Source: Arbacia lixula (Eukaryota; Echinodermata; Echinoidea; Arbacioida; Arbaciidae). Taken from it: a stretch of 64,000 nucleotides of DNA. The stretch covers positions 20,492,699-20,556,698 of the forward strand of contig OZ022581.1 of the NCBI GenBank assembly GCA_963669155.1, in the 5' to 3' direction. How positions within the stretch are numbered: position 1 is the stretch's first letter; each line of letters begins with the position of its first letter. Below are positions 1 to 64,000 of this stretch, in pieces. A model generated the notes under the pieces. The model was not told the origin of the DNA, did not search any database, and saw nothing but the letters and a program-made list of their open reading frames with translations. The translations under genes and the position numbers were made by a program.

Positions 1-213
1 CATATGATCGGTTGAGTTATTTCACCAAAAATGAATCCATGTGTTACAAAAAAGTAAAGCAGCTGATGCACAAGAAAAGGTCGCAGGCATTAAAATGAGA
101 TTGAAAATGATCCACGGTCAAGATTGAGCTTCTCCGCTTACTGTAATTTTCTCCTGCAGAGTTTTTAAACACCTGCAAAGATACAAAACATTTCCCTGGT
201 CTATTTGTATCTG

Positions 214-254
<41 letters not shown>

Positions 255-581
255 ACCTCTCTGTCTCTGTCTCTCTGGATGCCTGTCTGTCTGTCTGTCT
301 CTCCCTGTATCACTCCATCCCCTTCTTCCCCTCCCCCTATCTCTCTGTCCATCTTTATGTTTACATGGTACAGTGTATATGTGTATCTCTATCTTTCGAC
401 ATATATATCATATACGTGTTTATCTATATTTATCTTTCTCTTCCTCTCTTCGTATCTCTCTCTCTCTCTCTCTCTCTCTACTTAAATGTATCTTTCCATC
501 TTCATATGTCTCTCATGCCCTTTTCATTTTACCACAGTCACCCCATCTCCGTCTTTCTCTTTCTCCAACTCTTTATCTCTG

Positions 582-656
<75 letters not shown>

Positions 657-1559
657 ATCCCTCTTGTTGTCCCCGTCCTTGCGCTGAGCAGATTGTTTAC
701 GACGCAGATCAAGAAAATGTAAACTGATCTGACCTTTCTCTGAGCAGGGGTCCTCATCCCGCCGATGTCGACTTGCGGAAGTAGCAATCGGAACAATCCA
801 TCTCGACCCAAGAAGATGATGAAAAAAGAAAAAAAAATATCTGAGCATCCTTTTCCCAAATTACCCTCCTGAAAATCAGCGCAAGCAAGCTATCATGTCA
901 CGCTCGGTAGACAAGGAGACACCGGCTTGTGATTAAACGCATCTCCTGCGCATTTTAACCGGACAAAAAGAGCCTGTCGGAGGGGGGGGGGGGGGGGAGG
1001 AGGATTTTCCCGGCACAGCATGAAAATTTATGAGTAAGGTGGGGGAAAGATGACATTTCTGACAAATTTCGCAAGGTGAAGTTGTGCTGATAAAGGTTAA
1101 TACCTCATCAAAGCGATTAGTTTCGAGCGTTCTACCACGTCTTGTGTCTGCATGTGAGTTGTTTGTCTGCATACGTGCGATTCTCTCATATTCGATATGC
1201 ATTTCTTGATATCTTTGTCAAAATCGTTATTATGAATGATAACAACCGCCTTCAAAAAGAGATGTTCATTCAAGAGTTGCAGGGACTTTAAATTATGTTA
1301 CTAAGGATAAGGCTCACGTTTAAATCTTTCTTTCATTGATAAAAATACAAATTAAACACGGTGCTTTCCATGATTTGTTCGTCAGGAACAATTTAAGGAA
1401 CAATTATTGACGTGCAAACGAGTAGCCGATTTATCATCGGTTACCCCTCCTATTACTGGTTATTGAGGTCCAGAGTCAGTTCGGTTATGCAGTAAGTCAG
1501 GGGCAATTTTGACATACATAAAGTACCCCTTACCCCTGCCCCCCCCCCATCCCACTCCT

Positions 1560-1624
<65 letters not shown>

Positions 1625-2096
1625 CACCACATCGGAGGTTCAACATTATTTGTAAGGCTGATTTATGCATCTCATAATATCAACAGAAGGTGTAGGAGGC
1701 GTCAACACCGCTGATATTACTTTCTTGGCGCTCTCCGTACGTTGATATACAGTAGATTGATATTTACGGAGTGCTTGGTCCGGCAAGTACTGGAAAGTTC
1801 AACCGCAGGATCGGCGAAAATGGTGTCTGAGAAGACCACAATAAATACTGATCGAACTCCTAACTGACACCTCTCCTTTTATGACACCCTATCCTGTAAT
1901 AGTATCGCGTTTTATTCACTTTTTTTTTAGTTACCAATTAATTTTTACCAGCTTTTTACGAGTATCTAACCTCTTAATCTGGGTCAAATGAAAACAAAAG
2001 GCGGGACCCGTTATACAGAAATACCGCTCACCGTTCAATGGTTCAATGCGTCTTTCTTTCTTTTCTAATCTGTCTTTTTTTGTTCGACCTTTTCAG
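1..2096. other. Non-coding sequence upstream of the first visible exon
   Basis: It holds CT microsatellites (214-254, 455-480, 587-652), a G-run at 980-998 and the CA repeat at 1560. No further exon of the EGF/ShK gene was recognised. The long Ser/Leu-rich frames are repeat artefacts. Confidence 0.7.
1560..1628 (+). repeat. CA dinucleotide microsatellite
   Basis: A run of CA units after a C-rich stretch. Confidence 0.95.
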
Positions 2097-17525
<15,429 letters not shown>

Positions 17526-20500
17526 CTCGCACAAACCCGATCGAAGAACTCGAATTAAACCGAAAAACTCCAAGAATTCGCCGTATTCGAACGAGTCGTC
17601 GCCGCCACCACCGGTCGTGCGGGCATCAAGCTGACCAAAATGTTGATGATATTTTTGACCAGATGTATTCATGTTTCCTACCTGTCGATGCTGTGTTGTG
17701 ACCATTGTCCTTTCAGTCATGTTAGAATCGATTGACTAACCGCAACCGACGAGTAGAGTCAGTTGACTAGTTGAAGGTGTACAGTGGTGTAGCGTGGAGA
17801 AGTGAATTTGAGCAAGGATGTCGCTTATAACATCTTTGGTTTGAGCAAGCTGTGTCCGTCATATCATGGATTTAGAGCAATTACCATTGATCGCAGCTAC
17901 GATTTGTATTGTCTTTTAAGCAATATTGTTTATGTAGTTCTTGTACATCTATAAACGGACAGGACTTGACAATGCCGGATACTTTTCGTGTCTTCATAAA
18001 CATGATAATTTAACAGTACGGCAGCTCGGGATATTCACTCAGGTCATAACGATTTGAGTTTGATATGTTCGTAACCATGGTAACCTGAAGTTGTCAGATG
18101 AGTCCGTCACTCGAGCTAGAGAGCTAGTGGCCCGTGATTGGTGTAGGAGAAGCAATTAGGCTGGTGTGTTATTGTTATATCAGAAATGTAGACATTCTGT
18201 ACAAATCTTATTTATTGACATACTAGTATGGTAGTGAATTTGTTGTCGCGTCCGATGAATGCACTTGAGATGAATTTGCATCTCATAAACATATGATTTA
18301 CAATGGATGTTATCATGCCCGACACCTATGGCTTTGATTATCATGATTATTGGCAGTGCTTCACCGTGCAGGGGAGCATAATCCCCTAAATGTCTCGGTA
18401 TTGTAGAACCAATATTGATTGGTACGATAGGATATTCAATTAAGTGTAATTATTCATATCATTGTCCACGATTGTTATTCTGTGGTATCAGATAAGTACC
18501 TTGTAGTATTCCTAAACCTTATTTATTATCCATGGACTCCAAAAAGCAAGCCGCTTCATGTAAATATCTATTGGTAAAAACGTTCCTTATATATATATAT
18601 GACGATCCCCCGTCTCTTGAATATTTCCTCTTATGTTTAATCGTAGGAACGTTGTGTTCTTTCTTTGGTATAATGGCAGCGATGCAAATTGTGAACTTCG
18701 ACCAACAAACACATGAAACTATAGGTCCATACCTGTTTATCTAGTCTCCATGACGACACTTAATGTGTTCATTAAACAGGCCACGCGGGATTGTCTCGTC
18801 ATTAAGTATTTCTAAGCTTATATATATGAATGGTTCATTTGGGCATAGACGGTTGCATCGGTCTACAGAGACATACAGTTCACACCGATAATTGCACAAA
18901 TTGTTAGACGAGTGTTTGTGAACAATTTTAGCCTGAAAAAAGCTCTGGAGAGGTGACGCGAAATAAGCAGATTTAGTAATGACTCAAAATATAATGAGTT
19001 GAACTCCGTGTTACCTTATGTGGCGGATATTGGAGACGTTTTAGCTTCCAGTCATGCCAGTGGGCAGTATGTAGTTATATTTATAACGAAATACAGCGAG
19101 ACGTGAATCGGACGAATTTCTCATGTGAAAGTATTTGTTTTCGTTACACACTACTTTGAACGCTCTAGGGAATCTCGTGTCCTAACCACTCCCTCCCCCC
19201 CCCCCCCTTACATTTACATATCCCACCATCATGTTGATTGATAGACAGTCGATTATATTTTTAAAAAAAATGCTCGCCCTATGAAAGAAACAGCGATATT
19301 ATTATTCTGAAGAACAACATCTTTTGCACAACAGTGTCGTTGCTGAAGGCATCGTATACATGCATGTCTGGAGGGGAAGGATTCAATAAAGTGAAAATTC
19401 ACTTCTTTGGGGCGAGTATCAGCTTACGATTTTTCATCAAAATCAAGGAAATGGAAAAAGGGGGAGGGGCGGCATAACAGTATATTAGACAGCATATGGC
19501 CAGACACGTGAGCGAACGCGTTCGGGAAATTTTCGGAAATGCGGTCAGGGTCTTTTACGGGTAAAAATAATCATTCTTGGCGTTAAATTGGCAAAAAAAT
19601 GTTTCTCAAGTCGATAAACAAGCCATGCACATAGAAATACACGTGGGAAATGGGACTTAAAATGACTGATAAGAATTTGTCACGTGGCAAACGGAGTGAG
19701 ATTATGGTTACCAAAGATTTTGTTTATGAACTGGAAAATATAAAGAAACGAAATGTGATAGAAGAGTCAATAGGGCGATATTGATTTTAAACGGCCACTG
19801 CAGATAAGATTTTGACACGATCCTGAACTCGTATGGGGCTACGCCTGGAAATGTGACGTCACCTTCTTACACAAATCCAATGACCGGGTCATGTGCTTCA
19901 GTTAGTCGCAGAGTCGCACGACTGGTCGGATCGTGCCGTCTGGTGTAGCCTGAATAGGAGTGAAAGTCCTTCCTGTATGGCAGTGATAATGCTGAATTAT
20001 AAATGTGTTTAGTATACCTGAGCCTAAATGTATACCTAAATGTGAACAGAAACGTATCTTGGCTGGTTGTTGTAATGTCAAGGAATGAACCATTGTCTAT
20101 CTCTTAACTCCCTCTCTGCCAGACGCCATACTACTGTAAAAAAAAAAAAAAAAAAAATCGGTGTGTATCACCCAGTGCAAAAATGCCTCAATGGCGCAGA
20201 AAAGGTTAAATAGTATTCGAAGACGGAGATCCGATAAGGCCCGTTCACTGAATGTGCTTGATGTAAGAAAATAAGTGAAGAGTGTTATTTAAAGTTTTAA
20301 AAGTACCATGTTTGTTCTTGTTTGCTGTATAGATGTGATGGCGATATGAAGGGCGCCCTCAGTACGGGAGTGTCTGGGTGGTGATGATTGTACTTGTAAC
20401 ATAGTATATACGACTAATGATTATTTTATGTGTACAGTAAATAAATTGTGACAAATATATTGAACAAAGAAGTTTATATCGAATCTTTAATTCTATGTCG

Positions 20501-20784
20501 GTCTTTTTTCCCCTTTTTTCGAAAGTTGTAAAAGGTCTCAGAAGGATATGCATCATTTTACCTGCAATTGATACATCGTTGGAAACTCATTTTTACATAC
20601 ATACATACCTATACGACAAAAAAATATTCCTTCATCAAAAACAGAAACAAAGCATTTTATGGAATCATATAGCACACAATATATTGGAGAGCACCTCGCA
20701 CGTGACGTCACAAAATAAAAATGTTAAAAGATCATAACTTTCTTATGTGTCTGATTTCAATTGAACCAACTTTATTTCAGGGTG
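17526..20784. other. 3' UTR and intergenic DNA between convergent genes
   Basis: It follows the stop of the EGF/ShK gene. Candidate AATAAA near 19385 and 20438. A poly-A run at 20138-20157 ends a degraded TTAACCC-type MITE. The end of the AGGGTGAACTATCCCTTT repeat is at 20763. No gene seen. Confidence 0.55.
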
Positions 20785-21730
20785 AACTATCCCTTTAAGT
20801 CTATTTTATATAAAGACTACTCCAGAGGAAGGGGTAGAGATGGTAAAGACTATGCGACCCGTCATCAAGGGACTACTGCTCTGCCATAGTCATGGGCCCA
20901 TTTTTTGTATCATTTCACACCAGAGGAGTGTTTCACCAAGCTAAGAACGACTCTACGCACGACTTTTTACCCTTTGTTGCGCTAAATCAGATACCCCAAT
21001 TTGTTCCTGTTTTAACATAGAGGAAGTTAATTTCCATCAATCCTAATCAAATTTGAAAAAAAAAATCATGAACTTTCTATTCAGATACGTGTTAACAACA
21101 AGAATTTGTATTTATTAAGATCAAATTTCAACTTAAGCCGAAGGGAATCAGAAGCTCTGAGAATCTGATTTATCACAAGAAAGAGTTACCAGGCGTGCGT
21201 AAAGTCGTTGTGATATACCTCCAGGAATGAAACACCTCAAAATGATAAAATCATTGAAATTAAAGGGGAACTCTAGTATATTGAAACTACAAAACAGGCA
21301 GTCACATACACACACACATACACACATACACACGCACACATACACACACACACGCACACACTCACACAAACACATGCACACGCACACACGCACACACTCA
21401 CACAAACACATGCACACACACACACACACGCACACAAACACACACACACACACACACACACATACTCTTGTTTTCATTGGGGTGTATATATATACACTGT
21501 ATAAAATGGCATTAGCGATGCCATTAAAAGGTACAACTTTTAAATAATCACACTCTAAGTGATGTACAGTGTCTGGAAAGGCTGTCAGGGCAGTGAACTT
21601 CATCTCTCATTTCCACATCACTCATTAATTTTTTAGATCAGTGAGTACTGTATGTCTTCCAGGTTGTTTGACATTTCTGATCCATAAAAAATAGTCCTGC
21701 ACTCATCAGTGTAGTCCTGTAATCATGCCC

Positions 21731-21930
21731 NNNNNNNNNNNNNNNNNNNNNNNNNNNNNNNNNNNNNNNNNNNNNNNNNNNNNNNNNNNNNNNNNNNNNN
21801 NNNNNNNNNNNNNNNNNNNNNNNNNNNNNNNNNNNNNNNNNNNNNNNNNNNNNNNNNNNNNNNNNNNNNNNNNNNNNNNNNNNNNNNNNNNNNNNNNNNN
21901 NNNNNNNNNNNNNNNNNNNNNNNNNNNNNN
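21731..21930. other. Assembly gap, 200 N
   Basis: The gap is exactly 200 undetermined bases. The round number suggests a placeholder rather than a measured length. The sequence just left of it (CACTCATCAGTGTAGTCC) recurs at about 25917, to the right of the gap. Confidence 0.99.
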
Positions 21931-22082
21931 AACCGCAGAAAATTCTGTTTCAAGCCAAATGGTACCCAAACTACCCCGGGATCCATTACGAACCCTCCCT
22001 GCAATATGTGTCAGTTCATTCTGTACTCGTATGCCACGGTGTGTAGATCTTGTCGAAACTATGACTGTCCATTTAAGGCGTA

Positions 22083-22164
<82 letters not shown>

Positions 22165-22543
22165 GTGTGTGTGTGTTTGAGAGAGAGTATGTGTGTGTGT
22201 GCGTGCACGCTTGTGTGTGTTATTTTACCTCATTAAGTATGCATCAGATTGCACGATTTCAAGTTCAAAATTGCAAAAGCTCCCTACCGTGGGAGGGGGG
22301 ACACCCCCCTCCCACACCCTCCCCCCGGCTCGGTCGCTTCGCTCCCTCGCTTAAAGTATCCCTTTAAGTCTATTTTATATAAAGACCACTCCGGAGGAAG
22401 GGGTAGAGATGGTAAAGACTATGTGACCCGTCATCAAGGGACTACTGTTCTGCCATAGTCATGGGCCCATTTCTTGTATCATTTCACACCAAGCTAAGAA
22501 CGACTCTACGCACGACTTTTGAACCTTTCTTGCACTAAATCAG

Positions 22544-22691
22544 TTCAATTCAATTTAATTCAAGGTTTATTATAGATTATCTTCGCAGCCATGCAGCTGA
22601 ATTGCGACAATTTAAAAACAAATATAAATACAACATATGAAATAAGACGCACATCCTCTGCAAGTATAAATATTTTTAAAAAAAAATTGTC
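22544..22691. mobile_element. 148-bp insertion with AATCAG duplication
   Basis: AATCAG at 22538-22543 and again at 22692-22697 brackets sequence starting TTCAATTCAATTTAATTC and ending in an A-rich tract. The parallel copy near 20985 has a single AATCAG and no insertion. The AATTCAATTCAATT motif and a similar start at about 56247 suggest a retroposon 3' end; the family is unknown. Confidence 0.7.
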
Positions 22692-22818
22692 AATCAGATA
22701 CCCCAATTTGTTCCTGTTTTAACATAGAGGAAGTTAATTTCCATCAATCCTAATCAAATTTGAAAAAAAAAATCATGAACCTTCTATTCAGATACGTGTT
22801 AACAACAAGAATTTGTAT

Positions 22819-24262
22819 CATAGTGAAAACTTTGAGCCCGTTTTGGACAAAAGGTGAATACGCGCTCGCTGCCCGAGCGCGCATCACCGGTCTCGGCTCG
22901 AATTGGGTAGGACTACTCCATTATGGCATATAGGGGTGATTGCTTAATTTACGGATTATCCCTCCCACGGCTGCACAAGTAGGACACAGGTTCAAATGAT
23001 TCCAAATGCAAACAGATAGTCATTTCGCATGCATCCTCCACACGTTCTTCAGCTATTGACCGCAAGCAAGTGTTTCATAACATAATTTTAGATATGGGGT
23101 TGGTTACAGGGGAAACGTAGCATTGCTCTAAAATCTTCCCTTCAACTGGCGGATCCAGCTAGAGCCTAGCCAGAGCTATCAAGCCCTCATTTCAAACTCA
23201 GAGTCAGACGAATGCAAATGAAGTCAAACCTTGTCAGTTTGAAACCATGAATTCCAACACAAGTAACAAGACTAGTAACAATTATGGGGTCGACATGCTT
23301 TATTGAGTTACCATGTTTATTCCCACAAGTGTACGCTAGCTACCAAATTAATCATTTCGTAATAAAGCTGCTACTAGTACTATAAAACCAACATATATTT
23401 GCACGCGTGGGACCAAGTCTCAGTCACCGTTCACAAAATATTCTTTCCGCTTGCACAGAGTGCAGACAACACCGAAAATATGCGTTTATTTCATTATTTA
23501 GCGATGTGTATGGGAAATACGCTCCATACAGCATTAAACAATGGGTGAACTTTCAAATATCTCACCTGCATTGTTCTAAATATTCTGGACATTGTTATAA
23601 CTTTAAGTAAAGGAAGACAAATGTCACAGGAATACGCAGTTCTCGTCGCTGAGTCGTGAGTCCTGCGCGTCTGCAGCGCGTACCTGATTGCGCGCAACGC
23701 TCGCGACGCCCCCGCTCTATAATGTAATCGTCGCATTACGTCATTTGCCGCAGTTCTCGTTGCCTTCTTTTCTATTATTGTCTCTCATTAGACAAGACTT
23801 TTTGGAACAAAAGTGCAACGAGATTTTAGAGCCAATGAGAATAAGTCTTATATCAAGTTTTAGTGTGAAATCTCTTCTGTCAGAAACCGCTCGCCCCAGA
23901 CTGACTGCTTGCTTCGTTTGTTTTCTGTAGGCCTACACGTGTGTGATGTACATGTTTGTTTGTCGAATTCAGAGGCATTTCCCATAGACTTCCACCCCAA
24001 AAGACGAATGCGTAACAGATTTCAAGCAAAAAGTGCAACGAGACTACTAGATATCCTCGAATTATTGTTAGTTAATCATGTTTAGAAAAGTGTTGGCTTT
24101 CAGTTGCTACTCGCCCCAAGCGAGGATATTTATGCTAACATGTAAAAAATTAGCGATTTATGACACAATGTCATGAAATCTAACATAAATTTACGTGTTA
24201 TATCGACGCGCGGACATGCACACGCGCGCACGGTGAGCAAATGTCCACAATGTTTCACTATG
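22819..24262. mobile_element. 1.44-kb inverted-repeat element, no transposase seen
   Basis: The ends CATAGTGAAAACTTTG and (reverse complement) CATAGTGAAACATTGTG form a short terminal inverted repeat. The flanks suggest a 2-3-bp TA(T) duplication. The parallel copy at about 21113 lacks it. CpG-rich patches occur at 22855-22900 and 23655-23710. No convincing coding region. Confidence 0.72.
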
Positions 24263-24452
24263 TATTAAGATCAAATTTCAACTTAAGCAGATGGGAATCA
24301 AAAGCACTGAGAATCTGATTTAGCACAAGAAAGAGTTACCAGGCGTGCGTAAAGTCGTTGTGAAATACCCCCAGGAATGCAACACCTCAAAATGATAAAT
24401 TCCTTGAAATTAAAGGGGAACTCTAGTATATTGAAACTACAAAACAGGCAGT

Positions 24453-24491
<39 letters not shown>

Positions 24492-24512
24492 CCATACACG
24501 CACACACACGCG

Positions 24513-24553
<41 letters not shown>

Positions 24554-24613
24554 GCACACGCACACACACACGTACACACATACACACACACATACACTCT
24601 TGTTTTCATTGGG

Positions 24614-24663
<50 letters not shown>

Positions 24664-24834
24664 GCATTAACGATGCCATTACAAGGTACAACTTTTAAAT
24701 AATCACAATATAAGTGACGTTAGGTGTCTGGAAAGGCTGTTAGGGCAGTAAACTTCATCTCTCATCTCCACATTACTCATTCATTTTTTAGATCAGTTAG
24801 TATGGCTTCCAGGTTGTTCGACATTTCTGGTCCA

Positions 24835-25888
24835 TGTTGCATATAGGTTTTCAATTATTGTAACTTGCCATCAATGGTAACTACCATGGCAACCGGCACA
24901 GTAATGAGAGCCCATTGGCTGTTGCCATGGTAAGCAAATAATCAACGTCGGTGAAGGTAATGGGACGAAATATCACTTCCGAGGCGATCTGGATGTAGCT
25001 ATCTTTCCGAAGCTTTTAGCTGAGGAAAGATAGCGTATACATTCAGATCGCCGAGGAAGTGATAGTTCGTCTCATTGCCTGAAACCAAAAATTGATTATT
25101 TGCTTTATATTCCACATCTGATACCAACAATCTATAAAATAAATGACATTTTAACGTACAAAAGCAATCGTGTCGGTGCGGCTACATATTCACGCGACGC
25201 TCCGAAACCCGGAAGCAAATTGCCTTTGTGCACGCTATATAGACTCTACAAATTCCAACGAACACTATGACATGGTGATGCTAATTTGTAAGATTTTGAC
25301 GGAAAAGCAAGAAGTAATCGAAATTCTCTTACCTGTGCGGTATCGGTGAGAACATAGATCCTCCGAGAATGCTCGTCATAATTCTAAGAAATTACAGGCA
25401 AGTGAAATTCTAAGTCAATTTTGGTACGAGGTGGTAGAGAATTGCACACTTGCTTTGGTGAAATACTGTGTGGGGGAAATGGAAGGCTTGCACTGCTTTG
25501 TATGTACGCGCGCGGCGCAGCGCGCTATAACCAAAAATTTTAATTTCCGCGCGCGCACCGCGGTGTCGTCTGCGCCGATAGTCCGAGCTACGCACTTTTA
25601 TTTCGCGCGTACTCAAAATATTGATCACGCGTTAGGACTGTGAGGAGTGAAGAGATCAGCGAAACCAAAAAGTACTATCACCTAGAGTGTAACGAACTTT
25701 CCTTCTCAAAAAAGTACTATCACCTACAGTGTAACGAACTTTTCTGCTCAGGTGATCAGATGGGAAAAACTACGCTTCATCACGTGATCAACTCTTGACC
25801 AATCATATAGCAACATTCTTAGTATGTGGAATATAATAGTTACTATTGATGGTAATTTACAACGACTGGAAATCTACATGCAACATGG
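24835..25888. mobile_element. MITE (ATGTTGCATA family) carrying a nested palindromic insertion
   Basis: The outer ends ATGTTGCATATAGGTTTTCA and ACATGCAACAT match the intact short MITE at 5322-5468. Its centre is interrupted at 24933-25836. That insert begins with a 172-bp near-palindrome (24933-25104), then a segment bounded by TTATATTCCACAT (25105) and its inverse (to 25836). It includes a CG-rich patch at 25503-25630 and a 43-bp tandem repeat (AAAGTACTATCACCTA) at 25667-25750. Confidence 0.7.
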
Positions 25889-25945
25889 CCCTGATCCATA
25901 AAAAACAGTCTTGCACTCATCAGTGTAGTCCCATAATCATGCTCC

Positions 25946-27509
25946 TCTTTTCTCAGTCCATCCCACATGTTAAGGGGAGCTGAAGAAGAAATCAAGAATG
26001 ACAGTTTTACTTCATCAAAATCCCTCCATTGAATAGTTTGGTGTAGACACGCTTTTGTTATGCAGAAAATTTCAGAAGGTCCCTTTTTAAATTTTGTCCA
26101 TGTAACACAAGACCGCTATAATACCTGTTATGAGAATGTCCTGGAAAATCTGGCTAAATATCAGTGGACCATGGCCCCATTGCATAAATCTTACCATTAA
26201 TGGTAACTCTGCCATCAATGGTAAGTACATGTACCATGGTAACATCGCTTGACAGGCAGTCAAATTTAAGGTTTCCATAGAGGTTGCCATTTGGAGCAAA
26301 GTTGCTATCAATGGTTAATGGATTGGTAAGTTTTATGCAACAGGCCCCAACACAGGGTTTCCACACCCCATGATCATAATGATGCAGACTATATAATTAT
26401 TTAATCAAACATGCATGTAATACACCAACAAAATACACGCATTTAACAGTGTTTGTATAAGTAAAAATCTTGCTATATTTCATGTTCAGCTCTCATATTT
26501 ACAAGTCAGTTTGTACAAATATGTGCATAAAATATACATTTAACATACATGTACAATAGTTACAAATTATGGACAATGTTCGATTGTCATACAATACATT
26601 TAGGGGGAGAAAAGGGACGGGGGGGGGGGGGCACACACATACATGTCAGATTGTTACATTGGTAGAATTGAATGATGAATGCAAAAGCCAATTTCATTGA
26701 AGGATAATGGAACACCGAAGTTGCTTAGTAACATTGTTACGCTTGTTTATGGTTCTAAACACTATCACTCAAGCAAGAGGTATGGCTCATCCGACACGAT
26801 GAGCACTCTCAATGAGCGTCATTATTTGACCTGCCCACATGGCTAAGAATGAGTAGTCGTGACAACATGTACATTGGGAGGTCCCACCTGACTACTCTGG
26901 GGGGAGGGGGGGGGGGTTCCCCATATTCGTGTATTTTTACTTTTTGTCTTACCCAGTGGAGCAGGAGCACAGGCTTTTCGCTGATGTATTTTTTTTTTCT
27001 TTTCTTTCTCTAATGCTATTCCCCAGCATTTCTCTTCAAATTTCGATTTCCCACTTGTCTTGCTTTCCTTCTGGTGTTCTTTCTTTGTATTTTAAAAAAT
27101 GACTTCTCTCAGAAGCAAATGATGTTTGTGTTCTCTAATAAAATAAACCAACACATACATGTACTAAAATACACCAGCATATCAAGCTCCATATGTACAT
27201 GTCATAATGGAATATCAAGTTAGAGCATTGTGCAAAGCACACCACTGCAAAATATCAAAATAAATATCCAGGTACACTTTTTAATTTTGACAAAGTGATA
27301 CAATAATTATACAAGCTACTTCTAGGATGAAATATGGGAAGTCTGCTAAAATTGTCACATAATCCTTGGGATGTATATTCAGATGTTGATGTAAAGTCGT
27401 CAAAAGGAAAACAAACCTAGAAACCAGACAAAAAATCACAGTACATGTATAAAAAAAAAAACATACACAATAGCCCTGATATTTCCAAAGAAATTAAGTT
27501 AAAGCCTTC
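25946..27509. other. Intergenic DNA and likely RTTN 3' flank
   Basis: It contains the MITE at 26173, G-runs at 26619-26631 and 26900-26920, and AT-rich unique sequence. No coding region. A minus-strand polyadenylation signal for RTTN could not be placed. Confidence 0.5.
26173..26348. mobile_element. MITE, CTGTTGCATAAA family
   Basis: The ends GGCCCCATTGCATAAA and TTTTATGCAACAGGCCCC form terminal inverted repeats. The interior holds the family landmarks ACCATGGTAACATCGCTTGA and TTTCCATAGAGGTTGCCA. Confidence 0.8.
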
Positions 27510-28130
27510 GGTTGCTCCTTCTGTAATCATAATTAGAGTCAAGACTCTTTAATCCTGCAGCAAGGTGATGATAGATGATGTCACATCCTGACACAGTATT
27601 TCTCCATCTCAATCAGTCTCTCCTCTCCATCTCACCAGGGCCCTGTTGCATAATACTTACCATTGATGGTATCTTTGCTATCAATGGCACCTTCTATGGA
27701 AACTTTGAATTTGATTGGCTGTCCAGTGATGTTACCATGGTAGTTACCATTGATGGCAGAGTTACCATTAATGGTAAGCTTTATGCAACGGGACCCAGGG
27801 CAGCCCAGAGCCTGGGGTTGCTGTGCCTCCTTCTGTGATTATGTCTAGAGTCAAGACTCTTTAATCCTGCAGCAAGGTGATGATAGCTGATGTCACATCC
27901 TGACATCGTACCACCATGTTTCTCCTCTCCATCTCACCAAGGCTCCCTGGAGCCTGGGGTTGCTGTGGCTCCTTCTGTGATCATGTCTAGAGTCAAGACT
28001 CTTTAATCCTGCAGCAAGGTGATGATAGCTGACGTCACATCCTGACATCGTACTACCATGTTTCTCCTCTCTATCTCACCAGGGCTCCCTGGAGCCTGGG
28101 GTTGCAGTAGCTCCTTCTGTAGTGCACCCT
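27510..28130 (-). repeat. Triplicated RTTN terminal-exon segment
   Basis: A roughly 145-bp unit (last part of the coding exon, stop codon and start of the 3' UTR) occurs three times: the authentic one at about 27986-28130, a second at about 27840-27985, and a third at about 27510-27838 that is split by a MITE at 27638-27796. Shared landmarks are CTTTAATCCTGCAGCAAGG and GAGCCTGGGGTTGC. The copies differ by only a few bases, so the duplication is fairly recent. Confidence 0.88.
27638..27796. mobile_element. MITE, CTGTTGCATAAA family, inside a duplicated RTTN terminal exon
   Basis: The ends GGGCCCTGTTGCATAA and TTTATGCAACGGGACCC. A repeated CCAGGGC on both sides, compared with the unbroken copies (CCAGGGCTCCCTGG), indicates a 7-bp target duplication. 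It dates the insertion after the triplication of the exon. Confidence 0.82.
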
Positions 28131-28182
28131 CTATCTCCTGAAGGCTAAGCAGGAGGCGAGATGGCTTCAGCAGAGCCTTGGC
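28003..28182 (-). CDS. RTTN: RTTN terminal coding exon
   Basis: The acceptor TTTCTCAG precedes [16 protein letters not shown], matching human AKTALKSPSVKRRV. The exon ends S-A-I-I-T-L-L-Q-D and TAA (28003-28005 on the plus axis). Two further copies of its last roughly 110 bp, stop included, follow directly in what should be the 3' UTR (27.5-28.0 kb). No polyadenylation signal could be chosen with confidence. Confidence 0.92.
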   Translation of the reverse strand, partial: AKALLKPSRLLLSLQEIEGALQKELLQPQAPGSPGEIERRNMVVRCQDVTSAIITLLQD

Positions 28183-31100
28183 CTGAGAAAGAAGATGGAC
28201 AAATGAAATAAAATTAGAAGAAATAAGGAAACGAAAAATATGCGAAGGCTCATAAACATGTGATTGCCATAAAATTTTCTTCAAAGTCTTCCTTAGGTTT
28301 CTTCTAAAATTCTACAAAAACTGTTTGTGATATCAAAGTTAAAGTGCTAGATGCAAAATACAGAATTTTCATACATAAAATATTAAACAGTTTGAACATT
28401 TTCAAAGGCCTTTCAAGATGTAATACAATTAAATATCAGGCCAAGTATCAGGTCAAAATGAAACACTTTTTTTGACTCTGGTTGAATTTACAGACTTTTC
28501 ACAACTCAGACCAAAGTACTCAAAGTATGAGATTGCTTTCAGTCACACTCATCAATATATTTCAAGACCCTTTAGTTGAAAGGCCTACCCTGTCTAAAAA
28601 TCAGGCACATGAATGTTCATCAATCCATTTATGAAGACATCATCAATGAATCTCATCTGTCTCATTAAACAAATGACCAATGCTTTTTGTGTCCTCATTC
28701 ATTAAGCAATATGAGTTTAATGTTAGAATTTATATATTTTGGGTGAAAATCGCATACAGCACAGCTCAATATTTTGCCTTACCTTCTGGCTGTCGTACAC
28801 TAGTGCATAGATGGCGTTGGTGACCGTGTACTGAGTCTGAAGATTCCCATTCACCAAGGCAGTCATCAACAGGTTGACTAGTTTCTCTAGATAATACCAA
28901 CAATGATGAATGTTAACTTAGAGGAATTTCAGTTGGATTTCTCTCTTTTTGTGAGGGGTGAGGGGAAAGAGGTGTGGGGGTGGGTGGGGTAAAAGAACTA
29001 AAGTGTATTTATACAAATAAATTAAATGAATTGATTTATTAGAGTGGATTTAATAAATGGAAAACACTTAAAACACTTTAAGCTATTGACATAAATGTAT
29101 ACTAACTTAATCTCTTTTGAGATATGATGAAAAAAATATGTCTTGATTTATTCATCCGTAAACATTCAACAATACATGTATCTCTGCTTTCATTACAGAC
29201 ACACACTAACTGCACATTTTCATTTAACAGGTTGAATGCAATACCAAAAATGTTCTCCCTTTTTTTTTCTCTTTTATTTTTTTTTTTGGGGGGGGGTCAT
29301 CATTCTTTAGGAAATTACTGATAACTTTTCCCATAGATGATTTTGTATGAAGTTCCAAATCATGTTACAAGACCTTATTTTCAAGCTTTTGCTTTTACTT
29401 ATGTTCAATATGTTCAATATAACTAATTATATTAGTGATATATATTTTAAAGATATTGTTATATATCAGTTAAGGAAAATAAATTGAATGAAATTATTGT
29501 GCAGTTTTTGAGAAAAACAGGTCAGTGTGTTTCCTGGTGGTCCCAGTCCCTCCCTCCTGGGTCCCGTTGCATAAAACTTATTATTAATGGTAACTCTGTC
29601 ATCAATGGTAACTACCATGGTAACACAGCTCGACAGCCAATTAAATTCAAGTTTTCTATAGAAGTTGCCATTGATAACAAAGTTACCATCAATGGTAAGT
29701 TTTATGCAACAGGGCCCTAGCTCACCATTGCCCAGGAGCCTGGAGCGGTTGACAGCCAGGAAGCAGAGGTTATGGAGCACCAGGAGAGCAGACCCCTGCA
29801 GGCTGGGGGATGGACACTGGGAGAAATCCACCAACAGGTCCAGGGCATCTACACAGGGGGAAAGACAGAGAATTATCGTGTATAATGAGTTTTACGGTGC
29901 ACAATGTGGTAGTCGTTTAAAAAGACTATTGGGTTATTCTTTCGGAATGGCTCTGAAAAAGTGCTGCTTAGAGAGCGAGTGAGAGAGGAAAGAAAATAGA
30001 TATAGTAGATAAGGTGAGAGTAGAGTATTCTTTCATGTTTTTCTTATGTGTTCGTGATGTAGTTATCATCTACAATAAAGCATCCCTCTCTCTCTCCCAC
30101 TTCCCCTCTCTCTCTCTCTTCCTCTCTCTCTCTCTCTCTCTTCTGTGTATGCGTGTCTGGGGGTACAGGCACTGGGAGAAGTCCATAAAAAGGCATTGTT
30201 TTCACTCTCCAAATAATGTTTTTTTTTCCTGAAATAAAATCTACTGAAGGAGGGGGGGGGGGGGGCGATTTTCTGTTCTCACATGATCGGGAGTGAAACA
30301 GTACAGCGAAGTAGTGACGTACAGACGTACATGGTAATTAAGCAATATTTTGTACCGTGTCAGTACATGGTAGTGTAGAAATATCTTGTACCGTGTCTGG
30401 CAAGCTGTTAGCATTTTTTTTTTTAACGCTTAACATATTTTTGAAACATTTGACAACATTGCTAACACTTTTACTCTTACTTGGACACTTTCTTTTTTGC
30501 TCATTTTTCAAGGTTTTACTGGAATTATTTGAAAATTTCCTTGACAAGACCAAAATTCCCCGAAATTTGTGACATTTCAGGAGGAATGGAAACACCTCCA
30601 AAAGGTCTAGGGCATCAATGCAGGGGGGGGGGGGGGGGGGTATGGCAAACTTTCATGTTTATGATGATGTAATCATATGTATCAAAAGATTCCCCCCTCT
30701 CCACCCCTCTCTCTATCCTCCTATCTATCTCTGCCTCTCTCTCCCTCTACTCTATCCTTTCTCATTTGAGTCTATCCTATTTTGTATTAAAGCAATCCTA
30801 TAATGTGTGTGCAGCTGTAATGTTCCATTAACCTCTCTACATACATTTGTTTGTTAGTGTCTCTAGTTTTCCAAAATGCATCCATCCCCCCCCCTCCCCC
30901 CCCCCCCCCCCCTCCTCTTCCTCCCCAATTATTCTTGAAGTTGCAATTTGAAACCTCTCATTCAGTTCCTAGCTTTCAACAGGTGTGTTGCATTCCTCTC
31001 ACAGTAGCTTGTAACATAATTTACAACAGGATGTATAGGACAATACAAACCATCAATAGCACAATGTAAATTACTTTGTTTCTGAACAGGTAAACAAGTT

Positions 31101-31461
31101 GATTACATTCCTCTTGCAGTAGCTTGTAACAGAATTTACAAAGATGTGTAGGACACAGTTAAATTACTTGTTTATGAATAGGTTAACCAAGTCTATTGCA
31201 TTCCTGTCACAAAGGGGCATTTCACAAAATCTACAACATGATTTTTTCAAAGATGCAAGCAGTGGATAGCAAAGAGTTTCATTATATGTTATTATAAGAT
31301 GGGCTAAAGAATCTCTGCAATCTGATATACTTGTTTAACTTTGGAACTGGTCTTAAACCTTTCTTAAGTTAAACTCGTGCATCCAATTCTTACCGATCCA
31401 CTCATGCCTGTGTATCATTTGTACAGTGCAGTAAGCTCAGTAGCTTGGGCTTTCCTATTGC

Positions 31462-31510
<49 letters not shown>

Positions 31511-31568
31511 TCTCTACCTACCTTCCTCTCTCTATATTATGTATGTGTGTATGTGTGTGTGTGTGCAC

Positions 31569-31625
<57 letters not shown>

Positions 31626-34600
31626 TATGTGTGTGTGTGTGTGTGAGTATGTGTGTGTGTGTGTGTGAGTATGTGTGTTTGCCTTTGAATCTCGCTCCCT
31701 TCCTCATTGTGTCTCTCATTTTGGGTCAGTGGCAATTACAACCAGTGTGGAAGAAGATGTGCAAGTCAAAGAAGACAAATAATGAAGAAGAAGAAAAAGA
31801 AAAAGAAGATGCAGTAGAAGAACAGATTAAAAAAAAGGAGATGAAGAAGATGAAGAAAAAAGAAGTAAAAGAAGGAAAATTCCAGAAAAACAAGAAAAAT
31901 AATAATATGTAAGAAGTAGTGAAAGACAAAGAATATGAAGCAGAAGTAAAAGAGAAGAAAAAAAGGAAAAGAAGAAGAAAAAACAGGAATACAAAGAAGG
32001 ACATATTAAAAAGGAAGAGAAAAGGGTGGATGTAGTGAGAAATCACAATATTAATCTACATACATTATACACAAAAAATATTTGCAATCAATGCAATATA
32101 ATCTGTATAAATTTGTGCAATATATAGACGGATGAAATAAAAATCCAATCCAAGGCTGCTCCTGGCAATACATGAACTTCCTTGCATGCTCCACTCTGTG
32201 CAAGCAGTATGGATAGTGACCAGGGTTTGAACCTGAGAGTGTCCAGGAAAACAAACAGGATTGACAGGAAAGGAACGTAATGAGGGGAGTCTTGAGCAGC
32301 CCTTTATGACATGTCAAATTTCCTCCAGCAATTTCATTCCTGCCAATGCCACAGAAACGGACAAATTCTCTGCTATTTTAAATATCTAGAGACACTGAGT
32401 ATTGAGGAAAAGGAAAAGAGATGAATATATGTCAAACCGAGTAGCAAACCACACCAGCGTGGCACCTTCTTTTCTGTGGTTAGTTTCCAAGAATGTTCAC
32501 TAAACTTAATTGAGTGACCCAATTAAGGACAGAGTCTACTCAGTAATTGTCAGAGTTTACGTTGCTCTTGGATATTGATATGACAATACGTGTTATGAGC
32601 TGCATTGAAACTTGTGATTGCGCTACTTTCCAGTGCAGAAACATGCTATGCTGATGCCGTTTTGGAAGCATGTATAGCACGTGCAGCTGTACTTCAGCAC
32701 AATTACATGTTCAATGCACTTAGCTTTGCATGCATGTTTTGAGCATGTGGATGGGATAGTACAAATGCGTGCTGCATGAACGGATGATGCAGGCATTCAT
32801 AAGCGCTCATCACACACAGACACAAACACTAGCTAGAATATGTACAGCACATGGGCTGCAAATGTTGGGAAAGCATGATGCATATGTCTTGTACTGTGTG
32901 TCACTACAAGTGCTTGTGCTTATAGATCATTTGTTTTAGAATGATGTTTTGAACGATAACACATTTTGCCTTCCTTGATATAACAGGATGCATTTTTTAT
33001 GTTTCCCGTTGTCACTGGGCCAACAGGATTAGCTCGTTGCAACAAAATCTTGCCATAAACCATGTTTATTGTAAGTGGGTTGGTGCGCAATAGGTTTACA
33101 TGTGTTTTAAGTCGGGACCGTGCCCATTGCTTTGCTCTAACGAAACCTTGTTCAATTTGTACGTGTTGTACAGTTGCATGTACATGCATAATGATTTATA
33201 GATATAAGCGTATATATAACACTTAACAGGATGTGTTGTGCCCAAATATCTGATAATTTATGGACATTATAATCTACAGTGACACGAAGTACATGACACC
33301 TGGTCAAGTCTTTGAATGACAGATAGTTTGAGGAAATTCCCTAATTAAGAGGAATGCTTGGCAAAGACATTTGATCTGCATGGGAAAATATGATCAATTA
33401 GGTACATCTTTTCTAATCAATAGGCAAAGCAATACAATCACTTACTTAATCAAAGTTCTTCATATGGCAGTTTACTACACAGAAAAGAGCTATTGATTCA
33501 GCTGGTGTATATAGCAATATTTTGGGGAAAAACAAACTTTCTGACGTGGGCAACCAAGCTGCAAACCACATGGACTTCCTCAAGGCCAATCACTACTGAA
33601 GAGAGAGTTTAACATGAAGGACAGGAGAAATACTGAGAAAATAATCTCAGCACCCCAGGGGTGTGATTAAGTCTGCTATCTTAAACAAATCAACCTCTTA
33701 AGTTTATTCGCATAAAAAAAAAATTCTAGGGAAATTGATCACGTTGCAGGCCATGTGGCCAAACAGCCAAAATAAAGAAAAAAAAATGTTGCTATCTCAG
33801 CATATATAAAGATATGAATAAGCTTGTGTAACACTTCACATGATGTGTTATGCAAACGTATCCTATAATTTAAGGAAATTACAATTTCCTTTTTACGTAC
33901 TATGCAGTAATATGAAGGACACAACACATGGTTACCAATTTGAATGACAGAAAACACTCTGGGGAAATTCCCTAGTTAGGAGGAATACTAGGAAAAACAT
34001 ATAAGAGGACTTTTTGCATCATTTCCACTGACCCTAATGTGTTCAATGACATAAAGTTTTTCTCATCCACAGTGGAATCAATTAAATAGCTTGTCAAAGT
34101 TTGAAAGCCAGGAAAGTGCTATTGATTCAGCTGGTGTTCATGACAATATTTTCGTTTTGAAACTGAATTGAACTGAGAAGTTATTGCAGTCACAATCCTG
34201 GTTTACACTGACCTGAGATTAATCAAATCTTCTTTTTTTATTTCATCACTTTCTAGTAACTTCCCAACTTCCCCTCGCTCTGATCACATGTTAAATAGTT
34301 TAACCTGTACAGAAAGACCACTCACGGGATATGAGAAATGTGCTCTCTGTACACAGTTATATCAAAAGAGGTTTCAATGAAAATCACTGTTGAAGGGAAA
34401 CAAAATATATGGTCTTTATTGGCAGGTGACCTATCTATACACGTCACTGAAGCAGATTGCATTTTACAGCAATATGAGAAACCTGATATCTGACCTGGGA
34501 TTCGCATGACCATCTGCTGACCTTCTGCAGAAAATGTCAAGTTGGCCAGTAGCTGCAGCCAGAGGGCAGCAAAAGTACTAGCGCTGTCTGGCGCCTTGGG

Positions 34601-37600
34601 CTGCTTGGAGGTCCGAGGCAGCTTGACCTTGGAGAAGGATGCCAGAAAGCCACTCTGCAATGACAAAAGGAAACATTCAATAAGTAATATATTTGCAGAG
34701 CCTGAAACATTGCCTGAGCATAGAGTTCTTTAAAGATCATTGTGTAATTTGAAGGTGGCTGAACATTGAAATACATGTTGATTTCTATTGATGAATATTA
34801 GTTTGTACATTACATTACAATCATTAACTATACAATTTAAGTCTATATCATATATTTTATATACTATTTATATTATTATTATTCATATGATATTTTATAT
34901 CATATAATTTTTCTTTATTTATCTCAGTCTGGCTAAGCCTAGCCTCCAAAAAATCTGGTACTGGTATTGGTATTGGTATTGGTATTGGTATTGGTATTGG
35001 TATTGGTATTGGAATTGGAATTGGAATTGGTAATTAGTATTAGTATTAGTCTCACCTTCCACAGCACATTGCGGCATTCTGCGAACCACACCAGGTTTCC
35101 CAGGACAGCAAAGGTCCTCTGTTGTATGAGGGATGCCTGGCCTGGCAGCTGCTGCTCCTTCTTGGCCCTCTCCCTCTCCACCAGGCGCATGAGGTAATGC
35201 AGGACAGAGTTGCCTGTCTGCCCGGGGCTACTGGAGGCTAGCGATGCACAGGCTGGGATGGGATCAAGCACAGTTAATTTTATTAGAGCAGCTCGAGATG
35301 CATGAGTAAACATTATCTGGTTGATGGTGTATATTGATAAATAGCAGAACAGAGGACTGTTAAAGGGTTACTAAATTAGAAAAATAAGTTCCCACTAATC
35401 TATATAAAATTGTCCACTAAAAACGAATTTCGCATTCGTTTCCCGCAATAAAGTCTCATTTTGACGAAAATTTGAAGAAAAAAAGCACACGCCTCCAGTG
35501 ACGTATGAGAAGTCAAAATGCCATAAATGCCAATGGCGTGAATAAAATAGTTTATTCACACCGTTCAAACAATACGTTACCAATGGGAACCCCAAAGCTT
35601 GTCCGAGATTTGTCCGAGTAGCAACAACTAATAGATTCAAAGTGCATGCCATCCATTGACTCTGAATGACAAGCTACAGGTGAATGCAATAACGCGTTAC
35701 TACGCAGTTAGGGGGGACGTTGTGAATACATTACGAAATGGTTTATTATTGACTTCCGTACAATCTATGGCATTTTGAATTCTCATACGTCACTGGAGGC
35801 GTACGTTTTTTTCAAATTTTCTTCAAAAATGAGACTTTATTGCAGCAAACAAATGTGAAATTCGTTTTTAGTGGATAAGTTTACATAGATTAGTGGGAAC
35901 TTATTTTTCTAATTTAGTAACCCATTAACTGTGATGTGCATGGAGCTGATACAAAGAGCTCAGAACAGAGAGTTGTGGCACTCCATGACATTCTACATCA
36001 CTACAGGGCTTAAAATTGGGTGGGGGAAACAGTTATATCTGTGTGTATATCGATAAATAGCAGAGCAGAGGACTGTTAACTGTGATGTGCATGGAGCTGT
36101 CTCAGGACAAAGATTTGTAGCACTCCATGACCATCTACATCACTACAGGGCTTAAAATTGGGTGGGGTAAACAGTTACGGTTGACGGGAAGGGGACGTAA
36201 CTTCATGACATGCTAACAGAATGGTTACAGGTAATCAGAACATGTTTCGTATTTGATCATGTAAGTAATGTTTGTAGTATGAGCAATGTCAATTTAATTA
36301 TCTTCTTACGTAATAGCATCCTAACACAGGGTCTTCCATGAAAACGTTGCCATATCAATTATCTCACAAATGCAAAGAATCCTGAAACATGGAAACTCAA
36401 GGAGAAATGTTACAGTCCACGTGTTAAGACCACAAGAAGGACGTAAACTGCCCCTCCCAGTCACATGTTTCATAATGTGGAAACCCTTGCCGTTTTGGCT
36501 TATTTCCAAATATAAAATCTCCATTCATTATTGCCTAGAAAATGTTAGGTATTGCTGCAAAAATATCATGAGCCAGGTCTTAAAATCTACCTTTGTCCTG
36601 AAAATTGGCATCCTTTACATTAACCCCATGCCACCATACATTTGTTCCCTTCCATTCCCTTTCATCTCACCTGTAGGACATCTTGCTGTGTATGTTGTTA
36701 ATAACTGCAGTGTGGTAGCTACTAGTCTCTCATTCATACCCGACCATCCCCCTTATTTGCCCACTGGGACCCTCTTTACCCTACCCTGCCCATCCACACC
36801 CCTACCCCACACATCCCCACCTCTACCCCACCCTTCCTCACCCCCTTCTCCATCCGGCCACTTCTAACTCACCTGTAGGGCATCTTGCTGTGTATGTTGT
36901 CAATAACTGCAGTGTGGTAGCTACTAGTCTCTCATTCATACCCGACCATCCCCCTTACTTGCCCACTGTGACCCTCTATACCCTACCCCACCCATCCACA
37001 CCCCTACCCCACCCATCCACACCATCCCCACCCCTACTCCACCCATCCTCACCTCTACCCCACCCTTCCTCACCCCCTTCCCCATCCGGCCACTTCTATC
37101 TCACCTGTAGGGCATCTTGCTGTGTATGTTGTCAATAACTGCAGTGTGGCAGCTACTAGTCTCTCATTCATACCCGACCATCCCCCTTGCTTGTCCACTG
37201 TAACCCTCTATACCCTACCCCACCCATCCACACCCCTACCCCACCCATCCACACCCCTACCCCACCCATCCCCACCTCTACCCCACCCTTCCTCACCCCC
37301 TTCCCCACATGGCCACTTCCAACTCACCTGTAGGGCATCTTGCTGTGTATGTTGTCAATAACTGCAGTGTGGTAGCTACTAGTCTCTCATCCATACCCGA
37401 CCATCCCCCTTACTTGCCCACTGTGACCCTCTACCCCACCCTTCCTCACCCCCTTCCCCATCCGGCCACTTCCAACTCACCTGTAGGACATCTTGCTGTG
37501 TATGTTATCAATAACTGCAGTGTGGTAGCTACTATTCTCTCATCCATACCCGACCATCCCCCTTACTTGCCCACTGTGAACCTCCATACCCTACCCCACC

Positions 37601-40600
37601 CATCCACACCCCTACCCCACCTATCCCCACCTCTACCCCACCCTTCCTCACCCCCTTCCCCATCCGGCAACTTCCAGTTCACCTGTACGGCATCTTGCTG
37701 CGTATGTTGTCAATAACTGCAGTGTGGTAGCTAGTAGTCTCTCATTCATACCCGCCATCCCCCTTACTTGCCCAATTTGACCCTCTATACCCTACCCCAC
37801 CCATCCACACCCCTACCCCACCCATCCCCACCTCTACCCCACCCTTCCTCACCCCCTTCCCCATCCGGCCACTTCCAACTCACCTGTAGGGCATCTTGCT
37901 GTGTATGTTGTCAATAACTGCAGTGTGGTAGCTACTAGTCTCTCATTCATACCCGACCATCCCCCTTACTTGCCCACTGTGACCCTCTATACCCTACCCT
38001 ACCCATCCACACCCTTTCCCCACCCATCCACACCCCAACACCACCCATCCACACCCCTACCCCACCCATCCCCACCTCTTCCCCACCCTTCCTCACCCCC
38101 TACCCCATCCGGCCACTTCCAACTCACCTGTAGGACATCTTGCTGTGTATGTTGTCAATAACTGCAGTGTGGTAGCTAGTAGTCTCTCTTCCATACCCAA
38201 CCATGCCCATAGTTTATGCAGGCTCAAGCTCAGGCCAGACTGCAGAGCTGCAACCTGGAAATGAAATGAAAGGAAAGAGCTGATTTCAGTGCTCACATCT
38301 ACAACAATGTTTTAACAGCGATAATTTGTCTGAAATATGCGTTCCTCTAATTCTCTTAAATGGTATTGAAATCACAGTTTACAGTGTTTTTCCTCATCAA
38401 AGGCTGATCTACACTAAGAAAAAATCCTAGAAAAAAACCTGCTCATTGTCAATCACAGCCAGTTCGAAAAGATTATTGCTCACACACTGCTCATCCTTAA
38501 TGCAAGTCAAGTCCTGTGTATATAAAGCTAAGAATATAGATTTCTTTGGTGAGATACATGTACATGCACAATTATAGGTGTGGAAGCTGTAAATCATTGT
38601 AAAAAAGGAGACACAAAACCTGTTGTTGTAATGACAGCAAAAGCAGCTCCTCTAATAAAAAAAATGATTAAAAAAAATGTGGCTGAACCAATCACATACT
38701 ATTTTAGGAAGCCCTAAATGAATAATGATTCTGCCCGAACGAGGACTTTGGGAGGGTTGCTGAGGGGGAAACCTGCAGGGTAACCCTCTGCAGTTTGTAC
38801 CTTGACATCATGACTGTGCAGCATGAGGCAGTTGAGCAGGTCAAGATAGGACATCAGCTGGGTGAAGACTGGGTCCTCCTGGGAGATGAGGAAGAGGTGT
38901 GGGGGGGGGGGGGGGGAGGGTCATTACCAGACACAGAAACAACATCCACAATGTCTATCTTCACACCTTTTATTGATGTACAACAATAAAAGCAAACAAT
39001 AAAACAAAAGCCCACAAAACAATAATGGAAAGAAAAGGATAAATCAGAAAAAACATCCACAATTTCTATCTTCATACCTTTTATTGATGTACAACAATAA
39101 AAGCAAAAAAATAAAACAAAAGGTCCACAAAAAATAATGGAATTAAAAGATAGAAGAGAAAATCATCCACAATTTCTATTTTCATATCTGTGATTGAAGC
39201 ACAACAATACAAGCAAAAAATAAAATGAAAAAGACCATAAATAGGAATGGAAATAAAAATAAGGTAGCAAACACAGAAACATACAAATCAAAATCTCCTA
39301 GAATATGCTCAACATCCACATCCTACAAAACAGTGTTGTATATTGCATTGTAGATATCATTGTAACTTACAACAATTCAAAACCATGATGAAAGCAGCTT
39401 TTGAGGTCTCAGCATTGTCACTGTTGCCATGGCATTTAAAATCAGAGGTCGGTTGCCATAGTTACATACTTATGTATACCCAACCCATCACATTTCTGTG
39501 TCACCAATATGTTATGTAATTAATGTGCTTATGATGTGCTGTTGTGTTTTGTAAGACATGGGCATATGGGAGGACATGTTTGTATCCCAATTACTGACAA
39601 GGCTACCCTGGGTAAATAAATATGACTGGCTGAATAATCATAAATGTGGTTGGCATGAATGTTCCTTACCTTCTTCCTGTTACTGCCTTTGTCCATGTGG
39701 ATGCTCTGCAGGGAAAGCCTGGTGTGAATGTGCTTGATAGACTCCATCGTTGTCTCCACCAGCCCAGCTGTAGAGGAAAGGATTAGCTTATCATCACCCA
39801 AGTCTCCATACCCCACACAGGGGGGAAAGTCCTTCCATAGTGCACTGTACAGCAGCATCGTCCGCTTCCGGTCTCATACACTAGTACACCAGACCGGAAG
39901 CAGATGTGAAACCTGTCTATAGTGGCCACCCAAGGGAAACAAAAATTGTGGCCTTTATAGACAGGTTGGCTGCTATAGACAGGTGGCCGCTAAGACAGGT
40001 TTGACTGTAACTACAAAAAATCTGAATGTGACAGTGCGATGCATCACAGAACGACTTTCCCTTACATGCAGTATGGATGCGGGCGGTACTTGATATCAAG
40101 TAATGCAAATAATACATGATGCATGAAATGAAAGAGCATACATTTCTGTACAATGTGAATCCTTTTTTGTTAGTAATATTGATGTATACCCTTCGTAATG
40201 ATTTGTCAAAGCAATATTAAGGTGACATGTATTAACTATATCTTCAAATCGCCAACATGCTCAAATGGCAGAAATCATGCTTGCACTTTCAAATTGGCAT
40301 AATAATTGCTCTAACTTGTATTCTTTTAACCTATGTTAATTCAATAGCAACAAAAAGACCAGAAATGTATCCTTCCTGTCAGCTGTAAAAGCTTGGCTAA
40401 CCATTTAGGGCATGCTGCTTGGCTGAGTCGGAGACAGCTAGGAGCACCTTGAGAGCAGAGAATGTTGCTGGTTTCTCCTTGGCTAGATTGGTCCCCGTTG
40501 ATCTAGGGAGGGTCCCGTCGTACGCCTTCAGCAGGACCTCACAGAGCTCATGCCCTGCTGACAGGTCTGTAGGGAGAGATGAAGGAGATGTACTGTACCT

Positions 40601-43600
40601 CATACTATGTGGTTAAAAAACATTTGACACTTTTGAAATAGTAGTATGACAACAATCAAGTGATAACTCAAATGATTTTTAGATGAAATTCAAACACAAA
40701 TTTGAAGGATATCATTCTGGGGAGCATGTTTCTTGACATTTCTTCAATTGATATTCTTGTAATGATCCTTTCAACTTTTAATCAGATTTTGATTTTTTTG
40801 ACCAATCAAGATGAAAAATTTGGGGTTGAATAATTCAGAACACAATAATGCACATTGTGCATCACACATATGGAGTCTTGAACTAGATGATATCTCTATT
40901 ATTTTCTTTATAACTCTGTAAAGAGCTGCACAGATAGCAGAATGTGGCTGGAAATTAAAAGATATAGAGCTGTTAATACTTCAATCGAGTTAAAGGTAGC
41001 CCGTCCCTTATGCACACCTAATTCTGAAAATTCCCTGAATTTGTCATCATTTGAGAGAGAACCTTTCCCTGGAATCAACAAAGCATAATAATCGGTTTTG
41101 AGGAAATAATCTTCGATAATTGATCAAGCTTTCTTTTTTCGTACCTCAAAAACAGACAAATCTCAGTGAAAACTAATTAGATTTTCATTTATTCTACGGG
41201 AGTTATAGTACCTCTGACCTTAAAATTTCACAGTTGGTATTCCAAAGATATGTGCTAAATATGTGCAAACTTTCATGAAATTTGCAGATGTTTGTAAAAG
41301 GGACGGGCCATCTATTAGTCTGAGAATTAAATCTGTTTCACCTTTTCACAGATCAAATTACTGAAATATACTTAATCAGGTCACAGACCATTAACACTAA
41401 CTATTTCATCTTTACCTCCTGCTGCCTAATGCCAAATTCTTTCTCTTCCAGACTCCATACTTCTCTGTGGGAATGGTGTGTATCACCAGCCTGAGGGCAA
41501 ACACGTCCCAAAGGTGCATTAAATGTTCATGGATATACATAAGCAGCCATACATGAAACATACACCTCACCTCCATCAGTGTCACTTGCAGCAGTCTTCT
41601 CATCGAGTAGTCTTGCCAACAGGTGTTTTCCCTCCTGTTCGCTGCTGATTTCTTCCACACCACCCTCCAAACTCCTGGTGGGAAGACCAGCCTCCTCCTC
41701 CTCAGCCTGAGTAAGCATCACAGCCAGGAAGCTGAGTGCTGCTATCCGCGTTGAGGCTGGGCTGGGGCACCGCAGGACTGAGATGATGCACCCTGCGTCA
41801 GAAAAAACATCAATGGCATAAGGACATTATTTTCCGGATGACGGTACAGATTTTTAAGGCTGGGCTGGGGCACCGCAGGACTGAGATAATGCACCCTGCG
41901 TCAGAAAAAACATCAACGGAATAAGAAGGACATTATTTTCCAGATGACGGAACAGATTACACTGCCCAAAACGTTGAGACTGATACTCTCTCTTTCAGAT
42001 ATTTTCAACACACTGTTTTGTGCATTCCACCAATTGAAAATGAATTACTAGATACAGGTGAATGTCATAACACGTTTATACCCTGTAAGGGGAAATGTTG
42101 TGAATATATTACAAAAATAGCATATTCCATGCATGTTTTTAGAACTTTGAGGACGTGAGATCTGTCTTGTACCTGTGATGTGCCTCCAGCTCCCACTGAG
42201 GATGCCCCTAAGGTCTTCTGTCCCAGCCAGCTGACAGAGAGTGGACAAGCATTCAAATGACCTCCTCCAAACATCATGCAAAGCAGTGGCCATCCGCGTA
42301 TCTGAAATGTGAACACATATTACAATATCAAATGGTATCAAATGAAGGGCAATGCTCAGATTTTGTTTTTAAAAAGTATTTTTCCATGTCTCTCCTAGAA
42401 TTGCTAGATTCTTAATTTTGTAATGAATTTGAATCTTTTTAATGCTCTTCTATGTAAAGAGGGGACATGAGAAGAAAACTGAAAAGAAATGAGGCAAAAA
42501 CCTTGCCACTTCCACTGCCCCACTGAAGTTTACTTCTTGTATTCACCTGCCTTGGAACAACAACCAGAATTGCTGCATGAAGCCGTTTTAAATGCCAACC
42601 TTCACCTTCACTGCTTACGCAGAACAAAGATACCAAAAATGGATTGCGATTCGGTGTCAACATTTCCATATGTAACTATCATTAACATTTTTCGTGTACA
42701 TTTAGCAAGGCCTTTTGAAGCGCTGTGCCTAGTAGAGAGTATGGCATGGCATACCTGTGGATTCTGACCACTGCAGGGCTAACATCTGGCAGCACTTTGC
42801 AGCGAGCTTCCCATCATGCACAGCCTGCAGCGTCGCAGGAGCATCCTGCCGCAAGCAGGCCGCACAGAGCCTCAGAATGGCGCTACACATGGCCGCATGC
42901 CTGCAGAGCTGCACCTGGCTCAGGTACATGTGGGAGGAGCCTGTACAGGGGGAGTGGCCGGCAGACTGTGAAGGGGAGGGGCCCATAGCAGAGGGAGAGT
43001 GGCCGGCAGACTGTGAAGGGGAGGGGCCGGAAGCAGAGAGGGAGTGGCCAGCAGACTGTGAAGGGGAGGGGCCCAGAGCAGAGGGGGAGTGGCCAGCAGA
43101 CTGTGAAGGGGCGGAGTCTGTATCGCAGGAGGCGTGGTCCATATTTTGAGGTGTGTGGCCCACAGGTTGGGAAGTGGAGGGGTCCTGTGGTGTGGACGGT
43201 GTGGCATCGTGGAGAATGGTCTGAAGGCGGGTCACATTGATGACCCTAGAAGAAATGAAAAAAAGCAATATATCATTGAATATCTCATACCCTGATCAGC
43301 AAACACACACACGATCATATCTCTAAAAATGCTTTTGTTCTTTTCTTACAGAAGCAGAAAGGTACAGAAACATGCAAGAAAAGAGACTTTAAAGAATAGA
43401 TAAAAACGTGAACAATTATCCAGCAAAATATTCACATTTCAATACGATATAAGGAGTAATTTGCAAGAGAAAAGGAAGATCTAGATGTGTGTCTTGTAAT
43501 AAACTTATTCTTCATGCAAATGAAGTGACATATCATCCATCGCCACACTACTATAACCGAGAGTGAGAGATTAAAATTCATCTGTAGTTCTACATAAGGG

Positions 43601-46600
43601 AGTAATTTTCTTGGTGTAGCTCTGAAATTTGGTGTACATTTTGGGCAGATTGTTCCACAATGTCAAAGGTGTATAGCAGTCACTCGTAATTGGTCTGCAC
43701 ACTTATTTCTCACAAATATGAGTCCCCCAATTAGGATTGCTCATCAAATGTTTAATCCTAAATTTTTCCCTACACATACCCTTGTAGCGAGTGGAGGATG
43801 TTCTCCTTGGTGAGCGCCCGGATGGTCTCCGTCGGGAGAACAGAAAGGAGGTTGGTAAGGAGGCAGGCCGTGGCAGTCACCAAGCCCGGGGTGACCACGC
43901 TCTCATAGTGGCCTTGAGGACTGGCCGAGGAGGCGGTCGAGATAGTGTCCTGGGAAGTCGAGGCTGAGTGTCCTGTGAAAAAAGTCAAATGATACGTCCA
44001 GGATTTAGACTGCAGGTAAATCCAGTTTTTAATGCTAATATGGGCCTTGTTGCATAAAAATTACCATACTATTTACAGTATCCCTGCTATCAATGGTGAC
44101 TACCATGGTAACATCGCTTGACGGTCAATCAAATTCAAGGTTTCCAAAGAAGTTGCCATTGGTAGCAAAGTTACCATCAGTGGTAAGTTTTAGGCGGCAG
44201 GGCCATGGTTTTATTTACCCAGGGTAGCCTCATCAGTGAGAACACTTCTTTTCATGAGGGCCCTGCATTATTAACCCAGTCACTGGATCAAAAGATTCTA
44301 CCAGGTGCTATATCTCTCCTAGGTACGGAGCAGCTACCGGGTATGTGGTTTAAAATGTTTTGCTGAAAAATACATGTGACAGCTGCTGGGTTTGAACCCT
44401 TACCCTCCTGATCCAGAGTCAGAGGAACCATCCATTACACAATGCCATTTTCACTAGCTTTTACTCTTCAACTGTGCAAACATTACATACACCTGTAGGG
44501 GCTAATGGTGATTTAGCCCCTGCAATCCCCATTTGCCCCTGCAATGCAAAAATAATGCCCCATTTAACAGCAACAAGAACCACTGTAAATTATTTTCCTC
44601 CTTTTTGTTCTCTTTCCCCTTGTATTCCCTCTCCCACCTCTCTCTTTATTTGGCCATCTTTTCCAGCTTTCGTACCACCTCTCTCATTCATGCCTCTTAT
44701 CAAAAATGAAAAATCAAAATCAATCCAGTAAGAGCAATACTATTATCAATTTGAAGAGCAAAAGCAGAATTTCAATGTTTTCAGCTCATCACCAATTTGA
44801 AGATTTGGTGATGATTTGAACCATATTTTGCTTTGAAAAGTCATAACAAAGGTAATATATACCACTAAAATGTCCAAAATGGATTCATCTTGTTCAGAAA
44901 TGTATGCTCTTTTCATATTATGCATCTTTTGTTATTCTTAGTAGCTTATATTAAAAGATAAGTCCGCACCAAACCATACATTTGTAGTACTTGGTCCTGA
45001 ATGGCTTAACTCTATCATTACTTTTGGCACAGACAATTGTGTACAAAGTGAATGGCCATTAGATGACTTGGTACTGAGAGAGACAGAGAGTTAACTGACT
45101 CAACAGAGAGGTTCCCTTACCTTCTGGCGACAGATGAGTATTTCCTCTTCTCTGACTCTCAGTCTGCTGGGAGCAGTAAAAAAACAGCATCAATGATTAT
45201 AGCAATAATAACAGTGACAGCAACTGGCAATATAAGAGATGATTTTGATAATGAGAAGGATTGATAAAAACAGCATCAATGATTATAGCAATAACAAAAG
45301 TGACAGCAACTGCAATATAAGAGATGATTTTGGTAATGAAAAGGATTGACATTTCAAAAATCTAATGCATATAATCAGGTCACAAGAGAATATATTATCA
45401 GTCCACACGCAGATATTAAAAGTACTACATATTGAATATCTACTACATATGAAATATCGTTATTATTCTCTTCCACCACACTACTAATATCTTAGTCCGT
45501 GGGCCAGTGTAGAACCCCCCCCCCCCCCTCCCCCCCCTTAGGGATTTTTCGCAGTTATGTTTTTTTTATTGTTCGGACCCCAAGGAATCGGAATCCACTT
45601 GTTTTTTTTTTTCTTAGTGGTGGGTGTGGCCTCTAGGGCCGTTGCCATGGCAACGTGAGATGAAAATGATAACTTTTAACAAAAAGGTCAATAACTTTTG
45701 AATTAATTGTCTGTTTAATATAAAATTGGACTCAAATGAAGGGTAACTGCATTTAATTCTAGTTGATGTATAATATGATGGGTTAATACATCCCGTTGCC
45801 ATGGCAACAGTATATTAGTTGAATAAAATTTTAAAAAACACATTAAAAATATTAAAATGGTTGTGTTTTCACTATTAAACTGTTATTATATTGAAGATCA
45901 TTGTGATTTTTCTTTATGCTTCTCATGCTCAGTGTTCTACAAGTGGTTTCCATGACAACAGAATCAAATAAGTCTTTAAAAAACATGGAAACTGCCAATG
46001 ACATGATCACAATACATCCTGTCAATATGTGGTTTTGTGTGTGTGTGTGTAAGTTTCTTTGGCCATGTGCCGCTTTTGTAGCCCCCCCGCCCCCTTCCCC
46101 ATTAAGGATTTTTCCTATTCATGTTTTTAGTTTGGAATCCCAGGAATCGGAATCCACTTTTTTTTCGAAGTGGTGGGTGTGGCCTCTAGAGCCGTTGCCA
46201 TGGCAGCGAGAGATGAAAATGCTTACCTTTTTTTTAAAAGCGCATAACTTTTGAAATAATTATCCGTTTAGTATAAAATGGGGCTCAAATGAAGGGGAAT
46301 CGCATCTTCTTCTCTTTGATACATTATATGATGGGGTTGATACAACCTGTTGCCATGACAACAGTAAATTGCATTATATCATAAAAAGTCCATATATGGC
46401 TAACGTTTCTTCTGGCATGTTAAAAGTTAAATGAATGTTATACATGTATGACAAAATGATCAAAAATATCAATTGATTGTGTTGTCACTGTAAAACAAAT
46501 TGATGAGCAATGTCATTTTCCTTTTTTCTTCTTATGCCCATGCAGTTTTCTTCAAGATATTTCCATGACAACAGATTCAAATATGTCTTAGAATATCATA

Positions 46601-49600
46601 GAAACATCCACTGACAATATATCCAGTCAATTTGTGGGTTTCTCTCTGTTTTTTTTTTTTTTTTTTTTTGGGGGGGGGGGAGCTGTTGAAGACAGCAGTG
46701 ACCATATGGACTTTGGTCTCTATGCTTCATTAACAGGTGGGGCTTATTGCCATTAATAGTGGTATGAGCACAATAGTGGTTACCATGACAACATACTACA
46801 GTAATGTAATGGACTTCTTGCTAAATGTGAACACATTTTGTAAGAGTAGTGTGATGCTCACAGCAAATCATCTTGTGCTATCAAATACATGTCATGAAAG
46901 CACAAAGAAACTTTCATAAGAGCTCATGTTCATATTTTTTTACAAACCAATTACTACTCTTCATCTTCCTCTTCCTCATCACTGTCGATGTCAACAACAT
47001 CTTGGATGTCAAACTGCTCGTCATCATCTGCGTCACCATCGATGTCAACAGTCAAGTCAGGCGTGCAAAGGTCTGGACCCCTCCAGCAAAACCAGAGGGA
47101 CTTGAGAATGCCGCCTTTGACTCCTTTTGCTCTGTCCATGGCTATGATCGCTCATGTGGTGGCCACGGCATTCCCCTTGATCATCATGTATATGATAGCC
47201 TTAACCAGGCATGGATCAGAAGGAAATCTTCCCCGCAACCCTTCATAGATGTCACTGCTCAGGTTGTTCCTGATGACTATGAAGCTCTTGGGTTTCGCCT
47301 CTCCTCCCCCACGATGCCTCACTCTACCCCTGCTATGGCTGACACTGGGTGCCAGAGCTGCTTAGCCGGCATTAAGTTAGTTCGACGTCTTGGATTACGT
47401 CAACAGGACCTCATCCCTGTCAGCATGAAAATGCGCACTGCCACGAAGGGGGGTGTCAGGATTCTTGGGGCCATTCCACTGTGTTTGTCTGGCAGGGCTC
47501 CCTCAGGTCATACAATCAGGACGAGACAGCTGACTTACGTCACCAACAGCTCTGATCAGCTCTTCCTCAGCCGGGAAGCCTGCGTTGGCTTGGGAATCAT
47601 CTCGGACAGTTTTCCATAACTGGGTGTGACACAGGAGCGGCCCCTGATGGATACAACTGCAGCCCTTGAGGGGACCCCTACTGGGAAAACCTCTGCCAAT
47701 GCCCCAAGCGCCCAAAGGCCACAAACCCCTACCTCACTGCCTTTCCCAGCGACTGAGGAAAATCGTGACAAACTACAGCGATACCTCCTGGACTATTACA
47801 AGAGCAGCACATTCAACACTTGTGAACACCAGCCCCTGCCCCTGACGGATGGCCCTCCTATGAAACTGATGGTGGATCCAGATGCAGAGCCTATCGCACA
47901 TCACACCCCTGTGCCTGTCCCACTCCACTGGCGGGATGCTGTCAAGGCTGGGTTGGATCACGATGTTCAGCTGGGCGTGCTTGAACCTGTCCCAGTTGGG
48001 GAGCCTGTAACCTGGTGCCATAGGATGGTCGTGTGTGCTAAGAAGACTGGCGAGCCAAGAAGGACTGTTTACTTCCAGGCCCTAAATGCACATGCCACCC
48101 GTGAAACACACCACCCGTGAGACACACCACACCCAATCTCCTTTCCTTGAAGCTCGGTCGGTTCCACATGGCAAGAAGAAGACTGTCTGTGATGCTTGGA
48201 ACGGCTATCACAGTGTACCCATCTGTCAGGAAGACCGCCATCTCACAACTTTCATAATGCCCTGGGGAAGATACCGCTACAAGACCGCCCCACAGGGGTA
48301 CATTTCCTCTGGCGACGGCTACACCAGGCGATATGATGAGATTGTGTCGACCATCCCATGCAAAACAAAATGTGTTGATGACGTCTTACTCTGGGCTGAT
48401 ACGTTAGCTGACAGCTTCTTCCAAGCTATCCAGTGGCTGGATGTCTGCGCCCGGAACGGGATCGTCCTCAACCCTAGCAAATTCACATTCGGTGCAGACA
48501 TTGTTGAATTTGCAGGCTTCGAAATCACTACTGACAGTGTCCGACCATGCCGGAAATACCTGCAGGCGATCCTCGATTTCCCGACACCCACTACTATCAC
48601 TGATGTGCGATCATGGTTCAGGCTCATCAACCAGGTGTCATATGCCTTCAGCATGACAGAGAAGATGCTACCGTTTCGTCAGCTCGTGAAGCCTAGTACG
48701 CCAATCCATGTGGACCAACGCCCTCCAGCTTGCCTTTGAAGAGTCCAAGGCCTTTATTGCCTGCGAGATTGAAGATGGCGTATGGATCTTTAACCCCACC
48801 AAGCCTACCTGCCTGGCTACGGACTGGTCCAAGGATGGTATTGGTTTTTGGCTTTTGCGATTGCAGTTGCGATTGCAGTGGCACTACCCCTTTCTGCGGT
48901 GTCTCTGGTTGGAAAATAACTCTTGTAGGCAGTCGATTTACTCATGCTGCTGAATCTCGCTATGCCCCAGTAGAAGGCGAGGCACTTGCAGTAGCAGAAG
49001 CCCTTGACAAGGCACGATACTTCGTCTTGGGATGCGAGGATCTCATCGTTGCCGTCGACCACAAGCCACTACTCAAGATCTTTGGTGATAGGGCCTTGGA
49101 GGGAATCCCTAATCCCCGCTTGCGGAATTTTAAGGAGAAGACATTGCGATACAGGCATCCGTCACCGTGCTACAGACTGTCTCTCTCGTCACCCAACAGG
49201 CGAGCCTGAGAAGTTACACCTCCCGGATGACGTAGCGGTGGTCGATATGGTGCCAGCATCGTTCCTCCACTCACCAGCCCTCATGGGGGGCCTTCGAACC
49301 TTAGACCCATAGACGGATGCTGTTGAAGTCTGCACACTCTCAACTGCCATGTGTGCTCTGGACTCTATTCACCTCAAGTCAGTTACTTGGGACCGAGTAC
49401 GTCTGGCCTACCTGACCATCGCCATGCGTTTCCCCAACCTCTTCGTGAATATTCTCAGTTTCGAGATGGACTTTCTTCAGTTGATGGAGTTATCCTGTAC
49501 AATGATCGCGTGCTTATTCCTCCTTCACTCAGGGATGAAGTCTTAAGCCACCTACATGCTGCCCACCAGGGGATTACGTCGATGACCGCTCGTGCGGAAG

Positions 49601-52600
49601 CATCTGTCTTCTGGCCTGGCATCACTCCGGCGATTGCTGCTCTACGTGCGGGATGCACTCAGTGTAACCGTATAGCACCCTCCAATCCCAGTGCGCCACC
49701 AGTTCCACTGCTCTCGCCAGTCTACCCCTTCCAGTGTATCTGCGCGGACTACTTTCATTACAAAGGATGCAACTATCTAGTCATAGTGAACAGGTACTCG
49801 AACTGGCCAATCGTTGAACGGTCTGCGAAGGGGGCGGATGGCCTAATCACATGTCTACGTCGCATCTTTGCCACTTTTGGCATTCCAGATGAGCTGACCT
49901 CTGATGGTGGCCCTGAATTCACGGCAGTAGCTACACGCCATTTCCTCGCCAACTGGGGCATGCATCATCGCCTCGCCTCTGTTGCCTTTCCCCATAGCAA
50001 CTGTTGAGCTGAGGTTGCTGTGAAGACCATTAAACGACTCATTATGGACAACACTAGCACTACTGGATCCCTGGATAAAGACAACTTTCAGCGGGCCATA
50101 CTTCAGTATCGCAATACCCCAGACAGGGACACGAAGCTCTCTCCAGCCATGTGCGTCTTTGGCCACCCGATCCAGGATTTCATCCCAATTGCCCCTGGCA
50201 AATACAAGCCACACAACACCTGGTGTGAAACCTTACAGGCAAGAGAAGAGGCCCTTCGCAACCGTCACATGAAAGGAGCAGAACGCTGGTCGGAGCACAC
50301 CAAACGGCTTCTACCTCTTGTTGTCGGCAATCATGTCCGCATCCAGAACCAAACCGGGCCACATCCTCTGAAATGGGACAAGACCGGCATCGTCACTGAA
50401 GTACGGCAATATGACCAATACATGGTCAGTGTAGATGGCTCCGGCCGGGTGACACTGCGGAATAGGAAGTTTCTGAGACAATACACCCCTGTCCATCGGC
50501 CCTTGCCGCCGAAGACGATGGAGGATGATGTTCGTGCCTCAAGTCGACCAATGTACCCTTACTCTCCCAAGCATCCCACTACCATGTCTGGAGGCCCACC
50601 ATCACCCCCTTCACGTCAAGCTAGACAACCGTTATAGTGGTAGTTCCCAGTTATGTATTGCATCACCTGGGGGAGGGGACCAAGGCATTTCTGGTGTTGA
50701 TCTGTGGGCATCAAATATTAATCGACGCAGAATCATTGCTGCTTCCTCCATTCTTCTGCTTTCTGAAGCAGCTGCTTGAAATGCTGTTTCCACAGCTTGA
50801 CCACCTTTGATGTTGCCTGAGTAGATCAGTTCACTTTGGTAGTTCTTTGACACAGTCTCTATAACAGGCGTGATAGTAATGTGCTTCCCTTGCAACAAGA
50901 TCATTGTTATTCACTTTACCTTGGAGCTCAGAATCGTCTGTTTCCAGTGCTCTCTGCTTAATCAGCTTACTTGCTGCAAATGTTTGGCACTTTGTCAGTT
51001 GTTCTTCCTTTCCCTTTCTCTTTTTCCTGTACCTGTTACAAAACATACACTCATTGCTCGGAAAGAGGATGTCAGCATGTTGTCTTCTCCTTTTTAGGCT
51101 ACATGGAAGATTAGAAGATAAAGATGATGGGCGTTTCAAGATAGCAGACACATTGGTAAACTTCTGGTGGCATTTTCTATGATAACCATGTACATGAGAA
51201 ATATTATGTATCAAATAGAAGAAAATGTGATTTCCCTTCATTTGAGCCCCATTTTATACTAAACGGATAATTAATTCAAAAGTTATGCGCTTTTAAAAAA
51301 AAAGTTAGCATTTTCATCTCTCGCTGCCATGGCAACGGCTCTAGAGGCCACACCCACCACTTCGAAAAAAAAAGTGGATTCCGATTCCTGGGATTCCAAA
51401 CTAAAAGAAAAAAACATGAATAGGAAAAATCCTTAATGGGGAATATTCAAATATTATTTTCTATATGAATAAGTGCTAAACTTAGCAGAAACTTACCTCA
51501 GATGAGTGTAAAGAAATGTTTGATGCAACAGCAAAACTTTTGACCAAACACAAACAAGCAACTGTCCAGGTTCACCCACCAGAGGGCGCACGTCTGATTT
51601 ACTTTTGTGATTCTGATGATATTGTCATTATTCTTTTTGAAGTGTTATAGCTTTTTGGTAAAAATTGTAATAATCACCAATTTTTCACAGTCTATTAAGC
51701 ATACTTCAAGGCAATTTTTAAATTTTATTTGACAGCATCTAGTTGATTAATGACCATTTTATAGATATTTACATTTCATGATGAATATGCAATTTTCGGA
51801 AAAAATATAAAAAAAGGGGGTTTCCCCCATTTTTTAATATAAATGTGATTGTAAAAAAAATCAAAAGTGGTACCAACATGCTGAAAATTTAATTTCCTTC
51901 AAAATCATACCTCATACATGTTTGAAACATGTTTTACAGAAAAGTTATAAGCTATTTTGTACAACCTTGCATTTTCATACTCCGTAACCATGGAAACGGC
52001 TCTGGAGGCCACACCCACCACTAAGAAAAAAAACAACAAGTGGATTCTGATCCGTGGGTGTCCGAAATATAAGAAAAACATAACTACGAAAAATCCCTAA
52101 GGGGGGGGAGGGTTCACCCCCGCTGGCCCATGGACTATCTTGAACAAGTATTAACAACTAATGACTTGGTCAAGAATGTAACAATCATGGTGAGTTGTAA
52201 TTTACAAATACAGTGAATGTATTTGTTATTCCCTCTGCAAATCTTTCATATCAATGACTTTATTGAATGTTGTTTATTGCATCATAAAAGTAAAGTCCAA
52301 TGTTTGAATAAATGTTCATGTCATTGATCGGTGAGTAGAGTGAGCTGGTTTATGTCTTCTTACCTGGTGGAATTGCACCCTGCTATCCCTGGATCCAAAT
52401 GCATCTTCCATCTCAGATGAGTCTATGGTTAAAACACACAAAATTGTTTTTAATCAACATGTGACACAAGAGCTATAGGCATGTCAGTGATGTCTGGGAA
52501 GGGGAAACCTAATTGACTTACGTACAAAATGACTTGCAATACGGGCATAAACAAAAAGCCTGAATATGTGCTTTTGATTGAAGATTGGATTACATGTAAA

Positions 52601-55600
52601 AAAAAACTAAAAAAAAACTTCCTTTCACACGACAAACAAGTCCCTCCAGCACTGATGCACAGGACATACCTGGTGTGGTCAGTGTAGGTGGCCCGCTCTG
52701 CGTGCTGCTGGATGGCAGAGTGGAATCTTCCACTATGCTGACAGGTTGGATCACCCGGTCTGGGTAGTAGTGGGTCAGCATGACAGCGATTTCTGGGAAG
52801 AAGCGATGATACTGCAGCAGCGCGAGAACAGCAGACAGACCAGCAAGTCCAAGCTAATGAATAAAAAAATGAATAAGAGCAGATATGAGCCTCCATCTGC
52901 AACCTACAACAGTTTTCAGTACCTAAGAGACGACAGTCTATCACTTTGTATCTTATGGCTTACCTGTGAGTGCTGGTCTGGTGATCCTGGTTTGGAGTCT
53001 TGAGAAGGGCCACCGATCACAGGAGGCTGCAAGAGAAGGTTAGCCAGGAAGGAGGCAGCCTGCAGGAGAGAGATAAGGGTATTCATTTTATCTACTGGTA
53101 CTTCTTTATTCAGTGTTCTTTATACAGGGTAGCCTAATGAGTAGACTAGTACTGTTCTCATGATAACGTAGACATTGTTAATACAAACAAACCAAAATAC
53201 AATAAGGCTACAAAACAGAAAGTATAAAAAAGATTAACTGAGGAAACACTTCGCTCAACACAAATGTGAAAGGAATGTAAATGTCTTCACAAACAACATG
53301 CAAGTGAAACAGCAGAGTGTTATAGCATAGCTAATTGAACATTGGTAACAAAAGGAACTATCACGGTATGGCCATTCCATGGCCATTTGTTTTTGTTTTA
53401 AAAAAGAGGGCCTGTCCCAATTTGCAGTCTAGTGACTGAATCGAGAGGATAGTTAGAACTATAGCCCTAGTCGCTGGATACAAGAACATATCATGCACAC
53501 ATATGTGCCAGTGTTGTAGTTCTCGAGACTGGTCTTGGTCTCGAGACCAGTCTCGAGATCAGGATTTTTTTTCTTGGTCTTGATCTCAATCTCTAACCCT
53601 CTGGTCTTGGTCTTGTTCTTGGTCTTGAGCCTTTCTGGTCTCGGATTTTACGTCGAGACCAGCACGAGACCAGCTACTAAAATTACGATATTACACATAA
53701 ATCATATTGATAATGCATGTCGGAGAAAGGAGATACGATACATCACTCTCCTTGGTCGGAGCGCATACAATTTGGAGTTACAATCATCCCTACTATACTG
53801 TGCAAGCCTGCCGCCGACCCAGCCCGGCCCCTGCCCGATCACTGCATAGCACGGGAAGCGTGAGATGCAGATTAGCGAGCATGCAATATATGTGCCAACA
53901 TCACACATGCAAAGCGCATCACACTGGGTGATACATGCGTCTTTATGCGAGCCAAGAGGTCAGTGTTGCGAGTTGGATCGATGGTGTGTAGATGTAGTAA
54001 AACTCTCCAAGCCAGCTCGCAAGCTGTGCCATGCTGCACGCGTGATCGCATACAATACACGTGTGAGACTGAAAGAGTATGAGAGTCCCCCCTCCCGGCC
54101 GAGATAGAGTATTGTTTATGTTTTTGGCACGAAGCTCGCTAGTGCGAATAGCGTAAAGAAAAAATTACTAGAGGAGCCAACACTATGTCTTAATTACGCC
54201 AAATGAAAAGACGACATGGAGCTGCAAAAATTACTAAATTATGTTGAAATAATTCCAAAATGTGTGCTGCTGGGACGACTAAAAAGTTTTACAAGTTTTA
54301 ATATACAAAAAAGAAAACAATAATCATGCTAAAATTTAATTGTATACTAAATCATGGCAGTGTCTTCACTTGTTTCTACCGGAAGAAGAAAAACTCATGC
54401 TAAATTAAAGTACTGATACTGATAGATAGCCGTCTTCAGTGGTACAGACAGAAAAAAAAGCTAAATGGCAAAGACAAAGTGTGTATAGCAAAGGTCCCCT
54501 TTGAAGGCTTGTGTTTCTAAATTCTACAACAAAATTTATTTCTAAATTAGCGAATAGTGTGCATTAAGTTATTTCTTTGCTGTATCGTTGCATTAATTTG
54601 TAAAAGGGATGGTTGAGTATTGGTAATTCCCGAAATGCCCCTTGTCACTAAGTTGATTGGTTTTTAATTCCTATTGAAAGTTAATTAAATGAAATGTGTA
54701 GCAGAATAATTCTCTCTCAAATGCTCTTATAGTTGAAAAATATTTTTGATAAGTCGCCTGGCCAGGCGACTTTTTAGATAATGCAAGAAATGCATAATAG
54801 ATTACTTTTAAAAATCAAAGTAAGTTTTTGAATAGTTCTTGATAATATCCCTATTCAGTAATTATTTTAACAAAATAGGAATTGCACAATTTTGTATGAA
54901 AAATTGCTAAAACCAATAAGTCTATAGAGAATGCCCTCGAGTTGTCACAGGTCTTTTTGAATGATGACAGGGTTTTTACATTGTATTAGTGTATACATCT
55001 CGAAAATGGTGGAGTTATAATTATTCATTTATATCATAATGGTGCAGGTTTTGGTTACTAAGATAAAGTTTGACCAATACTCAATTTGCCTGACCTATAC
55101 ATAAGTAACGTGTATGTGTTTGTAGAGAAAAACAAATGTTTTCCGAATCTGTTTCGGAAAACAATCATCATTCTTGAAATGAAGTTGTGTTTATTTTGTA
55201 TGCCTTGTGTCTTTGGAATTATTAAAAAAAACTTCACAGTATTTGATACGTTTTTCAGGAGCTCAGGCAAATATGTTCATGCAGAAATAAAGAAGTATAT
55301 AAGAAGAATATATAAGTAACTCAAGTCATGTGTATGTGTTTATAGAGAAAAACGAATGACGAATATATTTCGGAAAACAATCATCATTCTTGAAATGAAG
55401 TTGTGTTTATTTTGTATGCCTTGTGCCTTTGTCATTATTAAAAAAAAAATCACAGTATTTGATATGTTTTTCAGTAACTCAGGCAAATATGTTCATGCAG
55501 AAATAAAGAAGTATTTTTCCCCATCATACATATTATCACGATCGTGGATCCTTTGTGCAGTTTGTTCCTAAACTACTAGCTACTGACTTGTATTGTGCAT

Positions 55601-58600
55601 TTAACTTTGAGCATGCCTGTGAAGTGATTGAAAAAGCACATTGAAAGTATAACTTTTTTAAAACAATTTTTTCATTTAATTCAGCCATATAGAAGAATAT
55701 TACAGACTGCTCATGTTGTGCAAGTTGTGCAAGTATTAGACAGTTTATACTCATAACCATGCATAGTCCACAAATAACGCGTGTTTCCTCAAAACTAGTA
55801 GAAATTTAAATACTGGTGAGTGGTCTTGGTCTTGGTCTTGATCTCGTAATTTGGTGTTCTTGATCTCGGACCTCTGTTCTTGATCTTGAACCAATTTTTT
55901 GGTTCTTGATCTTGGTCTCGGTGTGTTTGGTCTTGGTCTTGATCTTGGTCTCGGATGGTCTGGTCTTGACTACAACACTGATATGTGCACCATCTCCAGA
56001 TTGAGATATGGTAAAGAAATGTATGTACTTCATTGCTGGAATGACTTATCGTCCAATGACATTTGCCTTTCTAAACAATTTTGTTGTGACATTTGCTAAA
56101 CTGTTAATTTCATAACAAATGCTATACAGTATGTGCAATAAATCATTGTTGTAACAAAAATCAACCAATAGAAAATGGCGATATGGTGTACATACCTGTC
56201 CTATATGACTATAATGGCAATAATGATATTTGCCTTTCTAAACAATTAAATTCAATTCAATTCTTTATTCACTTAACAAAAAATATAAACAATTTTCATG
56301 AACAATGAATTCAAGGTATCACCAGAAAGCTGATGGCTTGTAAAGTGTGATGTTCTTTATTTAGAACATACAGTTAAATACACATTTTACTCTATAATAC
56401 AAATGACCGGCAGTAAAATGAACCAATGTACACAAATTACATCAAAATATGTACTTTAGAAATACATCAAAGAAGAACTTATAAAAACTTAAAAAACACA
56501 CAAAACAAAAATACACATAAAAAATTAACAACTGAAACAATAGACAATAGAGTCAACAATTTGTAATATCGAAATGTTAAATGTAAAATGTACTAAAAAT
56601 TGCTACAATGTTAAATTCATAATGATGCTATAATAGCAATGGATCTATGCTGTAATGAAAATAAAGGAATAGAACACTAAAGCACATTGTGTGGTCTGGA
56701 GAGGGATGACATTTAAGCATTAAAAAAATGGAGATGGTGCACATACCTGTTGCCTGACGACACTGCACTCTGAGTGGTCGAGAAGCACTGAGAGGGCGAG
56801 GTCCCACACCCCTCCAGGACGCTGCTGGAAGCACCCTGCCACCGCCCCACAGCCCTGGGGGGACGACGCCAGAGACGCAGCGATACCCAACCCTGCTGCT
56901 CGCACCTGCACAGGGTCACACCAACATCAAAGAGAGATTCATGTAGGTCCAGTCCCCTTTTTCACATCAATTTCAATTTCAAGATCGATGTATTTTTTTT
57001 TTTAAAGATATATAGATATCATCATTATCATCATCATCATAAACGTTTAAAGTTATAATTTTGTTTAACCCTTTGTGTGCCTGACGAAGTACTGCTCTAT
57101 GGGATATGTGTGCATTATTTGTGCAAAAATGCACACATGACGTGTCAAGGGTTAATATACAGAATTATACATTTGTGGAATTCCAAACACAAGGCATTAG
57201 CAATATTGTGTCTCGCCCAATTGCGAAAACAACCAGAAATATCGCGATCTCCGTTGCTACGCAAAAGAATTGTATCCCTGGCTGATTGTGAAATATCTGC
57301 CATAGAATGTAACATTCCATAAATGAGAAGGGCTATTTCACGCAATGCTCCCCCTCCCCCACCTTCCCCCTTCTTTGAGATGGAATAAAAAGCCTCCACC
57401 AAGTTCTATTAGATTAGACAAAGACAAAACAGGATGATAATCAGTTGCACAATAGAGGCAATTCTGTGCACAAGTTAGGAAGCCTTCACCAAGAGTCTTG
57501 CAAGTAAACTTTAATGTATGACCTCAAATGACCTTTGACCTTATCCTGTGACCTCCAACAGCACCATAACATGAAGGTACCCCCAGTGCATCTATGACCC
57601 AAGTTAGGTTGTAATCCAAGCAACCTATGTGAAGTTATTTGTCAAAAGAGAGTCTTGCAGGTAAACTTTAACGTATGACCTCAAATGACCTGTGACCTTA
57701 TCCTGTGACCTCCAACGGCACCATAACATGAAGGTACCCCCAGTGCATCTATGACCCAAGTTAGGTTGTAATCCAAGCAACCCATGTGAAGTTATTTGTC
57801 AAAAGAGAGTCTTGCAGGTAAACTTTAACGTATGACCTCAAATGACCTTTGACCTTATCCTGTGACCTCCAACGGTACCATAACATGAAGGTACCCCCAG
57901 TGCATCTATGACCCAAGTTAGGTTGTAATCCAAGCAACCCATGTGAAGTTATTTGTCAAAAGAGAGTCTTGCAGGTAAACTTTAACGTATGACCTCAAAT
58001 GACCTTTGACCTTATCCTGTGACCTCCAACGGTACCATAACATGAAGGTACCCCCAGTGCATCTATGACCCAAGTTAGGTTGTAATCCAAGCAACCTATG
58101 TGAAGTTATTTGTCAAAAGAGAGTCTTGCAGGTAAACTTTAACATAGAAAAAGAGAGTCTTGCACATACTCTTTAATATATGACCTCAAATGACCTTTGA
58201 CATCATCACATGACCTCTGACAACACCATAACATGAAGATACCCCTAGTGCTTCTATCAACCAAGTGTGGCTGCCATTGCTGTAACAGTTGCCAAGTTAT
58301 GGATCATAAGAGAGTCTTGCAGAGTTGCAGGTAAACTTTAACATTTGTGACGGACGACGGACGACGGACGGACGACGGACGGACGCCATTTGGATCCCTT
58401 AGTCTCGCCTTCACCTCCGGTGGGCGAGACAAAAATGTTGTGAAGGGGGAAAACAAATGAAGAAAATCTACAGGCAATAATGGATAGAGTTATGAAATTT
58501 AACAGTTATAAGGGCATACTTGCAGAATGGAAGTTGTCTTTCTCACCTCTGGATCTCGGTAGGACAGGAGAGGCGTGAGCCAAGCTAAGCCGCCCTCGCT

Positions 58601-61600
58601 AGAACCTTGGCTGGTGTACAGCCACTCCATAGGCCAGAGCTGCAGCAAAGACCAATACACATGGTAACTACATTCAACTCTCTCAGTCAATACACCGCGT
58701 TGTGATTGACATGGGACTCTTAACTCGTATTTTCCAAAAAATGTTAGACCCGTGTTCACAGCCAGACACAAGATTATTTTGAGTTACCAAGCCACTGTAC
58801 ATGTGTACCATGCACGTGCACACAATTGATAAACATAGGGAATATAGATCTTAACTGGTTATTCACGAGCCATTGTATCCACTTGATATTTTGCATTGTT
58901 ACTATAAAAAACAAATGAGACTCTATTGAAGCATATCAAGTTATTGTACAAGCTAGTCTTGACTGTATTGTGAAGGATATTTGCATGTTCCATTTTTGTG
59001 AGAAAACATATGAGCACCAAAGATGATATTTGAATAACCTTTAAACCTTTGACCTTTGATATTCAGTAATACAGTAATATGAGGTTCTCTCAGTTCACAT
59101 GTGGCCCAAGATTGGGCGAACGTTGAGTCGAAATGTGAAAAAAATTCCAAAAGATTGATTAACACATTAACAGACACACACATATGCACAGGTTAACATA
59201 AAACATTGAATAGACAAAAGTCTGAAATCATATTGTGCTGGGGAATTTAGCAGATCATTCACTCACCGTAGCCTGTTCAGGCCTCTTCCAACAGCACGAT
59301 CTGATCAGAAGTAGGACTCTGCGACTGACTGAATCATAGGACCCAGTCATTGGCTTTGAGCGAGAAGGTGATGTCCTATTTCCAGACATGGGCCCCTACG
59401 AATCTTGAATCTTAGCAAAATCTTGTCATTTAGGAAAGGAGGTTTCTCAAGAGAATGCGTGCCATACCTTATCCACAGCCCTGGAAGCAACCTCCCTAGT
59501 GAGATGCAGCAAACACAAGGTGGCGCTCTTCGTCACGCCCTTCCCCATGTAAGACATGGCAGTGCCTCCGCGGCCTACATGGAAGGCTGAAACAACCTGC
59601 AGGGACAAGTGATACATGCAAGTCAGCAAAACATTGCAGTATTCAATAGTGGAAATGTAATTGCACATCGAGCCAAAGTATGGACACTACAAAACAGGGT
59701 GTTTTAAAAGTAAACAAGGAGAGTTTCACATTTGATTAAAAGTTAAATGAAGCTATAACTGTGAGATTTCACATATGTAATCTTTATGTATACTGCTGAT
59801 TATTTTTAAGATCATAACTTTCTTATCCTGTGACGGATTTTTATAAAAACTTCACTAATATATTTCTTTCATGTTTCTGCTTTTACTAAAACCAACTTAA
59901 TTTCAGGGTGGACTATCCCTTATAAAGAGAGTAATTTTGAGCATGTAGCTACCTCTTGGAGTGAAGTGAGCATCTGTTGACACAAGGTGAGACTGTCGCC
60001 CTCAGCCCAGTCCAGACTCCAGCCAGGCCTACACCCAAAGCAAGCACCAAAGATAAAGAGTTTCCTCATGATTTAAGATTAATTATTTTCCACTCATAAA
60101 AGACAGATCTTATAATCAAATATAAATTGAAAAGATAGGGATTCATCAAACCTGTCAATACACTAGCAAACACCATTAAAGTGCATTTAGTAATGCATGA
60201 TGCTTCTGGCAGAAAAGAGTTGTGTGTTGACATGCGTGATGCACAATAGCTATTGTCTTGTTCGGAATTAATTATCTGATACATACAAATTTTTCGATAC
60301 AATACTGTCCAAAAATGAAAATCTCATTAAATATTTACAGGATTATTACAAGAAAAGTAACTGATGAAATGTCACAAACCTGCTTCTGAAAACAATTGAC
60401 ATTCCTTGACTTTATGATGTGTCACTTTCAGCTTGATTTGAATTGTAACTTATTTCTAACAATTGTTCAAGTGTCAAAAGTTTTTGTTAACACCTAGAAC
60501 AAGCAATGAATGCCAAATGTATAATGGGTACCATATAACTTTTGACTTTCTTTCTCTTTGTGTGCTTCATAGCAGTGTCAGGTATGGAGAGCTTAACTTC
60601 CCCTTCAAGATACAAGATTCATTTATTTTCCACTCACAAAAGACATAATACTTAAAAATCCAACAGAAATAGAGCATGTTAAAAGTGCCATAGACATGTA
60701 CAAACACGGTGAATGGTACTTGAGAATGGGGACCAGATTAAAGATAATCTTGAACGCTATAGCCCCTTTATTTGCTTGTTAACAGCATCATAGCATGACA
60801 ATATTTAAAATATGCACAGAATTCTGAATAAACTGTTATTTTGGTGAGAATTTTAATTTTCGGGTCCCAAATTTAACAAGACACAAAAATATTGCCAAGT
60901 AATATTTAAAACATTTGCAAACATTTATCAAAATATCTAAGTAACTGTTGAGATAATGTAGTAATGCTCAATAGTGCATATACGTGTTTGTACATTTTTT
61001 TTTTCTCCAAGTCTTGTTACTGAAAATGTATGTTACTTGCTATGCTATCTCAATGCGCTCAAATAATTTAACTATTTGTGCACTCAAAATCAAGCAGCAA
61101 TAATTTTATGTATTGTTGAGTTTTGTACGCCTACAGTGATTCACAAATGTCATGAAAATAAAACCCTCGTGAAAATAACAGCTCATACAACATTTAAGTT
61201 TTAGATGGATGGAGCGTTCTCACTTTAGCCAAGATTGCCCCGTTCCTACCTGGCAGTGACATGGACAAGGCAATGCAGCGTGGCCTCCAAGGATGGCAGG
61301 TCGTAGAAGTGCAGGGCATCAGCCAAGTCCAGGCTTCCCAGGAGGCCGTGCACCAGCGAGCCGCCAAGGAACATTCCTTTCCTCCTCCTGGTGACAAATG
61401 ATTACAAAGAAGATGGCGCATTAAAAACATGACAAGAAAAAAATCTGATTCAAGTAAAAATAGGCAAATTATTTTACAATGTTAGTTTGAGAAAACCTTA
61501 ATATATGAAAGAGTGTAAATAATTATCAGGTTGTACAACAGTGAGCCACCAAGGAACATTCCTTTCCTCCCCCTGGTACAAACAATTAAGAGGTATAGAC

Positions 61601-63897
61601 AGAGAATTTAAAAAAAAAAATGGAAAACAGCAATTCAATTTTGTTGGCAATAGAAGTTTAAGAGAAAGTCAATATATACAAGAATTTGAATAATTATATA
61701 TAGAGTACCAAAGTGTGATGTCATTTGAGCATTATTATCAAGATAATTGGTTCTAAACAATGCATGTAGAGCAAGTAGCGGTGATCACAGCAAGGACTAT
61801 TATTGGGAATGCCCGACACTAGCCCGATAGACAATATCAGCCCGCTTAACCTCTCATTGGAGTGAGTTTGATTTATTTTGATATTAAAATGTTCATGCCT
61901 CTCAAATAAAAAAAAAATCTGCTGTGCATACTGACCATGCATCCTTAGACAGGGGCAGGGTCTGCACAAAGGATGTCAGCAGCCTGAGCACACCCTTCCT
62001 CAGCAATGCCTGCGACCCTTCCTTCCCCTTGCCGCCTCCTCCTCCTCCTCCTGCCACCCCCTGCATCTGCCCCTCCACGCCCTGACCCGCCGGGGGGTAC
62101 TTCCCCAGCAGCCCCACCAGAGACAGCATCCTCCTCCCCTGCTGATGCGCCACGCCCACTCCACCTCCTCCACCAGCACTGATGCATGTGGACCCCACCC
62201 ACTCCATGAGGTCAGGGGTCACCAGGTCATGTGACCTTAGCAGCTGAGACAGCAGGGTCAGGATGTGTGCCAGCAGCTGCTCATCCTCACTGTTAGCTGG
62301 GACCACTGCCAGGAATCTACATCCATGCACAGAACAGGTCAAATGTCAAAGGTTTAAAGATCAAAAGTCTGAGAGCAGTATGAGGTCGGAGGTGGGGGGG
62401 GTCATGTGACCTCAGCAGTGACCTCAGAAATCAACATTGTTATTTCCCTTCCATACTGCAGGTCATGTGACAATGAACAAATGAATTAATCTGGGGAAAG
62501 AGGAGCCAATTGGTTTACAAACCGTCCAATATTGCCTAATCTAGTACAGGAAAAATATATATTTTGTATGCATTGGTGCTATGATTGTTTTCAACATTGA
62601 TAAAGCTTCCTACTAGACCTACATGTCCATCTTAAATATGCATATTAAGTCAGCAAACCTTAGCAAAAATTAGCTTTTCAATCAAATTTGGAACTATCTT
62701 CTTGTTTAGAATCAAAATAACAACTTGAAGCCTCACCTGTTCAGAGCAGCCTTCCAATCAAAATTGATCAGAGCTCTGGTCAGATTGCACGTCCCTCCGC
62801 CATGCCCTCCAGCACCACCCCTATTCTGCTGTAGACTGGCCCACTGGATCATGAGGGAGAGCTCCCATAGGGACTGCTTCACTGCAAAATGGGAGTTGGC
62901 GGCAAGGATAGTCTGGAGGGACTGCTGCAGTGACATTTCAGGGTCGGATGCTTCCAGTAGAGCACACTCTATCGGCGAAAGCTCCAAGTCTGGGTTGTAC
63001 CTTTGATGATAATGCAGAGAGGAAAAGAAATGTAAACAGTACTTTTTCTAAACATACATTCAATATCATTAAATATATCGTGCTTCAAAAATGGGAGAGT
63101 CAAAGCAGAGCCACCAAATTCCTAACCCTTGTTTCAGCATTTTGCTATCTTAAGTTCAGTACTTTGAAGACAAAAAAAAAATCAGTAACACACATAAACT
63201 TGGTTGCTCAAAATTACTGCTTCATTTTTCTGCTTCATTTTTGATACATAACACTAAAAATCCATACTAGCAAGCAGCTCTGGAGGGTATTTCACCAAGC
63301 TGTTCTTACGCTATGAACGACTTTACTCATGACTGGTGACCATTTCATGTGCTGATTCAGATTCTCAATGATTTTGATTCCCAGCAGCTTAAGATGAAAT
63401 CTGATCTTTATAATCAAAATTCTTATTGCTAACAAGCATGTGAATACAAAGTTTATGATTTGTCAATCTGATAAGGATTGTTGGAAATTAGCCAAAATTA
63501 GCCAAAAAATATCCACTATGTTAAAACAAGAATAAATCTGATTTAGCACAAGAAAGGGTCACCAATCATGCATAAAGTAGTTCTTAGTTTAAGAACAGCT
63601 TGGTGAAACACCCCTTTGAACAGTTATGTAATAATCCCTCACCTGTTTCCTGACAGAGCGTTCTTCCCTCCACCCTGCTGCCGCTGCTGGAGAGCAAGTC
63701 CCAGTCCACTGATCCCCCGGTCCGAGGTAGACCAGGACCCGTACCCACCACCGTCACCACTAGACCAGGCCCTGAGCCACTCCAGCTTGATCCTAGCCCA
63801 GGCCTCGGGCTGCCTGAGGGGGTCTGGGTCCGGTCTGGGGCCCAGGCGGTGGGGCCGGGCAGGGGGTGACGGACCACAGCGGAATGGCAGCTGGAAG
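28003..63897 (-). CDS. RTTN: Rotatin, 3' half of the gene (gene-level entry)
   Basis: Twenty-five exons on the minus strand encode about 1380 codons aligning, from memory, with the C-terminal half of human rotatin. Window [20 protein letters not shown] corresponds to human [20 protein letters not shown]. Other anchors are [59 protein letters not shown] and [18 protein letters not shown]. Rotatin is a large armadillo/HEAT-like helical-repeat protein of centrioles and basal bodies (Drosophila Ana3 is its homologue), needed for centriole assembly and maturation, cilia and left-right patterning. All exon phases fit and no stop interrupts the joined frame, so the gene looks intact. Low-complexity inserts (poly-Gly at 62.0-62.2 kb, Ser/Pro repeats at 42.9-43.1 kb) make it longer than the human region. 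The 5' half lies beyond 64000. Confidence 0.93.
28783..28886 (-). CDS. RTTN: RTTN exon
   Basis: The acceptor ATTATCTAG and donor AAG|GTAAGG flank it, phase 1 in and 0 out. The product is [20 protein letters not shown] then [12 protein letters not shown], matching the human C-terminal block ending ALWALIYNYQK. Confidence 0.93.
29559..29718. mobile_element. MITE, CTGTTGCATAAA family, abutting an RTTN donor site
   Basis: The ends GGGTCCCGTTGCATAAAA and TTTTATGCAACAGGGCCC. The upper end lies about 8 bp from the last base of the exon at 29726, so the intron begins GTGAGCTAG and then the MITE. Confidence 0.82.
29726..29848 (-). CDS. RTTN: RTTN exon
   Basis: The acceptor CTGTGTAG and donor AATG|GTGAGC flank it, phase 1-1. 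The product contains [10 protein letters not shown] and [20 protein letters not shown], matching human [20 protein letters not shown]. A MITE begins about 8 bp past the donor, and decayed copies of the exon's 5' edge lie upstream near 30.16 and 30.6 kb. Confidence 0.93.
30153..30640 (-). repeat. Decayed copies of the 5' edge of RTTN exon 29726-29848
   Basis: At 30153-30192 the sequence matches the exon/intron edge around 29806-29838 (shared GCACTGGGAGAA-like core). At 30583-30630 another fragment matches 29815-29860 (AGGTCTAGGGCATCAATGCA against AGGTCCAGGGCATCTACACA). Neither keeps the acceptor AG clearly. Between them lie CT-rich and G-run sequences. Confidence 0.6.
30641..33194. other. Part of a 4.6-kb RTTN intron
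   Basis: It holds C/G runs (30888-30913), CT and GT microsatellites (entered), and an A/G-rich stretch at 31770-32035. The remaining sequence is unique, without exon-like features. Confidence 0.55.
31467..31680 (+). repeat. CT then GT microsatellites
   Basis: A CT run (31467-31515) and a GT run with GAGTAT interruptions (31548-31680) in the 4.6-kb RTTN intron. Confidence 0.95.
33195..34160. repeat. Diverged tandem duplication, about 610-bp period
   Basis: 33195-33535 and 33800-34160 share TTTGAATGACAGA, GGAAATTCCCTA, GAGGAAT and GCTATTGATTCAGCTGGTGT in the same order. It lies in the RTTN intron between 29849 and 34494. Confidence 0.75.
34495..34654 (-). CDS. RTTN: RTTN exon
   Basis: The acceptor GTCATTGCAG and donor CCAG|GTCAGA flank it, phase 0 in and 1 out. 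It begins [13 protein letters not shown] (human SNFLQNFLSLALP) and contains [20 protein letters not shown] (human [20 protein letters not shown]). Confidence 0.93.
34958..35045 (+). repeat. GGTATT hexanucleotide repeat
   Basis: About nine GGTATT units, then GGAATT and AGTATT variants, ending about 10 bp from the RTTN donor at 35056. Confidence 0.93.
35056..35252 (-). CDS. RTTN: RTTN exon
   Basis: The acceptor CCCATCCCAG and donor GAAG|GTGAGA flank it, phase 1 in and 0 out. The product contains [16 protein letters not shown], then [20 protein letters not shown], matching human [27 protein letters not shown] hexamer repeat lies 40 bp past the donor. Confidence 0.92.
35364..35924. mobile_element. 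piggyBac-like inverted-repeat element with TTAA duplication
   Basis: TTAA at 35360-35363 and 35925-35928 flanks a 561-bp element with arms of about 165 bp, starting GGGTTACTAAATTAGAAAAA on both strands. Shared arm landmarks are GTTCCCACTAATCTAT and GCCTCCAGTGACGTATGAGA. No transposase. The uninterrupted target survives in a neighbouring duplicate at about 36049-36110. Confidence 0.87.
36640..38127 (-). repeat. Tandem array of RTTN exon-tail plus donor, seven copies
   Basis: Seven tandem units follow the authentic exon, with donor dinucleotides near 37882, 37681, 37479, 37326, 37103, 36871 and 36669, spaced about 150-240 bp. Each unit has about 75 bp of exon tail (encoding [20 protein letters not shown]), a GTGAG donor, and a variable G-rich minisatellite (CCCCACCCATCCACACC on the plus strand). 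The exon part stays open in the RTTN frame in every unit, but no unit has its own acceptor. Confidence 0.9.
38128..38254 (-). CDS. RTTN: RTTN exon whose 3' half seeds an intronic array
   Basis: The acceptor ATTTCCAG and donor ACAG|GTGAGT flank it, phase 0 in and 1 out. The product [20 protein letters not shown] matches human [20 protein letters not shown] and is followed by [18 protein letters not shown]. From about the GME codons to the donor, the exon is repeated seven more times in the intron downstream (36.66-38.1 kb). Confidence 0.93.
38801..38878 (-). CDS. RTTN: RTTN exon
   Basis: The acceptor CATCTCCCAG and donor AAG|GTACAA flank it, 26 whole codons. The product [19 protein letters not shown] matches human EDGVIKELSIAMQLLRNCL. 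Confidence 0.92.
38935..39265. repeat. Three diverged tandem units of about 115 bp
   Basis: Each unit has ACATCCACAAT, TCTATCTTCA, a CCTTTTATTGATGTACAACA-like core and AATAAAAGCAAA. It lies in the RTTN intron between 38879 and 39669. The third unit is most diverged. Confidence 0.85.
39670..39767 (-). CDS. RTTN: RTTN exon
   Basis: The acceptor CCTCTACAG and donor AAG|GTAAGG flank it, phase 1 in and 0 out. The product [20 protein letters not shown] matches human [20 protein letters not shown]. Confidence 0.93.
39768..40401. other. RTTN intron with a DNA-transposon-like remnant
   Basis: A stem GCTTCCGGTCT/AGACCGGAAGC (39865-39902) is followed by AACCTGTCTATAGTGGCCAC and the inverse ATAGACAGGTGGCCGCTA, suggesting a short inverted-repeat element of about 100 bp. 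Confidence 0.5.
40402..40566 (-). CDS. RTTN: RTTN exon
   Basis: The acceptor CTCCCTACAG and donor AATG|GTTAGC flank it, phase 1-1. The product [17 protein letters not shown] matches human LEQLSDVILQCYEG, and [18 protein letters not shown] matches human ALMSLLAVSRRAQKHALK. Confidence 0.93.
40567..41570. other. RTTN intron, nothing recognised
   Basis: Unique AT-rich sequence. GATGGCCCGTCCC-like inverted motifs (GTAGCCCGTCCCTTATGCAC at 40996 and GGGACGGGCCATCTATTAG near 41300) may be the ends of a roughly 320-bp element. Confidence 0.4.
41571..41792 (-). CDS. RTTN: RTTN exon
   Basis: The acceptor TCTGACGCAG and donor GGAG|GTGAGG flank it, phase 1-1. The product contains [20 protein letters not shown], matching human C-P-A-L-Y-T-A-S-L-Q-F-L-S-V-L-L-T, then an acidic stretch and [11 protein letters not shown]. 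The acceptor and first 40 bp or so are duplicated just upstream in the intron. Confidence 0.92.
41753..41957 (-). repeat. 100-bp tandem duplication across an RTTN acceptor
   Basis: Two adjacent copies (about 41753-41852 and 41858-41957) share GGCTGGGCTGGGGCACCGCA and the following 80 bp. The lower one is the true exon start and intron end. The upper one repeats the acceptor (GACGCAG) and about 40 bp of exon inside the intron, without a donor. Confidence 0.9.
42173..42301 (-). CDS. RTTN: RTTN exon
   Basis: The acceptor ACATTTCAG and donor ACAG|GTACAA flank it, phase 1-1. The product is [17 protein letters not shown] followed by [20 protein letters not shown]. Confidence 0.86.
42755..43245 (-). 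CDS. RTTN: RTTN exon with in-frame 15-residue repeats
   Basis: The acceptor TTCTTCTAG and donor ACAG|GTATGC flank it, phase 2 in and 1 out. It begins [13 protein letters not shown]. It then has a Ser/Pro-rich region with four 15-residue units of the form [14 protein letters not shown]-x (45-bp period, about 42940-43116). It ends with a helical-looking stretch, [18 protein letters not shown] and [10 protein letters not shown]. The repeats replace a short linker in the human protein. Confidence 0.88.
42940..43116 (-). repeat. 45-bp in-frame coding minisatellite, four units
   Basis: Units start at about 42952, 42997, 43042 and 43087, exactly 45 bp apart, each beginning GAGTGGCCGGCAGACTGTGA or close to it. 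They lie inside the RTTN coding exon and keep frame, encoding four 15-residue Ser/Pro repeats. Confidence 0.92.
43246..43779. other. RTTN intron, nothing recognised
   Basis: AT-rich unique sequence without repeats or exon-like features. Confidence 0.6.
43780..43972 (-). CDS. RTTN: RTTN exon
   Basis: The acceptor TTTCACAG and donor AAGG|GTATGT flank it, phase 1 in and 2 out. The product [20 protein letters not shown] and [18 protein letters not shown] match human [20 protein letters not shown]. Confidence 0.9.
44042..44206. mobile_element. MITE, CTGTTGCATAAA family
   Basis: The ends GGGCCTTGTTGCATAAAA and AAGTTTTAGGCGGCAGGGCC, with the family interior CATGGTAACATCGCTTGACG. It sits next to the SINE at 44213. 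Confidence 0.78.
44210..44458 (-). mobile_element. tRNA-derived SINE
   Basis: Read on the minus strand, it has an ATGGATGGTTCC A-box-like start, a GGGTTCAAACCC B box, a body of about 130 bp and the 3' tail GGCTACCCTGGGTAAATAAA. The same tail occurs alone at about 39600-39622 (plus) and a diverged form near 53110-53145 (minus). Confidence 0.68.
44459..45120. other. RTTN intron, nothing recognised
   Basis: Unique sequence between the SINE and the 43-bp exon. GGGGCTAATGGTGATTTAGC followed by CCCCTGCAATCCCC is mildly repetitive. Confidence 0.5.
45121..45163 (-). CDS. RTTN: RTTN 43-bp exon
   Basis: The acceptor TCCCAGCAG and donor GAAG|GTAAGG flank it, phase 0 in and 1 out. The product [14 protein letters not shown] falls in the variable linker of rotatin. 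It is supported by splice sites and phase rather than similarity. A 7.2-kb intron, mostly the 6.64-kb element, separates it from the exon at 52364. Confidence 0.7.
45178..45352. repeat. Two tandem units of about 88 bp
   Basis: AAAAACAGCATCAATGATTA and GCAATATAAGAGATGATTTT occur twice. The array starts just upstream of the 43-bp RTTN exon, within intron only. Confidence 0.88.
47050..50640 (+). mobile_element. Ty3/gypsy-like pol fossil
   Basis: The plus-strand remnant has pol domains in Ty3/gypsy order: an aspartic protease region (ADTGC motif, about 47.3-47.6 kb), reverse transcriptase (about 47.9-48.7 kb, with V-D-D-V-L-L-W), RNase H (about 48.75-49.15 kb) and integrase (about 49.5-50.5 kb, with H-x3-H-like start and D-Y-F-H-Y-K core). 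No gag and no flanking LTRs were recognised. It is broken, with roughly half a dozen disruptions, and looks moderately old. It is inserted in, or was captured by, the inverted-repeat element around it, on the opposite strand to that element's coding remnants. Confidence 0.9.
50632..51241 (-). pseudogene. Coding remnant of the 6.64-kb element, Cys/His-rich protein of unknown function
   Basis: The minus-strand reading contains Y-H-R-K-C, then [20 protein letters not shown], and [16 protein letters not shown]. The spaced C-x2-C and H-x2-C look like metal-binding modules. Similar N-terminal modules occur, as I recall, in large uncharacterised transposon-associated proteins of marine invertebrates; this was not checked. 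The coding stretch is cut off by the pol insertion. An acidic minus-strand tail ([20 protein letters not shown]) at about 46957-47060 may be the same protein's C terminus on the far side. Confidence 0.55.
52364..52422 (-). CDS. RTTN: RTTN small exon
   Basis: The acceptor AACCATAG and donor CCAG|GTAAGA flank it, phase 1 in and 0 out. The product [19 protein letters not shown] is low in similarity but fits the frame. Confidence 0.78.
52670..52853 (-). CDS. RTTN: RTTN exon
   Basis: The acceptor TTCATTAG and donor CCAG|GTATGT flank it, phase 0 in and 1 out. The product contains [20 protein letters not shown] (human ALLYHCHFYEHLNQMV) followed by a Ser/Thr/Pro-rich stretch. Confidence 0.9.
52964..53059 (-). 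CDS. RTTN: RTTN exon
   Basis: The acceptor CTCCTGCAG and donor ACAG|GTAAGC flank it, 32 whole codons. It begins [14 protein letters not shown] (human AAFILQNLLVIPMP) and then a Ser/Pro/Gln-rich tail. The 3.7-kb intron 5' of it contains the hAT-like element. Confidence 0.9.
53509..55980. mobile_element. hAT-like DNA transposon, non-autonomous, with 8-bp target duplication
   Basis: The ends read CAGTGTTGTAGT and (reverse complement of the right end) CAGTGTTGTAGT. Perfect 8-bp direct repeats ATATGTGC flank them at 53501-53508 and 55981-55988, the hallmark of hAT insertion. Both ends run into about 170 bp of GGTCTTGGTCTTGATCT-type repeats. No transposase frame is visible. Inside are a roughly 215-bp tandem duplication (about 55095-55310 and 55320-55515) and a 22-bp perfect palindrome at 54751. 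Confidence 0.88.
55989..56746. other. RTTN intron beyond the hAT-like element
   Basis: ATTTGCCTTTCTAAACAATT occurs twice (about 56058 and 56228), pointing to a local duplication. At 56175-56202 AAAATGGCGATATGGTGTAC and the following CATACCTGT resemble the donor edge of the exon at 56747. An AATTCAATTCAATTCTTTAT retroposon-like end is near 56250. Confidence 0.5.
56747..56905 (-). CDS. RTTN: RTTN exon
   Basis: The acceptor CCCTGTGCAG and donor ACAG|GTATGT flank it, 53 whole codons. It begins [12 protein letters not shown], continuing the RDPE-VR motif across the splice, and ends [20 protein letters not shown] plus RQQ, matching human [20 protein letters not shown]. Confidence 0.93.
57065..57155. 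mobile_element. piggyBac-like MITE, about 83 bp plus TTAA duplication
   Basis: TTAACCCTTTGTGTGCC and the mirror-image end GTGTCAAGGGTTAA enclose a short element with TTAA at both borders. It lies in the RTTN intron before the exon at 56747. A related degraded copy is near 20105-20210. Confidence 0.7.
57490..58432. repeat. 157-bp satellite rich in TGACCT half-sites
   Basis: Four close copies (unit starts near 57493, 57649, 57806, 57963) and one diverged copy (58150-58320) share AGAGTCTTGCAGGTAAACTT, TGACCTCAAATGACCT, a TGACCTTTGACCT core and ACATGAAGGTACCCCCAGTG. The array ends in a GACGGAC repeat and a conserved tail GGGCGAGACAAAAA. It lies in the RTTN intron between 56906 and 58546. A single weak relative is at about 59030-59160. 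Confidence 0.88.
58547..58639 (-). CDS. RTTN: RTTN exon
   Basis: The acceptor TTGCTGCAG and donor GAG|GTGAGA flank it, 31 whole codons. The product contains [11 protein letters not shown] and [16 protein letters not shown], matching human VGLAWLIPLWVDRDPE. Confidence 0.93.
59468..59596 (-). CDS. RTTN: RTTN exon, best-conserved block
   Basis: The acceptor GTCCCTGCAG and donor AAG|GTATGG flank it, 43 whole codons. The product [20 protein letters not shown] and the following [16 protein letters not shown] are nearly the human sequence ([17 protein letters not shown]). This block fixed the gene's identity. Confidence 0.95.
59700..59932. mobile_element. Element end with AGGGTGGACTATCCCTT terminus
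   Basis: The 3' part, AACCAACTTAATTTCAGGG then TGGACTATCCCTTATAAA, recurs at 20763-20800 and 17108-17147, with related upstream sequence (ATCATAACTTTCTTATG). This marks a shared dispersed repeat. Its full extent and class are unclear. Confidence 0.5.
59953..60028 (-). CDS. RTTN: RTTN exon
   Basis: The acceptor GGGTGTAG and donor GAG|GTAGCT flank it, phase 2 in and 0 out. The product [16 protein letters not shown] matches human PGWSAHSPLTKPLDLC in spacing. Confidence 0.9.
60029..61249. other. RTTN intron, nothing recognised
   Basis: Unique AT-rich sequence. TTATTTTCCACTCATAAAAGACA (about 60083) recurs with small changes at about 60620, suggesting an old local duplication. Confidence 0.45.
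61250..61387 (-). CDS. RTTN: RTTN exon
   Basis: The acceptor GTCACCAG and donor CCAG|GTAGGA flank it, phase 2-2. The product runs [16 protein letters not shown] and [20 protein letters not shown], matching human [20 protein letters not shown]. Its 5' edge and acceptor are duplicated upstream in the intron at about 61.54 kb. Confidence 0.92.
61336..61700 (-). repeat. Diverged tandem duplication across an RTTN acceptor
   Basis: The exon edge and intron at about 61340-61525 recur at about 61530-61700 with roughly 180-bp spacing. The shared core is CCAAGGAACATTCCTTTCCT with a CCTGGT acceptor context, and AATATAT...AATAATTAT further on. The second copy keeps a CAG acceptor but only about 40 bp of exon. 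Confidence 0.75.
61936..62316 (-). CDS. RTTN: RTTN exon with poly-Gly inserts
   Basis: The acceptor TGTAG and donor CATG|GTCAGT flank it, phase 2-2. It starts [15 protein letters not shown] (human FLQVLPACTEDEKLL). The middle holds two Gly-rich stretches not in the human protein, encoded by CCT/CCA-like repeats on the plus strand. It ends TLPLSKDAW. Confidence 0.9.
62317..62736. other. RTTN intron, nothing recognised
   Basis: GGTCATGTGAC occurs twice (about 62400 and 62461), otherwise unique sequence. Confidence 0.5.
62737..63000 (-). CDS. RTTN: RTTN exon
   Basis: The acceptor ATCAAAG and donor ACAG|GTGAGG flank it, phase 2 in and 2 out. The product contains [32 protein letters not shown] and ends FDWKAALNR, like human AWHTALNR. 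It carries a short Gly/His-rich insert. Confidence 0.9.
63284..63614. mobile_element. MITE with about 80-bp inverted arms (TTTCACCAAGCT family)
   Basis: The left arm GGGTATTTCACCAAGCTGTT and right arm (reverse complement GGGGTGTTTCACCAAGCTGT) extend through GGTGACC and AATCAGATT. It lies in an RTTN intron, ending about 28 bp from the donor at 63642. Family members form part of the duplicated block at 20930-21225 and 22485-24380. Confidence 0.8.
63643..63897 (-). CDS. RTTN: RTTN exon (first in window)
   Basis: The donor CAG|GTGAGG at the low end is clear and leaves phase 2. The acceptor is either the GAG or the GCAG just above 63897, so the high boundary is uncertain by a few bases. The product includes [11 protein letters not shown] and [11 protein letters not shown], weakly matching the human segment around LPVHVIGHHAVSP. 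Confidence 0.72.
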
Positions 63898-64000
63898 CTG
63901 CTCTCACACACATAGACAGGAGAATAAGAGAGGGATTGAGAAATACTATTTAGAAAATAACGTTTTCAGTAATGCCATGTGGTTGTACTCTTTCAGGATA

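Follow-up and report, generated by a model that had tools for sequence, protein, structure and literature searches.

Seven extra copies of an RTTN exon end, each with a splice donor, in one intron of Arbacia lixula

Principal finding

In the 64,000-nucleotide stretch of Arbacia lixula DNA analysed here (the window), an exon of RTTN, a gene known for its part in cilia and centrioles, is followed on the minus strand by seven further copies of its own end, each bearing a splice donor. The reading that we consider probable is that a minisatellite array spans the exon-intron boundary, that the 5′-most donor is the one used under exon definition, and that no selected function is required to account for the array.

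The host gene and the duplicated exon

Nine putative exons, ~390 residues padded with X, served as the query in a protein search that scored 7993 candidates, and all seven proteins retrieved are rotatin or rotatin-like by name. They come from Lytechinus, Diadema, Acanthaster, Patiria, Holothuria, Pleurodeles and Polymixia, with the echinoids Lytechinus and Diadema giving the best matches. A tblastn search with these proteins places the exons in order along the minus strand, starting at 63.9 kb and reaching 27.9 kb, and homology to rotatin thus runs along ordered exons. These results bear out the identification of the host gene as RTTN in an earlier note, which was made from the letters of the DNA. 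The exon at the head of the array was matched by two rotatins (P0001 and P0002), and some of the tail copies by three (P0001, P0002 and P0003).

38128..38254, minus strand: true RTTN exon, 127 nt, with an open frame, acceptor score 8.4 and donor score 8.7; matched in tblastn
35253..38127, minus strand: intron holding the array, 2875 nt; the acceptor before 35252 scores 2.7 and the next exon matches rotatin

The donor and acceptor scores, here and below, come from a simple weight matrix. The exon is entered in phase 0 and left in phase 1, and what recurs in the array is its terminal 76 nt (38203-38128). By our reading, the previous exon ends at 38801 and the next begins at 35252, giving flanking introns of 546 nt upstream and 2875 nt downstream. 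In pairwise alignments all seven rotatins continue ungapped across the exon junction itself, and a repeated tail peptide is present there in none of the seven. A few positions beyond the junction the two vertebrate rotatins hold extra residues (10 in one, 4 + 3 in the other), and further on the Holothuria protein has one residue missing. The exon open reading frame found no Pfam family at E up to 1 and the exon peptide no PDB entry at E up to 10, while Rfam at gathering thresholds and ARAGORN, searched for tRNA and tmRNA, each returned no match across the window.

Anatomy of the array

The repeated exon ends lie where the earlier note had placed them, one true end and seven copies, and the proposed composite of exon tail, donor and G-rich minisatellite does recur as a single unit, with a tail of 76 nt. 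Because seven 70-nt stretches each lie 3-5 mismatches from the exon, chance resemblance is excluded.

38122..38127, minus strand: true donor GTGAGT; donor score 8.7
37884..37959, minus strand: exon-tail copy 1, followed by donor GTGAGT; donor score 8.7
37683..37757, minus strand: exon-tail copy 2, with a 1-base deletion near its start and the weak donor GTGAAC; donor score 4.0
37481..37556, minus strand: exon-tail copy 3, donor GTGAGT; donor score 8.7
37328..37403, minus strand: exon-tail copy 4, donor GTGAGT; donor score 8.7
37105..37180, minus strand: exon-tail copy 5, donor GTGAGA; donor score 7.4
36873..36948, minus strand: exon-tail copy 6, donor GTGAGT; donor score 8.7
36671..36746, minus strand: exon-tail copy 7, donor GTGAGA; donor score 7.4
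36747..38121, minus strand: stretch with the seven G-rich spacers and the tails of copies 1-6 between them, from the repeat analysis

The last exon-like bases on the minus strand are 38128, 37884, 37683, 37481, 37328, 37105, 36873 and 36671, which sets successive exon ends 244, 201, 202, 153, 223, 232 and 202 bp apart. Tandem Repeats Finder reports the same array with a period of 202, 7.0 copies and a score of 1215 (minimum 50), and also detects ~21-bp G-rich repeats within the spacers. Each spacer comprises ~35 nt behind the donor, then a variable number of these ~21-bp repeats (GGGTAGGGGTGTGGATGGGTGG-like), and finally a common 31-nt stretch. As in a minisatellite or VNTR, the units stand head to tail and the number of internal repeats varies. 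Similarity to the other units ceases ~10-12 nt past the cut of copy 7, and so the array ends there. Between 36660 and 38127 the sense strand holds 20 G-quadruplex motifs and the antisense strand none; 200 mononucleotide shuffles of this interval gave a mean of 2.9 and a maximum of 7, and elsewhere in the window the minus strand holds 9.

A misassembly that repeated one unit is very unlikely to have produced this pattern. Tandem repeats are prone to such error and the window contains one run of N (21731-21930), though far from the array; against this, unit lengths vary (153-244) and the tails differ from one another at 0-7 of 70 sites.

Splice signals

A consensus donor had been claimed for every copy, and this is true of six of the seven, which read CAG|GTGAG; copy 2 reads CAG|GTGAAC, with a score of only 4.0 where the true donor has 8.7. 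Counting the true end, GTGAG stands at seven of eight exon ends and GTGAA, clearly lower in score, at one, so that a donor recurs with the unit as in the IFI6 kind of repeat. From 38260 to 35260 there are eight donors scoring at least 6, namely the true end, six copies and a GTGAGG within a spacer (37053), and none lies downstream of the array as far as 35260.

On the acceptor side, the earlier claim that the copies lack acceptors of their own agrees with the scores: among the best 14 of the 170 AGs scored between 36660 and 38260, an interval that includes the exon, no AG of the array exceeds -1.0, compared with 8.4 for the acceptor of the true exon and 2.7 for that of the next. We accordingly reject a duplicated cassette exon array, in which each copy would own an acceptor. 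The idea that the tail copies are extra in-frame cassette exons has next to no likelihood, even though all seven tails are open and copies 2 and 5 stay open for 109 and 103 nt upstream of their donors, given that the remaining five are closed by an in-frame stop 82 nt before the donor and that acceptors of the needed quality are absent from the array.

The exon ends also invite a stepwise scheme, in which a donor would be spliced to the CAG of the next copy so that one unit is removed and a donor rebuilt each time. Every copy ends in TACAG|GTGA, an AG|GT juxtaposition occurs at eight of eight ends, and the relevant passages of PMC2891723 propose tandem repetition of exon pieces with AG|GT as a way in which introns may be gained. 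The acceptor scores at these positions are -1.8 to -3.7, against the 8.4 and 2.7 of the two exons, and a pyrimidine tract is absent upstream, which makes such recursive removal extremely unlikely. A recursive or ratchet site, with a good acceptor just before the donor, was rejected on the same scores.

Outcome of using a downstream donor

As the earlier note had held, the tail frame is open in all seven extra copies and read-through past the true donor meets an early stop, a TGA 11 codons on. Since the frame stops there, every downstream donor would lead to an early stop.

38093..38095, minus strand: TGA reached when splicing passes over the true donor, shared by the seven longer exon forms

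Were splicing to use the donors of copies 1-7, the exon would measure 371, 572, 774, 927, 1150, 1382 and 1584 nt respectively. Nonsense-mediated decay usually follows a 50-55 nt rule. From the TGA at 38095-38093 to the junction the distance would be 209 to 1422 nt in the seven longer forms, which would make them targets of decay under that rule.

This outcome raises the question of whether the extra donors have a role. Acting as decoys, as the earlier note suggested, they might bind U1 and draw off part of the splicing, each having 76 nt of near-matching exon before it and G-runs behind it, and so send transcripts to decay in proportion to copy number and tune RTTN output. We regard this as unlikely. 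In its favour, six of the seven copy donors score 7.4-8.7 beside a true donor of 8.7 (copy 2 scores 4.0), seven of the eight donors scoring at least 6 between 38260 and 35260 are these exon ends with none past the array, the early stop is identical in every longer form, and a human IFI6 repeat with used donors is reported in the text of PMC4526556 that bears on it. Set against these points, exon definition predicts use of the upstream donor, on the account given in sections of PMC9225289, the longer exons would span 371-1584 nt, and the tails carry no significant sign of selection. The further proposition that unit number sets RTTN dosage, with more units giving more decay and less rotatin, is in our estimation quite improbable.

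Sequence change among the copies

Over the last 70 nt, comparison of each copy with the exon shows 3-5 differing sites (mean 4.1), and comparison of the copies among themselves 0-7 (mean 3.0), both means having been taken by hand; at one extreme, the tail of copy 6 is identical to that of copy 1. The view that the copies resemble each other more than the exon therefore holds for the means, but weakly, as copies 2 and 3 differ at 7 sites while the exon differs from them at 5 and 4. In the whole tail only two sites, TTG/TCG and GAA/RAT, set all seven copies apart from the exon. At the second of these the exon encodes Glu and the copies read AAT or GAT, with copies 3 and 4 encoding Asp, and in the alignments the rotatin relatives have Asp in six of seven cases and Ser in one. 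Because six of seven relatives, like copies 3 and 4, have Asp, it may be the exon itself, rather than the copies, that changed at this site. Homogenisation, which had been suggested from the likeness of the copies, is consequently graded weak, with just two sites dividing all copies from the exon and the exon possibly the changed party at one.

A hand count of the changes among the copies, which leaves aside codons 1-2 of copy 2 as shifted by its deletion, gives 7 nonsynonymous, 2 synonymous and 0 stop changes. The neutral expectation is 64/31/5 for the same three classes, under which the probability of 2 or fewer synonymous changes in 9 is 0.39 and that of no stop is 0.63. In copies 1-6, variable columns number 7/62 in the tails and 12/65 in the two unique flanks (Fisher p 0.32), and mean diversity is 0.038 in the tails compared with 0.065 and 0.065 in the flanks. 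With copies 1-7 and wider windows the corresponding values are 0.039 against 0.146 and 0.181, where the flanks extend into minisatellite and, beyond copy 7, into unrelated DNA. Lower diversity in the tails is the direction expected from selection or from conversion, and it counts against the reading that we prefer. The change counts and the Fisher p of 0.32 lend no support to selection for coding in the tails. On balance, the open frames of the tails look inherited through recent descent and do not speak for use.

Origin and tolerance of the array

Under the reading that we prefer, of a minisatellite array spanning the exon-intron boundary, slippage or unequal crossing-over between a G-rich stretch of the exon and G-rich DNA of the intron would have produced the first duplication of exon end and donor, and later exchanges the seven extra copies. 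Similarity between exon and copies starts at a G-rich, minisatellite-like stretch of the exon and ends ~10-12 nt past the last donor. This edge stretch agrees with the core of the minisatellite at 12 of 14 positions, and no other part of the exon matches as well; across 23 approximate RTTN coding intervals, 2.3% of 20-mers score as well and five of the 23 intervals hold one. The idea that the duplication was seeded by likeness between G-rich DNA of the exon and of the intron is suggestive only. Counting against it, another RTTN exon, free of such an array, matches the minisatellite better (score 24 versus 18). The edge similarity to the minisatellite also blurs the start of the copied part of the exon.

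Tolerance of the array would follow from recognition of the exon across its own length, between its one good acceptor at 38254 and the nearest donor at 38127; the seven donors farther downstream, mostly equal or near-equal by sequence, would then rarely be chosen. Occasional use of one would yield an early-stop product that nonsense-mediated decay should remove. In the material of PMC9225289 that treats competing 5′ splice sites, the upstream site is favoured where the flanking introns are long (exon definition) and the downstream site under intron definition. Both introns here (546 and 2875 nt) are long by that standard, and the extra donors are thus predicted to be mostly ignored. The simplest prediction is that the true, upstream donor should win, a rule carried over from those data to another animal, and one that would explain how the gene bears seven spare donors. 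Counting against this explanation, intron definition would favour copy 7, to the harm of the gene.

Significance

With eight serial and near-equal 5′ splice sites (one weaker), each preceded by about the same 76 nt of exon, the locus is a ready-made natural test. G-rich DNA follows the first seven of the eight sites, and the array tests whether exon definition alone holds splicing on the first. Should donors 2-8 be silent, this would show how large a load of duplicated donors an exon-defined gene can carry; should they be used, it would point to repeat-length-dependent control of RTTN.

Comparison with known systems

Several described systems share part of this anatomy. In the portions of PMC2891723 and PMC4974935 that present them, models of intron gain start from a piece of exon with AG|GT that is duplicated in tandem, a feature shared with the RTTN array. 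They differ from it in that the AG|GT of RTTN is an existing boundary, the copies lie in the following intron and no new intron is implied. The intron repeats of an earthworm metallothionein gene are not described as copies of an exon end in the relevant part of PMC12783039.

Competition between duplicated 5′ splice sites was studied by Reed and Maniatis (1986), whose work is recounted in a passage of PMC9225289 and also cited in PMC12480690. To judge from these partial accounts, the likeness to RTTN lies in near-equal sites placed in cis, with a near-matching exon context in RTTN, and the difference in that the material of Reed and Maniatis and of PMC9225289 consisted of constructs made for testing and of alternative sites drawn from a database, whereas RTTN offers a natural series of eight.

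By its anatomy, as far as this can be read in the DNA, the RTTN array belongs with the kind of repeat found in the IFI6 minisatellite. The IFI6 unit is reportedly ~12 bp long. The RTTN unit differs, being ~200 bp with 76 nt of coding exon, and use of its downstream donors would bring an early stop. Among the matches listed from the open-licence literature no clear case besides IFI6 was noted, which does not show absence from print. In IFI6 two downstream repeat units are used as donors, according to the pertinent lines of PMC4526556, and the 1995 paper on this multiple-splice-donor minisatellite is cited in passages of PMC4526556, PMC2572611 and PMC2915984. On these partial accounts the two loci are alike in that the donor at the end of an exon recurs as part of a tandem repeat, which creates serial 5′ splice sites, and the IFI6 minisatellite is the direct precedent for the RTTN array.

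Duplicated exon ends in RTTN

Among the seven extra copies of an RTTN (rotatin) exon tail arrayed in the intron at 35253..38127 (minus strand), copy 5 (37105-37207, minus strand) carries CAAG directly before the tail, in place of the in-frame TAAG of most copies, and this site is preceded by TTACAG. Copy 5 could be an in-frame exon if an acceptor before the tail worked, although the G-rich tract upstream of this candidate acceptor counts against such an exon. The in-frame stop is likewise absent from copy 2 (37683..37757, minus strand), owing to a one-base deletion, and that copy lacks an AG at the matching place.

The final RTTN exon has its end repeated in a 142-bp tandem duplication at 27808-28120 (2.2 copies, 95% match). 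Tblastn with rotatin relatives placed the repeated C-terminal coding sequence at 27977-27864, past the stop codon of the first copy. With the array and this duplication, RTTN has two separate duplicated exon ends.

Other repeats in RTTN

Neighbouring ORFs at 46855-50637 (plus strand) encode reverse transcriptase, RNase H, integrase zinc-binding and integrase core domains and form a retroelement with a Gypsy-like domain order. The element sits between RTTN exons, on the strand opposite to the gene. Two other RTTN exons flank a 157-bp tandem repeat (57492-58143; 4.2 copies, 98% match).

An RTTN exon also contains an in-frame coding minisatellite at 42947-43111 (45-bp unit, 3.7 copies; 14-letter peptide not shown), with acceptor-like AGs every 45 bp, at 43055, 43010 and 42965 (score 6.2, simple weight matrix). 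Lytechinus rotatin is shorter at this minisatellite than the RTTN described here.
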